From contig JAAMEZ010000003.1 in assembly GCA_013322215.1 (NCBI GenBank), positions 1-64,000 on the forward strand: a DNA stretch of 64,000 bases. Reading direction: 5' to 3'. A model generated the notes under the pieces. The model worked only from the letters and a program-made list of their open reading frames with translations. It ran no database searches and was not told where the DNA came from. The position numbers and the translations under genes were made by a program. The stretch is from Martinezella rhizogenes (GTDB lineage: Bacteria > Pseudomonadota > Alphaproteobacteria > Rhizobiales > Rhizobiaceae). Of this stretch, positions 1 to 64,000 are shown in pieces (the stretch's first letter is position 1; each line of letters begins with the position of its first letter).

Positions 1-97
1 TCCGATGATCACCCACACCATGCCGCTCGAAGACATCAACAAGGGCTTCGAGCTCATGCACTCCGGAAAGAGCGTCCGCGGCGTCGTGATATACTGA
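1..97 (+). CDS. Class III alcohol dehydrogenase / S-(hydroxymethyl)glutathione dehydrogenase, C-terminal end (partial)
   Basis: Only the last 31 codons are in the window, read from base 2 to the TGA at 95-97. The peptide contains PLEDINKGFELMHSGKSVRG and ends VVIY. The DINKGFELMHxGKSxR segment is the usual C-terminal signature of glutathione-dependent formaldehyde dehydrogenases (zinc medium-chain dehydrogenases), where the Arg helps bind the glutathione adduct. Nothing upstream can be seen, so the class III assignment rests on this tail alone; another class I/III zinc alcohol dehydrogenase is the alternative. Confidence 0.72.
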   Translation, partial: PMITHTMPLEDINKGFELMHSGKSVRGVVIY

Positions 98-238
98 CGG
101 CGTAAACGACCCCCGCCGGAAGTTTTTTGGCAGTCCGAGCGACGGATAAGCCAAGGATCATCGTTCAAGACGTACGCCGGCCTCGTGATGGGGTCGGCGG
201 CATGAACATGAATGGCCTTCAGGCAAAAGGATATGCCC

Positions 239-601
239 ATGACCAGCAAGCTGCTAGGTGCGACCGCCGCCGCTCTCTTCGCCCTGTCTTCCGCAACCGT
301 GGTCTTCGCGCAAACGACGACGACCGCAACGCCAGCTCCCGCCACGACCCCTTCCACATCGGCGCCATCGTCGACCATGCCGTCGAAGGATGAGATCAAG
401 ACGGCGCGGCAAGCCTGCCGACAGGATGCAACGGGGCAGGGCCTCAAGGGCCAGGCACGCAAAGACGCTGTCAAAAGCTGCCTGCAGCAGAAGTATCCGG
501 TCCTGGCAAAACGCAAGACATGCCATGACGAAGGCACTGCCAAGGGTCTGGAAAAGAAAGCACTGCGCGATTACGTCACGCAGTGCATCACCGCGAGCTG
601 A
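239..601 (+). CDS. PsiF-repeat secreted protein
   Basis: Small exported protein of about 120 residues. It has a signal peptide (MTSKLLGATAAALFALSS, cleavage likely after VVFA), a Thr/Ala/Pro-rich linker, then two PsiF-type repeats marked by spaced Cys and charged residues (ARQACRQDATGQGLKGQAR and KTCHDEGTAKGLEKKALR). PsiF was named in E. coli as phosphate-starvation inducible; its biochemical role is not known. ATG codons at 212 and 233 are also in frame, but AAAGG at 226-230 lies 8 bases before the ATG at 239, which gives a clean signal peptide. It stands alone and is probably periplasmic. Confidence 0.75.
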   Translation: MTSKLLGATAAALFALSSATVVFAQTTTTATPAPATTPSTSAPSSTMPSKDEIKTARQACRQDATGQGLKGQARKDAVKSCLQQKYPVLAKRKTCHDEGTAKGLEKKALRDYVTQCITAS

Positions 602-769
602 ACAGCGTACAGCGCTCACGGATCCTCATTGGACCGGTTATACAATAACAGTCTGCTCTGCGGGGCGGACTACTTGCCTCGCACAATCACTGTATCCGTC
701 ACGTCCCCCTTTTCCTTCAAGGCAAGCCTCCTTATCTCCCTCGCAAGGATATAGATTTCAGGACGCGAC

Positions 770-1678
770 GTGCTTTTCCATCCAGACAGACTTTCATTCG
801 GCATTGTCCTGCCGGCGCAAACGAGAACTGCCGCCGACATACAGTTCGATACTCAGCTCGGTATCGCAGCCCAAGCCGACAAATTGGGTTTCGATGCGCT
901 GTGGGTGAGGGATGTTCCCCTTAACAGCGAAAGCTATCCCGATCCGATCGGGCATGCCGATCCGTGGGTCTTCCTCGGAGCCTTGGCCGCGTCCACATCC
1001 AAGATAGCGCTGGCGACGGGCGCGATCGTGTTGCCTTTACGGCATCCGCTCCATATCGCCAAGGCCGCGCTGTCCGTCGCCTCCGTGTCGAAAGGTCGGT
1101 TCGTCCTCGGTCTCGGTTCGGGAGACCGGCCGAGCGAATATGACGTTTTCGGAGAGGATATTGAGAACCGCAAGGCGCTCTTTCAATCGCATTGGGAACG
1201 CCTCGCCGCTGCGCTCAGTCCGGATCAGAAGGTCGTCGATGAAAGCGATCGCGTGCGAAACGAGTTCGCCATTAGGCCTGCGCTGCAACAACCACCCATT
1301 CCCATGGTGGCGGTGGGTTCATCGTCGCAATCCCTAGAATGGATCGCCCGCCATGCGACAGCCTGGATGACCTACTACCGCCCGCTACCCGTACAGAAAG
1401 ACCGGTTGGCGCTTTGGCACAATGCTCAGGCTAAGGTAACCAAGGATTTTCGCGGCTTCGGCCAGTCCATGGTCCTGGAACTGCTCGATAAGCCTCAGGC
1501 CTCCTATGAGGAGATCAATCTCGGCGGCAGAACCGGCAGGCGAGGGCTGGTCGACGCCTTGTCGGCGATGCGTGCAGCAGGCATTCATCACGTCGCCTTC
1601 AATCTTGTCGCGCAGGGGCGCCCGCCCGGGGAAACCATGGAGGAGATCGCCACGGATATTCTGCCGGCCATGCGATAG
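770..1678 (+). CDS. LLM-class (luciferase-like) flavin-dependent oxidoreductase
   Basis: A 302-residue single-domain TIM-barrel flavoprotein of the bacterial luciferase-like monooxygenase family, which uses reduced FMN or F420. Seen: an N-terminal beta strand LSFGIVLPAQ, the segment ADKLGFDALWVRDVP, then LATGAIVLPLRHPLHIAKAA and FVLGLGSGDRPSEYDVFG, typical of the phosphate-binding half of these barrels. The start is GTG at 770, giving a protein of the usual length (about 300). Upstream (602-769) there is no recognisable gene. The substrate cannot be deduced; FMN monooxygenase is more likely than an F420 enzyme in a rhizobium. Confidence 0.8.
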   Translation: MLFHPDRLSFGIVLPAQTRTAADIQFDTQLGIAAQADKLGFDALWVRDVPLNSESYPDPIGHADPWVFLGALAASTSKIALATGAIVLPLRHPLHIAKAALSVASVSKGRFVLGLGSGDRPSEYDVFGEDIENRKALFQSHWERLAAALSPDQKVVDESDRVRNEFAIRPALQQPPIPMVAVGSSSQSLEWIARHATAWMTYYRPLPVQKDRLALWHNAQAKVTKDFRGFGQSMVLELLDKPQASYEEINLGGRTGRRGLVDALSAMRAAGIHHVAFNLVAQGRPPGETMEEIATDILPAMR

Positions 1679-1787
1679 CTTCAGCGAATTGCCCTCGATG
1701 GTGGCGTCATGGAAATCATGTCCATGGGACGCTGGCTTTTGCAGCCCTTGCCACCTATCTTTCCGTTGAAACCAAAAAGGGCCGACT

Positions 1788-3092
1788 TTGCTTCTCGAAA
1801 TTTCCATCGTCATCATTCTTACCCTCCTTAACGGCGTGCTTGCCATGTCGGAATTGGCGATCGTCTCATCCCGTCCAGCCCGCCTGAAGGTGCTTTCCGA
1901 CCAAGGCAGCAGAGGTGCGACCATGGCGATGAAGTTGGCCGAGGAACCGGGCCGCTTCCTTTCAACGGTGCAGATCGGCATCACGCTCGTCGGCGTCCTG
2001 TCCGGCGCGTTCTCGGGCGCCACGCTCGGCGCTCGGCTGTCGGGCTGGCTTGCCACGCAAGGTCTTTCGGTCGCAGCCGCCGACGCCATCGGCGTCGGTT
2101 CCGTCGTGGTCGCCATTACCTATCTATCGTTGATCATCGGCGAGCTCGTTCCGAAGCAGGTCGCTCTGCGGGCGCCGGAAGCAGTCGCCAGCAAGGTCGC
2201 GCCGGCCATGGTGTTTCTTTCCCGGGCCGCAGCGCCGCTCGTCTGGTTGCTCGACATCTCGGGACGGCTGGTTCTGAGTGCGCTCGGCCAATCCGGCAAG
2301 GCCGCGGACGGCGTCAGCGACGAGGAAATCAAGACGGTTCTCGCGGAAGCGCAAAGCGCCGGCGTCATCGCAACGGAAGAGCAGGCGATGATCTCGGGCG
2401 TCATGCGATTGGCTGATCGAACCGCAAGAGCATTGATGACACCGCGCCGCGACGTGGAGGTCATCGATATCGAGGACGGTTTCGAGGAGATCCGCGAACA
2501 GTTACGCCGCACCGAAAAGGCGCGGCTGCCGCTGCGTAAGGATAGCTCCGACGAAATCGTCGGCGTGCTGACCACCAAGGATTTCTTTGATGCGCTGGCT
2601 TCTGGCGGTCAGGCCGACATCCTGAAGCTTGCCAAACAGGTGCCGATCGTTTCGGACCTTTCTAGCGCCCTTGACGTGGTAAAAGCGTTGCGTCGCTCTT
2701 CTTCGCATATGGTGCTGGTCTATGATGAATACGGCCACTTCGAAGGCGTCATCACATCAGGCGATATCCTTGAAGCTATTCTGGGAGCCGTTCAGGAGGA
2801 AACCGATGCCGGCGGCGAGCAGGCTCTCGTCCGCCGTCACGACGGCAGCTATCTCGTGTCCGGCTGGATGCCCATCGATGAGTTCGCCGATTTCATGAAC
2901 CTGCAGATCGAAGACGATCGCGACTATCAGACGGTCGCAGGCTTCGTACTGCAGGAGCTGCGCCATCTTCCGGATGTGGGCGAAAGTTTCTCGAAGAACG
3001 GCTGGCGCTTCGAGGTCGTAGATCTCGATGGCCGTAGGATCGACAAGCTACTGGTGAGTGCGGATGACGCCGATCGCGAAGCCGATCACTGA
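1788..3092 (+). CDS. CNNM-domain / CBS-pair / CorC_HlyC membrane protein (hemolysin family)
   Basis: A 434-residue member of the CNNM/DUF21 family, often annotated hemolysin-like or CorC/YfjD and associated with magnesium or cobalt efflux. Order: an N-terminal membrane domain with about four hydrophobic segments (residues 1-170, including the conserved MSELAIVSSR and GELVPKQVALRAPE motifs), a CBS pair (about 205-330, MTPRRDVEVID and SGDILEAILG), then a C-terminal CorC_HlyC domain (about 345-430). The start is TTG at 1788, preceded by AAAAAGGG at about 1774-1781; no better in-frame start precedes the first membrane segment. It is monocistronic. The transport substrate is inferred from the family only. 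Confidence 0.85.
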   Translation: MLLEISIVIILTLLNGVLAMSELAIVSSRPARLKVLSDQGSRGATMAMKLAEEPGRFLSTVQIGITLVGVLSGAFSGATLGARLSGWLATQGLSVAAADAIGVGSVVVAITYLSLIIGELVPKQVALRAPEAVASKVAPAMVFLSRAAAPLVWLLDISGRLVLSALGQSGKAADGVSDEEIKTVLAEAQSAGVIATEEQAMISGVMRLADRTARALMTPRRDVEVIDIEDGFEEIREQLRRTEKARLPLRKDSSDEIVGVLTTKDFFDALASGGQADILKLAKQVPIVSDLSSALDVVKALRRSSSHMVLVYDEYGHFEGVITSGDILEAILGAVQEETDAGGEQALVRRHDGSYLVSGWMPIDEFADFMNLQIEDDRDYQTVAGFVLQELRHLPDVGESFSKNGWRFEVVDLDGRRIDKLLVSADDADREADH

Positions 3093-3414
3093 AATTCATC
3101 CGAAAGACGGCTCGTCGTTTTGCTGCGGGCTTTGCGGTAGTCACCCGCCCTTATCTTTCCTGCTTGGCCCGCGCTCGTGCGCTCGCTCCAACATGGTCGA
3201 CTCGATCAACGAATCCTCACGCCCGCGCTATCCGAATAAAAGCCCGCCAGCGGGGCTTCTCGCAAAAATACTCCGGCGAGAATGGCGCAAGCACCATTTC
3301 CAAGGAAGATACGGTCAGGCAATGCCCACCGACGCATCTGGTCCTTCTTTATGCCGGGCTTTAATTTGTACATGAACCGAAATCGCCTCCGTACCAGTTT
3401 TGACGCAACTTTGG
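3093..3414. other. Intergenic stretch between two convergent genes
   Basis: This 322-base gap separates the CNNM gene from the convergent nucleotidyltransferase-fold gene. Apart from the terminator-like hairpin at 3233-3260, no gene, repeat or RNA is supported. Short open frames exist on both strands, but none has a ribosome-binding site or recognisable residues. Confidence 0.6.
3233..3260 (-). terminator. Rho-independent terminator-like hairpin
   Basis: Read on the minus strand, AAGCCCCGC and GCGGGCTT form a G+C-rich stem around a short loop, followed by TTTTATT. It lies about 155 bases past the stop of the minus-strand nucleotidyltransferase gene and would also sit at the end of the convergent CNNM transcript. 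Stem and U-run are both visible; function is inferred. Confidence 0.6.
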
Positions 3415-4137
3415 TTAGCAGTAACCGAGTACGGCAAGGATCGATTCCGGAGACGTTACCGCGAAGTGTGCCGTCTCGCGGCAATGATGGCAGACTGCAT
3501 GTGGATCCGTGCAATAGATTTGCCTTGCAAACTTTCCTGTCTGCCGTTCTATGGCGTCGGCAATCTGAACCGCTGCTTCAGCATATGTCAAAGGATCCAT
3601 CTCTCGGCGCTGATCCTGCCATGCTCTTTCAACAAGATTCGTATCGACAGCCTGCGTCGCACGGATATGATCGTCAGCACATTTGGGCGGAACGGAATCA
3701 CCTCGGCTAAAGCACATCATTTCCGAAGCAATGCGACAGGCAAGGTCTTCGACAGCAACCATCTTGATCGCCAGGTCGCCGATCAGCGCCGGCCTGGTCC
3801 GTTTCAGCGTATCACCGCGCGCGCTAAATACGTCGACACGCACACGCTGCTTGGGTTCCACAAGCTGAATAGCCAGCTTACCTGTTGGGCGATCCGGGTG
3901 CGCATGGCTAATCATGAACGCCGAGGCGAGGGTTGACGGCAATACCTCGAACGCCGAGACGACAATATCGATATCGTTGAAAGCGCGCTGACGGCCGAGA
4001 TCAGAACCAAGGCCTGGCTCCAATGCTATTCCTCCGGTAACGGCATAATCCAGACCGCAGGCATTCAGCTTGTGGAGCACAGAAATGACCCGTTGGGCAT
4101 CAGCGGCTTCCAGAAACGGATCAAGTCGCATTGTCAT
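3415..4137 (-). CDS. Nucleotidyltransferase-fold protein of unknown role
   Basis: About 240 residues. The N-terminal half has the pol-beta-type nucleotidyltransferase signature: YAVTGGIALE (GG near the start of the fold) followed by RAFNDIDIVVSAFE (hDIDh, the paired metal-binding Asp residues) and a third acidic strand VRVDVFSARG. The pattern resembles AbiEii/LinB-type or DUF1814-like transferases, but there is no adjacent AbiEi-like partner, so I do not call a toxin. ATG at 4137 is chosen because GGAG lies about 9-14 bases upstream; a GTG at 4164 would add nine residues outside the fold. The C-terminal third (Cys/His-containing) is not recognised. It is transcribed alone. Confidence 0.62.
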   Translation of the reverse strand: MTMRLDPFLEAADAQRVISVLHKLNACGLDYAVTGGIALEPGLGSDLGRQRAFNDIDIVVSAFEVLPSTLASAFMISHAHPDRPTGKLAIQLVEPKQRVRVDVFSARGDTLKRTRPALIGDLAIKMVAVEDLACRIASEMMCFSRGDSVPPKCADDHIRATQAVDTNLVERAWQDQRREMDPLTYAEAAVQIADAIERQTGKFARQIYCTDPHAVCHHCRETAHFAVTSPESILAVLGYC

Positions 4138-4547
4138 TTCCGAATCACTCCGCTCGTGGAACACGCCATTCGCTGATAGTGGAATGCAAGGCTCCCATAT
4201 TTGGAAGCAAACACAATGGGCAATGCCGCGTTTTATCCCGAACAGCCGCAGTTTGACGAAATACGTTTGGTGTCAGAAGACCGTGCTCTCCAGATGGTGA
4301 GAAAGTTCCATAACATAGATTATCTGATTTCAGGTGTAGCGGGGGTACATTCTATTTCCAAGTGCGACATGCCAGTGATTTCAATGGTTTCGCTTTGGAG
4401 ATTCTGGCATGGCCGGATGATATTGGTAACTGCCTCTCGCCGATCGGCTGCCCCTTCAGCATCTTTTCGAGTGCAAGGTTCCGTTCAACGAGATCGGTCC
4501 GTCAGTCGGTAAGTCTCGGCAGACCGTCGCGCGATTTAGCGACGTGC
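4138..4547. other. Intergenic stretch with no supported gene
   Basis: About 400 bases between two minus-strand genes. A forward open frame (about 4216-4512) could encode roughly 98 residues, but the product looks unlike a folded protein in its second half and matches nothing I know. It may hold the promoter of the nucleotidyltransferase gene. No repeat or RNA was recognised. Confidence 0.5.
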
Positions 4548-5462
4548 TCAATGTCCATCCCGAGCAACAGCGTCTTTCGGGACCGTGTCAACCAGATTCT
4601 TCCGATGGAAGATGAAAAGCCCGGCAAGGACGATGATGACGGAGCCGATGATGATCTGGGTATCGGGAATATCGCCGAAGAAAACGAAGCCCAGCACGAT
4701 TGCCCAGACAAGCAGGCTGTATTGAAGCGGAGCCAGGAGCGACGCCGGAGCAAGCTTCAGGGATCGGGTTATCAGCATGTGGGCGCTGCCGGCAACGATG
4801 CCAAGAGCGAGCATGGCGCCAAGATCGAGCGCCGATGCCGAACGCCAGTCGCCGATGCTGATCACCAATCCGGCGATGAGCGCACCGACCGTCTGCCACG
4901 CGACGAGCGTCGCATCGGGTGTCTGCCGCAACCGCCGCCCGAGCACCAGGGTCAATGCGAATGCAAGGCTGCCGCCAAGGCCGAAAAGCGATGGCCAGGA
5001 AAACATTGCCGCCGAAGGTCTGAGAGCAATCAATACGCCGATAAAGCCGACGAAAACCGCCAGCCAGCGCCGCCAGCCGATCCTCTCATTCAGGAAGAAA
5101 TGTGAGATCGCCGCCACATAGATGGGACCAGCCATATAGAAGGTCATGACATCGGCAAGCGGCAGATAGGCGACAGCGGCGTAAAAGAGAGCGACGTCGA
5201 GCGTCGTCACGACGACACGCAAAAGCTGCAACGGCGGCCGTTCGAGGCGAAAAAGCGCGTCGCTGCCCTGCCGCGCGATCATCGGCGCCAGAATAATGAA
5301 CGAACCGAAAGAGCGGATCACCAGAATTTGGCCGACGGAGAAACTCGCAACGAGCCACTTGCCCATGGCGTCGTTCAGAGAAAACAGGAAGTCGCCGAAA
5401 AGCATCATCAGCATGCCGGCAAGCACAAGATTGCCGCTTGTTACGGCTTTGCCCACGCGCAT
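4548..5462 (-). CDS. DMT superfamily transporter (EamA domains)
   Basis: A 304-residue inner-membrane protein with about ten hydrophobic helices arranged as two EamA repeats, typical of drug/metabolite exporters. Family features include AMGKWLVASFSVGQILVIRS in helix 1-2, YLPLADVMTFYMAGPIYVA in repeat 1 and LAPASLLAPLQYSLLVWA in repeat 2. ATG at 5462 is preferred (GGACA upstream) over the GTG at 5498, because the extra 12 residues are polar and precede helix 1. Its closest functional class may be the RhaT/YdcZ-like or SAM carrier-like EamA proteins, but the substrate cannot be read from sequence. It diverges from the PAS-GGDEF-EAL gene. Confidence 0.82.
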   Translation of the reverse strand: MRVGKAVTSGNLVLAGMLMMLFGDFLFSLNDAMGKWLVASFSVGQILVIRSFGSFIILAPMIARQGSDALFRLERPPLQLLRVVVTTLDVALFYAAVAYLPLADVMTFYMAGPIYVAAISHFFLNERIGWRRWLAVFVGFIGVLIALRPSAAMFSWPSLFGLGGSLAFALTLVLGRRLRQTPDATLVAWQTVGALIAGLVISIGDWRSASALDLGAMLALGIVAGSAHMLITRSLKLAPASLLAPLQYSLLVWAIVLGFVFFGDIPDTQIIIGSVIIVLAGLFIFHRKNLVDTVPKDAVARDGH

Positions 5463-5784
5463 ACTATTTTGTCCTTGCGAATCCAGCGTTTCCACCACCT
5501 GCGCTTTAGCCGGTTTTGCCCCCTACCCGCAATGGCATTCATCGCCAACGTTTCATCCCGAAAATGCATTGACTTCCACAACGCAAGCATCTGCGCACTC
5601 ATTGTGGGCAAACACGATCTTCCTGTAAAACTTGAGCGGATGTTTATAAATTCGGTTATATGATAACATTTATGTGAACAGAGAAACCAACCCTCGCCTG
5701 CGACGAAGGTCGACATGCCTATACGCTTTCATTGTTGCAGAATTGCCTGCCGATATTGTCCGCTTGCCGGGTGAGAGAACATAA
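5463..5784. other. Divergent promoter region between the DMT and GGDEF-EAL genes
   Basis: This gap of about 320 bases becomes A+T-rich near 5640-5680 and contains a short inverted repeat, GTTAT-N3-ATAAC, at 5655-5667. The location fits promoter elements for the rightward signalling gene. No gene is supported here. Confidence 0.4.
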
Positions 5785-7881
5785 ATGATGCAGCCGCCGG
5801 ATGGATCGCCAGAGCCTAAGCACCGAGATCAAGACGGTGAGGACGAGCAGGTCCGCGAGCCGTTTGAATCGCTTCAGGCTCGGTATCTGTCTCTCGCCGA
5901 GCGTTACGAATGGCTCGAGGCGATGATCAACTACGTGCCGGACTATATCTATGCCAAGGACAGGAGCGGCCGGTTCCTTTTTGCCAACATGGCGATCGTC
6001 CTCAACAATGGTTTCACGCATGTCGACGAACTGATCGGCCTTACCGACGCCGAAATTCACCCGATGGCCGATGCCCACAAGATCGAAGAAGTCGAACGAC
6101 AGGTGATGGAAAGCGGCAAAGCCGATCTCGGCGTCGAAGAGCGGCGCCTCAAGGGTGAAGGCTGGCTCATGATGTCGCGAGTGCCGCTGCGCGATAGAAA
6201 CGGCAATATCATCGGCGTCGTCGGAGCATCCCGCGATATTTCCGCTCGAAAACGGGCGGAAAAATTGATGAGCGCTCAAACGAAACTTCTGCAGGATGTG
6301 GCCCGAGGCGTCGATCTCGATGTGTTTCTCAAGGAGGCCCGGACGCTTCTTGAGGGCTTGCTCAATGGCAGACGGGTCAGTTTCGCTCTCGACGGCGAGC
6401 AAGCCGAGCCCCTTGCCGGCGCCATCCTGGAATTTCCCATTTTCTCGCGGGACGGTGGCCAGCATGGGGCCTTGGTAACGGTGCAAACCGATGGCGATGA
6501 AGCCGGACTTATGGAATTCTTCGCTGGCATAGCGCAGACCGTTGGAATAGCCATCGATCGCCATCGGGACATCGCCCATATTGCCTATCTGGCCGAACAT
6601 GATGCGCTCACCGGCCTGCCCAACCGCATGTTGCTCGACCGCAAGCTCAGCGCCCTGCTCGAAAAAGCAGCACGGAAGCGAAGGTCTCTGGCCGTTGCCT
6701 TTGTCGACCTGGACAATTTCAAGCTGGTGAACGACACCCTAGGCCATGCGGCTGGCGACGAATTGCTGACGGTGGTTGCACAGCGCATATCGACCCATAT
6801 CGGCGCTCGCGGCATCGTCTCGCGGATCGGCGGCGATGAATTCATCATCGTTCTAGAAGAGTCCCCTGAGCCGATATATGAAAGACTCGCGGCCGTTCTG
6901 GCAGACATATCCAAGCCAATGGTCGTACAAGGGGTCGAATTCCGCGTGGGCTGCAGCATTGGTGTGGCCTGCGCCATGGAGCATGGCAAGACGGCTTCAG
7001 AACTGTTCGCGAATGCCGACATGGCGCTCTATCGTGCCAAGGAAGCCGGGCGCAACGCCATTCGACTATTCACGCCGGCCATGGCGGAGGACGCCCGCAA
7101 CAAGCTGATCCGTATCGAGGAATTGCGGCGTGCTGTGGAGCGTGACGAATTCGTGCTCCATTATCAGCCACAAAAGGAAGTTCGCAGCGGTAAGGTCATT
7201 GGTGTCGAGGCCCTTGTGCGGTGGCAGCATCCTACCCAGGGCTTGTTGCTGCCTGGCGCCTTCATTCCGCTCGCCGAGGAAACGGGGCTCATCGTCCCGC
7301 TCGGCGAAATCGTTTTGCGCAAAGCCTGCCAGCAAGCCCGGTTATGGCAAGATCGCGATCTGCCCGCACTGCGTATGGGCGTCAACGTATCGGCCCGGCA
7401 ATTCTTGGAGAGTTCGCTGACAAGCCAGGTCGCGTCCGCGTTGCAATCTGCGGATCTCGATCCGCAATGGCTTGAACTCGAATTGACGGAAAGCTTGATC
7501 ATGCGTGATGTCGAGGGCGCCATAGAGCGGATGCATGAGCTGAAGAAGCTGGGTGTCAGCCTTGCGATTGATGATTTCGGCACCGGATATTCAAGCCTGA
7601 GTACCCTCAGACGCTTTCCGCTTTCCCGCTTGAAGATCGATAGATCGTTCATTGCCGATATTCCGGAAAAGCCCGGCGATATGGCTATTACCTCCGCCAT
7701 CGTATCGCTTGGCAGAACACTCGATCTGGAGGTCGTAGCGGAAGGCGTCGAGACCGAGGAGCAGGCCCGTTTTCTCGAAGGCGCCGGATGCGAACTGCTT
7801 CAAGGTTATCTGTTCGCCCGCCCCCTTCCCTCGTCAGAGATCGAAAGCCTGATTGCTGGAACGGCTGCGAAAGCTGGGTAG
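5785..7881 (+). CDS. PAS-GGDEF-EAL cyclic-di-GMP signalling protein
   Basis: A 698-residue soluble protein. Domains: PAS (about 35-155, INYVPDYIYAKDRSGRFLFAN to GVVGASRDISARK), a spacer of about 130 residues, a GGDEF diguanylate cyclase domain (GGDEF at 349-353), and an EAL phosphodiesterase domain (EAL at 475-477, with NVSARQF, ELTES, DDFGTGYSS, KIDRSF and EGVET). All signature residues of both enzymes are present, so it could make and degrade c-di-GMP. The product-inhibition I-site (RxxD five residues before GGDEF) reads RGIV, so feedback inhibition is probably absent. No membrane segment is seen; the PAS domain is the likely sensor. No neighbour shares its operon. Confidence 0.92.
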   Translation: MMQPPDGSPEPKHRDQDGEDEQVREPFESLQARYLSLAERYEWLEAMINYVPDYIYAKDRSGRFLFANMAIVLNNGFTHVDELIGLTDAEIHPMADAHKIEEVERQVMESGKADLGVEERRLKGEGWLMMSRVPLRDRNGNIIGVVGASRDISARKRAEKLMSAQTKLLQDVARGVDLDVFLKEARTLLEGLLNGRRVSFALDGEQAEPLAGAILEFPIFSRDGGQHGALVTVQTDGDEAGLMEFFAGIAQTVGIAIDRHRDIAHIAYLAEHDALTGLPNRMLLDRKLSALLEKAARKRRSLAVAFVDLDNFKLVNDTLGHAAGDELLTVVAQRISTHIGARGIVSRIGGDEFIIVLEESPEPIYERLAAVLADISKPMVVQGVEFRVGCSIGVACAMEHGKTASELFANADMALYRAKEAGRNAIRLFTPAMAEDARNKLIRIEELRRAVERDEFVLHYQPQKEVRSGKVIGVEALVRWQHPTQGLLLPGAFIPLAEETGLIVPLGEIVLRKACQQARLWQDRDLPALRMGVNVSARQFLESSLTSQVASALQSADLDPQWLELELTESLIMRDVEGAIERMHELKKLGVSLAIDDFGTGYSSLSTLRRFPLSRLKIDRSFIADIPEKPGDMAITSAIVSLGRTLDLEVVAEGVETEEQARFLEGAGCELLQGYLFARPLPSSEIESLIAGTAAKAG

Positions 7882-7927
7882 ATATTTGCCCGAGAGCGGC
7901 TTGGCGCTTGCCGTACGCGGACGCGTG

Positions 7928-9046
7928 TCAAGGAAATGTCACGATCTCTATCCAGTTCGCGCCGGCGTTGACCGGGTATCGGCCGACCAGGCCGAGACCA
8001 CCATCGGCTTGGTCGATAGCATAGACCGACAGCCTGTCGGATTTCTCGCCGGATGCGACAAGAAACTGGCCCGACGGATCGATGCGAATGCCGCGCGGCT
8101 GCTGTTCGGTTGGATAGCTTGTGACGTGGGTCAGTCTGCCGCTGCCTGCGTCGACGTGGAAAAGTGCAATCCGGCTGGTGGTTCTCTCCGTCGTATAAAG
8201 AAATTTGCCGTTCGGCGTGACGCCGATATCCGCGGCCCAGACCTTCGGTTTGCCGTCGTCTGCTAGAGCCCCGGCCGGCGCAGACGAACCGAATATCGCC
8301 GGACCAGCCGGCGCGATGCCTGGTGACAGTCCTGCGCCCTCGGGAATGGAAGCAACACTTTCGATCTCGCTCAACGTGCCCTTATCGGTATCGAGCGCAT
8401 AGCGGATGACATGGCCGGTCAGTTCCGTCAGGACATATACGGCCTTATTGTCGGGCGAGACGGCAATGTGCCGCGGACCAAAACCAGCACCGGTTGTAAC
8501 CTGTGTCGGATCGTTCGGCTTCAGTATCCCGGTCTCGGGGTCGAGAGTGAATTGCTGCACAGCATCAGAACCGAGATTGGTGGCAAAAACATATTTGCCC
8601 GTCCGGTCACTGACGATCGAATGGGCATTGCGTCCGGTTGCGATCACTTGCTGAGCCTGCGCGGTGACCAGCCCGTTCTTGCCGATGAGCAGCACGGCGA
8701 TCTTGCTGCCGCCATAGGAAGCAGCAAATAGAAGCCCGCCCGTCGGATCGAGGGAGACGTAAGCCATGCTGTCGGGTAGAGCGGCGACGGCCTCCTGCCT
8801 TAGCCTGCCACTCTCGGGGTCGATCGCCAGCGTCAATACCCGGTAAGGCTGCGCGCGGATGACGGCATAGAGATGCCGCCGGTCCGGACTGACAGCCATC
8901 GGCATGACCATCTGGCCGACATCCACGCTGGATATTGGCGTGAGCGTGCCTGTCGCCCCGTCCATCCTGTATGCATCGATCGTTCCGGCGACTGCCGTCG
9001 AGACATAGACGAATGTGCGAGATACACTGGAAGAAGTCTGAGCCAC
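7928..9046 (-). CDS. Lactonase family protein (seven-bladed beta-propeller, Pgl/YbhE type)
   Basis: A 372-residue propeller protein related to cytosolic 6-phosphogluconolactonase. The blade repeats are visible as recurring PDRRHLYAV, DPTGGLLFAASYGGSKI, DRTGKYVFATNLGSDAV, SPDNKAVYVLTEL and TPNGKFLYTTERTTSRIA motifs, and the C-terminal PRGIRIDPSGQFLVASGEKSD is characteristic. No signal peptide is apparent. The likely substrate is a sugar acid lactone, but family members act on several lactones. It sits next to a GntR/FCD regulator transcribed the same way, which may control it. Confidence 0.85.
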   Translation of the reverse strand: MAQTSSSVSRTFVYVSTAVAGTIDAYRMDGATGTLTPISSVDVGQMVMPMAVSPDRRHLYAVIRAQPYRVLTLAIDPESGRLRQEAVAALPDSMAYVSLDPTGGLLFAASYGGSKIAVLLIGKNGLVTAQAQQVIATGRNAHSIVSDRTGKYVFATNLGSDAVQQFTLDPETGILKPNDPTQVTTGAGFGPRHIAVSPDNKAVYVLTELTGHVIRYALDTDKGTLSEIESVASIPEGAGLSPGIAPAGPAIFGSSAPAGALADDGKPKVWAADIGVTPNGKFLYTTERTTSRIALFHVDAGSGRLTHVTSYPTEQQPRGIRIDPSGQFLVASGEKSDRLSVYAIDQADGGLGLVGRYPVNAGANWIEIVTFP

Positions 9047-9213
9047 GGATCACCCCGTCCGAACGTCACTGCCGATTTAACTGGCAATGCTTCGGATCCT
9101 CTAGCAAATATCATGCGGCTTCCATCGAATGCGCGAAAACCCGATAGTCGTCATCGCGCCTCGATTTACGTCGCCAAATACACGGAGCGTCTCTTCCGAG
9201 AGCGCGTTTAATA

Positions 9214-9231
9214 TCATATGACATAATATGA
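9214..9231. promoter_or_regulatory. Inverted repeat upstream of the lactonase gene
   Basis: TCATAT-N6-ATATGA lies in an A+T-rich patch in the 205-base gap between the GntR stop and the lactonase start. It fits the size of a dimeric repressor site and could be the operator of the adjacent FCD-type regulator. The assignment is positional only. Confidence 0.3.
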
Positions 9232-9251
9232 CCATAACAGCGTGTCGAGCA

Positions 9252-9968
9252 TTATTGCGCCTGCAGCTCGGCCAGGAGGCGATAACGGCGCTGGCTCGCC
9301 AGCATATGCGCCCGCATCGCCTGGCGCGCTCGCTCCGGGTCCTGGTCTGCAATCGCAGCCAGAATTTCCGCATGCTCGGCATACACCTTCTCCAGATAGG
9401 CGCGATCATTCGCTTCAGGCAATGTCGGAAACTGTCCGCGCGGGATGGTTCGGGCGCCGAAATGCCGGAGTACATCGACATAGAAGCGGTTGTTCGTGGC
9501 CGCCGCGATCGCCATGTGGAATTCATAATCCGCTTCGACAGTCGATAGCCCCTGCTCTATCAGCAATGCCATCTTGCGGTTGGCGGCTGCAATTGCCGCC
9601 TCCTGTTCGGCCGTCCGGCGATAGGCGGCGATTGCCGCCGCCTCGCCTTCTGCAGCCATGCGGAATTCGAGCAATTCCAGTGTCTCGGGGATGCTTTTGA
9701 CTTCGATGGGCGTCAATAGCAGACCGGATCGTGCCGACGTTTGGGAGACGAATACGCCCTTGCCTTGAACGGGCTGGACAAGGCCTGCAGCACGAAGGTC
9801 CGCGATCGCCTCGCGCACCACGGTCCGGCTGACATCGAAGGCCGCTTCGAGCTGCGGTTCCGTCGGAAGCTGGTCGCCCGCCTGAAGCTTGCCAGTCTCG
9901 ATCTGCATGCGCAGTTCATCGATGACCCTTTGTGCCAGCCTTTGCCTCGCCCGGGCATTTGTCGTCAT
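9252..9968 (-). CDS. GntR-family transcriptional regulator with FCD domain
   Basis: A 238-residue FadR-subfamily regulator. Residues about 10-75 form the winged helix-turn-helix (IETGKLQAGDQLPTEPQLEAAFDVSRTVVREAIADLRAAGLV plus the wing VQGKGVFV). The C-terminal domain from about 95 is all-helical FCD, with ELLEFRMAAEGEAAAIAA, DYEFHMAIAAATNN and the metal-ligand-like His residues of this family (EFHMAI, EHAEILAAI). FCD regulators usually sense small carboxylates or sugar acids. Candidate targets are the lactonase just downstream and the FMN reductase upstream. Start ATG at 9968. Confidence 0.88.
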   Translation of the reverse strand: MTTNARARQRLAQRVIDELRMQIETGKLQAGDQLPTEPQLEAAFDVSRTVVREAIADLRAAGLVQPVQGKGVFVSQTSARSGLLLTPIEVKSIPETLELLEFRMAAEGEAAAIAAYRRTAEQEAAIAAANRKMALLIEQGLSTVEADYEFHMAIAAATNNRFYVDVLRHFGARTIPRGQFPTLPEANDRAYLEKVYAEHAEILAAIADQDPERARQAMRAHMLASQRRYRLLAELQAQ

Positions 9969-10024
9969 TCCCGATCCCCGATTCTATTCCTGCTGTTCAA
10001 CCGCAGCCACTTCTTATAGTCAAC

Positions 10025-10052
10025 GTTAAGTCATAATACGAATAGTCTTAAC
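10025..10052. promoter_or_regulatory. Spaced inverted repeat upstream of gntR
   Basis: GTTAAG and CTTAAC are exact inverted half-sites separated by 16 bases in the A+T-rich gap upstream of the GntR gene. It may be an autoregulatory site; it is seen only as a repeat. Confidence 0.25.
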
Positions 10053-10090
10053 ATGGGGCGCATCGAATGCAATTGGTGCGGACAGGGCGA

Positions 10091-10675
10091 TTAGATTTCC
10101 CAGTCGGAGGTATATGTTCTGGATCTCAAGCCCGATGATAGCTCCAGCTTGACCTCGATCGTTTTCTGCAGCCTTGCCGCAAGAGCGTCGGAAAGGATGG
10201 CGCCGTCGATCCAGTCCCTCTCCGTGGCATAGACGACATAGGGATTGATCACGCATTTGAAATCGAGCATCAGCGACATGGCGAGGCTTCCATATGCCAT
10301 ATAGCTATGCGGGAGCCCACCGGAACAGACGAAAGTGACGATCTGGTCGAACCAGGCCGATTTTCGTCCACCGGCACCTGTCGCACCGGTAAGCTCGATC
10401 AGGCTCTTGGCAACACTGCCCGCCGACCAATTGTAAATGGGCACGGCGAGCAGCACGCCATCCGCATCGCGAATTGCACGATACAGCCTGTCGTATGAAG
10501 GATGCTCATAGCAGTTCAAGTTGTCGAATACAGGCAACTCGAGATCCTGAAGATCGATAAACTCAACCTCGGCCCCCTTTTCCCGCAATAGGTTTTCTGC
10601 CTCACGAGCCATCCGGCGACTCCGGCTTTCCGGGTCCATGCTGCAGGACAGAATGGTGATTTTCGGTTGATGCAT
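10091..10675 (-). CDS. NADPH-dependent FMN reductase family protein
   Basis: A 194-residue flavodoxin-fold reductase. Seen: the N-terminal strand ITILSCSMDPESRSRRMA (phosphate-binding loop of FMN reductases, SxxxxSRS form), AVPIYNWSAGSVAKSLIEL (the P-x-Y-N-x-S flavin loop) and FVCSGGLPHSYMAYGSL (second flavin-contact loop). Members reduce free FMN or quinones with NAD(P)H. Start ATG at 10675. It diverges from the sugar ABC operon; whether it belongs to that pathway or to the adjacent GntR unit is unclear. Confidence 0.82.
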   Translation of the reverse strand: MHQPKITILSCSMDPESRSRRMAREAENLLREKGAEVEFIDLQDLELPVFDNLNCYEHPSYDRLYRAIRDADGVLLAVPIYNWSAGSVAKSLIELTGATGAGGRKSAWFDQIVTFVCSGGLPHSYMAYGSLAMSLMLDFKCVINPYVVYATERDWIDGAILSDALAARLQKTIEVKLELSSGLRSRTYTSDWEI

Positions 10676-11078
10676 CTCTGCCTTGCTCCGTCGCGAGTGG
10701 CACTACGTGAAACCGCACTACACCTTAGGATTAAGCGGATTCTTCACGTCAACAACTGACTTTTTCCGCGTAATCGCTGCATTCCATCGATGTCACCTAC
10801 ATCGCACACTGTCAAAACGGCATTTCCCAAGCCAGCTCATTTGCTGCCGCCGTACAGATTGCATTCTTTTCAATCCGTAATAATTACAGATCCTTACCTG
10901 TACATCTTCAAGCAGAATTTTCTCAATGGCGGCAACGCGCCATGCCGCGATCACATGATTTCCGCACAACTATATTGACATTTGTCGAAAGCACTTCGAA
11001 TATTGTCAACATCGGTACTGAACGATGATCGACGATGTCGTCGGGACCTGTTCCAGCATCCGGAGTGCGGAGGGGAAA
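10676..11078. other. Divergent regulatory region before the sugar ABC / DhaKL operon
   Basis: About 400 bases without a supported gene. The left part carries the start region of the FMN reductase. The right part (10975-11009) holds a long inverted repeat that overlaps plausible -35 and -10 elements of the rightward operon. Small open frames present here lack ribosome-binding sites. Confidence 0.55.
10975..11009 (+). promoter_or_regulatory. Promoter with overlapping 15+15-base inverted repeat, candidate SorC-type operator
   Basis: Left arm TTGACATTTGTCGAA (10975-10989) and right arm TTCGAATATTGTCAA (10995-11009) match in 12 of 15 positions as inverted repeats around a 5-base centre. The first six bases are an ideal -35 box, TTGACA; a -10-like GAATAT follows after 17 bases (10998-11003). 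The arrangement suggests that a regulator covering both arms blocks or gates this promoter. The best candidate is the SorC-DhaK fusion encoded in the same operon. Confidence 0.6.
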
Positions 11079-12557
11079 GTGGAATTCCTGCTTGAAGTAG
11101 AGGGGCTGAAGAAGTCCTTTGGCGGCGTCGCTGCATTGCGCGATGGCCGCTTTCAGCTGCGGCCCGGCTCCGTCCATGCCCTGTGCGGCGGCAACGGCGC
11201 AGGCAAGTCGACATTCCTCAAGATCCTGATGGGTATTCACAAGCGCGATGCCGGCTCCATTCGTCGTCGCGGCAGGGACGTCGATTATGCAAGCCCGGCC
11301 GAAGCGCTTGCCGCCGGCATTGCCATCATCGAGCAGGAACTCAGCCCGATCCCGCATATGACCGTCGCCGAGAACATCTATCTCGGCCGCGAGCCGTCTG
11401 CTCGCTTCGGAGGCATCGATTTCAAGACGATGAACCGCAATGCCCAGGCGCTCCTCGACCGGCTGCAGTTCAACATTCGTGCCACCCAATTCATGATGAA
11501 TCTCTCGGTTGCCCAGGTTCAGCTGGTCGAGATCGCCAAGGCGCTCAGCCATGATGCCGAGGTGATCTTCATGGACGAGCCCACCTCGGCGATCGGTGAA
11601 AAAGAAGCGCAGCAGCTCTTTGCGACTATCGAGAGGTTGAAAGCGGAAGGCAAAGGCGTCGTCTACGTCTCGCATCGCCTGTCGGAAATCTTCCAGATCG
11701 CCGATTCCTACACGGCCTTTCGCGACGGGTCCTATATCGGCAGCGGCGCGCTTGCCGATATCGATCGGCCCGGCCTCATCCGCATGATCGTTGGCCGCGA
11801 GCTTGGCGAGGAATACATCAAGACCAATGTGCCAACGGCAACGCCTGGGCTTGAAGTCAGCGGCCTCAGCGCAGAAGGCAAAGTCAACGACATCTCGTTT
11901 ACCGCACACAAGGGCGAGATTTTCGGCATTTACGGCCTGATGGGCTCCGGCCGCACCGAAATCTTCAACTGCATCTTCGGTGTCGATACCGTCAGCAGCG
12001 GCCAGATCAAGCTTGCAGGAGCACCCATCACCGTGCGCAAGCCGGCCGAAGCCATGCAGCACGGCATCGCCTTTGTCACGGAAGATCGCAAACTGACCGG
12101 CCTTAATCTGATCGACAGCGTCCGCAACAACATCTGCCTTGCGAGCCTGCCTGAAATGAGCCCGCGTTTTTCGATGGATCGTCAGGCCGAGGCCAGCGCC
12201 AGCCAGGACATGATCCAGCGTTTCGGCATCAAGGCGGCGCGCGACAGCATGCCGGTCTCCGGTCTTTCCGGGGGCAACCAGCAGAAAGTCGTGCTCGGCA
12301 AATGGTTCCTGCGCAAGCCGAAAGTCCTGCTGCTGGATGAGCCGACGCGCGGTGTCGATGTCGGCGCCAAGCGTGAAATCTATCGCATCATCTGCGACTT
12401 CGCCGCCGAAGGCGGCACCGTGATCATGATCTCATCTGAGATAGACGAGGTTCTCGGCATGTCCGACCGCATCCTGGTGATGCGCCAGGGACGGTCTGCC
12501 GGAATTCTCAAAAGGGAGGAGGCCGACGCGCAATCGCTCGTGCATCTGTCGACCTGA
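11079..12557 (+). CDS. Ribose-type sugar ABC transporter, double ATP-binding protein (RbsA-like)
   Basis: A 492-residue cytoplasmic ATPase with two ABC domains. Domain 1: Walker A GGNGAGKST (usually GENGAGKST), signature LSVAQVQLVEIAKAL, Walker B VIFMDEPTSA. Domain 2 has the degenerate Walker A MGSGRTEIF typical of RbsA/MglA, then LSGGNQQKVVLGKWF and LLLDEPTRGVDVGAKREIY. GTG at 11079 is chosen because GGAGGGG (11069-11075) lies just upstream; an in-frame ATG at 11025 would place 18 unrelated residues before the conserved start and would sit close to the operator. It powers uptake together with the next two genes. Confidence 0.9.
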   Translation: MEFLLEVEGLKKSFGGVAALRDGRFQLRPGSVHALCGGNGAGKSTFLKILMGIHKRDAGSIRRRGRDVDYASPAEALAAGIAIIEQELSPIPHMTVAENIYLGREPSARFGGIDFKTMNRNAQALLDRLQFNIRATQFMMNLSVAQVQLVEIAKALSHDAEVIFMDEPTSAIGEKEAQQLFATIERLKAEGKGVVYVSHRLSEIFQIADSYTAFRDGSYIGSGALADIDRPGLIRMIVGRELGEEYIKTNVPTATPGLEVSGLSAEGKVNDISFTAHKGEIFGIYGLMGSGRTEIFNCIFGVDTVSSGQIKLAGAPITVRKPAEAMQHGIAFVTEDRKLTGLNLIDSVRNNICLASLPEMSPRFSMDRQAEASASQDMIQRFGIKAARDSMPVSGLSGGNQQKVVLGKWFLRKPKVLLLDEPTRGVDVGAKREIYRIICDFAAEGGTVIMISSEIDEVLGMSDRILVMRQGRSAGILKREEADAQSLVHLST

Positions 12558-12612
12558 ACGCGACAGCGCACGAAGACAAGAATGAAGCGCCCGGCAACAA
12601 GAGGTATTTGCA

Positions 12613-13617
12613 ATGTCCGCCACTGACAACAATCAGCCCAATTCCTGGTTCGGTTCGGACCGTCGCAGGTTGATCATTCAGGAATATGGGATCTTTCTCG
12701 CCTTCCTGCTGCTTGCCGCCGTCCTCTCGTTGTCGAACCAGTATTTCCTGACGGCCGGCAATATCTCCAACGTCTTGCTGCAGACCTCGATCAACGGCGT
12801 GCTCGCGATCGGCATGACGTTCGTCATCCTCACGCGCGGTATCGATCTTTCCGTCGGCTCGGTGGTCGCGCTCACCGGTATCGTCAGCGCAAGCTTCGCA
12901 ACGACATCCGCCACGGCCGGCATCATCGGTGCACCCTACCCGCCCTATGTCGCGCTTGCCGTCGGTCTGCTCGTAGGTGTCGCCTGCGGCGCCGTCGTCG
13001 GCCTCATCGTCTCGCGCTTTGCAGTGCCCGCCTTCGTCGCAACACTCGGCATGCTGTCTGCCGCCCGCGGCCTGACGCTGATCTATGGCGGCGGCAAGCC
13101 GGTTCCGGCGCTGACCCCGGATTTCCGCTGGATCGGCACCGGCAGCGTGCTGTCGATCCCGATGCCGGTCATCCTGCTTGCCATCGTCTTCATCGTCGCA
13201 TGGTGGGTTCTGAACCGCACTCGTTTCGGCCGCTATATCTATGCCGTCGGCGGCAATCCGCATGCGGCCATTACATCAGGCATCAATGTCAGCAAGCTGC
13301 GCTTCCTCGTTTACGTGATTTCCGGCGGTCTTTCCGGGCTGGCAGGCATGATCCTTGCCGCTCGCACCGGCTCCGCCCTGCCGCAGGCCGGCATCGCCTA
13401 CGAACTGGACGCGATCGCGGCTGTCGTCATCGGCGGCACCAGCCTTTCCGGCGGCGTCGGCCGCATCACTGGCACGCTGATCGGCGCACTGATCATCGGC
13501 GTCATGAACAACGGCCTCGATCTGATGGGGATCCAGTCCTACTACCAGCAGGTCCTCAAGGGCGCGCTCATCGTCGGCGCCGTCATGCTCGACCAAAAGC
13601 GAAATCTGGGCGGCTGA
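12613..13617 (+). CDS. Ribose-type sugar ABC transporter, permease (RbsC-like)
   Basis: A 334-residue inner-membrane protein with 8-10 hydrophobic helices. Family hallmarks are the N-terminal QYFLTAGNISNVLLQ, GMTFVILTRGIDLSVGSVVAL, the cytoplasmic coupling segment YIYAVGGNPHAAITSGINVSKL and the C-terminal AVVIGGTSLSGGVGRITGTLIGALIIGV. It forms the channel, probably as a homodimer, with the RbsA-like ATPase encoded 55 bases upstream. Confidence 0.92.
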   Translation: MSATDNNQPNSWFGSDRRRLIIQEYGIFLAFLLLAAVLSLSNQYFLTAGNISNVLLQTSINGVLAIGMTFVILTRGIDLSVGSVVALTGIVSASFATTSATAGIIGAPYPPYVALAVGLLVGVACGAVVGLIVSRFAVPAFVATLGMLSAARGLTLIYGGGKPVPALTPDFRWIGTGSVLSIPMPVILLAIVFIVAWWVLNRTRFGRYIYAVGGNPHAAITSGINVSKLRFLVYVISGGLSGLAGMILAARTGSALPQAGIAYELDAIAAVVIGGTSLSGGVGRITGTLIGALIIGVMNNGLDLMGIQSYYQQVLKGALIVGAVMLDQKRNLGG

Positions 13618-13702
13618 GCCCGAAGACATTCCAGTGTCCACACTCGGAAAACCAAACGGCGCGTCGAGGCGACGGCCGGACTTTCAACGGAGGAGACTTA
13701 TA

Positions 13703-14692
13703 ATGAAGAAATTATTGATTGCTCTTGCTGCAGCGACCGCAATTCTGGCGTCGCCTGCCCTCGCTCAGGACAAGAAACTGAAGATCGGCGCGGCGCCCTA
13801 CGGCCTCAATGCCGAGTTCATGCAGATCTGGTCGGCAGCACTCAAGGAACACCCCGCCGTCAAGAACGGTGATGTTGATCTGACCATCTTCGACGGCCGC
13901 TACGACGCGCTCGTGCAGCAGGAGCAGGTCAACACGATGATCACGCAGAAGTTCGACGCGATCATCTTCGTGCCGATCGACATCGAAGCTGCGGCAACCG
14001 CCGTTCAGGCCGCTCACGACGCCGGCATCCCGGTCGTCGGCTCCAACACCCGCGTCAACTCCGATCTTTTGACCTCCTATGTCGGCTCCGACGACACAAT
14101 CTCCGGCTACATGGAAGCCAAGACCGTGCTCGACAAGATCGGCTGCAAGGGCAACGTCGTGATCCTCGAAGGCCCGATCGGCCAGTCGGCGCAGATCTCG
14201 CGCCTGGAAGGCAACAAAAAGGCGCTTGCCGAGTGCCCGAATGTGAAGGTGCTGGAAGACCAGACCGCAAACTGGTCGCGTGCTGAAGCCCAGACCCTGA
14301 TGGAAAACTGGCTGACCTCGCACCCGGGCCAGATAAACGGCGTCATCGGCCAGAACGACGAGATGGCGCTCGGCGCGATCGAAGCGATCAAGGCTGCCAA
14401 GCTTAACGTCAAGGACTTCGCCATTGCCGGCATCGACGGCATCACCGATGCCCTCCACGCCGTCAAGGACGGCACGATGACCTCCATCCTGCAGGACGCC
14501 AGCGCGCAGGCCCAGGGCGCCCTCGATCTCGCGATCTTTGCCGCCAAGAAGGGCAACTACAAGCCGGAATCCAAGATCTGGGAACAGTATCCAGCCATGC
14601 CGTTCAACGACGGCAAGGACAAGAACTACAATGTTCCGTGGACCCCGGTAACGGCTGAGAACGTCGACAAGCTGCTTGAAACCCGCAAGTAA
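13703..14692 (+). CDS. Ribose-type sugar ABC transporter, periplasmic binding protein
   Basis: A 329-residue type I periplasmic-binding-fold protein (Peripla_BP_4). The Sec signal peptide MKKLLIALAAATAILASPALA is cleaved before QDKK. The ligand-binding hinges are visible around FDAIIFVPIDIEAAATAVQA, GIPVVGSNTR, GQNDEMALGAIEA and AIAGIDGITDAL. The start at 13703 follows GGAGGAG and gives a perfect signal peptide; an earlier in-frame start is rejected. The fold indicates a monosaccharide or polyol ligand. It is followed by a strong stem-loop, which often keeps binding-protein mRNA more abundant than that of its neighbours. Confidence 0.93.
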   Translation: MKKLLIALAAATAILASPALAQDKKLKIGAAPYGLNAEFMQIWSAALKEHPAVKNGDVDLTIFDGRYDALVQQEQVNTMITQKFDAIIFVPIDIEAAATAVQAAHDAGIPVVGSNTRVNSDLLTSYVGSDDTISGYMEAKTVLDKIGCKGNVVILEGPIGQSAQISRLEGNKKALAECPNVKVLEDQTANWSRAEAQTLMENWLTSHPGQINGVIGQNDEMALGAIEAIKAAKLNVKDFAIAGIDGITDALHAVKDGTMTSILQDASAQAQGALDLAIFAAKKGNYKPESKIWEQYPAMPFNDGKDKNYNVPWTPVTAENVDKLLETRK

Positions 14693-14702
14693 GATCAATG
14701 CG

Positions 14703-14723
14703 GCGGGGCGAATTTCGCCCCGC
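14703..14723 (+). other. Stem-loop after the binding-protein gene
   Basis: GCGGGGCGAA and TTCGCCCCGC are perfect 10-base inverted arms around one base, 10 bases past the binding-protein stop. There is no U-run, so it looks like an mRNA-stabilising or attenuating hairpin rather than a full terminator. Confidence 0.6.
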
Positions 14724-14751
14724 TTCCCCCCAAGACAGAGGCTTGAAAGAG

Positions 14752-15525
14752 ATGACCGAGACATCCCCAGACATCGATTTGAACTTCCCGCTCTCAGGCA
14801 AGACGGCGCTTGTGACGGGCGGCGGTTCCGGCATTGGCGCGGCCGTTGCTGCAGCATTTGCCTCCAAGGGCGCGAAAGTCGCCGTTCTCGATATTAATGT
14901 CGACATGGCGAATGCCAAGGCATCCGAAATAGGCGGCGGCGCTGAGGCATTCGTCTGTGACGTGTCCGATCCCGCTTCGGTCAACAAGGCCATTGGCGAT
15001 GTCGTCTCGCATTTCGGCGGCATCGATATCGCCGTCAACAGCGCCGGTGTCGTCTTCCTTGCCCCTGCCGAGGATCTGCCGCTCGACTATTGGGACAAGA
15101 CGATCAACATTAACCTCAAGGGCACGTTTCTCGTCACGCAGGCCGTCGGCCGCGCCATGATTGCCGCCGGCAAGGGCGGCAAGATCGTCAACCTCGCCTC
15201 GCAGGCCGGCACGGTCGCCATCGAAGAGCATGTTGCTTATTGCGCCTCCAAGTTCGGCGTGATCGGCATGTCCAAGACCTTTGCCGCCGAATGGGGCAAG
15301 CACGGCATCAACGTCAACACCATCTCGCCGACCATCGTGCTGACCGAGCTCGGCAAGAAGGCCTGGGCCGGCGAAAAGGGCGAGGCCGCCAAGAAGCGCA
15401 TCCCCACCGGCCGCTTTGCCTTCCCGCAGGAGATCGCAGCCGCGGCTGTTTTCCTCTCTTCGTCGGGCGCGCAGATGATCAACGGCGCCGATCTGCTGAT
15501 CGACGGCGGCTACACCATTCTTTGA
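14752..15525 (+). CDS. Short-chain dehydrogenase/reductase (SDR), sugar/polyol type
   Basis: A 257-residue classical SDR. Seen: the NAD(P)-binding motif TGGGSGIG, the acidic end of strand 2 (VLDINVD, favouring NAD), NSAG in place of the common NNAG, and the catalytic Ser/Tyr/Lys set in NLASQAG and YCASK. The C-terminal GADLLIDGGYTIL is typical. The start at 14752 follows GAAAGAG. Position between the importer and a DHA-type kinase suggests it oxidises the imported polyol to a short ketose that DhaKL phosphorylates; the actual substrate is not known. Confidence 0.88.
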   Translation: MTETSPDIDLNFPLSGKTALVTGGGSGIGAAVAAAFASKGAKVAVLDINVDMANAKASEIGGGAEAFVCDVSDPASVNKAIGDVVSHFGGIDIAVNSAGVVFLAPAEDLPLDYWDKTININLKGTFLVTQAVGRAMIAAGKGGKIVNLASQAGTVAIEEHVAYCASKFGVIGMSKTFAAEWGKHGINVNTISPTIVLTELGKKAWAGEKGEAAKKRIPTGRFAFPQEIAAAAVFLSSSGAQMINGADLLIDGGYTIL

Positions 15526-15558
15526 GCGTAAACGCTCGACAATTCGACAGGAGAGACC

Positions 15559-16551
15559 ATGCAGCGGTTCATCAACAATCCCGATGAAGTCGTTGAAGAT
15601 ACTGTAAAAGGCTTCATCAAGGCGCATTCGGACGTCGTCCGTCTCGCCGAAAATCCGCGCGTCGTCGTCGCCAAGGATGCACCCCATGCCGGCAAGGTGG
15701 GCGTGATCACCGGCGGTGGTTCGGGCCACGAGCCGGCCTTCATCGGCTATACCGGCAAGAACATGTTGGATGCGGTCGCGGTCGGCGAGCTCTTTTCGTC
15801 TCCGACGGCCAAGAGCTTCCACGATGCCATTCGTGAAGCCAATGGCGGCCGCGGCGTCATCTGCCTTTACGGCAACTATGCCGGCGACAACATGAACGTG
15901 AAGATGGCAACGAAGCTTGCCGCAAAAGACGGCATCGAAGTCGCGACCGTGGTCGCCAACGACGATGTCTGCTCGGCACCGCCCGAGGAGCGCGAGAAGC
16001 GCCGCGGCGTCGCCGGTGAAATCTTCATGTGGAAGGTTGGCGGCGCCAAGGCGTCCGAGGGCGCAAGCCTCGAGGAAGTCCGTGTCGCCGCGCAGAAGGC
16101 GATCGACAATTGCCGCTCCGTCGGTATCGGTCTAGGCCCCTGCACCCTGCCCGCCGTCGGGCATCCGAATTTCCAGATCGAGCCCGGCACGATGGAAGTC
16201 GGTATCGGTCATCACGGCGAGCCCGGCGTTCGCGTCGAGCCGCTGAAGACGGCTGCGGAAATTGCCGAGGACATGTGCCAGATCGTGCTCGACGACCATA
16301 ATCTGGCCGCCGGAACGGAAGTGGCTGTCCTCGTGTCAGGCCTCGGCGCCACCCCGGTCAACGAGCTCTACATCTTGAACGATACGATCCAGACGAAGAT
16401 CTCCGAACGGGGCCTGAAGATCTACAAGACCTATATCGGCAACTACTTCACATCGCTCGAGATGGTCGGCGCGACGCTGACCGTGATGGCGCTCGACGAA
16501 GAGCTGAAAAAGCTTCTCGACGTCGAGGTCAAGTGCACGACGCTGCTCTGA
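15559..16551 (+). CDS. dhaK: Dihydroxyacetone kinase subunit DhaK (ketose-binding subunit)
   Basis: A 330-residue DhaK. The substrate pocket residues known from E. coli DhaK (His56, Asp109, His218) appear as His57 in GGGSGHEP, Asp110 in GNYAGDNMN and His219 in GHHGEPG. His219 should form the covalent hemiaminal bond with the ketone substrate. An AGGAGAG ribosome-binding site precedes the ATG. It pairs with the DhaL encoded 12 bases downstream. The DhaK family also includes erythrulose and other C4 ketose kinases, and the sugar importer and SDR upstream make a C4 or related ketose as likely as dihydroxyacetone. Confidence 0.92.
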   Translation: MQRFINNPDEVVEDTVKGFIKAHSDVVRLAENPRVVVAKDAPHAGKVGVITGGGSGHEPAFIGYTGKNMLDAVAVGELFSSPTAKSFHDAIREANGGRGVICLYGNYAGDNMNVKMATKLAAKDGIEVATVVANDDVCSAPPEEREKRRGVAGEIFMWKVGGAKASEGASLEEVRVAAQKAIDNCRSVGIGLGPCTLPAVGHPNFQIEPGTMEVGIGHHGEPGVRVEPLKTAAEIAEDMCQIVLDDHNLAAGTEVAVLVSGLGATPVNELYILNDTIQTKISERGLKIYKTYIGNYFTSLEMVGATLTVMALDEELKKLLDVEVKCTTLL

Positions 16552-16563
16552 GGGGATCTACGC

Positions 16564-17205
16564 ATGCAGACATTCAACAACGCAACGGCTGGCGATATCG
16601 TCTTGGCGATGGCCGACCGTATCGTCGAAAACCGTGCCTATCTCAGCGAGATCGACGGCAAGATCGGCGACGGCGATCACGGCGTCAACATGGCCAAAGG
16701 CTTCGGCATGGCTGCCGAGCGCCTGAAAGGCAAGGAGCAGTCGCTATCGGCTTCGCTCGACACGCTGGGCACGGTGCTGATGACAGAGATCGGCGGCTCC
16801 ATGGGTCCGCTTTATGGCGTCATGTTCACTGAGGTTGCCGAAAAGCTCGAAGGGATCGATGCGATCGACAGCGCCGCTTACAGCCGGGCGCTCCATGCCG
16901 GGCTCGAAGGCATTCAGTCAATCGGATCGGCCAAGGTTGGCGACAAGACGCTGCTCGACACCCTGGTTCCGGCGATTGAGGCCTTCGACGCAACGGATGC
17001 GGCCGGCAAGTCCTTTGCTGAAGCGCTCGATGCGCTGGTCGCAGCCGCCGAAGCAGGCCGCGACTCCACGCTCAATCTTGTGGCCAAGATCGGCCGCGCC
17101 AGCCGGCTGGGCGAGCGTTCGCTCGGTGTGCTGGACGCTGGCGCGACGTCCTGCGCGATCATCCTGAAGGAACTGTCCCTCGGCGCCCGCGCGCGGCTGC
17201 AATAA
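16564..17205 (+). CDS. dhaL: Dihydroxyacetone kinase subunit DhaL (nucleotide subunit)
   Basis: A 213-residue all-helical DhaL. The three Mg-ADP-binding Asp residues are at 31, 36 and 38 (IDGKIGDGDHG), one residue beyond E. coli D30, D35 and D37. Also seen: EIGGSMGPLYGVMF, KVGDKTLLDTLVPA and the C-terminal RASRLGERSLGVLDAGATS. In PTS-linked enzymes DhaM re-phosphorylates the bound ADP; no dhaM is present in the window, so this pair probably exchanges ATP directly. Its partner DhaK is immediately upstream. Confidence 0.92.
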   Translation: MQTFNNATAGDIVLAMADRIVENRAYLSEIDGKIGDGDHGVNMAKGFGMAAERLKGKEQSLSASLDTLGTVLMTEIGGSMGPLYGVMFTEVAEKLEGIDAIDSAAYSRALHAGLEGIQSIGSAKVGDKTLLDTLVPAIEAFDATDAAGKSFAEALDALVAAAEAGRDSTLNLVAKIGRASRLGERSLGVLDAGATSCAIILKELSLGARARLQ

Positions 17206-17223
17206 CAAGGTTCTCCCAAGGCT

Positions 17224-17255
17224 GCGCGATCCCGTGCTCCGCCACGGGGTCGCGC
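17224..17255 (+). other. Stem-loop between dhaL and the SorC-DhaK gene
   Basis: GCGCGATCCCGTG and CACGGGGTCGCGC form a 13-base stem (one G-U pair) around CTCCGC, just after the first dhaL. No T-run follows, so partial termination or an mRNA-processing boundary is more likely than a complete stop. Confidence 0.6.
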
Positions 17256-17338
17256 GCCGCTCCCTTCCAAGAAGAAGCATTTGCAAACATGAGCCATTGC
17301 TTTCATCTTCTGGCGGGAAAAGGGAAAAGTGAATCGTC

Positions 17339-19435
17339 ATGACAGGCAAGGCATCATCGGTCGGTAAACATAGTGCAAGCAAGGCTGGCGTGCCGGATGG
17401 GGCCGACACAATGCCGCTGCGCTATGGCGACGACCCCTATGTCTGGGCCTGCTGGCTCTATTATGAAGACGGCAAGACCCAGGGCGACATCGCCGACATC
17501 ATGGGTATTTCGCGGGCGACCGTGAACAGCTATCTCGCCGATGCCCGCAGCCGTGGTATCGTCAATATCTCGCTCGAACCGTCCCGCCTGAGCTCGCTCT
17601 CCATCGCCCAGGAACTCAAGCGTCATTTCGGCCTGCATGACTGTCTCGTCGTGCCCAGCGATGACGGCTCCCGGCCGCTGATCGACCGCCTTGGAACCGC
17701 CGGTGCGCAGGCGATTGCCAGGCTGCTTAAATCCGGCGACACGCTAGCCGTCGCCTGGGGCCGAACCGTTCTCGCCGTTGCCGAACAGGCCAATGTGCCA
17801 AACCTGCAGGACGTCACCATCGTTCAGGCAACCGGCGGCACGCGTGCCCGCTTTGCCTATACGCCGGAACTCTGCGCCGCAGCCTTCGCAAACGCGACGG
17901 ACGGCAAGCTCATCAACATCACGGCGCCTGCCATCGTCTCGACCCCGGAGGTTCGCGAGATTCTGCTGCGCGAGCCCCTGGTCGAAGACCAATTTTCCAC
18001 GCTCTCCAAAGCCAACAAGGCGATTTTCGGCGTCGCATCGCTACGACCGAATTCCACAATTCATAGCAGTGGCTTCTTCGAGTCCGTCTCGCTTCAGGAT
18101 TATCTGGCCAAGAATGCCGTCGGTGTTCTCGCCGGCCGTTTCATCGATGCCAAGGGCCAGCCAGTTGCCGGGCCGCTCGATGACCGCACCATCGGCATAT
18201 CTCTCGACATGCTGAAATCCATCGGCCTTCGCATCGCTGTCGCCGGCGGTTTCGACAAGGTACCGGCAATCCTCGCCGCCTTGCGCGGCGGCTATATCAA
18301 CGTGCTGATTACAGATGCAGCCACAGGCCGCGGCATCCTCAATGCGGACGGCGTGACTGAATTCGACCAGAAAGCCCAGCAGCGTCCGAGAGCGGACAAC
18401 AGCGTTGCCCTGCCCAGCAGCTACCGGACGCACATCAAGAAATTCCTCAACAATCCCGATGATGTCGTCGACGAGATGCTCGAGGGTATCGTCAAGGCGC
18501 ATGCCTCGCATATCGTGCCGATCAAGGGATCGAACCGGGCGCTGGTGGCGCGAAATGGTCCGCGAGTCGGCAAGGTTGGGCTGGTGATCGGCGGCGGCAC
18601 AGGTCACGAACCCTGCTTCCTCGGCTATGTCGGCAAGGGCCTTGCCGATGCCGTCGCCATCGGCAACATCTTTTCCTCGCCACCGCCGACGCCTATCCTC
18701 GAATGCGCCAAGGCCTCTTCCGGCGGGCAAGGCGTGCTCTTCGTCTATGGCAATTATGCCGGCGACGTCATGAACTTCGAAATGGCCGCCGAAATGGCGC
18801 AGGAGCAGCAGATCGACGTCCGCACCGTGCTGACCACGGACGATATCTCCTCCTCGCCGATCGAAGATCGCGAGGGGCGGCGCGGTGTTGCCGGCAACTT
18901 CTTCATCTTCAAGATTGCGGGTGCTGCCTGCGACAAGGGCCTGTCGCTCGATGCTTGTGAGGCAGTGACGCGCAAGGCGAATGACCGCACCTTTACCATG
19001 GGTGTCGCGCTGGAGCCCTGCTCGCTGCCGCAGACACGCCGCCACAATTTCGAGATCGGCCCCGACGATATCGAATTCGGCATGGGCATTCACGGCGAAC
19101 GCGGCGTCACCCGCGAAAGGATGATGACGGCCGACGAGATCACCGACCGCGTGATGGACCGGATATTCTCCGAAATGAAGCCCGCAGCGGGCGATCGCGT
19201 CGCCGTCCTCATAAACTCCTTCGGCGCGACGCCGTTGATGGAACTCTACATCCTGTTCCGCCGCGTCGAGCAGCGCTTGAGCGCAAAAGACATCAAGATC
19301 GAGGCGAACTGGGTTGGGCATTATTGCACGTCGCTCGACATGACCGGCGCATCCATATCCATCCTGCATCTCGATCAGGAGCTGACTGATATGCTGCGCC
19401 ATCCATGCGACACCTTCGCTTTGAAGATCGGATGA
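17339..19435 (+). CDS. SorC-type sugar-binding regulator fused to a complete DhaK domain
   Basis: A 698-residue fusion. Residues about 30-350 form a SorC/DeoR-like regulator: a helix-turn-helix (YYEDGKTQGDIADIMGISRATVNSYLADARSRGIV) and an effector domain (LGTAGAQAIARLL, GDTLAVAWGRTV, AGGFDKVPAILAALRGGYINVLITDAATG). After a short linker, residues about 365-698 are a full DhaK with all three key residues: His423 (GGGTGHEP), Asp476 (NYAGDVMN) and His585 (GIHGERG). The regulator could thus sense pathway flux through its own kinase domain. Bifunctional proteins of this layout have been annotated in rhizobia, but I know of no functional study. The likely target is the operator at 10975-11009. Confidence 0.92.
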   Translation: MTGKASSVGKHSASKAGVPDGADTMPLRYGDDPYVWACWLYYEDGKTQGDIADIMGISRATVNSYLADARSRGIVNISLEPSRLSSLSIAQELKRHFGLHDCLVVPSDDGSRPLIDRLGTAGAQAIARLLKSGDTLAVAWGRTVLAVAEQANVPNLQDVTIVQATGGTRARFAYTPELCAAAFANATDGKLINITAPAIVSTPEVREILLREPLVEDQFSTLSKANKAIFGVASLRPNSTIHSSGFFESVSLQDYLAKNAVGVLAGRFIDAKGQPVAGPLDDRTIGISLDMLKSIGLRIAVAGGFDKVPAILAALRGGYINVLITDAATGRGILNADGVTEFDQKAQQRPRADNSVALPSSYRTHIKKFLNNPDDVVDEMLEGIVKAHASHIVPIKGSNRALVARNGPRVGKVGLVIGGGTGHEPCFLGYVGKGLADAVAIGNIFSSPPPTPILECAKASSGGQGVLFVYGNYAGDVMNFEMAAEMAQEQQIDVRTVLTTDDISSSPIEDREGRRGVAGNFFIFKIAGAACDKGLSLDACEAVTRKANDRTFTMGVALEPCSLPQTRRHNFEIGPDDIEFGMGIHGERGVTRERMMTADEITDRVMDRIFSEMKPAAGDRVAVLINSFGATPLMELYILFRRVEQRLSAKDIKIEANWVGHYCTSLDMTGASISILHLDQELTDMLRHPCDTFALKIG

Positions 19436-19490
19436 ACCTACAAGAATGTGCCCAGCGACAATCAAAATGGCTGGGACCGGGAGGAAGACG

Positions 19491-20147
19491 ATGTCGGAAA
19501 AAGCCGCGCGATGCCTGGGCACGATGTTCCAGCGCATATCGATCGCCATCAATGCCGAAAAGGACCGGCTCTCCGAGCTGGATGGTGCAATCGGCGACGC
19601 CGATCACGGCATCACCATGGCGCTCGGCTTCATGGCGGTGAATGCCGAGCTGGCAAAGCTCGATCTTGCCCAGGCATTGCCCTCGGAAATCTTCTCCGTC
19701 GCAGCGTCAGCCTTCCTCGATGCGGTCGGCGCCTCGACCGGTCCGCTTTATGCCACGGCCTTTCGCCGCGCTTCGCAGGCGCTGACAACGGATCAATCTC
19801 TCTCTCCGGCCTGCCAGGCGATGATCGTCGACGAAATGAGGGCTGGCATCCAGCAACGCGGCAAGGGTCAGCGCGGCGACAAGACCATGCTCGACGCATG
19901 GGTTCCCGCCGCCGAGGCAGCAATCAACGCAAGGGCGCATTCAAACGATGTCACCGCCATGTGGAACGCCATCCTCGAAGCGGCCGAAACCGGAGCAAAC
20001 TCCACGAGCTCCATGATTGCCGCCCGCGGCCGCGCGGCGCGGCTGGGAGAACGGTCGCTTGGGCATATCGATCCGGGAGCGGCTTCGGCGGTGATTATTC
20101 TGCGAGCGATGCGGGATACGTTTGTGGGGGGTAATGTGGATGGTTGA
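19491..20147 (+). CDS. Second dihydroxyacetone kinase subunit DhaL
   Basis: A 218-residue DhaL paralogue. Asp31, Asp36 and Asp38 in LDGAIGDADHG are the Mg-nucleotide ligands, and SARLGERS-like RAARLGERSLGHIDPGAAS closes the fold. The start at 19491 follows GGGAGGAAGACG; the in-frame ATG at 19446 is rejected. It lies 55 bases after the SorC-DhaK fusion and is its natural ATP-binding partner, giving the operon two DhaK-DhaL pairs. It is shorter on conserved sequence than the first DhaL in the middle region (about 100-150). It is the last gene of the operon. Confidence 0.9.
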   Translation: MSEKAARCLGTMFQRISIAINAEKDRLSELDGAIGDADHGITMALGFMAVNAELAKLDLAQALPSEIFSVAASAFLDAVGASTGPLYATAFRRASQALTTDQSLSPACQAMIVDEMRAGIQQRGKGQRGDKTMLDAWVPAAEAAINARAHSNDVTAMWNAILEAAETGANSTSSMIAARGRAARLGERSLGHIDPGAASAVIILRAMRDTFVGGNVDG

Positions 20148-20261
20148 GCGACTAGCAGCCTACTGACAGATGACCTGGCTAAAATGCGCTCGTCAATGCC
20201 TGCCCGATATTGGTTAACCAGCTCCCGTCCTTCTGACTTTCAAGGTTTATGGAGACAATAA

Positions 20262-21326
20262 CTAAAGATCAGGATGCTCAATCCGCTCCCACTCGGCTCC
20301 ATCGAAACGGAAAATATCCTTCTGACCGACAACCCAGAGAATATCGCCAATGCAGCCCGCATAAAAAATGTAGTCGCCGCGCAATTTCGGCAATGCGGGT
20401 GAAAATCTCTTCAGATCGGAGGTTTTCGGATCAAGCTCGAAGAGCCCACCCGGACGCGTGCTCGATGGCAAGACCAATTTGCCTCGATAGGGTGTAATCA
20501 TATGAAAAAGATTATGCTGCGGTCGCAACGAAACCGGCGTAAAGCCGCGAGCATAGCTACCGTGCAGCAACACGCCTTCTCGACCACAGATCCAGATACT
20601 GTCGGAGTTTTCTATGTATATTCCGGTGAGAGCTGCCTCCGGAAGGTGGGTATTCAGCTCATGCAGTTCGGCGCCGTCCCAAAAGCATAGAATTGGCTTC
20701 GTGCCTTCCTCTCCGCAAATGTATATTGCGTCAGCACTTACACCTCTTATGCAATTGAAATAGACATTTCGCGGCTCATCCTTTTCAGAATTCATCAACC
20801 AATCGAGAAATTTGGGATCAGTTGTATCGGGAGCTTCTGCAGTGACTTTACGATGAGCTTCGGGATCATATAGAAGCTTATCCGTCAAAAGACGCCAATC
20901 ATCGCGCCCGTCGCGTATGTAAATTTGGCCGCCCGCTCCGGTAGCATATAATACGTCTTCTATAGACGCGATCGACAGTAGTCGGCCATAGCCCTTAGCG
21001 TCATCGGCCCAACTTCCGGCGCCATGAATTTTCTCGCGAAAATTGCCCTTCCACCATGCATGATAGACGTCGCCTTCAGAGGACATGTAAGTTAGATAAT
21101 CGGTCGTCGGATCAACATCCGGATTGCGGAACAACGTGATGTCCTGCATGTGGAAATTGAAGTTGTCATAGTACCATTGTTCGCCAACTTTACCGTCATG
21201 CTCAAAACGATAGATCCGGCAGTCAGGATCATATGTGTCCGATGTTTCCAACACGGCATTGATGATCAAGACATTCTCGGAGAAAGCGCAGGCGCGGGTA
21301 AATTCGATCTTTAGCTTCTCGCTCAT
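20262..21326 (-). CDS. Beta-propeller-like hypothetical protein of the T6SS effector cassette
   Basis: A 354-residue protein I do not recognise by name. It contains repeated strand-turn units of propeller type, such as VLYATGAGGQIYIRDGRDDW, AIYICGEEGTKPILCFWDGA, SIWICGREGVLLHG and ILWVVGQKDIFRFDGAEWERI. There is no signal peptide, membrane segment or catalytic motif, so it looks cytosolic. A frameshifted paralogue lies just upstream (21436-22401), and the pair ends the leftward T6SS cassette. It may be an orphan immunity or accessory protein; this is inferred from position only. Confidence 0.7.
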   Translation of the reverse strand: MSEKLKIEFTRACAFSENVLIINAVLETSDTYDPDCRIYRFEHDGKVGEQWYYDNFNFHMQDITLFRNPDVDPTTDYLTYMSSEGDVYHAWWKGNFREKIHGAGSWADDAKGYGRLLSIASIEDVLYATGAGGQIYIRDGRDDWRLLTDKLLYDPEAHRKVTAEAPDTTDPKFLDWLMNSEKDEPRNVYFNCIRGVSADAIYICGEEGTKPILCFWDGAELHELNTHLPEAALTGIYIENSDSIWICGREGVLLHGSYARGFTPVSLRPQHNLFHMITPYRGKLVLPSSTRPGGLFELDPKTSDLKRFSPALPKLRGDYIFYAGCIGDILWVVGQKDIFRFDGAEWERIEHPDL

Positions 21327-21435
21327 TATTTTAAATTCGCTCCTGAAATGGCACCAGAAGACAGCGCATCAAGTGTCGGTTGGTATAAGCTGAATAATCC
21401 GCGCTGCGCTATGTATGGAGCAGCCTAAAGCTTTC

Positions 21436-22401
21436 TCACCACTTCGGCGGCAAGCCCTTGAAATCACGCTGCAGCAATTCCGAAGGGATTGCGATCTCGG
21501 CCCAGTCTTCGCCGTCAAAGCTATGCACGCCGTGTTTTGCATCGAAGTATAAAGGATGTCGTCGACGGCCTGAACTTTGATCGGCGTGGGGATATTTCGG
21601 TTGATTATCGGATCAAGAACGGGCTTGAGAGGAGACAAAAGATGCCCGTCGAACCAGTGCAAGGCATAGTCTGAGGCGACGACCATCCGGTCATTGAACG
21701 TGGTGATGGAAATCAGTTTTTCGCTATCTCCTTTGAAAGAAACGTCCTGAAACCCGCTTTCGGCGTTCCCTATCAGGATCACGCCATTGCCGCCGACGAC
21801 CCAGACCTTGCCTTTCGTCTCGATGAAGATATCGGCGAGCGTCGCCGGTTCGGGATAGAACTTTCCGGATCGTGGCGTGGCAACAACCCGCCATTCTTGA
21901 CCGTTCCAATGATAAAGTCGGCCTTCGTTGACGCGACTGGGACCTTCGTCCGCCTCTCTGATGGCATATGCCTCCTCATTTCCGCCTCTTCCTCTTCGGT
22001 CAACGGTCTGTTCATACTCGTGGGAGACAAAATGACGCCCATGTAAATATCATCTTCCGAACCACCAACCAGATCGCCATAGATGAGATAGTCGTAGGTT
22101 TCCGGCGCTTGCGGTAGTTTTCCCTTATGGAACCAGTCCCAGCTGCCATCGGCGATGCGGTAGAGTTGTGAGTGATGACCGGTAACGAAAAAGGCCTCGC
22201 AGATCCGCGTGATCGCATTGACATATCCGAGATCGGTAGCATCGTCGGAATAGACTCCTGCGCCGCCGATTTTCATCTTCGAAGGCTTCCGGTCGTCTGC
22301 CGGTAGGGTGTAGACCTCGCCCTCGACGCTGAGCGCGTGGATGACGGGACGTCCATCGGAATCACGGCGGCATAGAGGCGATATGGATCGAAGGGCTTCA
22401 T
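21436..22401 (-). pseudogene. Frameshifted paralogue of the beta-propeller-like protein
   Basis: The reading starts MKPFDPYRLYAA at 22401 and ends LPPKW at a TGA (21436-21438), but only by switching frame three times: near 22361-22375 (before DSDGRPVIHALSVEGEVYT), near 21971-21985 (before EEAYAIREADEGPSR) and near 21545-21552 (before FDAKHGVHSFDGEDW). Joined, the product parallels the intact neighbour at 20262-21326: GAGVYSDDATDLGYVNAI against GAGSWADDAKGYGRLLSI, and KVWVVGGNGVILIG against SIWICGREGVLLHG. Three separate breaks suggest decay, although low read quality could produce the same picture. Confidence 0.8.
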
Positions 22402-22443
22402 CACGGATATTTCCCTGCTTTCGAGGGAGCTTTTTCTCGATGA

Positions 22444-22797
22444 TCAGGATTTCTCGATAAGAAATACTTCTGCTGTCTCTATGCCGATCCTGACCCTCAA
22501 GTAGTTGCTATCCTCCATCACCGCATGGGGTATGTCGATTTTTGCCACGGGATCATCGGTCAGAAGGACAATTTTATCTCCGTAGGACATCGATATCAGA
22601 ACGCTCCGCATCTCTCGTACTGGAAAGGGACAACGCAGACCGCGCGTATCCGCTATATACGCTATGCCAGCCGCAGCACAGAGAGCGTCTTTCCTCTCCC
22701 GATCTGAGCGAAGATAGGCATCGACAATAGCCTGCAGATCGGCTTCATCGATACATTCATCAGACCAGTCAAATTCGACAGGACGAATGTCGGACAT
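22444..22797 (-). CDS. TusA-domain (SirA-like) protein in the T6SS effector cassette
   Basis: A 117-residue protein. After about 48 residues of acidic, helical sequence comes a TusA/SirA-like domain: DTRGLRCPFPVREMRSVL carries the CPxP motif (Cys56), followed by GDKIVLLTDDPVAKIDIPHAV, the usual second half of the fold. In TusA the equivalent Cys carries persulfide sulfur for tRNA thiolation or other sulfur transfer. The ATG at 22797 follows GGATT; an ATG seven codons earlier is less likely. It lies 46 bases after the DUF3396 immunity gene and before the propeller genes, an unusual place for a sulfur carrier. Function here is unknown. Confidence 0.75.
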   Translation of the reverse strand: MSDIRPVEFDWSDECIDEADLQAIVDAYLRSDRERKDALCAAAGIAYIADTRGLRCPFPVREMRSVLISMSYGDKIVLLTDDPVAKIDIPHAVMEDSNYLRVRIGIETAEVFLIEKS

Positions 22798-22843
22798 CGG
22801 ATTCCCTCGCTCAAGCAACTTCCAGGCGATTTATTTCGGCTCA

Positions 22844-23842
22844 CTAGTCGAAACGCCTGAGCCAGTTCAATGTGTAGGCAAGATATGCCTCGTCATCCAA
22901 ATCCTGCATGGCTCTCGGGAGTTTCAAAATGCCGTATTGATAATCTTCAAATCGGATCGGCTGGATGAAGCGGGCAACCGTTTGATAGGTTTTGGGAATA
23001 CCGCCTGTCTCGGCTGTTCCGAGTATGGGAAGCTTTCCAGCTCGTAGAACGACCCCATCCGAATATCGCTTCACGTCAATATCAGGTGTCAGCCTTTCAC
23101 GGATCATCGTGTCTTCGCCGCCAAGAGCGTCAACGCTAGCCGATCCGAGGATGGTCAACCAGTTTGAAGAGCGAGGCCGCTCATAGCCACCTTCACTGCA
23201 CTCTGACCAATATGTTCCCATCGCATCATACTCCAGACCTGGATACTGCATCAACCATGGGTAGTAGTAGGCATCCTCCATCAGCTCGACACCGGGTCGG
23301 GACAAGGCTCCCAAACCGGAGGAGCCATGGATTGCACCAAGCCGATCGCACCACCGCGTCACGAATGCGACATAACGATCTGGATCTTCGAAAACGAAGC
23401 TGGGGGGGAAGTACACCTTCAGTCCCGAAAGAGGCCTTCTCGTCCCTTTCTCATGCCCAAACGCCATGAACAAATAGAACGAGGGATCGTCAGTTTCCGC
23501 CATATCCACATGTTTAAAGAACAGATAGGCGGTTTCGGAGCTGCCCAGATCGCCGATACTTGTAAAATCTTCAGGAATTCCTACCCCTTTGTATCGCTGC
23601 ATTCGCTTACTGTTACCGTCGCCATAAGGCTGAAAGTGTGTGATCTTATCGGTGAACACGGCCAAATAGTCTTGCAGGCTATCAAGCAAAGCCTGTCGTT
23701 TCTCCTTCTTCCATCCATCGAGAAAATAGATCGACAGCAAGATACCGACGCGAGAACGAATGTTGTGCTTACTCCCTGACCGTAGAACACCACGCTCCTC
23801 GATATCTTTTGGGTCCAGTTTCAGGTCTTGCGGATATTCCAT
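22844..23842 (-). CDS. Type VI immunity family protein (DUF3396)
   Basis: A 332-residue cytosolic protein resembling DUF3396 immunity proteins. Features include an N-terminal strand RVGILLSIYFLDGWKKEKR, LGSSETAYLFFKHVDMAE, and a Trp/Tyr-rich core AYYYPWLMQYPGLEYDAMG followed by NWLTILG. DUF3396 proteins are found as partners of T6SS nuclease effectors. It starts 12 bases after the PAAR-like nuclease gene, so translation is coupled to that of the effector it presumably neutralises. No secretion signal is present, which fits protection against a cytoplasmic DNase. Confidence 0.82.
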   Translation of the reverse strand: MEYPQDLKLDPKDIEERGVLRSGSKHNIRSRVGILLSIYFLDGWKKEKRQALLDSLQDYLAVFTDKITHFQPYGDGNSKRMQRYKGVGIPEDFTSIGDLGSSETAYLFFKHVDMAETDDPSFYLFMAFGHEKGTRRPLSGLKVYFPPSFVFEDPDRYVAFVTRWCDRLGAIHGSSGLGALSRPGVELMEDAYYYPWLMQYPGLEYDAMGTYWSECSEGGYERPRSSNWLTILGSASVDALGGEDTMIRERLTPDIDVKRYSDGVVLRAGKLPILGTAETGGIPKTYQTVARFIQPIRFEDYQYGILKLPRAMQDLDDEAYLAYTLNWLRRFD

Positions 23843-23854
23843 GCGCCATTCCTT

Positions 23855-25414
23855 TTAACAGGGAGCTTCAGGCTTTGCTTTGCCGGACTCGCAGTCGCAG
23901 TCCTCTTCGATATCGAGATTGATCAGGTCTTTTCTTGGGTTCAGCTTATTCTTCCGCGCAATCTCTTCATATGCACCATCGGCCTGCATAGGAGTCTGCC
24001 CATCTACACCACCGCCGGCCTTTGGAAATTTGAGTTCGAATATCTTCCACAGCTTGCCGTCTTTCCACCAGGAGATATCCGGTCGCGGCATCCCGCGCTT
24101 AGGATATTGGCTGGATGGCATGCCCTTGGTGTCAGGCCCCTGACTTTCCGCAGCCTCGTAACCGTTGTTAGGATCATAACTTACTTCGGGACGAGGACCA
24201 TCCGCCGTCGGGCTTTTCGGATAACGTGGAGTCCCGTCCGGATAGGTGCCGTTCTTCGGATCGTAATTATTTTCTCGTATTTTTTGCGCCACACATTCGG
24301 TGTAGGTCTGCGCGCCCTGCCTGTCCTTCATGCATTCGCAGGCCATTTTACAGATATCGTCGCAGGCCTCCCGCTGGGCGGACACTCGAACGTTGGTGGC
24401 GGTTGTGGCTGCTGCCTTTGCTTTATCCCGCGCTGCGGACGAGACGACAGCCTCGACGGTCTTCTTCCTAATTGCGTCAAAGGCGTCCATATCGCCAGCT
24501 GGCAGCGCCGTCGCACGCACTTCGGCCGCGCCTTTTGCCCAAATGGCCATCTGTTCGGTAGTTAGCCCCTGGTTCGGCGTGGTAGCGTAGTAGTCGAATT
24601 CATGAAGTTGATTCTCGATGCGTTGCCGATTAACGGCTCCACCAGTTAGCTCGTTCAGCATGTTGGCCGTGGATTCAGCTCGCCCGAAGATGCTCCAGCG
24701 AAGCAACCTCGACGTCCATGACCCTGGCACGGTGGTTGTCGCACCACCGGATTGTGGGACAGTCGTAGTGTTTCTCGATGAGCCGCCTGCTCCTAACCCT
24801 CCGCCTGCATCCGTCATCGTTCCTGTCGCAGCTTGTGCAATCTGGTAAGAGCCGGGAGGCAAGGACGTCGCCGGACCGAAAGCCTCGTTAAGATCGCCAA
24901 AACCAGCCGATCGCAATGATCCCGGCACAGGATCATTGTCCGTGAGTGTCGGATAGGTCGCTGTGTCGCGGACAAAATACGCCTCACCCACCGTGTTCCT
25001 GTTGTTCATGTCGAAACGGTGCAGATGCGTGATGATCGGGGACCCCTCGGCACGCACCAAGTCAGCGCCTTCGATGGGTTGACAAATGCCTTCCACCGTT
25101 CCTGATTTCACGCCCTTCGCTTGGCCCGGCTCATCACCGTGAACGTGGCAAGTATTGGAACGCAGCACCATGACCTTCTGACTGGTAAAGCGCACGGACT
25201 CCGTATAGTTCTCATCGTGACCGCAAAAATCGACCACGGGATATGGAATGGGTGGCGTCGAGGAGCCGATCGGTGTCTTGCAGACATCCGGCGACAGCGA
25301 GACGATGCGTGCGGCATCGTTGTCACGCAATCCCTCTCGCGGTCGGCTTGTCGTCCACGGAGATGGATACTGTGGTTCGCCGGCATAATTGTCCTTGGGC
25401 GGGGTGAGACTCAT
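23855..25414 (-). CDS. T6SS effector: PAAR-like (DUF4150) domain with VRR-type nuclease C-terminus
   Basis: A 519-residue predicted spike-loaded toxin. Residues about 30-150 resemble DUF4150/PAAR-like tips (SLSPDVCKTPIGSSTPPIPYPV, then VMVLRSNTCHVHGDEPG). A Gly/Thr-rich linker and helical middle follow. A Cys-rich patch (DDICKMACECMKD) precedes the C-terminal nuclease, where RPDI, FELKFP and Q-x-DGAYEEIA give the D / E-x-K / Q arrangement of VRR-NUC (PD-(D/E)xK) enzymes. It likely cuts DNA in target cells. The gene overlaps the DUF2169 adaptor gene by 4 bases and is followed by its immunity gene. Confidence 0.85.
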   Translation of the reverse strand: MSLTPPKDNYAGEPQYPSPWTTSRPREGLRDNDAARIVSLSPDVCKTPIGSSTPPIPYPVVDFCGHDENYTESVRFTSQKVMVLRSNTCHVHGDEPGQAKGVKSGTVEGICQPIEGADLVRAEGSPIITHLHRFDMNNRNTVGEAYFVRDTATYPTLTDNDPVPGSLRSAGFGDLNEAFGPATSLPPGSYQIAQAATGTMTDAGGGLGAGGSSRNTTTVPQSGGATTTVPGSWTSRLLRWSIFGRAESTANMLNELTGGAVNRQRIENQLHEFDYYATTPNQGLTTEQMAIWAKGAAEVRATALPAGDMDAFDAIRKKTVEAVVSSAARDKAKAAATTATNVRVSAQREACDDICKMACECMKDRQGAQTYTECVAQKIRENNYDPKNGTYPDGTPRYPKSPTADGPRPEVSYDPNNGYEAAESQGPDTKGMPSSQYPKRGMPRPDISWWKDGKLWKIFELKFPKAGGGVDGQTPMQADGAYEEIARKNKLNPRKDLINLDIEEDCDCESGKAKPEAPC

Positions 25415-26523
25415 GCGTCACTGGCCTCCGCTTGCTGTCTCTGCTCTTGGGAGAACACCACACGGTTGACCGTCAAGCGTGCGCCGTCCGCTTCTGGTAA
25501 CGGAAAACGAGCCCGCCAAGTCAAGAAGATTGTTTCACTGTCTCGCCAGTCGAACTGCACGCCGTCGAGGTTAAAGAGAAACCATTTATCCTCGCCCTCC
25601 TGCTGGCATCGAACGCCGAGTGTGACGGCAGGCAGGCGTCCATACGCTTCTGGCAAATTGGGGTGAAGGTTATTCAGGGCATAATCTTCATCGCCTTTAA
25701 GCCAAGGCTGAGCGATGAGGTCGGGATGCGCACATTGCCAGAAACGCGGATCGAAGTCGGAGGGTAATAGTGGATGGCGACTAGCCAACCAGTCATCATC
25801 ATAAGTGCCGGTATATTGCTGCCGGGGACGCCACCATGGAGGAATGGGACCGAAACCCTCGGGTCGATAAGGTGTCCGCCAATCGAGGCTCGCCTCATCG
25901 ATAGCCGTGACCGAAGGGGCCTCCACTATCATGGTTTCATCGCTGCAATAAGGATCTACGATGCCACAACCGAGCGGATTGGCCGGCTCGACATCGGAAG
26001 GAATGCCCTGCTCAGCATTGCCCGTTCCCGGCACCATGCCTCCATAGGCGTGATGCCAATCGATGGCGACCTGGGTTGTCGGGATGGGCTCATCAAGCTT
26101 CCAATGTTGCAGGACGTGTTTCGGTCGATCAGCAGAAAACCCCGCCCATCCATCTCGAAATACGGGCCGCCAATGGCGCCTGCCATATACCCGCAGGGCC
26201 TTTTCCTTTACGCCAACTCGTAGTGAACAAGTCCAGCTTGGTGCGTCCCTGCCGCCCGGCGCATAGGCTTTGCCCAAGAACGTAATGTCCGTGCCCGGCT
26301 TTTCCGGCGTCAGGTCGGTCTGGCGAAGCATGATCCCCTCATGAGGATCGCCAGCATAGCTGTCGGTCCATTGGAAATCCTCCTGACTTGCGGCCAGCGC
26401 GACTGGCCGCCCCTGTCGATGGAGGAAGGTGCCTCGAACGGCAACGACACAATCGAGATCACCATTCCGATCGAACTGACGAAAAGCGAAGGCACGCAGC
26501 GGAGTACGGTTAATCAGTTCCAT
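25411..26523 (-). CDS. DUF2169 domain T6SS effector adaptor
   Basis: A 370-residue DUF2169 protein. The opening INRTPLRAFAFRQFDRNGD, VVAVRGTFLHRQGRP and the later RAFGRRHWRP-like segment YGRRHWRPVFRDGWAGFSA are characteristic, as is ALNNLHPNLPEAYGRLPAVTLGVRC near the C-terminus. DUF2169 proteins are usually encoded between vgrG and a PAAR/DUF4150 effector and are thought to help load the toxin on the spike. Here it sits exactly between those two genes, with a 4-base ATGA overlap to the effector. Some residues are polar-rich, but no transmembrane segment is seen. Confidence 0.88.
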   Translation of the reverse strand: MELINRTPLRAFAFRQFDRNGDLDCVVAVRGTFLHRQGRPVALAASQEDFQWTDSYAGDPHEGIMLRQTDLTPEKPGTDITFLGKAYAPGGRDAPSWTCSLRVGVKEKALRVYGRRHWRPVFRDGWAGFSADRPKHVLQHWKLDEPIPTTQVAIDWHHAYGGMVPGTGNAEQGIPSDVEPANPLGCGIVDPYCSDETMIVEAPSVTAIDEASLDWRTPYRPEGFGPIPPWWRPRQQYTGTYDDDWLASRHPLLPSDFDPRFWQCAHPDLIAQPWLKGDEDYALNNLHPNLPEAYGRLPAVTLGVRCQQEGEDKWFLFNLDGVQFDWRDSETIFLTWRARFPLPEADGARLTVNRVVFSQEQRQQAEASDA

Positions 26524-26537
26524 GGACGAAACTGACC

Positions 26538-28802
26538 TCAGTTATGATCGATGGGCTTGCCGCGCATCTGAAAATGCTCGGAGGCGACGAAATTGAAATT
26601 CTTACCGAGAATGATCACTTCACCATTGGATTTCATGATGAACTTGGAGTCGCCGCATTCGATAACGAACTCCTCACCAACTGCGATTTTCTTGAATTTG
26701 CCCACGCTCTCCAGCGAGGTCTGACCGACATTCGTGACCTTGCTCATACCGATCTGCTCGGCGCGTGCGATACCGATCGTGTCGGACTTAAAGGCGCCGA
26801 CAACGGTGTTCATGATGCCCGGAAGCGGGAATAGGCCGCCTGCGGCATCCCCCACTCCCGTGCCTGATCCGGCAAGATCCGTGCCGGCATCCGCCCTTGG
26901 ATTAAGCCCTGAAACAACGCCTTCCCGGCTGCCAAGACCACCAGCCCCTAAGAAACCCAGTGCCGAGGAAGCAACTGTCCCCGCGAAGGCGGTGAGACCT
27001 GCGCCGCCGCCACCGGCAATCTGGCCTGCCTGTGCCAGCAATCCGGCCGTATGACCGGACAATCCCTGCACCGCCCCCATCAACGCCATGGCCATCGGCC
27101 CCGTACCGCCGACCACTGTATTCACCGATCCGCCGATCTCGTGCTTCTGGTTGCCGCTCACTTCGACGGCGCGGTTGCCGCCGATGGAGGCGACTTCGTG
27201 GCGGTCGACGCGTTTGGTGCGGTCGTTGCGGATGCGCGTCGTCTGGTCCTTCTGGGCGTGGAAGAACATGTTTTCGCGGCCGGCATCGTCCTCGAAAGTC
27301 ATCTCGTTGAAGCCGGTGCCCTTATGGGTATTGGAGCGCATGACCATGCGGGTCTTATTCCCAGGCAGATCGTAGGGCACGCCATTGCTCGGGTTCGGCA
27401 CCACGCCGGTCACCAACGGCCGGTCCGGATCGCCGTCGATGAAGGCGACCATGACTTCCATGCCTATGCGGGGGATGACCTGGCCGCCCCATGTGCCGCC
27501 GGCCCAGCTCTGGGCGACGCGCACCCAGCAGGTATCCGATCCATCCTTCTTGGCGCGGCGATCCCAGGGATACCAGAGCTTGATGCGGCCATACTGATCG
27601 GGATGGATTTCCTCCCCCGAAGGGCCGGCGACGATCGCGACCTGCGTGCCGCGAATGCGTGGCCGCTCGGTCTTGCGATGCGGCGTCATTGTGACGCGCG
27701 ACGGCACGGCTTCGAATTCGTTGCTATATTCCGGCTGATCCATGTTGGTTTCATAGGAGGGATCGACCGCAAAATGCGTGGCGCGCACGATGACATGTTC
27801 TTCATAGATATGCTCGGGATGCGCCACCTCATAGGGCGTAAACCGCCGGCCGGCTTCCAGCACGCGCGACGATGATCGCCCAACGACCCGATTATGGTCA
27901 GCCTCGCTCGCCTGCATACGCAGCTTCTGCGCCCGCTCGGCCTCAGCGACCGATGAAATGCGAGCCGGATATTCGTAAAGCTCGCTCTTCATCGCCCCCG
28001 GCATCTGCACCAGTGACGGTGTCGTGGTGCCTGGCACCATCTGCGGCGTCTCGAAATTCCAGTCAGCGCCGGCGCGTTGCCCGGGAACGTAAGCGTAATG
28101 CTTCATCCAATCGTTGATGTGGTTGCGATCCGTTGAACCTTGGGCAAGGCGGACACGGCCCTCGCCCTGCGCGGAGGGAGAAGGCCCCGCCCAGGAATTG
28201 GCGCCATCGGCAACATGCAGCCGATGGCTGCCTTCCTCATGCGAAAACCAGTAGAAGAGACCATCTTCCTCGAAGCGACGGGTCAGATAATCCAGATCCG
28301 TTTCGTTCCATTGCACGGAGTAATGCTGCGGCGGAGGCGGTGTGACGACGCCGGAAACATCCGGAGTAGGAATCCCGTGTTCAGAAAAGAGCGTCTCAAC
28401 GATATCGATGCTGGTCTTGTCCATCCATATGCGGCAGTCGGAACGCTGGGACAGAAGCCACATCTGCGGCTTCAGCACCATCGAATAGGAGCGCAGGCCA
28501 CGCGTGATCGGCGGCCCCTCCTGAAGTGCCGTCACGAGACCGTTGAAGGGACGGCGGACACCATCGCCCCCATCTTCGGCCTGTTGAACCTCCAGTGAGA
28601 TGTCGATCAGACGGCCGATCAGCTCCTCCGGCTGAATGACCTCGCGCTTGGCGCGAACCGAGAGCCTGATGTCGAAGAGCGACGATACACCTTCCGTTAT
28701 CATCACTCGTTCTGGCAGGAGCTGGTCCGTACCGAGCGGCGATGAGACCCGAAGATTTCGGGTCGCCTGGATGAAATCATTGGCCGAGGGCTGATCGTTC
28801 AT
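26538..28802 (-). CDS. vgrG: VgrG spike protein (TssI)
   Basis: A 754-residue trimeric spike. The N-terminal gp27-like region (QATRNLRVSSPLG, VQWNETDLDYLTRRFEEDGLFYWFSH) is followed by the gp5-like OB domain (EEIHPDQYGRIKLWYPWDRR, SCWVRVAQSWAGGTWGGQ-type sequence, IPRIGMEVMVAFIDGDPDRPLVTGVV) and the beta-helical needle (FEDDAGRENMFFHAQKDQTTRI). The C-terminal part contains an Ala/Gly-rich hydrophobic insertion (about residues 575-670) before a last needle-like segment ending in IDHN. No catalytic extension is recognised, so toxicity is probably carried by the PAAR-like effector two genes on. Confidence 0.93.
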   Translation of the reverse strand: MNDQPSANDFIQATRNLRVSSPLGTDQLLPERVMITEGVSSLFDIRLSVRAKREVIQPEELIGRLIDISLEVQQAEDGGDGVRRPFNGLVTALQEGPPITRGLRSYSMVLKPQMWLLSQRSDCRIWMDKTSIDIVETLFSEHGIPTPDVSGVVTPPPPQHYSVQWNETDLDYLTRRFEEDGLFYWFSHEEGSHRLHVADGANSWAGPSPSAQGEGRVRLAQGSTDRNHINDWMKHYAYVPGQRAGADWNFETPQMVPGTTTPSLVQMPGAMKSELYEYPARISSVAEAERAQKLRMQASEADHNRVVGRSSSRVLEAGRRFTPYEVAHPEHIYEEHVIVRATHFAVDPSYETNMDQPEYSNEFEAVPSRVTMTPHRKTERPRIRGTQVAIVAGPSGEEIHPDQYGRIKLWYPWDRRAKKDGSDTCWVRVAQSWAGGTWGGQVIPRIGMEVMVAFIDGDPDRPLVTGVVPNPSNGVPYDLPGNKTRMVMRSNTHKGTGFNEMTFEDDAGRENMFFHAQKDQTTRIRNDRTKRVDRHEVASIGGNRAVEVSGNQKHEIGGSVNTVVGGTGPMAMALMGAVQGLSGHTAGLLAQAGQIAGGGGAGLTAFAGTVASSALGFLGAGGLGSREGVVSGLNPRADAGTDLAGSGTGVGDAAGGLFPLPGIMNTVVGAFKSDTIGIARAEQIGMSKVTNVGQTSLESVGKFKKIAVGEEFVIECGDSKFIMKSNGEVIILGKNFNFVASEHFQMRGKPIDHN

Positions 28803-28808
28803 CTGCGC

Positions 28809-29357
28809 TTATCCTACCAGTGAGCTTGCCGAGCCTATATTGCCGGCGCTGCCAATCTGTTGCTTGCGGCCGCCGACGAGATAGACCATCTGGAACAGGG
28901 TTCCGTTCGGCAGCGTCTCGTGCATGCCCGGGCCGTAAAGTACCTGCGGGGTCAGGATCTTGCCGATATCGGTGCGGTTCGGCACCGTGCCAAGCAAATA
29001 GGCGCCGCGCGCCATCAAGACCCGTGTTTCGCCGTCGCTGACGGAATAATTGAATTGCGCAACGAACACCGAATGATGGTTGATGTCCATTTCGCGAATG
29101 ATGTGCGCTTCATTGTTGCGCAGCCATCTCTGGAGCCAATGCGTCAGCGACATTTCGTTGGCTTTTTCGGAGAACATCCGGAAAAGCGATGCCGCAGCGC
29201 CCATGGCTTGACCGCGTGCCGCAAATTCACGCGGTCCGCTCTGGTAGGAAAAATAATCGTAGGATGGGCCACGGCCGGCACGCCGGACGGGCGGAAGATC
29301 GGTCTGCTTCACCGGCTCCATCTGCAGCGCCGGCGACGAAACGAAAAAATCTACCAT
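28809..29357 (-). CDS. Unknown protein encoded between hcp and vgrG
   Basis: A 182-residue protein with no family I recognise. ATG at 29357 is chosen because GGAGG lies 5-9 bases upstream; an earlier in-frame start (29429) has no such site. It is soluble, with a basic Pro-rich N-terminus, a helical middle (ASLFRMFSEKANEMSLTHWLQRWLRNNEAHIIREM) and a beta-rich end (VLMARGAYLLGTVPNRTDIGKI, GTLFQMVYLVGG). The stop lies 6 bases before the vgrG start, so the two are probably translated together. Position suggests a spike-assembly factor or Hcp-borne cargo; function is unknown. Confidence 0.78.
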   Translation of the reverse strand: MVDFFVSSPALQMEPVKQTDLPPVRRAGRGPSYDYFSYQSGPREFAARGQAMGAAASLFRMFSEKANEMSLTHWLQRWLRNNEAHIIREMDINHHSVFVAQFNYSVSDGETRVLMARGAYLLGTVPNRTDIGKILTPQVLYGPGMHETLPNGTLFQMVYLVGGRKQQIGSAGNIGSASSLVG

Positions 29358-29431
29358 GGCGACCTCCACTGAGGGGTGTTTGCCGGAACATGACAATCGC
29401 AGCCATGGCGGCGACTTGGTACCGGACACGA

Positions 29432-29461
29432 TTCCGGCGCGCTGATACCAACGCGCCGGAA
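29432..29461 (-). other. Strong stem-loop after hcp
   Basis: TTCCGGCGCG and CGCGCCGGAA are perfect 10-base inverted arms with a 10-base loop, 13 bases past the hcp stop. No T-run follows on the transcribed strand. It probably attenuates readthrough or protects hcp mRNA, so Hcp is made in excess over VgrG. Confidence 0.65.
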
Positions 29462-29474
29462 AGCGATACTAATG

Positions 29475-29951
29475 TTAGGCAGCCTTGGTCGTTGCCAGGT
29501 CGTAAGACGCGATCATCGGCGACTGCGGCGTCTGCGAGTCGTCGTAAGGCGTGTACTTCACTTCCATCTTGGTGAAGTTGAGCTTGATCGTTTCGACCGG
29601 GCGGTCGCCGTTGGAATCGACCGAGTAGCTGGCGATCAGCGTGTTGGTGAGCGTGTACTCGATGTAGGTATCGCCCGGGTTGCCGGTCGTTACCAGATGG
29701 ATCACGGCTTGCTTGCCGGTGCGGCCCGAGCATGCCTCCTGGAACAGCTTCGTCGACGAGGAATCGCTGACCTTGGTCAGGATAACTTCCGAAACGGTCG
29801 GCTCGGAAGCTTCGCGGTTCGCAGCCGAACCGGCTGACGTCTTCATGTTACGCGAAACATTCCAGTGGATGACTTCGATGTCCATCCACTTCTTGTGCTG
29901 CTCGTGGGTTGCATCGCCCTGAATTCCGTCGATTTGCAGATAAATCGGCAT
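29475..29951 (-). CDS. hcp: Hcp tube protein (TssD)
   Basis: A 158-residue Hcp1-like protein that forms the hexameric inner tube. Seen: MPIYLQIDGIQGDATHEQHKKWMDIEVIHW (strand 1-2), SEPTVSEVILTKVSDSSSTKLFQEAC, and the C-terminal ETIKLNFTKMEVKYTPYD, which is strongly conserved. No extension with toxin features is present. It is preceded by AGGAGAG at a good distance. The gene lies after clpV and before the unknown gene and vgrG, and is flanked by stem-loops on both sides. Confidence 0.95.
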   Translation of the reverse strand: MPIYLQIDGIQGDATHEQHKKWMDIEVIHWNVSRNMKTSAGSAANREASEPTVSEVILTKVSDSSSTKLFQEACSGRTGKQAVIHLVTTGNPGDTYIEYTLTNTLIASYSVDSNGDRPVETIKLNFTKMEVKYTPYDDSQTPQSPMIASYDLATTKAA

Positions 29952-29982
29952 GCTCTGAACTCTCCTGTTGAGATTTGAATTC

Positions 29983-30000
29983 GCCCTGTCGCTGCAGGGC
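29983..30000 (-). other. Short stem-loop in the hcp leader
   Basis: GCCCTG and CAGGGC form a 6-base stem around 6 bases in the clpV-hcp gap, about 30 bases before the hcp start. It may be a 5-prime stabiliser or an end of the clpV message; weak on its own. Confidence 0.35.
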
Positions 30001-30016
30001 GGGGTTACCCTTCCGT

Positions 30017-32764
30017 CTAATGCCGCATCCGGGCGCTGTGTTCGTCCGGGGCTGCTTTATTCGCCGTGCCGCCTTCCTCGGGGCCAGCGAATTCATTGTC
30101 GCCCACCGTATTCTCCTCAATGAGAAAGCGGTGGTCGTGAAAGCTTATGGTGATGCCGCCAACCTTGCGCCCCGTCGCAACCGCATCGAGGAAAAAGGTT
30201 GAAAGCTCTGGCAAAAGATCGCGGCCAATCATGGTTTCGATGGCGCGCGCGCCCATTTCACTCGCCTTGGCCCGGCCGACCAGCGCCTCGCGGGCTTCGG
30301 GGGCAAGCGAAACGCTCGTGCCATACGACGCAGCGACGCGATCACGGATGCGGCCGATCTGGATGTCGACGATCCCGCTCAGCGTCTCGCCATTCAACGG
30401 CATGAAGGGCAGAACGGTCGTACGGCCGACAAAGGCCGGCTTGAAGTACTTCTGCAATTCGGGAAGCAGCAGCGCTTCCAGCGCCTCGCCCTCGGGCATG
30501 GTTTCTGGATCGGCAGCCAAGGCTGCGAGCAGTTCCGAGCCGGTATTGGCCGTCATCACGATAGTGGTGTTCTTGAAATCGATGTCGCGGCCTTCACCGT
30601 CGCGCAGCGTTCCCTTGTCAAAGACCTGGTAGAACACTTCCTGGACGCCCGGATGCGCCTTGTCGATCTCATCCAGCAGCAGGACGCCATAAGGCCGACG
30701 CCGCACGGCCTCGGTCAGCACGCCACCTTCACCGTAGCCGACGTAGCCGGGCGGCGATCCGAGCAGCAGCGAAACCTTATGCTCCTCCTTGAACTCGGAC
30801 ATGTTGATGGTCGTCAGATACTGGCTGCCGCCATAAAGAAGATCGGCCAGCGAAAACGCTGTCTCGGTCTTGCCGGTTCCTGACATGCCAACAAGCAGGA
30901 AGACGGCGGGCGGGCGGCGTGGATCGGAAAGGCCGGCACGTGCGGACCGCATCGCAGCCGAAATCCGCGCAATTGCGTTATCCTGTCCGAGCACACGCTC
31001 CTTCAGCCTGGCGTCGAGCGTCTTGACGGTCTCAACCTGGTCGGACAGCAGTTTGCCGACGGGAATGCCGGTCCAGCGCGCGACGATCCCGGCGATCACT
31101 TCCTTGTCGACCACGCGGGGAACCAGCGGCGTTTCGCCGGCAACGTCGGCAAGGCTGCGTTCCGCCTGCACAAGGGCTGCGCGAGCAACGTCAACGGATG
31201 AACCGTTGGGCGGGAAGAGGGCGACATTGTCGCCGTGCGAATGAACACCATCTTCGGCCTGCTGAGCATTGGGATCGGCAAGCGCGGCTTCGATGCGATC
31301 CGCCTCACCCGACAGCCTGATTTCAGCATCGAGCTTGGCCTGCAACCGCTCGATCTCGCTTGCCACTTCGTGCTTTTCGCTCTCGATGACGGCAAGGCGC
31401 TCGACAATATCCGATGTCGGCGGCTCGGCGGAAAGTGCGGTGGCCTCAACCTCCAGCATTTCCTGCTCGTTGCGCAATCCCTTCAGCGCTTCGGGAACGG
31501 TCTGACGCGCCAGAGAGACAGCCGCGGCTGCGGTATCGATGAGGCTGATCGCCTTGTCGGGCAATTGCCGCGCCGGAATATAGCGGGCCGAAAGGCGAAC
31601 AGCCGCCGCCAGCGCCTCGTCTCGAATGCGCACCTTGTGATGGGCTTTGAAGCTGCCGACCACGCCGCGCAACATACGGATTGCCGTTTCTTCGTCGGGC
31701 TCAAGCACCTGAACGACCTGGAAGCGTCGGGTCAGCGCCGCATCCTTCTCGATGTAGCGCTTGTATTCGCTCCAAGTCGTCGCTGCGATCGTCCTGAGCT
31801 CGCCGCGTGCCAGCGCCGGCTTCAGAATATTGGCGGCATCGCCCTGCCCGGCCTGTCCGCCGGCACCGATCAAGCCATGCGCCTCGTCGATGAACAGGAT
31901 GATCGGCTCCACCGAGGCACGTACGGCCGCGACAACGCCGTGCAAGCGGCGCTCGAATTCGCCTTTCACGCCGGCGCCAGCCTGCAGCAGGCTGAGATCG
32001 AGAAGGAGAATCCGTACCGGCTTCAGCATATCCGGCACGTTGCCGGCGGCGATCTCCAACGCCAGCGCCTCTGCAACGGCGGTCTTACCGACACCTGCCT
32101 CGCCGACCAGCATCGGATTGTTCTGACGGCGGCGCATCAGGATATCGATGACCTGGCGCAGCTCACGATCGCGACCGATGACCGGATCAACACGACCACC
32201 CCTTGCATCGGCTGTCATATCGCGCGTGTACAGGCGCAGGAATTCATTTTCGCCGGCAGCGGCAACAGCCTCGGAATTCTGTGACGGCGAAGATGTGCCG
32301 CTGGGAGTGGAAACCGCGTTCAACTTTTTTTCGAGCGCGGTGCGATCAATGCTGCGCAGCGAAGGTGCCATGCCTCGCGCCATGATTCGCAGCGACTGGT
32401 CATCGCTCAGCGCGGTCAGAAGATCAGCGAGGGTGATGCTGTTCCGCCCACATTGAAGCGACGCGACAAGCCACGCCTCGCGCATCAGAGCAAGCAGGTT
32501 TTGAGAAAGCACCAACGCGGCACCATCGCCCCTCGGCAAGTCGGCGATGGCGCTATCAAGCTCGGTGCGGAGCGTTGCAGAAGGAACGCTAAGTTCTTCA
32601 AACAAAGAGCAAACTTCAGATACATCCAGCAATGATAGTATCCAATGTGCGACATCGACATTTGCATGGCGATCACGTGCTGCATGCGACGCTGCAGCCT
32701 CGAGACCGACGCGCAATGCGGGCTCAAGCGTTCTGATCAGACGATTGAGATCGATATTCGACAC
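30017..32764 (-). CDS. clpV: ClpV ATPase (TssH)
   Basis: A 915-residue AAA+ disaggregase that recycles contracted TssB-TssC sheaths. Seen: an N-terminal Clp-N domain (about 1-150), first AAA+ module with Walker A GEAGVGKT and Walker B ILFIDEAH, a coiled-coil middle domain (about 410-520), second module with Walker A GMSGTGKTE and Walker B LLLDEIDKAHPGVQ, then a ClpB-type D2 small domain. Start GTG at 32764 follows AAGGAGG about 10 bases earlier. It is divergent from tssA and leads the leftward T6SS operon, which continues to hcp and vgrG. Confidence 0.95.
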   Translation of the reverse strand: MSNIDLNRLIRTLEPALRVGLEAAASHAARDRHANVDVAHWILSLLDVSEVCSLFEELSVPSATLRTELDSAIADLPRGDGAALVLSQNLLALMREAWLVASLQCGRNSITLADLLTALSDDQSLRIMARGMAPSLRSIDRTALEKKLNAVSTPSGTSSPSQNSEAVAAAGENEFLRLYTRDMTADARGGRVDPVIGRDRELRQVIDILMRRRQNNPMLVGEAGVGKTAVAEALALEIAAGNVPDMLKPVRILLLDLSLLQAGAGVKGEFERRLHGVVAAVRASVEPIILFIDEAHGLIGAGGQAGQGDAANILKPALARGELRTIAATTWSEYKRYIEKDAALTRRFQVVQVLEPDEETAIRMLRGVVGSFKAHHKVRIRDEALAAAVRLSARYIPARQLPDKAISLIDTAAAAVSLARQTVPEALKGLRNEQEMLEVEATALSAEPPTSDIVERLAVIESEKHEVASEIERLQAKLDAEIRLSGEADRIEAALADPNAQQAEDGVHSHGDNVALFPPNGSSVDVARAALVQAERSLADVAGETPLVPRVVDKEVIAGIVARWTGIPVGKLLSDQVETVKTLDARLKERVLGQDNAIARISAAMRSARAGLSDPRRPPAVFLLVGMSGTGKTETAFSLADLLYGGSQYLTTINMSEFKEEHKVSLLLGSPPGYVGYGEGGVLTEAVRRRPYGVLLLDEIDKAHPGVQEVFYQVFDKGTLRDGEGRDIDFKNTTIVMTANTGSELLAALAADPETMPEGEALEALLLPELQKYFKPAFVGRTTVLPFMPLNGETLSGIVDIQIGRIRDRVAASYGTSVSLAPEAREALVGRAKASEMGARAIETMIGRDLLPELSTFFLDAVATGRKVGGITISFHDHRFLIEENTVGDNEFAGPEEGGTANKAAPDEHSARMRH

Positions 32765-32920
32765 CTAGAAGTTTCCTCCTTGTGGTTTCATTTCAACTAC
32801 ACCCTCCAAATCGCGGCAACAACTAGGGCGGTTATTCCCACACGTCCAGATGGACTACAAAAATTTTTTCATGTGGTCAAAAAATGGAATCGTCACAAAT
32901 CTGTTGCAGAATAGACATGG

Positions 32921-32949
32921 TTGACAAAGGAATATATCGACCTAACTAT
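32921..32949 (+). promoter_or_regulatory. Candidate promoter of the rightward tss operon
   Basis: TTGACA at 32921-32926 is followed after 16 bases by TAACTA (32943-32948), within the A+T-rich divergent gap between clpV and tssA. It suits a housekeeping sigma promoter. No sigma54-type site was spotted by eye. Confidence 0.4.
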
Positions 32950-32991
32950 CATGCCCTCAAATGAAGTAGTTCATGATACGGAGTTAATTCC

Positions 32992-34041
32992 CTGCTGAAC
33001 GCCCGAGACATAGAAAATCCATTTGAAGAAAACGCGCCATGCGGAGAAAATATTCGCAACAATACTTCTATGCGCGAAATATACTATAGAATAAAGGATG
33101 CAAGAAACCAGGCTCGCGCTGCAGAACGAGGTATATCACCAGGCGAAAATATTAGCCTTTCCTCCCTTTGGACAGATGTTAGCAATCTCGGATTGCAGAT
33201 TATTTCTTCAAAAAGTAAGGATCTCGAAGTATTAGCATGGTTGGCAGAGGCGGAATTACGTTTGCGTGGTTTCGAAGGGTTAAGGGACGTCTACCAGGCA
33301 ATCGCGTCGCTTTTAGACAAGCATTGGGAGAAATTTCATTCTGTCGGTGCTGACGATATCGAAGAGCGCCTTGCGCCACTTTCGGGTCTCAATGGCATCG
33401 GTGGCGAAGGAACGATCATTCAGGCGATCAGGCTATCGCCGCTCATTCCCGGTGCAAAATTCGGTCAGTTTTCCCTCTGGGATTTCCAGCTGTCGCAACG
33501 CCCCAATGAAGTGAAACGACGTGATGAGCTCAGTCAGGCGATCGTTGAAGCCGGTACGGCTGCAATGAGCTCGCATCTCGACATGGTCAATGGCTGCCTT
33601 GCCGCCTTCGACCGGCTCGTGTCCATTCTGAACGAGCGCTGCGGGCAGATGGCGCCGCCGAGCTCCAATACGCACAATGTCCTGCAGGAGGCTGCTTTGG
33701 CGCTACGCGCTCTTGCCGGCATCGAATCACAGGCAATCGAGACCGTGGCGGAACCACAGCAGCAGGAAGGCACCGGCGAACAGACACAAGGCCGCCCCCG
33801 CCCGTTGAGCGCTGAGCAGATCGGTTCGCGCGAGGAAGCCTTCGAGCTGTTGCTTGCCGTTGCGCGCTATTTCCGTCGCACTGAGCCGCACTCCCCGATC
33901 TCGATGTCGATCGAGACGATGGTGAGGCGCGGTCGCATGGATTTTTCAGAACTACTGGCCGAATTGCTGCCGGAACAGCAGGCACGCAACGCCGTGCTGA
34001 CAGCGGCCGGCATTCAGCTGAAATCGAACAAGAACGGGTGA
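32992..34041 (+). CDS. tssA: TssA (ImpA) baseplate/tail protein, probably starting at CTG
   Basis: A TssA/ImpA-N family protein of about 349 residues. The N-terminal ImpA motif is ENPFEENAPCGENIRNNTSMREIYYRIKDARNQARAAERG, which begins before the first ATG (33070). The only reading extending over this motif has no ATG, GTG or TTG between the preceding TGA (32974-32976) and 33070. CTG at 32992 (with a second CTG at 32995) lies 8 bases after GGAG (32980-32983) and is the best start. TssA organises baseplate and sheath polymerisation. It heads the rightward operon and is followed by tssB. Confidence 0.85.
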   Translation: MLNARDIENPFEENAPCGENIRNNTSMREIYYRIKDARNQARAAERGISPGENISLSSLWTDVSNLGLQIISSKSKDLEVLAWLAEAELRLRGFEGLRDVYQAIASLLDKHWEKFHSVGADDIEERLAPLSGLNGIGGEGTIIQAIRLSPLIPGAKFGQFSLWDFQLSQRPNEVKRRDELSQAIVEAGTAAMSSHLDMVNGCLAAFDRLVSILNERCGQMAPPSSNTHNVLQEAALALRALAGIESQAIETVAEPQQQEGTGEQTQGRPRPLSAEQIGSREEAFELLLAVARYFRRTEPHSPISMSIETMVRRGRMDFSELLAELLPEQQARNAVLTAAGIQLKSNKNG

Positions 34042-34146
34042 GAAGTACAACCGATCTTCTGAACTTTTTGCAACCGGCCCTTTCCAAAGTCGAGTTGCGC
34101 CACATTTGAAGAGCGAATTTGCCGCTGGCATTGAAGGAGAAGTTTT

Positions 34147-34659
34147 ATGGCGAGTGTTCACGAAAAGCTGGAGCGAGTGCGCAAGCCCAGGGTCCACATC
34201 AAGTACGAAGTGGAAACGGAAGGCGCCATGGTCGTCAAGGAATTGCCTTTCGTCGTTGGCGTTCTCGGCGATTTCTCCGGCAACCCGACGCAGCCGCTGA
34301 AACCGTTCGGCGAACGCAAGTTCGTTCAGATCGATCGCGACAATTTCGATGACGTGATGCGCCGCATGACGCCGGGCCTGAATATCTCGGTCGAAAACAC
34401 GCTCGAGGGCAATGGCTCGCAGCTTCCTGTCTCACTGAAATTCGAAAGCATGCAGGATTTCGAGCCTGGCTCCGTGGTCAGCCAGGTCCCGGCGCTCAAG
34501 GCGCTTCTCGATGCGCGCAACCAGCTTCGCGACCTTATGAGCAAGGCGGACCGCTCGGAAGAACTGGAGCGACTGCTCGAAGACGTTCTGCAGAACAAGG
34601 CCGATCTGTCGAAGCTGATGTCCGAGCTCGGATTGGCCGAAAAGCCCGCCGCAAGCTGA
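34147..34659 (+). CDS. tssB: TssB sheath small subunit
   Basis: A 170-residue TssB (VipA-like). Seen: [36 protein letters not shown] (the strongly conserved LPFVxGVxxDxSG segment), [20 protein letters not shown] and [20 protein letters not shown]. TssB pairs with TssC to build the contractile sheath. An AGGAGAAG ribosome-binding site precedes the ATG. The gene lies 105 bases after tssA and 111 bases before the first tssC. Confidence 0.96.
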
Positions 34660-34770
34660 TCGTCGTCGGCGATCTGCGCAAGCCGGTCGCCCAATCCCGT
34701 TTCAAGCAATCGATAGCGGCCGGCTTCAAGCTTTACCACTATCGCCTGCATTTTCCGCAAGGATCGAAAA

Positions 34771-36249
34771 ATGAGCGCTGAAAGCCAACTGAAGACCAAA
34801 GAGGCCGAGTTTGCGCCTGAGGAAAACCTGCTCTCGCAGATCGTGGCCGCAACCCGGCAAACCGAACCCGATCGTGCCCAGGATCTGCTCCGAACGCTGA
34901 CCGACCAGGCGCTCAAGGGCACGGTTACCTATGATCGCAATTTGACCGTCACGCTCAACAAGGCGATTGCCGAGCTTGACCGGAAAATCTCACATCAGCT
35001 CGCCGCGATCATGCAGTCGCCTGAATTCGCCAAGCTGGAAGGCAGCTGGCGCGGCCTGCAATATCTCGTCAAGAACAGCGAGACCAGCGTCAATCTGAAG
35101 ATTCGCGTGTTGAACGCCTCCAAGCGCGACGTTTCCAAGGATCTCGCAAAGGCTGTGGAGTTCGACCAGTCGCGGCTCTTCAAGTCGATCTACGAAGACG
35201 AGTTCGGCACGCCGGGCGGCGAGCCCATGGGCGCCCTGATCGGCGACTACGAATTCGACAATTCCTTCGACGACGTGCAGACGCTGCAGGCGATCTCTTC
35301 GATTGCAGCCGCAGCCTTCGCACCGTTCATTTCGGCCGCCAGCCCGCGCATGTTCGGCTTCGACGATTACCGCGAGCTTGCCCGTCCGCGCGACCTCGAA
35401 AAGATCTTCGAAACGGTCGAATACGCGAAATGGCGCAGCCTGCGCGATAGCGAGGATTCGCGCTTCGTGACACTCGCCCTTCCCCGGGTGCTGGCACGCA
35501 TGCCCTATGGCCCGAAGACCAACCCGATCGACGACTTCGCTTTCGATGAAACCGATCATTCGAAGACCGGCGAGCTCGATCACAATTCCTACTGCTGGAT
35601 GAATGCATCCTATGTGATGGGAACGCGGCTGACGGACGCCTTCGCCCAGAGCGGCTGGTGCACGGCGATCCGTGGCGCGGAAAACGGCGGCAAGGTCGAA
35701 AACCTGCCAATGCACATCTTCTCGAGCGACGATGGCGACCTCGACCTCAAATGCCCGACCGAAGTCGGCATCACCGATCGTCGCGACGCCGAGCTCGGCA
35801 AACTCGGCTTCCTGCCGCTCTGCCACTACAAGAACACCGACTATGCCGTGTTCTTCGGCGCCCAGACGACGCATAAGCCGAAGCTTTACGACAAGCCCGA
35901 AGCAACGGCCAACGCTGCGGTATCCGCGCGCCTGCCCTACATGATGGCGACCTCGCGCTTTGCCCATTATCTGAAGGTCATGGGCCGCGACAAGATCGGC
36001 TCCTTCATGGAAGCGCAGGATTGCGAAAACTGGCTCAACCGCTGGATTGCCAACTACGTCAACGCCAATGACGATGCCGGTGAGGAATCCCGCGCCAAAT
36101 ATCCGCTGCGCGACGCGAAGGTGACGGTTCAGGAAGTTCCGGGTAAGCCGGGCTCCTACAATGCCGTCGCCTGGATGCGCCCCTGGCTGCAGATGGAAGA
36201 GCTGACCACTTCGCTCCGCATGGTCGCCCGCATTCCGAGCAAGAACTAG
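34771..36249 (+). CDS. tssC: TssC sheath large subunit (TssC41-like)
   Basis: A 492-residue TssC (VipB-like). Typical motifs: KISHQLAAIMQSPEFAKLEGSW, FDQSRLFKSIYEDEFGTPGGEPMGALIGDYEF, and C-terminal NLNRWIANYVNANDDAG-type sequence plus KYPLRDAKVTVQEVPGKPGSY and MEELTTSLRMVARIPSKN. It polymerises with TssB around the Hcp tube and is pulled apart by ClpV. In Agrobacterium the equivalent gene pair is called tssC41 and tssC40; this is the TssB-adjacent copy. A stem-loop follows the stop. Confidence 0.95.
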   Translation: MSAESQLKTKEAEFAPEENLLSQIVAATRQTEPDRAQDLLRTLTDQALKGTVTYDRNLTVTLNKAIAELDRKISHQLAAIMQSPEFAKLEGSWRGLQYLVKNSETSVNLKIRVLNASKRDVSKDLAKAVEFDQSRLFKSIYEDEFGTPGGEPMGALIGDYEFDNSFDDVQTLQAISSIAAAAFAPFISAASPRMFGFDDYRELARPRDLEKIFETVEYAKWRSLRDSEDSRFVTLALPRVLARMPYGPKTNPIDDFAFDETDHSKTGELDHNSYCWMNASYVMGTRLTDAFAQSGWCTAIRGAENGGKVENLPMHIFSSDDGDLDLKCPTEVGITDRRDAELGKLGFLPLCHYKNTDYAVFFGAQTTHKPKLYDKPEATANAAVSARLPYMMATSRFAHYLKVMGRDKIGSFMEAQDCENWLNRWIANYVNANDDAGEESRAKYPLRDAKVTVQEVPGKPGSYNAVAWMRPWLQMEELTTSLRMVARIPSKN

Positions 36250-36257
36250 GAGAGGTA

Positions 36258-36280
36258 GCGCGGCGATCGTCTCGCCGCGC
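36258..36280 (+). other. Stem-loop after the first tssC
   Basis: GCGCGGCGA and TCGCCGCGC are perfect 9-base arms around TCGTC, 8 bases past the stop. No T-run. It parallels the hairpin after hcp and may raise the level of the sheath-protein message over downstream genes. Confidence 0.6.
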
Positions 36281-36296
36281 ACCTTCAGTCAGCGCC

Positions 36297-37700
36297 ATGA
36301 CCGCGACAACGATGGAACCGAGAGCAGCCTGGCCGCGTCAGGTGCATCGCGTGATCGCCATGATCGACGATGCGCTCAACAGGCAGGTCAACGCCATCCT
36401 GCATCACCCCGAGTTCCAGGCAATGGAAGCGCGGTGGCGCGGGCTTGCCATGCTCATGTGTCACACCGGCCGATCGGAAGAAGTGAAGGTCAAGATCCTC
36501 AGCGTCAGCTGGGCCCAATTAACACGGCATCTCGAGCGGACGACGGAATTCGACCAGAGCCATCTCTTCGAGCTGATCTACAGCCGCGAATTCGGCATGC
36601 CCGGTGGAGAGCCCTTCGGTCTGCTGGTCGGCGATTACGAGCTTTCTCCGCAGGGTCCGGCCGGCGGCGATACGGTCGGGGCGCTCACTCAGATCGGCAT
36701 GGCGGCGGCGGCCGCCTTCTGCCCCTTCATAGCTGCCGCCGCCCCGCAGGCAATCGGCCTGCAGGATTTTGATGAGCTCAATCGCGTCCAGGATTTCTCC
36801 TGGCTCGCCTATGATCCCACCCGCATTCGCTGGAACGGACTTCGAGCCCGAGAGGACTCCCGTTTTTTGGGCCTGGTCGCCCCGCGGATCCTGATGCGCG
36901 CGCCCTATGAGGCGTTTTCGCGTGAGCGCGACGATCGGTTCCCGTTCCGCGAAAGCATCGCGGCCGATGGTAGCACCTTGCTTTGGGGCAATGGTGCGTT
37001 CGCCTTTGCGATGATCGTCATTCGCAATTTCATCGAATCCGGCTGGTTCGCCGATATTCGCGGCGTGACGCAGGACGCCGTCGACGGCGGCATGCTGAGC
37101 ACGGAGGAGCTCGCTCCCTATGATCTCGGTATTGAAAGCAACGGGTTGTCGCAGCAGGCTCCCGTCGAAATACGGCTGACCAGCGGGCAGGAGCAGCAGC
37201 TGTGCGAGCTCGGTATCGTGCCCGTCGCGACCACCTACCTCTCTTCCTCGGCGATCTTCAATTCCAATCAATCGCTGCATGCACCGCCGCATTATTCGAG
37301 CGAGCACGCACGACAGAATGCCCGCATCGCGGCAATGCTGCAGTATGTGCTCTGCGCCTCGCGCTTCTCGCACTACCTCAAGGTCATCATGCGCGATGAC
37401 ATCGGCAAATTGGCCGATCGAACGTCGATCGAACGCAAATTGAATGATTGGCTGTCGACTTACACGCTTGGCAATGACGACGCCGACCTGTCGCTGCGTA
37501 CACGCTTCCCGCTGCGCTCGGCCGGCATTAGTGTCGATGAAATTCCCGGCAAGCCCGGCATGTTCGCCTGCACGGTGCGGCTGCAGCCGCACTTCCAGCT
37601 CGACGACGTCTCGACAAGTTTTCATCTCATCGCGGAGACGGCGAATGCGACTTACGCGTTCTCCGGCTCCGCCAGCACACCGCAAAGGATGTCTGCATGA
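36297..37700 (+). CDS. Second TssC-like protein (TssC40-like)
   Basis: A 467-residue TssC paralogue, about 25 residues shorter than its neighbour. The shared pattern is clear: RQVNAILHHPEFQAMEARWRGL, FDQSHLFELIYSREFGMPGGEPFGLLVGDYEL, NDWLSTYTLGNDDADLSLRTRFPLRSAGISVDEIPGKPG. In Agrobacterium TssC40 and TssC41 both occur in the imp operon and TssC41 associates with TssB; the role of the second copy is less clear. The start at 36297 is close to a hairpin and lacks a strong ribosome-binding site. The stop overlaps the tagJ ATG (ATGA). Confidence 0.9.
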   Translation: MTATTMEPRAAWPRQVHRVIAMIDDALNRQVNAILHHPEFQAMEARWRGLAMLMCHTGRSEEVKVKILSVSWAQLTRHLERTTEFDQSHLFELIYSREFGMPGGEPFGLLVGDYELSPQGPAGGDTVGALTQIGMAAAAAFCPFIAAAAPQAIGLQDFDELNRVQDFSWLAYDPTRIRWNGLRAREDSRFLGLVAPRILMRAPYEAFSRERDDRFPFRESIAADGSTLLWGNGAFAFAMIVIRNFIESGWFADIRGVTQDAVDGGMLSTEELAPYDLGIESNGLSQQAPVEIRLTSGQEQQLCELGIVPVATTYLSSSAIFNSNQSLHAPPHYSSEHARQNARIAAMLQYVLCASRFSHYLKVIMRDDIGKLADRTSIERKLNDWLSTYTLGNDDADLSLRTRFPLRSAGISVDEIPGKPGMFACTVRLQPHFQLDDVSTSFHLIAETANATYAFSGSASTPQRMSA

Positions 37701-38521
37701 CGCTCTCCGCCAAGATCGCCGAAGCTCTTAGCGAAAACGCGCTCGATGATGCGATTGAGCAGGCGAAGGCTCACGTCAAGGCGGCACCGACGGACAAGGA
37801 CGGCAGGCACATCCTGATTGATCTCTTGATCCTTGCCGGCGACTACGCTCGTGCCGATGCGCAGTGCAACCTTGCAACGACGTTTGCGCCTGAAGATATG
37901 ATGGGCTTCGCCATGCTGCGCAATCAGCTGCGCGCGATGGCAGCGCGTTCGGCTTGGTTTGACGAGGCCGCCGCACCGGATTTCCCGAACGGACCGACAA
38001 CTCTCGATCAAGCGGCCCTGAAGCTGGCAATCGCTCACCGCGACCATTCCTCGGATACGGCCGCGGCATTGCAGTCTCTGGACGAGATCAGGGGCGAGCG
38101 GTCGATGAGCTGGAATGGCAAGCTCGTTTCAGATCTTCGCGATCTCGATGATCGCATTCCGCACGCTCTCGAGGTCATCATGAGCGGCGGCTCCTATTTG
38201 TGGGTCGACTTTTCCAGGATTGCAGCGCTTCGCGTTGAGCCGATCGCCCGCCCGCGCGATCTCGCCTTCCGCAGGGCCGAGCTCGAACTCGTGGATGGCG
38301 CAAGCGCGCCCGTACTCCTGCCTGCGATCTATCACGGCTCGACAGGTGCCAAGCTGTTGCTTGGCCGCGAGACCGAATGGGTCGACGAAGCGACGGGCAT
38401 TACGACCGGCCGCGGCCAGAAGTGCTTCCTTGCGGGCGACGATCTGGTTTCCTTCCATGACTTGCAATCCCTCGCAGTCGCTTCGGGCGCCGGCGAGACG
38501 AGGCGCGCCGCCCATGGTTGA
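37697..38521 (+). CDS. tagJ: TagJ/ImpE-family T6SS accessory protein
   Basis: A 274-residue ImpE/TagJ protein. Family features: an N-terminal TPR-like helical part (ALDDAIEQAKAHVKAAPTDKDGRHILIDLLILAGDYARADAQC), then the C-terminal ImpE domain with SGGSYLWVDFSRIAALRVEPIARPRDLAFRRAEL and LPAIYHGSTGAKLLLGRETEW. TagJ can bind TssB and recruit ClpV, tuning sheath disassembly. Start overlaps the TssC-like stop by four bases (ATGA); the stop overlaps tssE. Confidence 0.9.
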   Translation: MTLSAKIAEALSENALDDAIEQAKAHVKAAPTDKDGRHILIDLLILAGDYARADAQCNLATTFAPEDMMGFAMLRNQLRAMAARSAWFDEAAAPDFPNGPTTLDQAALKLAIAHRDHSSDTAAALQSLDEIRGERSMSWNGKLVSDLRDLDDRIPHALEVIMSGGSYLWVDFSRIAALRVEPIARPRDLAFRRAELELVDGASAPVLLPAIYHGSTGAKLLLGRETEWVDEATGITTGRGQKCFLAGDDLVSFHDLQSLAVASGAGETRRAAHG

Positions 38522-39023
38522 TCCGCTGGAGCGCTACAGGCCGAGGGAAAGGATCGTCGCCAGGTCGATCATCGATCGACTGATCGACGAGAACCCCGAT
38601 CGCCTGCAGGATCCGCCGCTGACACAGGCCGAACAACTGCGCGAACTGCGCGAATGCATTCGCCGCGACCTTGAGGCGCTGCTCAATACGCGCCGCCGCC
38701 CGACTGCGCCGCCCTCGATCTACGATGAACTGGGCGATGCGTTGGTATCTTTCGGCGTCGATGGCATGGTCTCGGCAAACCTGGTCACCGATGAAGCCAA
38801 GAGCCGTCTCGCTCGTTTGATCGAGCGGCGCATCGCGCTGTTCGAAACACGGCTTTCTGACGTGCAGGTGAGCATCCTCAGAGGCCGCGGGAGCGGCGAA
38901 CGCGCACTGAGGCTGCGCATCCACGCGACCTTCCGTGTGCATGAGGGCATGCCGCCGATCAGTTTTGAATCGACGATCGATCCCTCGACCCAGCGCTTCC
39001 TGGTGGAGGCCAACAATGGCTGA
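38514..39023 (+). CDS. tssE: TssE baseplate protein (gp25-like)
   Basis: A 169-residue TssE. N-terminal RYRPRERIVARSIIDRLIDENP is followed by the gp25 signature ECIRRDLEALLNTRR and SLSxYDELGDALVSFG-type sequence (SIYDELGDALVSFGVDGM), then LIERRIALFETRLSDVQVSI. ATG at 38514 overlaps the tagJ stop by 8 bases. The conserved EP-type pair in this fold (R-D-L-E-A-L-L-N-T-R) is intact. TssE forms the baseplate with TssF, TssG and TssK. Confidence 0.93.
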   Translation: MVDPLERYRPRERIVARSIIDRLIDENPDRLQDPPLTQAEQLRELRECIRRDLEALLNTRRRPTAPPSIYDELGDALVSFGVDGMVSANLVTDEAKSRLARLIERRIALFETRLSDVQVSILRGRGSGERALRLRIHATFRVHEGMPPISFESTIDPSTQRFLVEANNG

Positions 39024-40797
39024 TGGCTTCCTGCAGCGGTATAATGACGAACTGGCCGCCATCCGCCGGCGTGCAGCGCGTTTTGCCGATGCCTTCCCGA
39101 AAATTGCCGGCCGTCTGCGCGTCACCGGCGAGGTTGCCGATGATCCGCATGTCGAGCGCCTCATCCAGAGCTTTGCTTATTCTGCGGCCCGCGTGCGCCA
39201 GAAGCTCGACGACGAATTTCCGGAGCTGACGGACGGGTTGCTGGAAACGCTCTATCCGCACTATCTGGCGCCGCTGCCTTCGATGAGCATCGTGCGCTTT
39301 GCGCCGAGCAGCACGCTGGCATCCGTCCAGACTGTGCCGCGTCACACCGAAATCTTCGCAGAGCCGATCGGCGGCGAGAGCTGCCGTTTCCGCACGACGC
39401 AGGATACGCAGGTTGCGCCGATCGAGATCGTTTCGGCTTCCCTGACCGGTCATCCAATCAGTGCGCCGCCATCTCCTCACGGCGGCGCCGCCGGTTGCCT
39501 GCGTCTATCGATCCGGGCGCGAGACACCAACAAGCCGTTCAGCGAGATCGGCTTGGACAGGTTGCGGCTTCACATCGGCTCGTCCTGGCAGCAGGCGGTC
39601 GCCATTCACGAACTTCTGGTCAACCATACGCTCGGCATCGCACTTGCCCACCATGCCGACGATCGTTCCCCGGTAATGCTGCCCGCCAAGGCACTGCAGG
39701 CTGTCGGTTTGGAGCCAGACGAAGCAATTCTGCCCTACCCCAGCTCAAGCTTTACCGGCTATCGGTTGCTGACGGAATTCTTCGCCCTGCCGCAGAAATT
39801 CCTCTTCGTCGATATCGTCGGCCTGAAGGCCTGGCGTGGCGAAACGCTGGAAATCTTCGTCTATCTCGATGAAACCAGTGCCAAGCTGGAACGAGCGATT
39901 TCCGCCCGCGATTTCGTCCTGAATGCCACTCCGATCGTCAACCTGTTTCGCCAGAACTGCGAACCGATCGCGCTCGACGGTACCCGTACCGAATATCGCC
40001 TACTGCCGGATGCCCGGCGACAGAAGACGCGCGAGATTTATGCGATCGAGAAGGTGGTGGTGTCCGCACGCACCGGAGACGAGGAACAGTGCCAACCCTT
40101 TTTCGGCCGCAGCTTGAAGGGCGGAGCCTCCTCGCTCTTCTGGCAGAGCGCGCGCCGTTTCGATGCCGACGACCACACCTCGGATATGGAAATCACTTTC
40201 GTGGACCGCGCTCGCCGGGCAAGCGGTCCCCTCGACAAGATCGCCAGTATCGACGCACTGTGCCTTAACCGCGAGCTGCCTGAGCAACTGCCCTTTGGCG
40301 GTGGCCATCCCTATCTGCAGCTGGCCACCGGCAGCGAGGCGGTCGGCTCGGTTGAAGCCTTGATGGCACCTACCCCTTCGGTGCGGATGAACGAGCAGCA
40401 AGGCCGCAACTGGCGGCTCATGTCACACCTTCAGCTCAATCACCTCTCCATTTTTGACAATGATGGTGCTGCGCTGAAGGATATTCTGGCGCTCTATGCC
40501 TTCCGGGACAGCCGCGAAACCAGGCTGCTTGCCGACGCTCTCGTCCGGGTCGAAACCAAGAGCTCGATGACCCGGCTTGGCGGTGGCGGAATGGTGACGG
40601 GCACGGATATCCGGTTGGAGTTCGACCCGGCTGCCATCGACAGGCCCTCGGCCTATCTTTTCGGCAGCGTTCTCGACCGGTTCTTCGGGCTTTACACCTC
40701 GATCAATAGCTTCACCCGCCTTTCCATCTCGATGAAGGGGCAATCGAAACCAATCGCCGTCTGGCCGGCCCGTGCCGCCGAGCGGCCCTTGTTGTGA
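39016..40797 (+). CDS. tssF: TssF baseplate protein
   Basis: A 593-residue TssF (VasA/ImpG). Diagnostic N-terminus: FLQRYNDELAAIRRRAARFADAFPKIAGRL then DPHVERLIQSFAYSAARVRQKLDDEFPELTDGLLETLYPHYLAPLPSMSI, which is very conserved. The C-terminal SYLFGSVLDRFFGLYTSINSFTRL-type sequence completes the family pattern. ATG at 39016 overlaps the tssE stop by 8 bases. It contacts TssG, TssE and TssK in the wedge. Confidence 0.95.
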   Translation: MADGFLQRYNDELAAIRRRAARFADAFPKIAGRLRVTGEVADDPHVERLIQSFAYSAARVRQKLDDEFPELTDGLLETLYPHYLAPLPSMSIVRFAPSSTLASVQTVPRHTEIFAEPIGGESCRFRTTQDTQVAPIEIVSASLTGHPISAPPSPHGGAAGCLRLSIRARDTNKPFSEIGLDRLRLHIGSSWQQAVAIHELLVNHTLGIALAHHADDRSPVMLPAKALQAVGLEPDEAILPYPSSSFTGYRLLTEFFALPQKFLFVDIVGLKAWRGETLEIFVYLDETSAKLERAISARDFVLNATPIVNLFRQNCEPIALDGTRTEYRLLPDARRQKTREIYAIEKVVVSARTGDEEQCQPFFGRSLKGGASSLFWQSARRFDADDHTSDMEITFVDRARRASGPLDKIASIDALCLNRELPEQLPFGGGHPYLQLATGSEAVGSVEALMAPTPSVRMNEQQGRNWRLMSHLQLNHLSIFDNDGAALKDILALYAFRDSRETRLLADALVRVETKSSMTRLGGGGMVTGTDIRLEFDPAAIDRPSAYLFGSVLDRFFGLYTSINSFTRLSISMKGQSKPIAVWPARAAERPLL

Positions 40798-41843
40798 CGA
40801 AGGGGCGATCGGAAGCGATGGACCAGTTCCGGCCAAGTGATAGCGAAATGCTTGCTGCGCTGCTCGAACGCGACCCCGGTCGTTTCGAACCGTCGACCGC
40901 CTTTCGCGTTGCTCAGCACGCAGCCGACGATCATTTGACGGTGTCCTCACCCATCGGCGTTTCGCCGGCTCCGCTCGCCGTCAGCGACTTCAAGAGGAAG
41001 GGCGCGGCAGGATCGGTCAAGGCCAGCATGGCTGGCCTGCTCGGCCCGCTCGGCGCAATGCCCCCGAGCTACAACGAGCTGGTCATCCGCGAACAGCGCA
41101 ATCGGGCTCATGGCCTCTCCAGCTTCTTCGATCTCTTCACAAGCCGCCTCGCCGAGCTCTTCGTCGATGCAAGCGAGAAATATCGTATTGCCCGACGGCT
41201 GCGATGGAGCCCGGACAGGAACGGCAATACCTTCATCAAGACGCTGTTCTCGCTGGCCGGCTTCGGTACGGCGCGGCTGAAGGAAAAGGTTCGCCCCGAC
41301 GACGAGCTGATCCTCAGATTTTCCGGTTTCTTCGCGGCGCGGACCCGCAATGCGGTCAACCTCCAGGCCATGCTGCAGGAGTTCAGCGGTCTGCCGGTTG
41401 CGATCGAACTGTTCAAGGGCAGATGGCTTGCTATTCCCGAGAGCGAGCGCAGCCGCATGGGGCAGCCGCAAGGCGTGCAGCTCGGCATCAATTCAACGGC
41501 GGGTGCCGCAGTCCATGATTTCGGCGGCAGCTTCCGCGTCGTTGTCGGGCCAGTCGACTATGAGGATTACCGGTCTCTTTCCCCCGGCAGCGCCAATATC
41601 GATGCGCTGCTTGCCTTAACGCGACTTTATGTCGATCCGTCGCTCGATTTCGACATCCAAGTGGTCCTGAAGAAAGAGCATATCCCCTTCTGCCAGCTCG
41701 GCGAAAACGGTGATCCGCCAAGGCTTGGATGGAACAGCTGGGCACGCGTTGCCGCGGCGGATCGCGACAGCGGCGATGCCATCATCGCCGAGCCACACAA
41801 GGTGCAAGGCCAATCCGACCAGGGAGGCCTCGATGCGGCTTGA
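40794..41843 (+). CDS. tssG: TssG baseplate protein
   Basis: A TssG (VasB/ImpH) of about 349 residues. Motifs: ALLERDPGRFEPSTAFRVAQ near the N-terminus, GLLGPLGAMPPSYNELVIREQRNRAHGLSSFFDLF, and KYRIARRLRWS. The start could be the GTG at 40794 that overlaps the tssF stop by four bases, or ATG at 40818 (MDQFRPSDSEM) with GGAAG upstream; the first eight residues are not conserved. The stop overlaps the start of the FHA gene. Confidence 0.92.
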   Translation: MTKGRSEAMDQFRPSDSEMLAALLERDPGRFEPSTAFRVAQHAADDHLTVSSPIGVSPAPLAVSDFKRKGAAGSVKASMAGLLGPLGAMPPSYNELVIREQRNRAHGLSSFFDLFTSRLAELFVDASEKYRIARRLRWSPDRNGNTFIKTLFSLAGFGTARLKEKVRPDDELILRFSGFFAARTRNAVNLQAMLQEFSGLPVAIELFKGRWLAIPESERSRMGQPQGVQLGINSTAGAAVHDFGGSFRVVVGPVDYEDYRSLSPGSANIDALLALTRLYVDPSLDFDIQVVLKKEHIPFCQLGENGDPPRLGWNSWARVAAADRDSGDAIIAEPHKVQGQSDQGGLDAA

Positions 41844-43026
41844 ACTGCGGCAAACATCCGGAGAAGGCTCCAGCAAGGGATGGTTCTTCGAGCGTGGCAA
41901 GCGCACGCTTGGGCGCTCGCCGGATTGCGACTGGCAGGTTACCGATCAACAGCGGTCGATCTCAAAGGTTCATTGCGTGATCGAACGCGATCGTGCCGGC
42001 TTCCTCCTGCGCGACCAGAGCGCCAATGGGACCCGTGTAGACGGCATAACCATTCTGGAAGGCGAGACGGCAAGGCTTGCGGATAAATCCAAGATCGCAT
42101 TCGGCACCATCGCCTTCAACGTCGTCATCACCGGGGAGGCCGATCGCGATATCGATGACCCGGCGGATGACCTGCGTCTCAGCGATGAAACCATGACGAT
42201 CTCGTCGATCCTGGCCGACGTCGCGCCCGGCGGCAGCGCCGCAACTGGCGTGCTCGGCCAGCGCAACGGCGACGACTGGATTGGAGCGCTGCCGCAATCG
42301 TCAAAAAAGCGCAAGTCGCCAAGCAGGAACGTCGATATCGGCTGGAACGGCCCGCCCGATGTCAACGGCATCAAGCCGGTACTTCCGGACGATTGGAACT
42401 CAGAATTCGAGCTGGGCAGCCAGCTGGAACACGGCGCAGCGACACATGTTTCCGTGGCCGTTGCCCGCAGTTCCGGATCGGAGGCCACCGAGATTGCCAA
42501 AGCGATCATCCCGGCCAATGATATGCGTGCTGCCGATGATGCGGATCAAGACGCGGACGATATGAGTTTTGCGCTGCAATTCGATCCGCTGCGACAGCTT
42601 GAAGCACTCGTCTCGACGCTGGAGCAGACACTCGACGACGAAGCGTCCGTTTTCGGAATTGAAGACAACCGTGCTCACTCATCCGCTTCGCTGTTCAGCC
42701 GCGAACGGACGGAGCAACTCGCCGACCGTCTTCGATCGCTGATTTCGAGGCAATCCACGCTTAATGCCGGCCTTGAAAACCTTGTTCGCGAGGCCAACCG
42801 GATGTTCGAACCCCGCATGGTCGAGGCGCATGTCGATGCTTCCCAACGCAAGGCGCTTTGGCGCGGCAGCGGCGACTACTGGAAGGCCTACCGCGCGCAG
42901 TTCGAAAGGGGCGGCAAAAGCATTTCGGTCCGCGATCTGCTGGCCGAGGCATTCAGCGCCTCCACCGACGGCCGCGACGACGACGATACCACCAGTTTGG
43001 CAGAGAGGACGGGCAACACCCGATGA
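41833..43026 (+). CDS. fha: FHA-domain T6SS protein (Fha/TagH)
   Basis: A 397-residue protein. Residues about 15-100 are an FHA domain with the phospho-Thr-binding set: TLGRSPDCDW, QRSISKVHCVIERD and RDQSANGTRVDG. A long acidic, disordered middle is followed by a C-terminal TagH-type domain (about 290-397, RANRMFEPRMVEAHVDASQ, WRGSGDYWKAYRAQFERGG). Fha binds phosphorylated TssL (Agrobacterium) to start assembly. ATG at 41833 follows AGGGAGG. Stop overlaps tssK (ATGA). Confidence 0.92.
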   Translation: MRLELRQTSGEGSSKGWFFERGKRTLGRSPDCDWQVTDQQRSISKVHCVIERDRAGFLLRDQSANGTRVDGITILEGETARLADKSKIAFGTIAFNVVITGEADRDIDDPADDLRLSDETMTISSILADVAPGGSAATGVLGQRNGDDWIGALPQSSKKRKSPSRNVDIGWNGPPDVNGIKPVLPDDWNSEFELGSQLEHGAATHVSVAVARSSGSEATEIAKAIIPANDMRAADDADQDADDMSFALQFDPLRQLEALVSTLEQTLDDEASVFGIEDNRAHSSASLFSRERTEQLADRLRSLISRQSTLNAGLENLVREANRMFEPRMVEAHVDASQRKALWRGSGDYWKAYRAQFERGGKSISVRDLLAEAFSASTDGRDDDDTTSLAERTGNTR

Positions 43027-44363
43027 AGAACGAAAATCGCGTAGCTTGGAGCGAGGGCATGTTCCTTCGCGTGCAGCATTTTCAGCAGGCCGACCGCTGG
43101 ACAGAGCGGCTGGTCAGAACGACTGCGCGGGGGCTGGCACCCTACCCCTGGGGTATTGCAGAGATCGGCATCGATCGCAGCGCGCTCGCGATCGGCCAAT
43201 TCGCACTGTCGAATCTGCGCGGCATCCTGCCCGACGGCACACCGTTTGAAGCGCCGATCGATGCGGATCTGCCGCCGCCGCTGGAGCTCGACGATTCAAC
43301 GAAGAACGCCATCGTCTATCTGGCACTGCCGACACGTCAGCCCGGCAGAGCCGACGTCGCCATGAACGGCAGCGCCATGCGCAACAGCGTTCGTATCACC
43401 GCCTCGCAATATGAGGCGCCGGATGCGAACTTGGAAACCGACTTCATGGCGCCGATCGATGTCGGCCGCCTGAGCCTGCGTTACCTGAAGACCGGCGACG
43501 AACTCGCCGGCTACGATCTGATCGGCCTTGCCCGTATCATCGAGGTTCGTTCCGACCGGTCGGTCATTCTCGATCCGGACTACATCGCCCCTTCGCTGAA
43601 TTGTGCGGCCGAAGCGCGGCTGAACGAACTCATCACCGAATTGCTCGGCATCGTCCGCCACCGTGCCGAGGCGATCGCCGAGCGCATCGGCGATCCCACG
43701 GTGCGCGGCACGGCGGAAGTGGGCGATTATTTTCTGCTGCATATCCTCAATCGCGCCGACCCCATGCTGCGCCATGTCGCGGCAAATGCTTCGCGCATGC
43801 ATCCGATGACCTTCTACGAAGAGTGCATCCAGCTTGCCGGTGAGCTTGCCACCTTCACGACCGACCGCAAGCGTGCCAGCGACTTTCCGCCTTATCGGCA
43901 CGATGATCTGAAAGCAACATTTTCAGCTGTTTTCAATGATCTGCGCGCATCTCTTTCTGCAGTACTTGAGCAGGCAGCGGTTGCAATCGAACTCATCGAG
44001 CGCCGCCACGACGTACGCGTCGGTACCATCAATGACCGCTCGTTGCTCAAGGATGCCGGCTTCGTGCTTGCAGTCCGCGCCGAGATGTCGGCAGAGGATG
44101 TGAGGCGCAAGCTGCCCGCGCAGATCAAGATCGGGCCCGTGGAGCGGATTGCCGAGCTCGTCAATGTCGCCCTGCCCGGCATTCCCGTCAGGCCGCTTCC
44201 CGTATTGCCGCGGCAGCTGCCCTACCGATCCGGCACGATCTACTTCGAACTCGATACGAAGAATCCGCTTTGGAAACAGCTTGATACCTCCGGTGCGATC
44301 GCGCTGCATCTTGCGGGCGACTTCCCTGGCCTGGAGATGGAACTGTGGGCTCTTAGAGAATGA
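43023..44363 (+). CDS. tssK: TssK baseplate-to-membrane adaptor
   Basis: A 446-residue TssK. Key motifs: RVAWSEGMFLRVQHFQQADRW (strongly conserved TssK opening), PYPWGIAEIGID, LPDGTPF and SLNCAAEARL; the C-terminal domain has VNVALPGIPVRPLPVLPRQLPYR and the final YFELDTKNPLWKQLD. TssK is a trimer that joins the baseplate to TssL/TssM. It starts four bases before the fha stop and its own stop overlaps tssL by four, so it is tightly coupled. Confidence 0.95.
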   Translation: MKNENRVAWSEGMFLRVQHFQQADRWTERLVRTTARGLAPYPWGIAEIGIDRSALAIGQFALSNLRGILPDGTPFEAPIDADLPPPLELDDSTKNAIVYLALPTRQPGRADVAMNGSAMRNSVRITASQYEAPDANLETDFMAPIDVGRLSLRYLKTGDELAGYDLIGLARIIEVRSDRSVILDPDYIAPSLNCAAEARLNELITELLGIVRHRAEAIAERIGDPTVRGTAEVGDYFLLHILNRADPMLRHVAANASRMHPMTFYEECIQLAGELATFTTDRKRASDFPPYRHDDLKATFSAVFNDLRASLSAVLEQAAVAIELIERRHDVRVGTINDRSLLKDAGFVLAVRAEMSAEDVRRKLPAQIKIGPVERIAELVNVALPGIPVRPLPVLPRQLPYRSGTIYFELDTKNPLWKQLDTSGAIALHLAGDFPGLEMELWALRE

Positions 44364-45889
44364 ACACAACGCGCTCAACACCCTGGCACGAACTGCCGAC
44401 GATCATCGAGCTGACCGAGGATGGCGCGCGCAAGAACGACGCTGCCCGCAAGATGGCCGATATTCTCGATGAGGAGCTGGATAAGCAGCCGAACGGCAAA
44501 TCGGGCAATGCAGCCGGCGGCTGGTCCGTCGATGCCTTGATCCGCGGCTTTCGCTTCGGCGGCGATGATGTTCCGACCATCGTGCGCTCGGCCGCACCCT
44601 TGCTCAATCTCGCCCATAGCCTGCGCAACACCGAAGAACAGCCCGACATTGCCGAACTCAGGCGCGTGACGATCGACGCGGTCGGACGCTACGAGCGCGA
44701 TCTTGCCAGCGCGCGCATCAGCCCGGAACGGGCACGCGCGGCGCACTATGTCATCTGTGCGACCATCGACGATGTGGTTTTGAGCAAGCCTTGGGGCGTG
44801 CGCGCCGGCTGGGCGCGATCTGGCCTGGTATCGACCTTCCACATGGACGTCACCGGCGGCGATCGCGTCTTCGATCTCCTGGACCATTTCCAGCAAAGCC
44901 CAGGCACCAACAAGGACCTGCTGCTTCTCATCTATCTCTGCCTGTCGCTCGCCTTCGAAGGCCGCACGCGCGTTTCGCCGCGCGGATCGCTGGAACTCGG
45001 GCGCATCCGTGACAGTCTCTACAAGACTTTGCTCGGTCAATATGGCGTCTTCGAGCGCGAGCTGTCGCCGCATTGGCGCGGCGTTTCGGCGCGCCATAAG
45101 CCGTTGCGCACGGCTGTTGCTCTTTGGACGATTCTTTCCGTACTCGCGCTTCTGTTTGCGCTCGGCTACATGTTCTTCACGCTGTCGCTCAACAACGCCT
45201 CCGATACAACCTTCGAACGTCTGGCCAACCTGCCGCCGCGCGAAACGCCGAGTGTCCTGATCGACACACCCAAGCCGAAGGAAGTCGCCGTACAGACGCC
45301 CCCGCCTGTGAAGAAGCAGCCGGAAACACCGCCGCCGGTCAAGCCGCAACCGACACCGCTCGACAATCTGCTCGCCTTCCTGCAGCCGGAAGTCGACCGC
45401 AAGCTGGTCACCCTGTCGAATTCCAATGGCAGGCTGCTGGTGCGCATCAACAATTCCGGCCTGTTCGACACCGGCAGCGCCGAAGTCAGCGCTAAATTCC
45501 GCGATCTCCTGCAGCGCATCGGTGGGGCATTGGCTTCAGAAAAATTCCGCGCCGTCGTCGTCGGCTATACCGACAATGTGCCGATCCGAACTGCTCAGTT
45601 CCCGTCGAACTGGCATCTTTCGGAGGCCCGAGCCCGCGCCGTCGGCGATATCCTTGCCGCCTATACCGGCAAGGATGCCATCCTCACGGAGGGACGCGCC
45701 GACAGCGATCCGCTGGCAGGCAACGATACACCGGAGGGACGTGAGGCAAACCGCCGGACGGAGATCCTGGTGCTGACCGACCCGACACAACGCCTCGGCG
45801 ATGCCGCCCTCAATCCGCAGGCAACGCCACAAACGCAGACCGGCAATACGCCGCCGATACCCGCCACGACGACGGGAGGAGCCCGATGA
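44360..45889 (+). CDS. tssL: TssL (DotU) with C-terminal OmpA domain
   Basis: A 509-residue inner-membrane protein. DotU cytoplasmic domain (about 60-235, with ARAAHYVICATIDDVVLSKPWG and TNKDLLLLIYLCLSLAFEGRTRVSPRG), one transmembrane helix (about 250-275, LWTILSVLALLFALGYMFFTL), a Pro-rich linker, then an OmpA/MotB peptidoglycan-binding domain (about 365-485, VVVGYTDNVPI, LSEARARAV, ANRRTEILV). Thr14 lies in ELPTIIELTE; in Agrobacterium Thr14 of TssL is phosphorylated by PpkA and bound by Fha. With no TssJ in sight, this OmpA domain may be the anchor to the cell wall. Confidence 0.95.
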   Translation: MNTTRSTPWHELPTIIELTEDGARKNDAARKMADILDEELDKQPNGKSGNAAGGWSVDALIRGFRFGGDDVPTIVRSAAPLLNLAHSLRNTEEQPDIAELRRVTIDAVGRYERDLASARISPERARAAHYVICATIDDVVLSKPWGVRAGWARSGLVSTFHMDVTGGDRVFDLLDHFQQSPGTNKDLLLLIYLCLSLAFEGRTRVSPRGSLELGRIRDSLYKTLLGQYGVFERELSPHWRGVSARHKPLRTAVALWTILSVLALLFALGYMFFTLSLNNASDTTFERLANLPPRETPSVLIDTPKPKEVAVQTPPPVKKQPETPPPVKPQPTPLDNLLAFLQPEVDRKLVTLSNSNGRLLVRINNSGLFDTGSAEVSAKFRDLLQRIGGALASEKFRAVVVGYTDNVPIRTAQFPSNWHLSEARARAVGDILAAYTGKDAILTEGRADSDPLAGNDTPEGREANRRTEILVLTDPTQRLGDAALNPQATPQTQTGNTPPIPATTTGGAR

Positions 45890-48800
45890 ATCCGCTTGGC
45901 GCGTTTTATACGCTTCGCTCCTACGTTTCGGCCTATGCCGGCCTCCTCGGCCAGCGCTTCATATCACTGATCTGGGTTGCGGCGATCTGCGTCGTTATCT
46001 GGTTCTACGGCTATATGGCCGGCTATGGCAGCTTCAAGCCGCTGGCGAGCGCCACCGCACGGATGATCGCGATCGGCATTATCATTGCCGGCTGGTTGAT
46101 CTATCTGCTGGTAACAACGCTGCGCGCCCGCAGGCGCGACAAGGCGCTGATGGACGGCATTGCCGACGATGCCGCCAGCCAGCAGGCGGAAGTGGGCGAA
46201 ATCCATAGCCGTCTCAAAGAAGCCTTGCTGCTTCTGCGCCGTATCAGCAAGAAGCGTTTCGGCTATATCTACGAGCTGCCCTGGTACGTCATCTTCGGCG
46301 CGCCGGGATCCGGAAAGACGACGGCCCTGACCAATTCGGGCCTGAAGTTCCCGCTTGGCGATGCGATGGGCAGCAACTCGGTGCAGGGTGCCGGCGGCAC
46401 CCGCAACTGCAATTGGTGGTTCGCCGACGAAGCGATCCTGATCGATACGGCCGGCCGATACACCACGCAGGATGATTTGAACGGTGCGTCCAAAGCCGGA
46501 TGGGAAGGCTTTCTCGGGCTCTTGCGCAAATATCGCCGCTCGCAACCGATCAACGGCGCGCTCGTCACCCTCTCGATCGGCGACCTTCTCGGCCGCGATC
46601 ACGAAATACAGCTCGAAGAAGTGCGCTCCATTCGCAAACGCCTGTCGGAACTCGACGAGTTCCTGCATGCGCGCGTGCCCGTCTACGTCGTCCTGACAAA
46701 GGCCGATCTTTTGACCGGCTTCGTCGAGTTCTTCGATGGTCTTGCCAAAACCGACCGCGAGCAGGTCTGGGGCACCACCTTCAATCTCGACGAGAGCTAT
46801 AAAGGTGAGAACCTGCCTGAGCGCTTCATGGAAGAGTTTGCGCTGCTGCAGCAGCGGGTCGATGCCATGTTGATCGAACGCCTGCAGCAGGAGCCGAATG
46901 TCGAGGTCCGCGGCCGCATCTTCCGTTTCCCGGCAGAACTTGCCTCCTTGGGAGAGCGTCTGCAGGAGCTGTTGACCGAGCTCTGTGCATCTTCCAGCCT
47001 CATCGAATCCCCCCTCGTTCGCGGCGTCTATTTCGCTTCCGGCACGCAGAGCCGGGAGACGGACACCCCGCGCACGCGGCGCAGCTATTTCCTGTCGCGC
47101 CTGTTCAAGGAGGTGATCTTCGGCGAAGCGTCGCTGGTTGCCCGTGACAGGCGCCTGTCCGGCAGGCAAGCCATGATCAGACGGATTGCCTATGGCGCAG
47201 CCGCTATCGCGCTGGCGATCGTCTTCACCGGCTGGACGGCAACCTATTTTCAGAATTCGCGCGCGATCGCTGCAGCCGAACGTCGTATCGACAATTACGA
47301 GAAGCTGGCTAGCGGCATTCAGGTTCGCGACGTGACCGATGCGGATTTTCTGCGGATCCTGCCGGCGCTCGACAATCTGCGCGCAGTCACCAGCGGTTTC
47401 GACGAGGCGCGCGTCTGGCCAACGAGTTTCGGCCTCGACCAGGGGGATAAGATCGCCAGCCGCCAGCGCGGAGCCTATCAGCGCGCCTTGAACGCGCTTC
47501 TTCTGCCTCGCATGCTCGTGGCACTTCAAAATGAGCTCAAGCAGACATCGGATGTCCAGAAGACTTTCGATGCCTTGAAACTGTACGGCATGCTCGGTGG
47601 AATGGGACCGATCGACAAGGATTTCGTCTCTCAGCAATCGGAAGACATGTTTGCAGCGCTTTATCGTGAGGAAGGACGCTCTGCTGCACGCAAGGCACTC
47701 CTGGGGCATGTCGAGGCGATGGCTGCGGGCGGTCTGCCGCAGATCGAGTTGGACAATGCCTTGATTGCCAAGGCGCGGGAGACAATCCATTCGCAAAGTC
47801 TTGCAGCCCGAGCCTATGATATCCTCATCCATTCCCGACAGGCCCGCCAGCTTGATGCCTGGCTTCCCGTGGACGCATTGGGGCCGCTTGGAGCCCAGAT
47901 TTTCCAACGCAAATCCAAGGCAACGCTGCGTGAGGGCATTCCAGGAATCTTCACGGGCAAGGGCTATCGTGACGTGGTGTTGCCGATGGTTGCGACCGCA
48001 GCCTCGGAAGCGCTCAAGGAGCAATGGGTTCGCGGCGACAGCGGGGCGGCTCCTTCGGGAATGACTGCGGACGCGATTTCCCAGGCGACGCTGCAGCTTT
48101 ATTTCGACGCATTCCAGCAGCAATGGTCTTCGCTGCTGACTGACCTTCAGGTACGCCCGTCGAGCAATCTTGCCGATGCGACGGAGACGGCACGCATCCT
48201 GGCGGCCAATCCAAGCCCTGTGGAGATGGCGCTGAAATCCATAGCAGCCGCCACCGACCTGCGCCCTGCTGCAGGCGCTGAAGTTGCCTCGCTTGACGAT
48301 GTTCCGGACGCAGCTCTGACCGCCGCCACCACAGGTGCAGTCAGCGCGCCCGATCCTTACGGTCCGCTGCGGGCCGCGCTCGAGGCGAATGCCGCCAATG
48401 CGCAACCGGCATCACAGGACGGCAAGGCCAACGGCAGCGATAAGCCGCGCTCCCAGATCCAGAGTCTCCAGCCGATCCTGCAGAACATCTACGGCCAATT
48501 GTCGCGCGCCGCCAACTCGACGGCAGAAGTGGCACGCGTCTTCGACGCCGGCGGCCAGCTCGCCAATGCCAATCAGGATTTGCTGCAGCAGGCCCGCGGG
48601 CTGCCTGCACCCGCCGATGCATGGATGGTGGCGATTGCCGCCGATATCGGCTCGCTGGCGGTCAAAACGGCCCGTGCCCGCATCAACGACCTTTGGGCTG
48701 CGGAGGGCGCCGATCTCTGCGCCCGCATCGTCACCGGTCGCTACCCCTTCGACCGGAAATCCAGCCAAGATATCGCCATGGCGGATTTCATTCGATTGTT

Positions 48801-49368
48801 CGGACCGCAGGGCCTGTTCCAGTCCTTCTTCAAGAACCGGCTGGACGCATTTGTCGATACGAGCGCTCAGCCCTGGGGCTGGCGAGGCACCTTCGGTGGC
48901 GACAGCATTCCGAGCCAGGCAATCGCACAGTTCGAAAATGCCAGCAAGATCGAACATGCCTTCTTCCCAGCCGGAAGCGAAAAGCCGGCTATATCGATCA
49001 ATATCAAGCCCGTTTCGCTGTCGGACAATGCCAATTCGGTGATGGTTGATATCGTCGGCGAGCACGTCGTTTACTATCATGGGCAGGTTGTGCCGAAATC
49101 CATCGCCTGGCCGCCGGCTGGCGCCGTTAACCAGTCCAATGTCAGATTTTTCCCCGGAGATTTGCAGCCGGCCATCACACAGAGCGGAGACTGGTCACCC
49201 TTCCGCCTGTTCGATGCCGCCAAAGTGACAGTTCAAGCTCCCGATCTCTTCCGGGCTCGATTTGAAGACAAGGGCCAGACGGCGGAATTCGACGTGCAGT
49301 TCGGTTCGGTGCTCAATCCCTTCCGGCTGCAGGCATTGTCCGATTTCAGCTGCCCGGCGCAATTCTGA
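45886..49368 (+). CDS. tssM: TssM (IcmF) membrane ATPase-like protein
   Basis: A 1160-residue inner-membrane protein. Two N-terminal helices (about 25-75), a cytoplasmic GTPase-like region with an intact Walker A motif at about 139-147 (GAPGSGKTT) and VVLTKADLL, a third helix at about 430-450 (IAYGAAAIALAIVFTGW), then a large periplasmic part ending with FDVQFGSVLNPFRLQAL. Agrobacterium TssM binds ATP through this motif. Its partner TssL is directly upstream with a 4-base overlap. Length is normal for the family; no tssJ-like lipoprotein gene is near. Confidence 0.95.
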   Translation: MNPLGAFYTLRSYVSAYAGLLGQRFISLIWVAAICVVIWFYGYMAGYGSFKPLASATARMIAIGIIIAGWLIYLLVTTLRARRRDKALMDGIADDAASQQAEVGEIHSRLKEALLLLRRISKKRFGYIYELPWYVIFGAPGSGKTTALTNSGLKFPLGDAMGSNSVQGAGGTRNCNWWFADEAILIDTAGRYTTQDDLNGASKAGWEGFLGLLRKYRRSQPINGALVTLSIGDLLGRDHEIQLEEVRSIRKRLSELDEFLHARVPVYVVLTKADLLTGFVEFFDGLAKTDREQVWGTTFNLDESYKGENLPERFMEEFALLQQRVDAMLIERLQQEPNVEVRGRIFRFPAELASLGERLQELLTELCASSSLIESPLVRGVYFASGTQSRETDTPRTRRSYFLSRLFKEVIFGEASLVARDRRLSGRQAMIRRIAYGAAAIALAIVFTGWTATYFQNSRAIAAAERRIDNYEKLASGIQVRDVTDADFLRILPALDNLRAVTSGFDEARVWPTSFGLDQGDKIASRQRGAYQRALNALLLPRMLVALQNELKQTSDVQKTFDALKLYGMLGGMGPIDKDFVSQQSEDMFAALYREEGRSAARKALLGHVEAMAAGGLPQIELDNALIAKARETIHSQSLAARAYDILIHSRQARQLDAWLPVDALGPLGAQIFQRKSKATLREGIPGIFTGKGYRDVVLPMVATAASEALKEQWVRGDSGAAPSGMTADAISQATLQLYFDAFQQQWSSLLTDLQVRPSSNLADATETARILAANPSPVEMALKSIAAATDLRPAAGAEVASLDDVPDAALTAATTGAVSAPDPYGPLRAALEANAANAQPASQDGKANGSDKPRSQIQSLQPILQNIYGQLSRAANSTAEVARVFDAGGQLANANQDLLQQARGLPAPADAWMVAIAADIGSLAVKTARARINDLWAAEGADLCARIVTGRYPFDRKSSQDIAMADFIRLFGPQGLFQSFFKNRLDAFVDTSAQPWGWRGTFGGDSIPSQAIAQFENASKIEHAFFPAGSEKPAISINIKPVSLSDNANSVMVDIVGEHVVYYHGQVVPKSIAWPPAGAVNQSNVRFFPGDLQPAITQSGDWSPFRLFDAAKVTVQAPDLFRARFEDKGQTAEFDVQFGSVLNPFRLQALSDFSCPAQF

Positions 49369-49378
49369 CGGTCCGCCG

Positions 49379-50767
49379 ATGAACGAACCGCTCGCCCGCA
49401 CTCAATCGCCGATGCAAGCCGATGCGATCGGCTTTTTTGGAAAGTTGCCGACGCACGGAGATTTCGTTTCCTCCGCGCTCGGCTCACGCCTGCAGAGCGA
49501 ACTCGATCAATGGGTTCACAATGGCCTGGTCGCACTTGAAGCAGCATTAGGGTCGGATTGGCGCCGGCTGTTTCATGCGACGACCGCCTGGCGCTTCGTC
49601 GTCGGCAAGGGTGTCTGGGCACCATCTGCTGTTGCAGGCGTCCTTCTGCCGAGCCGTGACCGCGTCGGCCGAAGTTTCCCTTTGATTATCGCCGCTCAAT
49701 TGCAGCGCTTTTCCGGACAGCTGCGTGACCTGTGCGAAGACGACAGCTGGTTTACCGCAGCCGAAGCCTTGGCGGAGACCTCCGACAAAGCCGACTTCGA
49801 GATGCAACGTTTCGTCGAGGGCATCAAGCGGCTTCGCCCGCCATTCATCGACAAGCAATCGACGACGACACAGCTCGCGACCATAGGCAATACCCCGGCG
49901 CCTGCATCTCTATGGTGGCGCATCAATCCCGGTACCCGCCACGGCAAGGGATTTCGTACCGTAACTGCCCCTACGGCACAGGATTTCGTCAGGCTTGTCA
50001 CGGCGGACGTTCACAAGGCGGCTGAGACTGCGGAACCGCCGGTGCACCCGGTTGTTGCCTCCACTCCGATCGAGGCGCCGCAAACGCCGAAGGCGGAATC
50101 GCTGGAATTTGCGATAGCACACAGCCATGCCAGCCACGCCGGAACACGTCTATCAATGAATGCCGATGCACTCCTTGTAAGTGCAGCACCGCATATCTAC
50201 GCTATTGCGGACGGCGTCGGCGATGGCATTGGTGCCATCGAAGCTTCACGGATCACAACGGGAATCCTCGCCAGCATTCCGCGGCGTGAAGCGCTGCAGC
50301 TTCTGGTACAGGATATCAAGAGCAAGCTCAGCCATGCCCATGCGATCCTGCGCGCCAAGGGTGCCACCGCCGAACGCGAGCCTCCCGTCGCCAGCGTCGT
50401 GACCGCAACACTGCTCGATGGCGAATTTGCTGCAATATGGGCCGGAGATACGCGCTGCTATCTCCTGCGCGACGGGATGATGCGGCTGTTGACCCACGAC
50501 CATATCGATATCGGGTTGCGGCGAACACTCGGCCGAGCCCTGGGACTGAAGGATCAATTCGTCTCCGAAGTCGTTGGCGACCAGCTTCAATCGGGCGACC
50601 GGCTGCTGCTTGCAAGCGGTCCGCTTTCCCGTACGCTTACCGATCGCATTATCGCCGAGATCCTGATCGAAACGCCGCTGGAACAAGCAGCCGAAGCGCT
50701 CATCCAGGAAGCGCTCATCGCCAATTGCCGTGAGAATGTCAGCGCGATCGTCATCGGCGCGACATGA
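49379..50767 (+). CDS. TagF-PppA fusion (T6SS repressor domain plus PP2C phosphatase)
   Basis: A 462-residue fusion. Residues about 15-150 are TagF (IGFFGKLPTHGDFVSSALGS, LPSRDRVGRSFPLIIAA). Residues about 245-462 are a PP2C-like phosphatase: YAIADGVGD (metal Asp), GDTRCYLLRDG, and CRENVSAIVIGAT at the end. Some conserved residues differ: the NED motif reads NAD, DGxGG reads DGVGD, and the last metal Asp (DN) is Glu (EN), so activity may be low. TagF-PppA fusions repress T6SS in Agrobacterium. ATG at 49379 lies 11 bases after tssM, and the stop overlaps ppkA by four bases. Confidence 0.9.
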   Translation: MNEPLARTQSPMQADAIGFFGKLPTHGDFVSSALGSRLQSELDQWVHNGLVALEAALGSDWRRLFHATTAWRFVVGKGVWAPSAVAGVLLPSRDRVGRSFPLIIAAQLQRFSGQLRDLCEDDSWFTAAEALAETSDKADFEMQRFVEGIKRLRPPFIDKQSTTTQLATIGNTPAPASLWWRINPGTRHGKGFRTVTAPTAQDFVRLVTADVHKAAETAEPPVHPVVASTPIEAPQTPKAESLEFAIAHSHASHAGTRLSMNADALLVSAAPHIYAIADGVGDGIGAIEASRITTGILASIPRREALQLLVQDIKSKLSHAHAILRAKGATAEREPPVASVVTATLLDGEFAAIWAGDTRCYLLRDGMMRLLTHDHIDIGLRRTLGRALGLKDQFVSEVVGDQLQSGDRLLLASGPLSRTLTDRIIAEILIETPLEQAAEALIQEALIANCRENVSAIVIGAT

Positions 50768-51690
50768 GTGGGGATGCAAGCGACGAGGATATGAAGAGAA
50801 TTGCGGCCAGCTTTGCCGAGCTGCAGCATCTTCTAACCCATGATGGCGAAGTCGAGCGGCCGAAGGGGATGCGCGATCTTCTGACCGATCGATTGCGCGA
50901 TGCATTGGACCGGCGCCTGCCTTCCCTGCCGGATGGTGAGCCGGCTTTCATCGGCAACACCTTTCTCGTCGAGGCGGTCATACACCGCAATGAACGGACA
51001 GAAATCAGCCGATTGCGCCACCGCGATCTCGGCACGCTCCATGCCATGAAAACCATCCGGGCGGATCGCTCAAGCGAGGCGACGGCCAAAGCCCTGCTGC
51101 TGCGTGAGGCAAGCATTGGCATGATGCTTCGCAGCAGTGACCTTGCCGCTGCCCAATGCGCGATCCGTCTGCCCGATGGGCGTCCGGCGCTCATCATGGA
51201 TTGGATCGGGCCGTCCTTGTCGCAACGATTGGCGGAAGGCTCTCTTTTACCCGCGGATGTCAGCGCAGCGGCGAAATCCATGCTCGTCGGACTGAGCGTG
51301 ATCCACCATGCCGGTTATGTCCACGGAGATATTTCTCCGGCTAATCTTCTACTTTCGGATGGCGACTTCAATAAGCTCAAAATCGCCGATTTCGGTACGG
51401 CGGTAAAATGTGGAACCCGATACGGCGATCTCGATATCGCCAGGGCGGTGACGCCGGGCTTCACTGCGCCAGAGGTTGCAGAGCCTGAGGTTTCAGGCGA
51501 CGTCGCCATGCAGTTCAGCGCCGACCTCTTTTCGGCCGGACGCGTCATGAACCTGCTTCTGGAACATTGCGACGAGACCGAGCAATCGATCGCCGCGATC
51601 AAGGCTGCCGCCCGGCATCTGGCGGACCCCGCTCCTTCCCGGAGGCCGCCAAACGCAATGGCGGCCCTTGCCCTGATAGAGACAGTCTAG
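50764..51690 (+). CDS. ppkA: PpkA-like Ser/Thr kinase of T6SS
   Basis: A 308-residue soluble kinase. Seen: the ATP-anchoring Lys96 (HAMKTIRAD), the catalytic loop HGDISPANLLL at 187 onward (HRD replaced by HGD, with Asp189 intact) and DFG in KIADFGTAV. No membrane helix or extracellular domain is present, unlike the long Pseudomonas PpkA. It is expected to phosphorylate TssL and so activate secretion through Fha, opposed by the PP2C domain of the upstream gene. It ends the rightward tss operon; the next gene is convergent. Confidence 0.9.
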   Translation: MSGDASDEDMKRIAASFAELQHLLTHDGEVERPKGMRDLLTDRLRDALDRRLPSLPDGEPAFIGNTFLVEAVIHRNERTEISRLRHRDLGTLHAMKTIRADRSSEATAKALLLREASIGMMLRSSDLAAAQCAIRLPDGRPALIMDWIGPSLSQRLAEGSLLPADVSAAAKSMLVGLSVIHHAGYVHGDISPANLLLSDGDFNKLKIADFGTAVKCGTRYGDLDIARAVTPGFTAPEVAEPEVSGDVAMQFSADLFSAGRVMNLLLEHCDETEQSIAAIKAAARHLADPAPSRRPPNAMAALALIETV

Positions 51691-51701
51691 TTCGAACCCT
51701 G

Positions 51702-52844
51702 TCAGTTCGACGATGAACTGCCCGGCAGCGGGGCGGCAGCCGTCGGCGCGCTCTTCTGATAGACGGTCAACAACTTGGCAAAATCGACCGTGTCCGCATT
51801 GCTGGCGTAAATCGTGTCGCCATCCTGCATCTTGAACTGCTGCATCAGCACGAAATTCGAGACTTGCTTGAGATTGACACTGTAGATGACCGGCTTGACC
51901 GAAACGACAGTCGGCGCACTCACACTCTTGGCCAGACCAGACGCAACCTGCGAATAAGTCTTCTGGTTCCGGAAAAGGTAGAAGTTGCGGGAGTCCGCAC
52001 GATCATCGAGCATGCCGCCGGCACGTGCAAGCGCCTGCGCCAAGGTGGTCTGGCCGGGTTCCAGCGGGAACTCGCCGACGCTCTTGAAGGCGCCAAGTGC
52101 CGTGAAGGTCTGCGACGTGCCATTGACGAAAAGCTGATCGCCCGGCAGGAGGCGCACGTTCTGCTTGTCATCCTGCAGGATGCGATCCAGCGGCGCGCTC
52201 GCCCTTTGCGATCCTCGGGTCAGCGTCACGGTCGTGTTGGCCGGTGCGGAGGATGCGCCGCCGGCAAGAGCGAGTACGTCAAGTACGCGCTCTCCGCGCG
52301 CCGTCAGCGGGAAGCGGCCGGCAGAACGGACCTTGCCATCGACCGTTACGGCGCTGGACGGCTTGTCGACGACCGTCACAACTGCCTGAGGATTGACCGA
52401 GGAGCCCTTGAGGGCCGTGACGATCTTCGACTGCAACCCTTCCGGGGTCGAATCGATGACGCGCTGTTTGCCGACATAGGGCATGGTGACGAAACCGCGC
52501 GGATCGACGGTGAAGCGGCCGAGATTGAGCGACTTGCTCTGCGTGGCGGACAGCAGTCCATCCTCGCCGGTATCCAGCACCGTTACGTCGAATACGTCGC
52601 CTGGACGAAAGCGGGCATCCGAAAAGCCGCGCGCGCGCAGGCTTGTAAGCCCCTGATCGGTCGGCGAATAGGACGGAGCAACGACCTGTGCACCCATCGG
52701 AGCCTCGGAGAGCGGCACCACCGGAATCTTCCGCTGCGTGTCGGGCATCCTTGCATTGCGAATGTTGAGGGCGTTTGGCCCATCAGACGGCCCTGCACAG
52801 GCGCTGAAGACAACCAAGGGTAAAATCGCCGCCCATTTCCGCAT
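51702..52844 (-). CDS. Outer-membrane polysaccharide export lipoprotein (Wza/OPX family)
   Basis: A 380-residue lipoprotein. Signal peptide with lipobox VFSAC (Cys16), then a Poly_export domain (about 70-165, RFRPGDVFDVTVLDTGEDG, VDPRGFVTMPYVGKQRVID) and SLBB domains (VDGKVRSAGRFPLTARGERVLDVLALAGG, LGAFKSVGEFPLEPGQTTLAQALARAGGM). OPX proteins form or gate the pore exporting capsular or exopolysaccharide. ATG at 52844 follows GGAG and gives the lipoprotein signal. It is an orphan: no glycosyltransferase, Wzc or Wzx/Wzy gene is nearby. It converges on ppkA. Confidence 0.9.
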   Translation of the reverse strand: MRKWAAILPLVVFSACAGPSDGPNALNIRNARMPDTQRKIPVVPLSEAPMGAQVVAPSYSPTDQGLTSLRARGFSDARFRPGDVFDVTVLDTGEDGLLSATQSKSLNLGRFTVDPRGFVTMPYVGKQRVIDSTPEGLQSKIVTALKGSSVNPQAVVTVVDKPSSAVTVDGKVRSAGRFPLTARGERVLDVLALAGGASSAPANTTVTLTRGSQRASAPLDRILQDDKQNVRLLPGDQLFVNGTSQTFTALGAFKSVGEFPLEPGQTTLAQALARAGGMLDDRADSRNFYLFRNQKTYSQVASGLAKSVSAPTVVSVKPVIYSVNLKQVSNFVLMQQFKMQDGDTIYASNADTVDFAKLLTVYQKSAPTAAAPLPGSSSSN

Positions 52845-53294
52845 TCCGGAATCTCCTTCGGATGTTAGAAGCAAGGCAGAAATATCAACCACAAGGCGGG
52901 AGGCAATATGCGGGGCTAATAAATAATGAATTGTGACAGTTCGGTTGTTTACCATTGTGTCCAAATGGCAACCGATTGCGGTTTCGAGCACCAAAACGTG
53001 CCTCCTCCAACGGCTGTCGGGCAGCGGTTTTGCGCCGAAATATCCGCAGCCATGCGAATCACGAGCAACCTCAGCGATAGGCAATGCGGAAAGAAAACAT
53101 AACAACCCCATTGCAATTCGAGCGTGTCGACCTAATTCCACCGATGCCACTTCTACAAGGCACGGATGATAATTTTTTCGTCGAAATCTTCCACTTTTGC
53201 GGGTTTCTGTTGGTGGATGGATTCTCTCAAAAATAGTAGGATTATCGCCCAAAAGACCCAAGGGTCTTTAGCGGCAGCAAGAAGGCAATATAAC
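52845..53294. other. Divergent intergenic region
   Basis: 450 bases between the polysaccharide-export gene and a small secreted protein gene. A reading frame continues in front of the export gene but shows no protein-like features. The right end carries the palindrome at 53252-53269. No RNA gene was recognised. Confidence 0.5.
53252..53269. promoter_or_regulatory. Inverted repeat before the small secreted protein gene
   Basis: AAAGACCC and GGGTCTTT are exact 8-base arms around AA, ending 25 bases before the ATG at 53295. Possible operator or short hairpin in the leader; no regulator can be assigned. Confidence 0.4.
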
Positions 53295-53705
53295 ATGCTC
53301 ACAAGAATAGCTTGCGCGTTGGCGCTCGGGGTTCTTTCGGCCACTCCGGCATTTGCCGACGCCTGCTCGGACCATTATGAGAGCAGCGGCGTGCCGCTCG
53401 TCACCGGCATCACCTACAAGACCTGGATGGTCTTTCCATCCGTCAATCCAACCGCCGCCTTTGACAAGATATCCCGCGCCGTTCTGGCGGAAGGCTTCGT
53501 CGACGTGAACGTCGAAAAGAAGCTCGGCACGCTGACCGCGCAGCAGGAAACGAGCGGCTCCGGCAGACCGCAAACCCTGCGGGTCGTCGTGCGCAAGAAC
53601 GGCAAGGGCAGCCGCGTCGATGCGCTGTTCATCGTGCAGGCGGGACAAGTGGCGCCAGGCGTCAGCAAGAACCTCTGCCGTATCGTGAGCGCAGTCGGCG
53701 AATAA
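53295..53705 (+). CDS. Small periplasmic/secreted protein of unknown function
   Basis: A 136-residue protein with a clean Sec signal (MLTRIACALALGVLSATPAFA, then DACSDHYESSG). The mature part has a Cys at each end (near the start and at NLCRIV), possibly a disulfide, and a compact alpha-beta pattern (AAFDKISRAVLAEGFVDVNVEKKLGTLTAQQ, LRVVVRKNGKGSRVDALFIVQAG). No known family is recognised. A palindrome lies in its leader. It stands alone between the export lipoprotein and an AraC regulator. Confidence 0.72.
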   Translation: MLTRIACALALGVLSATPAFADACSDHYESSGVPLVTGITYKTWMVFPSVNPTAAFDKISRAVLAEGFVDVNVEKKLGTLTAQQETSGSGRPQTLRVVVRKNGKGSRVDALFIVQAGQVAPGVSKNLCRIVSAVGE

Positions 53706-53751
53706 GCCTGGCTCCGGCGAGGCAATTTCCTCGCGCGAGAAGATCGTAGCG

Positions 53752-54738
53752 CTATCCATTCCCTCGCCGAGGCTGTCTGACGGTCTCGGACGGCATCTCG
53801 CCAAAGGATTGATAGTAAAGCGCTGCGAAGCGGCCCATGTGAGAAAATCCCCAATCGCGCGCGATGTCGGCAACCAGCCGCGAATGGCTCGAATCCATCA
53901 GCGTTCTGCGCGCGCCCTGCAGTCGTATGTTGCGCAAGTAGCCAAGAGGCGTTGTGTTCTTGAACTGCTGAAACGCGGCCTGCAAAGACCGCACGCTCGT
54001 TCCAGTTTCCCTGGCGATATCGGCCATCCTGATGTCTGCACCGGCATTGGCGTGCATATATTCCATCGCTCGCTTCAATTGCCTCGGGATGGCCGGTGAT
54101 GCCGGCCGTTGCAACTGTGCCGAATAGTTGTGCGGGACGCTTTCAAGAAGAGCGATCATCATCGCCTGCAGAAGGCATTCGCTGAATGCAGCGGAGGATC
54201 GTTCTGTGCCGCCTGCCGCGAGATCCTGCCAGATCAGATTTCCAAGCGCTGCGATCTGCATCCCTCGCCCCGACATCAGATCGACTGGGCCGGTGAATTT
54301 CAAATCATCTGGAACCGGTGCGTCCAGCAACTCGCTGAGCTGCCGAACCATAGCCGACTTTTCGAATGCGATACCCATATGGCCGCGCTGTTCGAACAAC
54401 GTCAGATGTTCGAAAGATGACATATCGGCCAGCAGGCCCCTGCCCGGCAGCGACTCCAGTTGCCGCCCTTTAGCGTCGATCAACATCTTCCCAGCAGTCG
54501 GTAGATAAAGGCCGTAAGCATCGGGACCACCGGACAGCTTGACACTCATGCCGGAATGACATTTCCCGCGCCAGACGCTGCAGGAACCGATCGTATAGTG
54601 ACGATCCACCACTGAAATCGTGCCGCGCTTACTAAGAGGCTCGACAATGGCAGGAAACAAGGTTCTCGCATAATGCGCCGTCATCTCCTCGGCATCGGCC
54701 TTGTCGACTTTGAATACCGAGCGCGTCGCGTAGGTCAA
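53752..54738 (-). CDS. AraC-family transcriptional regulator
   Basis: A 328-residue regulator. The N-terminal part (about 30-200) resembles the AraC_binding_2 ligand-sensing domain. The C-terminal 100 residues carry the double helix-turn-helix: NAGADIRMADIARETGTSVRSLQAAFQQFKNTTPLGYLRNIRLQGARRTL then VADIARDWGFSHMGRFAALYYQSFGEMPSETVRQ. The target is not evident; the AT-rich region upstream (54739-55124) faces the ABC operon, but that operon also carries LacI-type operators. Confidence 0.88.
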   Translation of the reverse strand: MTYATRSVFKVDKADAEEMTAHYARTLFPAIVEPLSKRGTISVVDRHYTIGSCSVWRGKCHSGMSVKLSGGPDAYGLYLPTAGKMLIDAKGRQLESLPGRGLLADMSSFEHLTLFEQRGHMGIAFEKSAMVRQLSELLDAPVPDDLKFTGPVDLMSGRGMQIAALGNLIWQDLAAGGTERSSAAFSECLLQAMMIALLESVPHNYSAQLQRPASPAIPRQLKRAMEYMHANAGADIRMADIARETGTSVRSLQAAFQQFKNTTPLGYLRNIRLQGARRTLMDSSHSRLVADIARDWGFSHMGRFAALYYQSFGEMPSETVRQPRRGNG

Positions 54739-55124
54739 ATGATCCCCTCATGTGCTGCATCAGCGGATCATCTTTCAGACTTCAATTATTTCCCTGAAAG
54801 TAAATCCCTGCCCACATCCCTGCATGAAATAATTCTAGATGATAAACAAAATCAATGCACCAAACAATAAATATTACAATTGCAACCATATGGATATATC
54901 AGCATATCATTGCTATATGTATTTTGATTATACTTATATTATTTCATAATATGATCTCACCTTCAGGAATATATTTTATACCTAAACCAACATTTCGGTT
55001 AATACGTGAACTTTCCCACACTCCGACACCAGGTCCCTGAGTATTCCTCAGCTGCCTTCGAGCCTCTTGACGGAATGTTATCGATAACATAGCCTCTTCT
55101 CATCGAAGCTTTGGGAGGAGCAGG
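54739..55124. other. AT-rich regulatory spacer before the second ABC operon
   Basis: 386 bases, of which about 54780-55015 are strikingly A+T-rich compared with the flanks. A short hydrophobic reading frame (54855-55040) falls in it but has no ribosome-binding site and is biased by composition. The right end carries a 16-base palindrome (55075-55090). It probably holds the promoters of both the AraC gene and the ABC operon. Confidence 0.55.
55075..55090. promoter_or_regulatory. LacI-type operator, copy 1 (ABC operon)
   Basis: ATGTTATCGATAACAT is a perfect 16-base palindrome 34 bases before the ABC ATPase start. The same sequence occurs at 63499-63514 and a near copy at 60846-60861 before the LacI gene, which makes this a strong operator candidate for that regulator. 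Confidence 0.78.
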
Positions 55125-56621
55125 ATGGACGACGGAAAGCTGCTCGAATTTTCCGATATCACCAAGGAATTTGGCGGAACGCGCGCGCTGTCGAATGTAT
55201 CTCTTGACCTGCAGCGGGGCGAAATCCTCGCGCTTCTCGGAGAGAACGGCGCCGGCAAATCGACGCTCATCAAGACTTTGGCTGGCATCTACAAGCCGGA
55301 TGGCGGTCAGATCCTGTTTCGCGGCAAGCCTTATCATCATCGCCCGCCGCAACCCAACCAGCGCCAGCCGGTCGCCTTTATCCATCAGGATCTCGGGCTG
55401 ATCGAATGGATGACGGTGGGTGAGAATGTCGGGCTTGCGCAGGGCTATTCTCTGCGCGGCAAACTGATCGACTGGCGCGCGACGGAACGGCGTACCGCCG
55501 AGGCGCTGAAGCTGGTCGGCTGCGATTTCGATCCATCGACCCGCGTCCAGGAGCTGACCCGCACCGAAAAGTCGCTTGTCGCAATCGCCCGCGCGCTAGC
55601 CGTCGAGGCGGATGTGCTGGTTCTCGATGAGCCGACGGCGAGCTTGCCCGCCGACGAGGTCGAAAAGCTCTTCGCCGCCATCCGCCCGCTGAAAGAGCGC
55701 GGCGTCGCCATGATCTACGTCTCGCATCGTCTTGACGAGATTTTCCGCATTGCCGATCGCGTTGCCGTGTTGCGTGACGGTCAGCTGGTAGGTCAGAAGC
55801 CGGTTTCCGAGACGACGCCGGATGAGCTTATCCGCATGATCGTCGGACGCAAGGCGGACCAGCTGTTCGTCAAGGCGGAAAGAAGCGCAGGCCCTGCGAT
55901 CGTTTCGGTGAAGGAGCTTTCGTGCCGCGGCGCCGGACCCGTATCCTTCGATATCCGCCAAGGTGAGCTGCTTGGCCTCGTTGGCTTGCGGGGCGCTGGA
56001 CAGGAATTGATCGGCCGTGCGCTGTTCGGTTGCGAACCGTCGCAGGGCAGCGTTCGCTTGAATGGGGCGGTACCCAATCTTTCCAGCACCGTCGCCGCGA
56101 TGGCTTCGGGAATCGGGCTGATCGCCAGGGATCGGACCGAAGAGTCCGTCGCCATGTCCCTCAGCCTGCGCGAAAATACCTTCCTCAATCCGGGCGCCTC
56201 GGGACGAAGCCTGTTTTCGTTCCTGTCCCCGCGCCGCGAAGCGGAAGCGGCCTATTCCCTCGGGAGCCGCGTCGGCCTCAGGCCCAACGATCAGAGCCTT
56301 GCCATCGAGGCGCTGTCGGGCGGCAATCAGCAGAAGGTCGTCGTGGGACGATGGCTGGCGACAGGCCGCAAATTGCTGATTGCCGAGGATCCGACTGCCG
56401 GTGTCGATGTTGGCGCCAAGGCCGACATTTATCGGCTGATCGCCGAGGCGGTCGAGGCGGGCCTTGCCGTTCTCGTCGTCTCCACGGATTTCGAGGAGAT
56501 CGCTCATATCTGCCATCGTGCCCTGGTGTTTTCGCGCGGGAGAATCGTGCGCGAACTCAGCGGTGCCGACCTTACAACGCCGGCGGTCATCGCCGCCGCA
56601 TCTGCATCAGAAGCGGCCTGA
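55125..56621 (+). CDS. Second ribose-type sugar ABC transporter, double ATP-binding protein
   Basis: A 498-residue two-domain ABC ATPase. Domain 1: Walker A GENGAGKST, signature-like LTRTEKSLVAIARALAVEAD, Walker B VLVLDEPTASLP. Domain 2: degenerate Walker A GLRGAGQELIGRALFG as usual in this class, then LSGGNQQKVVVGRWLA and EDPTAGVDVGAKADIYRL, where the Walker B Asp-Glu reads Glu-Asp (IAEDPTAG). A GGGAGGAGCAGG site precedes the ATG. Operator copy 1 is just upstream. Confidence 0.9.
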   Translation: MDDGKLLEFSDITKEFGGTRALSNVSLDLQRGEILALLGENGAGKSTLIKTLAGIYKPDGGQILFRGKPYHHRPPQPNQRQPVAFIHQDLGLIEWMTVGENVGLAQGYSLRGKLIDWRATERRTAEALKLVGCDFDPSTRVQELTRTEKSLVAIARALAVEADVLVLDEPTASLPADEVEKLFAAIRPLKERGVAMIYVSHRLDEIFRIADRVAVLRDGQLVGQKPVSETTPDELIRMIVGRKADQLFVKAERSAGPAIVSVKELSCRGAGPVSFDIRQGELLGLVGLRGAGQELIGRALFGCEPSQGSVRLNGAVPNLSSTVAAMASGIGLIARDRTEESVAMSLSLRENTFLNPGASGRSLFSFLSPRREAEAAYSLGSRVGLRPNDQSLAIEALSGGNQQKVVVGRWLATGRKLLIAEDPTAGVDVGAKADIYRLIAEAVEAGLAVLVVSTDFEEIAHICHRALVFSRGRIVRELSGADLTTPAVIAAASASEAA

Positions 56622-56637
56622 ACCGGAGGAGAACACC

Positions 56638-57708
56638 ATGCAATCGATCGAATCCAACGCGCTCGAGCCGACCCGCGCCGAGCTTTCGGCCATGAGCTTC
56701 GGCCAGAAGATCCAGCGCCTGCTGCCCGTCTATGGCCTCGTCATCCTGACGGTCTTGCTGATCCTGCTTTTCTCGATTCTTTTGCCGCAGACCTTCCCGA
56801 CGATGCTCAATCTGCGTTCGATCATTTCGGACAAGACGATCATCGCCATCCTGTCGCTTGCGGCGATGATCCCGATGGCGGCAGGCCGCATCGACCTGAC
56901 GATCGGCTATGGCATCGTACTCTGGCATGTGCTCGCGATCAGCCTGCAGACGATGTTCGGGCTGCCCTGGCCGGTTGCCGTCCTGATCGTCATCGCGCTT
57001 GGCGCGCTGACCGGCTTCCTGAACGGTCTTCTCGTGGAGATCGCCAAGATCGACAGCTTCATCGCAACACTCGGCACGGGCACGGTCCTCTATGCCATCG
57101 CGCTCTGGCATACCGGCGGACGGCAGGTGGTGGGCATGTTGCCGCAGGGGTTTTATGCGCTGAACGGTACGATGGTCTTCGGACTGCCGATCACCGGCAT
57201 CTATGTCCTTGCCCTCGCCTTCATCATGTGGATCGTCCTCGAATATCTGCCGATCGGCCGTTACATCTATGCGATCGGCGCCAATCCGAAGGCGGCTGCG
57301 CTCAACGGCATTCCCGTCCGCCGCTTCGTCATCGGCGCCTTCGTCACCTCGGGCACCCTTGCCGCCATCGCGGGCGTCCTGCTGGCGTCCAAGCTGCGTA
57401 TCGGTCAGGCAAGCGTCGGGCTTGAATATCTTTTGCCCGCGCTGGTCGGCGCATTCCTCGGATCAACCACCATCAAGCCGGGCCGCGTCAACGTCTGGGG
57501 CACGATGATCGGCGTCATCATCCTGGCGGTCGGCATCGCCGGTATCCAGCAATTCGGCGGCTCCTTCTATGTCGAGCCTCTGTTCAACGGCGTGACCCTG
57601 CTGGTCGCCATCGGCATTGCCGGTTACGCCCAACGCCGCCGCAGCCATGCCGGACGCATGGCGCCGGCTCAAGCAGCACAGCTCTCCGCCAAGCCGGCGG
57701 AGAAGTGA
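56638..57708 (+). CDS. Second ribose-type sugar ABC transporter, permease
   Basis: A 356-residue inner-membrane protein with a cytosolic N-terminal tail of about 40 residues and 8-10 helices. Diagnostic stretches are NLRSIISDKTIIAILSLAAMIPMAAGRIDLTIGY, GRYIYAIGANPKAAALNGIPVRRFVIGA and PALVGAFLGSTTIKPGRVNVWGTMIGV. The start at 56638 follows GGAGGAG. It is 16 bases after the ATPase gene. Confidence 0.92.
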   Translation: MQSIESNALEPTRAELSAMSFGQKIQRLLPVYGLVILTVLLILLFSILLPQTFPTMLNLRSIISDKTIIAILSLAAMIPMAAGRIDLTIGYGIVLWHVLAISLQTMFGLPWPVAVLIVIALGALTGFLNGLLVEIAKIDSFIATLGTGTVLYAIALWHTGGRQVVGMLPQGFYALNGTMVFGLPITGIYVLALAFIMWIVLEYLPIGRYIYAIGANPKAAALNGIPVRRFVIGAFVTSGTLAAIAGVLLASKLRIGQASVGLEYLLPALVGAFLGSTTIKPGRVNVWGTMIGVIILAVGIAGIQQFGGSFYVEPLFNGVTLLVAIGIAGYAQRRRSHAGRMAPAQAAQLSAKPAEK

Positions 57709-57748
57709 AGATCATCAGAAATTCGAATGTCCAAAGGGAGGAGAAGAC

Positions 57749-58843
57749 ATGAACCGTAGACAATTCCTGCAGGTAACAACCGCAGCACTGGTGCTTTGCG
57801 CCGGTCAGGCCTATGCCGATCCGATGGCGGATGCGAAGGCCGTCGTCGACAAATATGCAACCCCGGTCACCAAATGGGACGGCCCGACCACCGGTCCGAA
57901 GGCGCAGGCCGGCAAGACCATCGTCGTGCTCGCAGGCGACCTCAAGAACGGCGGCATTCTCGGCGTCAGCAACGGCGTCGAGGAGGCGGCAAAGGCGATC
58001 GGCTGGCAGGTGAAGGTCCTCGATGGCGCGGGCTCCATCGGCGGCCGCACGGCAGCCTTCGGTCAGGCGATAGCGCTGCAGCCTGCCGGCATCATCATCG
58101 ATGGCTTCGACGCCGTCGAACAGGCCCCGGCACTGGAACAGGCGAAGGCAGCCAAGATCCCCTTGGTCGCCTGGCATGCCGGCCCGACCATCGGCCCCGA
58201 CGACAAGAACGGCCTGTTCGCCAATGTCAGCACCGACGCCATGGAAGTCTCGAAGGCAGCAGCCGATTGGGCATTCGTCGATGCCAAGGGCAAGCCGGGC
58301 GTCATCATCTTCACCGACTCCACTTATGCGATCGCCATCGCCAAGGCGGACAAGATGAAGCAGGAGATCGAGCGGCTCGGCGGCAAGGTGCTCGAATATG
58401 TCGACACTCCGATCGCAGAGACGTCGCAGCGCATGCCGCAGCTCACCACCTCGCTGCTGCAGAAATACGGAGACAGCTGGACACATTCGCTGGCGATCAA
58501 TGACCTTTATTTCGACTTCATGGGTCCTTCGCTTGCCTCCGCCGGCAAGAGCGGCACCGATGCGCCGATCAATGTCGCAGCTGGCGACGGTTCGCAATCG
58601 GCCTATGAGCGCATCCGTGCCGGCCAGTTCCAGAAGGTCACAGTGGCTGAGCCGCTCAATCTCCAGGGCTGGCAATTGGTCGACGAACTCAATCGCGCCT
58701 TCGCCGGCGAAAAGTGGTCCGGCTACCTCTCGCCGCTGCATGTCGTGACGGCAGACAACATCCAGTCGGACGGCGGCCCGAAGAATACCTTCGATCCGGA
58801 CAACGGCTACAAGGACGAATATAAGAAGATCTGGGGCAAGTAA
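57749..58843 (+). CDS. Second sugar ABC transporter, periplasmic binding protein with Tat-like signal
   Basis: A 364-residue Peripla_BP_4 protein. The signal begins MNRRQFLQVTTAALVLCAG; the RRQFLQ segment fits the twin-arginine (Tat) consensus, with cleavage probably after QAYA. Ligand loops include GIIIDGFDAVEQAPALEQA, IPLVAWHAGPTIGP and VAAGDGSQSAYERIR. GGGAGGAGAAG precedes the ATG. The substrate is not given by sequence; the regulon suggests a sugar acid or related compound. Sec export remains possible. Confidence 0.9.
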   Translation: MNRRQFLQVTTAALVLCAGQAYADPMADAKAVVDKYATPVTKWDGPTTGPKAQAGKTIVVLAGDLKNGGILGVSNGVEEAAKAIGWQVKVLDGAGSIGGRTAAFGQAIALQPAGIIIDGFDAVEQAPALEQAKAAKIPLVAWHAGPTIGPDDKNGLFANVSTDAMEVSKAAADWAFVDAKGKPGVIIFTDSTYAIAIAKADKMKQEIERLGGKVLEYVDTPIAETSQRMPQLTTSLLQKYGDSWTHSLAINDLYFDFMGPSLASAGKSGTDAPINVAAGDGSQSAYERIRAGQFQKVTVAEPLNLQGWQLVDELNRAFAGEKWSGYLSPLHVVTADNIQSDGGPKNTFDPDNGYKDEYKKIWGK

Positions 58844-58861
58844 TCACGCCCGGAATAAAGC

Positions 58862-58883
58862 AAGGGCCCTTCAACGGGGCCTT
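58862..58883 (+). terminator. Terminator-like hairpin after the second ABC operon
   Basis: AAGGGCCC and GGGGCCTT pair with one mismatch around a 6-base loop, 18 bases past the binding-protein stop. The following CATTCTG gives only a weak U-run, so termination may be partial or Rho-aided. Confidence 0.5.
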
Positions 58884-59118
58884 CATTCTGCTCTCTGGCG
58901 TCAGCAAAACCCGGCTATGGAATGTCGGGTTTTGTGGCGCACCTGTCATAAGCGCCGCTGCCTATACGGATGCATCTATGTCGTGATCCATCCGCCATCC
59001 GGCAGCCAGGATCAAAGCTGATCTGGCTTTCTATATGCATCACGGCTTTTGGAAGTCAGCCGCGATGGAGTAGATTGTTTATTCCAAGAGAGTGCCAAAT
59101 GGCGCGGATTTCTCGACG

Positions 59119-59553
59119 TTAGAAGCATAAGGGGTTTTCCGCCACGAGATGCGCGGCGCTATTTTGATGGCCGAGCTGACGGAAATGCCTATTCGTTTCG
59201 CAGGCAACAATGGCCTCCCTCAGCATTTCAGGGCAATTCAATACTCGAAGATCGCAAAATCCCATAAACCACCGCTCGTCGGCGATGACGTTCAATGTAA
59301 TGAGAACCATGGCAACGGTTCCGCCTTTGAACTCTGATACCGAAAAGGCACCCGGTCGAACGAAAATCGGAGGCCGGGTATTCAGCATATGCTCGTATTC
59401 GGCCTTGCCTATTTCAAACCACTCACCTGCGTAAGCCGTGTCGATGTAGTGCTTCTGAAAAGATTGCTGATCATAACGATTTAATAGGACCAAAATATCG
59501 GAACGACTGGCAACTCTTGGGAAAACTTTACGAAATGGCGGATGACTCAACAT
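59119..59553 (-). CDS. Hypothetical protein, possibly DUF1419-like
   Basis: About 144 residues if started at ATG 59553 (LSHPPFRKVFPRVASRSDILVLLNRYD); an in-frame start at 59661 is also possible. It has a pattern like the rhizobial plasmid family DUF1419: YAGEWFEIGKAEYEHMLNTRPPIFVRPGAFSVSEF, then a hydrophobic strand AMVLITLNVI, DERWFMGFCDLR and CPEMLREAIVACE. The match is from memory, not from a search. No ribosome-binding site is strong. It sits between the ABC operon and the LacI gene without an obvious link to either. Confidence 0.5.
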   Translation of the reverse strand: MLSHPPFRKVFPRVASRSDILVLLNRYDQQSFQKHYIDTAYAGEWFEIGKAEYEHMLNTRPPIFVRPGAFSVSEFKGGTVAMVLITLNVIADERWFMGFCDLRVLNCPEMLREAIVACETNRHFRQLGHQNSAAHLVAENPLCF

Positions 59554-59816
59554 CGTAATCGCACTTAACAAATTCAACCAGCTGGGTGTCCCGTGCAGTG
59601 ACCACCTGCTCGGACCAAAATAGTAAGAGCGATAAACTAGATCGGCAGACGAGCATTTCAAGGAAATTGAAACGGGCTGAAACGTCGATGGGCTTCGGTG
59701 CCGACGATATATGCATTCAGCCTTTCACGATCCGATGTTGTCGTCCGCACCTGCTGGAATCGGAACACAATCAACAGCGGGGTAGGTTGCAGGTTTGGCG
59801 GTTTCGCTGGCAAAGG

Positions 59817-60836
59817 TTAAGGCGCGCGACTGCTATCGCGGGCAATCAGCTGCGGGGAAATTTTAACATTGCCCGCCTGCTCTACTCCATCGAGGATATC
59901 GAGGATCAATTGCGCAGTCCGCTCGCCGATCTCGCGCGCAAAGGCGTTGATCGTCGTCAATGTCGGCACGCAGACCTCTCCGATCTCATAATTGCCAAAA
60001 CCGCCGATGGAAAAGCGATCAGGCACAGGAATTGCGAGCCGACGACATTCGGTAAGTGCACCGTAGGCGGCAAGGTCAGAGACACAGACGATGGCGTCCG
60101 TGTCGGGATAGAGCCCGATCAGCTTCGCCATGGCGTCGGCGCCTTCCCGCATCGAGATCGGCGGCGATCCGGCTGCGATTAATCTCGACGCATCAAGGCC
60201 ATGCGCCTGCATCGCCGCAATGAATCCCAGCCTGCGTTCGCTGCCGCGTGAATCTCGCTGAACATCACCCCCGATGAAGGCGATGCGACGACAGCCGAGT
60301 GCAACGAAATGATCGACCATATCGCGCATGACGGCCCTGTTCGAAAAACCGACATAGTGGCCGATCGGATCTGTCGGGATATCCCAGGTCTCGATCACGG
60401 GGATCGCAACGGTCTGCAGAAGTCTGCGAGCGCGCTCCGTATGCGTGCCGCCGGTCACGACGATCGCCTGCGGCTTGCGGCGAAGCAGCTGCTCGATCAG
60501 CCGCTCCTCCTCCTCGACATTGTAGTTCGTGTAGCCAAGCAGGATCTGCATGTCCCGCTTGGACAGGGTGTCCGAGAGGCCGCCGACCGTATCCGCGAAA
60601 TTGGCATTGTTGATGGAAGGAATGGTGACGGCAACAAAGCCAGACTTTTGCGAGCGCAGATTGGAAGCCGTGCTATCGAAGACATAGCCCAGCTCCTCCG
60701 CCGCCTTCAGGATGGCTTCGCGTGTCTCCGGGCTGACCAGGCTGTCGGCCTTGAAGGCGCGCGACACCGTCATGGGAGAAACTCCCATGACGCGGGCTAT
60801 GTCTGCCATGGTAGGCGTTTTGCGATCGTTACTCAT
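59817..60836 (-). CDS. LacI-family transcriptional repressor
   Basis: A 339-residue regulator. Residues about 8-55 form the LacI helix-turn-helix and hinge (TMADIARVMGVSPMTVSRAFKAD, SPETREAILKAAEELGYV), followed by a periplasmic-binding-like effector domain with VAVTIPSINNANFADTVGG and IVCVSDLAAYGALTECRRLAIPVPDRFSIGGFGNYEIG. It resembles the GntR (gluconate) branch. The start ATG is at 60836; the preceding TTG is ignored. A near copy of the regulon palindrome lies 10 bases upstream, implying autoregulation. Confidence 0.92.
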   Translation of the reverse strand: MSNDRKTPTMADIARVMGVSPMTVSRAFKADSLVSPETREAILKAAEELGYVFDSTASNLRSQKSGFVAVTIPSINNANFADTVGGLSDTLSKRDMQILLGYTNYNVEEEERLIEQLLRRKPQAIVVTGGTHTERARRLLQTVAIPVIETWDIPTDPIGHYVGFSNRAVMRDMVDHFVALGCRRIAFIGGDVQRDSRGSERRLGFIAAMQAHGLDASRLIAAGSPPISMREGADAMAKLIGLYPDTDAIVCVSDLAAYGALTECRRLAIPVPDRFSIGGFGNYEIGEVCVPTLTTINAFAREIGERTAQLILDILDGVEQAGNVKISPQLIARDSSRAP

Positions 60837-60845
60837 CAATGGCCT

Positions 60846-60861
60846 ATGTTATCGTTACCAT
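60846..60861. promoter_or_regulatory. LacI-type operator, copy 2 (lacI gene)
   Basis: ATGTTATCGTTACCAT differs from the perfect palindrome at two positions (14 of 16 identical to the copies at 55075 and 63499). It lies just upstream of the LacI start, consistent with weaker autoregulatory binding. Confidence 0.7.
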
Positions 60862-60970
60862 CAGAGTAATATGCCTCTTCCCAGAATGGCAAGAGGCGGT
60901 TTCAGGTATCCCGCCATGCGAGCAAAACGCCACTGGCGCTGCGCATCGGAAAGCGTCGTCCGATGGGGGT

Positions 60971-61303
60971 CTATAGCTGGAACTCATGTGCCAGCGTCAC
61001 ATGATGATGGATGCGTCCTTCGAAAAAGCGCGAGAGAACCTCCTCCGTCGCCGCCCGTGCCTCGGTGCGCGCCGGGCTTGCAAGGGCCTTCTCCACGGCG
61101 GCCATGTCCGGATAGTTCACGGCCAAAATCATCGGGAACTCCGGGGCGCCTTCATCGCGCGCCTCAGCAAAGGTAACCCGCACGTCGAGGGCACCCGGAA
61201 ACTGCTTCCACTTCGGCAGGATGGTTTCCATGACAGCCGTTCGAAACGCCTCTGCCTCCCCTTCCCTGACCTTGCCTTCGAATAGTGCATATCGTGTAAT
61301 CAT
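60971..61303 (-). CDS. Small alpha-beta barrel protein (Dabb/EthD-like)
   Basis: A 110-residue protein with a ferredoxin-like alpha-beta pattern: ITRYALFEGKVREGEAEAFRTAVMETILPKWKQFPGALDVRVTFA, FPMILAVNYPDMAAVEKALASPARTEAR, ending FFEGRIHHHVTLAHEFQL. Dabb and EthD proteins form dimeric barrels; roles range from enzyme accessory to lyases. It overlaps the upstream beta-hydroxyacid dehydrogenase by four bases (ATGA), so it belongs to that operon and may be an isomerase- or mutarotase-like helper; function is unknown. Confidence 0.68.
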   Translation of the reverse strand: MITRYALFEGKVREGEAEAFRTAVMETILPKWKQFPGALDVRVTFAEARDEGAPEFPMILAVNYPDMAAVEKALASPARTEARAATEEVLSRFFEGRIHHHVTLAHEFQL

Positions 61304-62187
61304 CCGGCGATCTCCTTGTTCGGCCCTTTGAAGAATTCCATCAATGCAGCCTGATCTTCACCGCCGAGCCCGGACGCCGTCAGCATGCGGTGTATCTCGG
61401 CACAGACGGCCGTCAGCGGCATGGCGGTATTGGTCCTACGGGCCAGATCCTGAGCGCCGTTCAGATCCTTGACCATATTGTCGATCCGGCCGGTGCGGCG
61501 ATAATCCCTGGCGACATAGCGCGGCATATATTCCTGCAGAATGGCACTGTCGGCCCGCCCGCCCTTCAGCGCCTGCGGGATTTTCGCTGCATCGACGCCG
61601 GCATCGAGCGCCAGTTGGGTGGCTTCCGCGACGGCGAGGAAATTCAACGCGCAAAGAACCTGATTGATGAGCTTCGTCGTCTGGCCCGCACCGACAGGAC
61701 CCATATGTGTATAGTTCGAGGCCACATGGCGCAGGACTTGATGCGCGTCCGCGACATCCTGCTCGCTGCCGCCGGCCATCAATGTCAACTGTCCGATCAA
61801 AGCCTTCGGCGCCCCACCGGAAAGCGGGCTATCCACCCAGCGCAATCCCTTTTCTGCCGCTTCGGCCGATAGTGCCTTCGTCGCATCGGGATCGATCGAC
61901 GACATATCGATGATCAGCGTGCCTGCTCTTGCACCTGCGGCAACACCTTCGGGTCCGAATACGGCGGCATGGACGATCCTCGGGGAATTGAGGCTGAGGA
62001 CGACAAAATCGGAAATGGCTGCCGCTGCGGCCGCACTGGCGGCAGCCGTAGCGCCTTTTGCCGTCAGAGCCGCAACCTTATCCTTGTCGAGATCGAAAAC
62101 CGTCAGCTGATTGCCGGTCTCCGCCAGGCGAGCGCCGATCGCTCCGCCCATTGCGCCTGCGCCGATCAGCGCTACCTTGTTGCTCAT
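61300..62187 (-). CDS. NAD(P)-dependent beta-hydroxyacid dehydrogenase (HIBADH family)
   Basis: A 295-residue two-domain enzyme. N-terminal Rossmann fold with IGAGAMGGAIGARLAETG, the substrate-binding segment DSPLSGGAPKALIGQLTLMAGG and the catalytic Lys in GAGQTTKLINQ. Relatives include tartronate semialdehyde reductase, 3-hydroxyisobutyrate dehydrogenase and L-threonate dehydrogenase. It overlaps gluconokinase by four bases upstream and the Dabb-like gene by four downstream, so it is part of the sugar-acid operon. The precise substrate is not certain. Confidence 0.85.
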   Translation of the reverse strand: MSNKVALIGAGAMGGAIGARLAETGNQLTVFDLDKDKVAALTAKGATAAASAAAAAAISDFVVLSLNSPRIVHAAVFGPEGVAAGARAGTLIIDMSSIDPDATKALSAEAAEKGLRWVDSPLSGGAPKALIGQLTLMAGGSEQDVADAHQVLRHVASNYTHMGPVGAGQTTKLINQVLCALNFLAVAEATQLALDAGVDAAKIPQALKGGRADSAILQEYMPRYVARDYRRTGRIDNMVKDLNGAQDLARRTNTAMPLTAVCAEIHRMLTASGLGGEDQAALMEFFKGPNKEIAG

Positions 62188-62726
62188 AATTGCGTTTCCT
62201 CCAAGCTTGCAATGATGGCCGCAACGACGACATCCAGCGGCCGATCGATATCGACGGTGATCGCGAGTTCGTCGGCTCCGGGCGGCTCGAGCGCGGCAAA
62301 TTGGCTGTCAAGCAACGCCGGCGGCATGAAATGATCGCGCCTTGCCTGCAGACGCCTCAGGATAGTTTCCCTTGAACCGGCGAGATGGATGAACGAAACC
62401 GGCGCACCGACAACCTCGCGGATCCGGTCGCGATAGATGCGCTTCAGTGCCGAACATCCGATCAGCGCCGTATCATCCGCCAAAGCCAGGCATTGACCGA
62501 TCTTGTCGAGCCAGGGCCATCGATCGGCATCCGTCAAAGGAATGCCGGCACTCATCCTGGCAACATTGGCTGCGGGATGAAGATCATCCCCATCGACATA
62601 GATGCCGGCAAGGCGCTGCGCGAGCGCTAAGCCAACCGACGACTTGCCGCAGCCGCTGACGCCCATGACGACGAAGCGGCGCAGTGCCGCGCCATCAGAG
62701 TGAAGCTGTGATGCCGCCGTCGACAT
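62184..62726 (-). CDS. Gluconokinase (GntK/IdnK family)
   Basis: A 180-residue P-loop kinase that phosphorylates gluconate to 6-phosphogluconate. Seen: Walker A GVSGCGKSS, YVDGDDLHPAANVARMSAGIPLTDADRWPWL (gluconate pocket), ALIGCSALKRIYRDRIR and FMPPALLDSQFAALEPPGADE. The start is debatable: ATG at 62726 keeps the first strand (ALRRFVVMGVSG) but overlaps the SDR gene by 32 bases; ATG at 62666 would cut into that strand. The stop overlaps the next gene by four bases. Confidence 0.9.
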   Translation of the reverse strand: MSTAASQLHSDGAALRRFVVMGVSGCGKSSVGLALAQRLAGIYVDGDDLHPAANVARMSAGIPLTDADRWPWLDKIGQCLALADDTALIGCSALKRIYRDRIREVVGAPVSFIHLAGSRETILRRLQARRDHFMPPALLDSQFAALEPPGADELAITVDIDRPLDVVVAAIIASLEETQL

Positions 62727-63453
62727 AGAGCACATGACCGTTGACGAAGGAGGAGGCATTGGAGGCAAGGAAGATGCAGGCGCCGACCAATTCGTCGACG
62801 CGGCCCCAGCGGCCGGCCGGCGTACGCTTTTCGAGCCATGCCGAGAAATCCGCGTCGGCAACGAGGGCTGCGTTCAATGGCGTATCGAAATAACCGGGCG
62901 CAATGGCGTTGCATTGCAGCCCATGCTTGGCCCAGTCCGTTGCCATGCCCTTGGTCAGATTGCCAACGGCACCCTTGGTTGCCGTATAGGGCGCGATCGA
63001 TGGCCGCGCCAGCGCCGTCTGCACGCTGGCGATATTGATGATCTTTCCGGCGCCGCGCTTGATCATATGCCGCGCGACCGCCTGGCCGACATTGAAGACG
63101 CTCGAGATGTTCGTGCGCAGAAGCCGCTCGAACGCATCGGCGGGAAAGTCCTCCAGCGGTGTGCGAAACTGCATGCCGGCATTGTTGACGAGAATGTCGA
63201 TTGCACCGATCTCAGCCTCAAAGGCATCGACAGCCTGACGCGCGGCCTCGTGATCAGTGGCGTCGAACGGCAGCACATGCACCTTGCCTGCAAAGCCTTC
63301 AGCCGCCTTGGCAAGTTTTTCCTTGTCGCGACCGTTGAGCACCAACTCAGCGCCAGCAGCCGCAAGACCCCTGGCGAGCGCAAGCCCGATACCTTGGGAA
63401 GAACCCGTCACCAGGGCGCGCCGCCCTTTCAGATCGAAAAGACCAAGAGACAT
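62695..63453 (-). CDS. Gluconate 5-dehydrogenase-like SDR
   Basis: A 252-residue SDR close in pattern to IdnO/Gno enzymes that interconvert 5-ketogluconate and gluconate. Seen: FDLKGRRALVTGSSQGIGLALARGLAAAGAELVLNGRD (TGxxxGIG; NGRD suggests NADP use), VNNAGMQFRTPLEDFP and the catalytic INIASVQTALARPSIAPYTATKGA (Ser, Tyr, Lys). The C-terminus GHVLYVDGGITASL is typical. It is the first gene of the leftward operon, with an AGGAAACG site before ATG 63453, and is controlled from the promoter with operator copy 3. Confidence 0.85.
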   Translation of the reverse strand: MSLGLFDLKGRRALVTGSSQGIGLALARGLAAAGAELVLNGRDKEKLAKAAEGFAGKVHVLPFDATDHEAARQAVDAFEAEIGAIDILVNNAGMQFRTPLEDFPADAFERLLRTNISSVFNVGQAVARHMIKRGAGKIINIASVQTALARPSIAPYTATKGAVGNLTKGMATDWAKHGLQCNAIAPGYFDTPLNAALVADADFSAWLEKRTPAGRWGRVDELVGACIFLASNASSFVNGHVLYVDGGITASL

Positions 63454-63498
63454 CGTTTCCTCCGTTTTTTATCTCGACAATGGTCGCCTCCCTTGTTT

Positions 63499-63514
63499 AT
63501 GTTATCGATAACAT
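63499..63514. promoter_or_regulatory. LacI-type operator, copy 3 (divergent SDR / hydroxyacid dehydrogenase promoter)
   Basis: ATGTTATCGATAACAT, identical to copy 1, lies in the 86-base gap between the SDR operon (left) and the 2-hydroxyacid dehydrogenase gene (right). It can control both directions at once. Confidence 0.78.
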
Positions 63515-63539
63515 TTGATGTCAAGGGAGGACGTGTAAG

Positions 63540-64000
63540 ATGAACAAGCCACCGATCCTGCAGATTGGCCCCTACCCACAATGGGATCAAGAGCCACTCG
63601 ACGCGGCGTTTCAGGTTCATCGCTATTTCGAGGCTGCCGACAAGGAAAAATTGCTCTCCGAGGTCGGACCATCGATCAAGGGCATTGCGACGCGCGGCGA
63701 GCTTGGCGCCAATCGCGCCATGATCGAGGCCTGCCCTAAGCTGGAAGTCATTTCCGTTTATGGCGTCGGCTTCGACGCCGTCGACCTGCAAGCCTGCCGC
63801 GAGCGTGGCATTCGCGTCACCAACACGCCCGATGTCCTGACCAATGACGTCGCAGATCTGGGGATTGCGATGATGCTCTGCCTGTCGCGCGGCATGATCG
63901 GTGCGGAAACATGGGTGCGTGACGGCAGCTGGGCCGAGAAGGGGCTTTACCCGCTTAAGCGCCGCGTCTGGGGACGGCGTGCCGGCGTGCTCGGTCTTGG
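63540..64000 (+). CDS. D-isomer-specific 2-hydroxyacid dehydrogenase (partial, runs off the window)
   Basis: The first 153 residues are visible. The N-terminal catalytic domain has IKGIATRGELGANRAMIEACPKLEVISVYGVGFDAVDLQACRERGIRVTNTPDVLTNDVADLGIAMMLCLSRG, a classic GhrB/glyoxylate-hydroxypyruvate or 2-ketogluconate reductase pattern, and the frame stops within the Rossmann motif (RAGVLGLG). With the divergent gluconate dehydrogenase and gluconokinase genes, 2-ketogluconate or a similar keto-acid is a plausible substrate. ATG at 63540 lies 25 bases after the operator. Confidence 0.88.
   Translation, partial: MNKPPILQIGPYPQWDQEPLDAAFQVHRYFEAADKEKLLSEVGPSIKGIATRGELGANRAMIEACPKLEVISVYGVGFDAVDLQACRERGIRVTNTPDVLTNDVADLGIAMMLCLSRGMIGAETWVRDGSWAEKGLYPLKRRVWGRRAGVLGL

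What the first reader, a model, noticed from the sequence alone, without database searches (positions are those of the whole stretch)
28809..29357. Unrecognised gene between hcp and vgrG
A 182-residue protein with no family I know is translated 6 bases before vgrG, in the core of the tube-spike block. A conserved but undescribed spike-assembly factor, adaptor or Hcp cargo is possible.
Basis: seen in the sequence. Interest (0 to 1): 0.5.

Follow-up and report, generated by a model that had tools for sequence, protein, structure and literature searches.

The report
Swappable gene behind Hcp tube gene
In some soil bacteria related to legume root-nodule symbionts, a small protein of no known family sits in a swappable slot of a molecular harpoon's genes where relatives keep toxins, so it is probably a payload of the harpoon rather than a part of its spike.

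Summary
The gene is real: window 28809-29357, minus strand, 182 codons, conserved start and ribosome-binding site, stop 6 bases before vgrG, purifying selection (pN/pS 0.19, 16 genomes). No profile library, PDB sequence search or (low-confidence) model identifies it. Call it X.

X is not a fixed spike part. The hcp-vgrG interval is an exchangeable slot. Of 40 hcp loci in the genus, 16 hold X; 10 a pair of the proven Re78/Re79 toxin-immunity type; 7 an unrelated protein Y; 3 Y plus Rap1a/Tae4; 1 Rap1a/Tae4; 1 Y plus an RNase A-type toxin; 2 nothing convincing. Close relatives (Hcp 99%, VgrG 88-95% identical) carry Y instead. Divergent X (26-54% identity) occurs in other Rhizobiaceae genera and one other family: 23 of 23 intact copies follow hcp, 21 of 23 precede vgrG.

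Best reading (0.55): a new Hcp-linked type VI cargo family in a known effector slot. Unusual: 21 of 23 loci leave no room for an immunity gene beside it. Adaptor and spike-assembly roles are disfavoured. Secretion, toxicity and target are untested.

The parts
28809..29357 (-). X, the 182-aa protein of the finding
   Evidence: Translation; conserved ATG and ribosome-binding site and purifying selection; homologues.
29475..29951 (-). hcp (TssD), tube protein; left border of the slot
   Evidence: PF05638 E 2.6e-37; directly upstream of X in 23 of 23 intact X loci.
29432..29461 (-). G+C-rich stem-loop just behind the hcp stop (13 base pairs in the window)
   Evidence: hcp-X spacer z -3.95; the 4 X loci folded (of 16 in the genus) have z -3.5 to -5.4; the 2 Y loci folded have a stem but z -0.6 and -2.1.
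26538..28802 (-). vgrG (TssI), spike protein; right border of the slot
   Evidence: PF05954 and TIGR03361.
30017..32764 (-). ClpV/TssH-like ATPase, upstream of hcp; used for the tree
   Evidence: ORF; the name is recalled from the sequence, not from a family search; tree.
25411..26523 (-). DUF2169 protein (Tap-type adaptor family) of the spike module
   Evidence: PF09937 E 1.9e-80; varies independently of X.
23855..25414 (-). Tox-PAAR-like protein, probable spike effector
   Evidence: PF13665 E 3.2e-29.
22844..23842 (-). TsiV-type immunity protein of that effector
   Evidence: PF11876 E 4.7e-29.

Best explanation
[quoted passage not shown] Shown: a conserved coding gene of about 18-21 kDa (one short divergent member 16.5 kDa), always behind hcp, in a slot where near relatives hold unrelated proteins, among them known toxin-immunity pairs, while hcp and vgrG stay. 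Inferred: it is read from the hcp transcript at a lower level than Hcp, loads into or onto the Hcp tube, is ejected, and acts in the recipient. Because most loci leave no room for an immunity gene beside it, I infer that it acts on something the producer lacks or does not expose (for example a eukaryotic or other non-kin target) or is a non-toxic passenger. Its activity is unknown.
For: 23 of 23 intact copies directly follow hcp, 2 of them without vgrG behind. In the same slot, 22 of the other 24 hcp loci of the genus hold Re78/Re79-type pairs, Tae4/Rap1a, an RNase A-type toxin with CdiI_2, or Y. On the ClpV tree the label X needs 5 changes, 4 forced by well-supported branches; a Y locus (L068) is sister to an X locus (L010). 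X and Y show no profile similarity. Slot occupants are T6SS-secreted in R. etli (Re78, PMC10215855) and Agrobacterium (Atu4347, which co-precipitates with Hcp in the native cell and is dispensable for Hcp secretion, PMC3702570). X is about 20 kDa, in the range of small Hcp cargos (recalled). pN/pS 0.19.
Against: No direct evidence of secretion, Hcp binding or toxicity. In 21 of 23 loci there is no room for an immunity gene beside X, unlike Re78 or Tae4; in the other two (L104, L106) the ORFs behind X were not assessed. None of the motif patterns I scanned recurs in the family, so no enzyme activity is suggested. Y is also a singleton in 7 of 11 genus loci that hold it, so a shared accessory role of X and Y is possible. 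X is strongly clustered on the ClpV tree (5 changes against a shuffled mean of 12.6), so it is mostly inherited within a clade, as a stable accessory would be. Atu4347 did not bind Hcp in E. coli.
Confidence: 0.55

Rival explanations
1. X is a cytoplasmic accessory of Hcp: a chaperone or loading factor for Hcp or for small cargos encoded elsewhere. Y would be its unrelated stand-in.
For: Strict link to hcp (23 of 23), singleton gene, no recurrent catalytic motif, and Y can stand before Tae4 or RNase A toxin pairs, as a helper might.
Against: Loci with Hcp 92-94% identical hold neither X nor Y (the 10 Re78-type loci and L081 of the genus), so such a helper would not be needed there. X and Y are unrelated.
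Confidence: 0.22
2. X is a spike-assembly factor or an adaptor for VgrG or for the effector behind it, as two of the reader's options say.
For: Stop 6 bases before vgrG, next to vgrG in 21 of 23 loci.
Against: X stays when the VgrG C-terminus and the DUF2169/PAAR module change, VgrG of 88-95% identity occurs without X, and 2 of 23 X loci have no vgrG beside X.
Confidence: 0.1
3. X is an ordinary antibacterial toxin whose immunity gene lies elsewhere in the genome.
For: The other proven slot occupants are antibacterial (PMC10215855, PMC3702570); unlinked immunity is conceivable and a genome-wide search for a co-occurring gene was not done.
Against: Swapping X in by local recombination would leave a recipient unprotected unless immunity came too. 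Over the stretches compared, the queries common to all X loci of the genus are ClpV, Hcp, X and the VgrG N-terminal part, which X-less loci share; only window genes were used as queries.
Confidence: 0.07
4. X is an orphan immunity protein or the remnant of a lost toxin-immunity pair.
For: Single gene in a slot that elsewhere holds pairs; a Tai-like gene without a recognised Tae stands in L124.
Against: pN/pS 0.19 and retention across genera behind hcp; no hydrophobic N-terminus as in the periplasmic Re79 or Rap1a types (17-residue Kyte-Doolittle maximum 0.58 for X).
Confidence: 0.06

Closest known systems
Re78/Re79 of Rhizobium etli Mim1 (T6SS effector and immunity pair)
   Same: Same slot between hcp and vgrG in related clusters (PMC10215855).
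   Different: Re78-type proteins are about 362 aa with a partner of about 310 aa that has a signal peptide; X is a single 182-aa protein. Re78-type queries and X were not aligned with each other; neither matches a Pfam family.
Tae4/Rap1a (Tai4), including Agrobacterium Atu4347/Atu4346
   Same: Same slot; small (Tae 167 aa); Atu4347 is secreted and dispensable for Hcp secretion (PMC3702570).
   Different: Tae4 is an amidase family with an immunity partner; X has no Tae4 match and no room for a partner in 21 of 23 loci.
Tfe2 of Serratia (antifungal T6SS effector)
   Same: Works-like candidate: reported as an effector without an associated immunity protein, able to ride in the Hcp tube (PMC6617251, passages).
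   Different: Reported to be encoded away from T6SS genes (same passages); no sequence comparison with X was made; X has no shown target.
Protein Y (about 197 aa, unnamed, this study)
   Same: Often a single gene in the same slot; replaces X in near-identical backbones.
   Different: No profile similarity to X; in 4 of 11 genus loci it stands before a toxin-immunity pair.

Membership tests
T6SS cargo effector carried with Hcp | Encoded with hcp in a T6SS cluster | tested here: met
   23 of 23 intact copies directly behind hcp.
T6SS cargo effector carried with Hcp | T6SS-dependent secretion and association with Hcp | not testable with these tools
   Needs secretome and pull-down.
T6SS cargo effector carried with Hcp | Activity on a target cell | not testable with these tools
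   No fold, no family.
Antibacterial effector-immunity pair | Cognate immunity gene adjacent to the effector | tested here: not met
   No room beside X in 21 of 23 loci; in L104 and L106 the ORFs behind X were listed but not assessed.
Tae4 amidase (PF14113) | Match to the Tae4 profile | tested here: not met
   0 Pfam families for X; the slot Tae of L081 does match.
Tap adaptor (DUF2169, DUF4123) | Adaptor domain and link to a particular spike effector | tested here: not met
   No Pfam match; X is kept while the spike module varies.
T6SS core component | Present in all clusters of the type | tested here: not met
   16 of 40 hcp loci of the genus hold X.
MIX-motif effector | hRxGhhYhh core (motif recalled, not from a call) | tested here: not met
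   0 of 11 members match the core pattern.

The most novel reading that the evidence does not exclude
X founds a family of Hcp-borne effectors that need no immunity protein because they act on non-kin, possibly eukaryotic, targets (plant, fungus, protist). It is exchanged one-for-one with antibacterial toxin cassettes in the same slot, so that lineages switch the harpoon's tube payload between kinds of target. Y may be a second such family.
Probability: 0.22. Interest if true: 0.65.

Novelty: new member of a known kind. Interest (0 to 1): 0.42.

Why it matters
It turns an anonymous ORF into a testable prediction: the place right behind hcp in Rhizobiaceae is a payload slot, and X is a payload family that effector hunts based on immunity genes would miss. 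If secreted, it would add a small cargo without adjacent immunity to the effectors of rhizobia, whose T6SS affects nodule competition (Re78, PMC10215855, abstract and passages). Near relatives that differ in X or Y at this place are natural pairs for asking what the switch does.

Tried and rejected
Look-ups that led nowhere: Pfam, NCBIfam, PHROGs, PADLOC (best E-values 0.017-0.35, treated as chance); PDB sequences for X (best E 0.27) and for the family profile (0.34 peptidyl-tRNA hydrolase, 1.2 gasdermin-D N-terminal; treated as chance); viral contigs (0 relatives among 24 stretches). Fold: two AlphaFold2 jobs, mean pLDDT 47.3 and 48.9; Foldseek of the first against PDB gave 0 matches with E up to 0.001; not used.

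Corrected on the way: with one sequence or a narrow profile, X looked limited to a clade of Rhizobium. One search showed divergent members in other genera.

Rows dropped: 7 of the 8 matching genomes (the eighth is the window's own), E 0.009-0.096, short pieces, taken as chance, G841 (E 0.008, 38 residues), taken as chance, and G593 counted as a broken remnant, G974 (E 6e-5), a 75-aa ORF with no Hcp match in 14 kb, not counted. Of the Re78-type loci, L073 seems to have a disrupted second gene; it was still counted as that type.

Set aside: a glycine-zipper or membrane-spanning reading of the Gly/Ala-rich stretch around residues 47-66. Of 12 members, only L106 and L107 reach 1.55 and 1.46 on the 17-residue Kyte-Doolittle scale there; X itself reaches 0.58. 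L108 peaks at 1.75, but elsewhere. The motif patterns (MIX core, HxxD, GxSxG, HExxH) hit once in 11 members (GxSxG in L105).

Limits: one search compares without gaps, and its Y-Y control (L066 with L067) also falls to 0.15-0.35 behind hcp, apparently by an indel, so the exchange claim rests on the unrelated proteins, not on those numbers alone. The tree is of ClpV, which lies in the cluster and may recombine with it. Genomes are one per species and partly drafts.

Full report
The observation. Window 28809-29357 on the minus strand codes for 182 residues. It lies between hcp (29475-29951, PF05638) and vgrG (26538-28802, PF05954/TIGR03361), with 6 bases between its stop and the vgrG ATG. The ATG follows GAGG(T/C)CGCC in 16 of 16 genomes. 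Selection is purifying: mean pN/pS is 0.19 over 16 genomes, against 0.011 for Hcp, 0.10 for the first 530 residues of VgrG and 0.14 for ClpV. The first 36 residues are the most constrained part examined (0.09) and the last 16 columns the least (0.57). I call the protein X.

What it matches. Nothing known. Pfam, NCBIfam and PHROGs list no family for X; 11 diverse members give only weak matches that I treat as chance. PDB sequences give chance-level hits. Two AlphaFold2 models are below mean pLDDT 50, and Foldseek found no match with E up to 0.001.

Where it occurs. X is in 16 of 148 genomes of the genus; named carriers among the 12 records include R. hainanense, R. multihospitium, R. dioscoreae, R. 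lusitanum, R. miluonense and R. tropici. A profile search of 297 genomes of the family found six more intact members in other genera, 26-54% identical to X, and one broken remnant (G593). A search of 199 genomes of the order found one in another family (G956, 45% identical). That makes 23 intact copies. All 23 directly follow hcp and 21 of 23 are followed by vgrG. In the other two (L104, L106) no vgrG match lies in the 18 kb fetched, and vgrG matches are on other contigs. X is tied to hcp more firmly than to vgrG.

The slot. Hcp of the window's type is in 39 of 148 genomes of the genus, at 40 loci. I looked at what follows hcp in all 40: X alone 16; a 362-aa protein plus a 310-aa protein 10; an unrelated protein of about 197 aa, 'Y', alone 7; Y plus Rap1a-type immunity plus Tae4 amidase 3; Rap1a plus Tae4 alone 1; Y plus an RNase A-type toxin and CdiI_2-type immunity 1; nothing convincing 2 (both with Hcp only 42-43% identical). 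Pfam was run on one or two examples of each type; the rest were assigned by their translations. Of 26 further hcp loci from the family search (regions; reading), 6 hold X, 1 an X remnant, 5 a Re78/Re79-like pair, 4 Tai/Tae, 1 an RNase A-type toxin, 1 Y, 7 go straight from hcp to vgrG, and 1 (L122) has no recognised slot gene. Six of those 7 empty loci have Hcp only 47-56% identical.

What the other occupants do. The 362/310 pair is of the Re78/Re79 type: the R. etli Mim1 record NC_021911.1 codes a protein 85.6% identical to the 362-aa one. That this is Re78 itself is inferred from strain, length and slot, since the record shown has no annotation. Re78 and Re79 are reported to lie between hcp and vgrG; Re78 in the medium falls to 10% in an hcp mutant, and it is toxic in E. 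coli with a signal peptide unless Re79 is made (PMC10215855, passages and section 3.1). In Agrobacterium the genes between hcp (Atu4345) and vgrG (Atu4348) are Atu4346 and Atu4347: Atu4347 is T6SS-secreted, co-precipitates with Hcp in the native cell but does not bind it in E. coli, and both are dispensable for Hcp secretion (PMC3702570, passages). PMC8546570 (passages) describes a tai-tae pair in the hcp operon.

Exchange. On a maximum-likelihood tree of ClpV from 39 loci the label X needs 5 changes, at least 4 forced by well-supported branches; all slot labels together need 13, where 6 is the minimum. X is nevertheless clustered (shuffled mean 12.6 changes), so it is mostly inherited within a clade. 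A Y locus (L068) is sister to an X locus (L010), and two more Y loci (L066, L067) lie beside the window's group. Across five X-Y pairs hcp is 92-96% identical in DNA and the first 700 bases of vgrG 76-92% per 100-base block, while the interval codes for unrelated proteins (hhalign probability under 1%). The spike module behind vgrG changes independently: X is found with both VgrG C-terminal types and with DUF2169 proteins from 28% to 99.7% identical to the window's (three X loci, L009, L010 and L011, show none in the stretch held).

Mechanism. My best account (0.55) is a tube payload: X is read from the hcp operon beyond a stem-loop that stands behind hcp in the 4 X loci folded (z -3.5 to -5.4) and may keep it below Hcp in amount, loads with Hcp, and is ejected. 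Place, replacement and selection are shown; transcription, loading, secretion and action are inferred. Two facts pull against an ordinary antibacterial toxin. In 21 of 23 loci the gaps beside X leave no room for an immunity gene (at most 123 bases before X and 118 behind it); in L104 and L106 the ORFs behind X were not assessed. And the 33 columns invariant in 10 of 11 members (L108 left out) include no Cys, His, Glu, Ser or Lys, and no scanned motif recurs; Asp, Arg, Asn, Thr and Tyr do occur among them, so an enzyme is not excluded. Effectors without immunity are known when the target is not kin: Tfe2 of Serratia is described as an antifungal effector with no associated immunity protein (PMC6617251, passages). 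Hence the bolder reading, a payload aimed at non-kin, probability 0.22 (it is a part of the 0.55). The main rival is a cytoplasmic Hcp accessory or chaperone (0.22). An adaptor or spike-assembly factor (0.10), a toxin with unlinked immunity (0.07) and an orphan immunity protein (0.06) fit less well.

Novelty. The kind of thing, a cargo gene in the hcp-vgrG slot, is known; I found no description of this family. Literature searches were made, over open-licence PubMed Central papers only, seen as listings apart from the five papers opened (PMC10215855, PMC8546570, PMC3702570, PMC3925238, PMC6617251; passages, and one section of the first). A paper outside that library may name it.

Noticed in passing
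L066, L067, L068, L076, L077, L078, L088, L072, L075, L080, L089, L116 (slot behind hcp): Protein Y, about 197 aa, no Pfam match for the two members scanned, a second unknown family of the slot, alone or before Tae4 or RNase A-type toxin pairs.
   Followed up: partly
L094 1114-1698: A 194-aa ORF in a genome of the same phylum matches Y over about 43 residues (E 3e-5) and is followed by a 136-aa ORF that looks hydrophobic; the flanks look like gyrA and a methyltransferase gene (recalled). A possible effector-immunity pair outside any T6SS cluster seen in the 3 kb held.
   Followed up: no
window 29432-29461 (-): G+C-rich stem-loop directly behind hcp in the 4 X loci folded; the 2 Y loci folded also carry a stem, with weaker z-scores. 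Perhaps it keeps downstream genes below Hcp in amount.
   Followed up: partly
window 21369-22276 (-): Two adjoining ORFs (137 and 165 aa); the 165-aa one matches the middle of longer proteins related to the neighbouring 354-aa ORF at 20262-21326, so this may be a broken paralogue. Described only.
   Followed up: no
window 22444-22818 (-): A TusA-type sulfurtransferase domain (PF01206, E 2.5e-10, scanned as 22444-22800) inside the effector region, next to the TsiV-type immunity gene; its role there is unclear.
   Followed up: no
L087 and L088 (both genome G023): One genome carries two hcp loci on one contig, one with a Re78-type pair and one with Y in the slot.
   Followed up: no
L002-L013, L090-L092: VgrG behind X falls in two groups by identity to the window's VgrG (about 87-98% and 69-70%), apparently from different C-terminal parts, with different modules behind.
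   Followed up: partly
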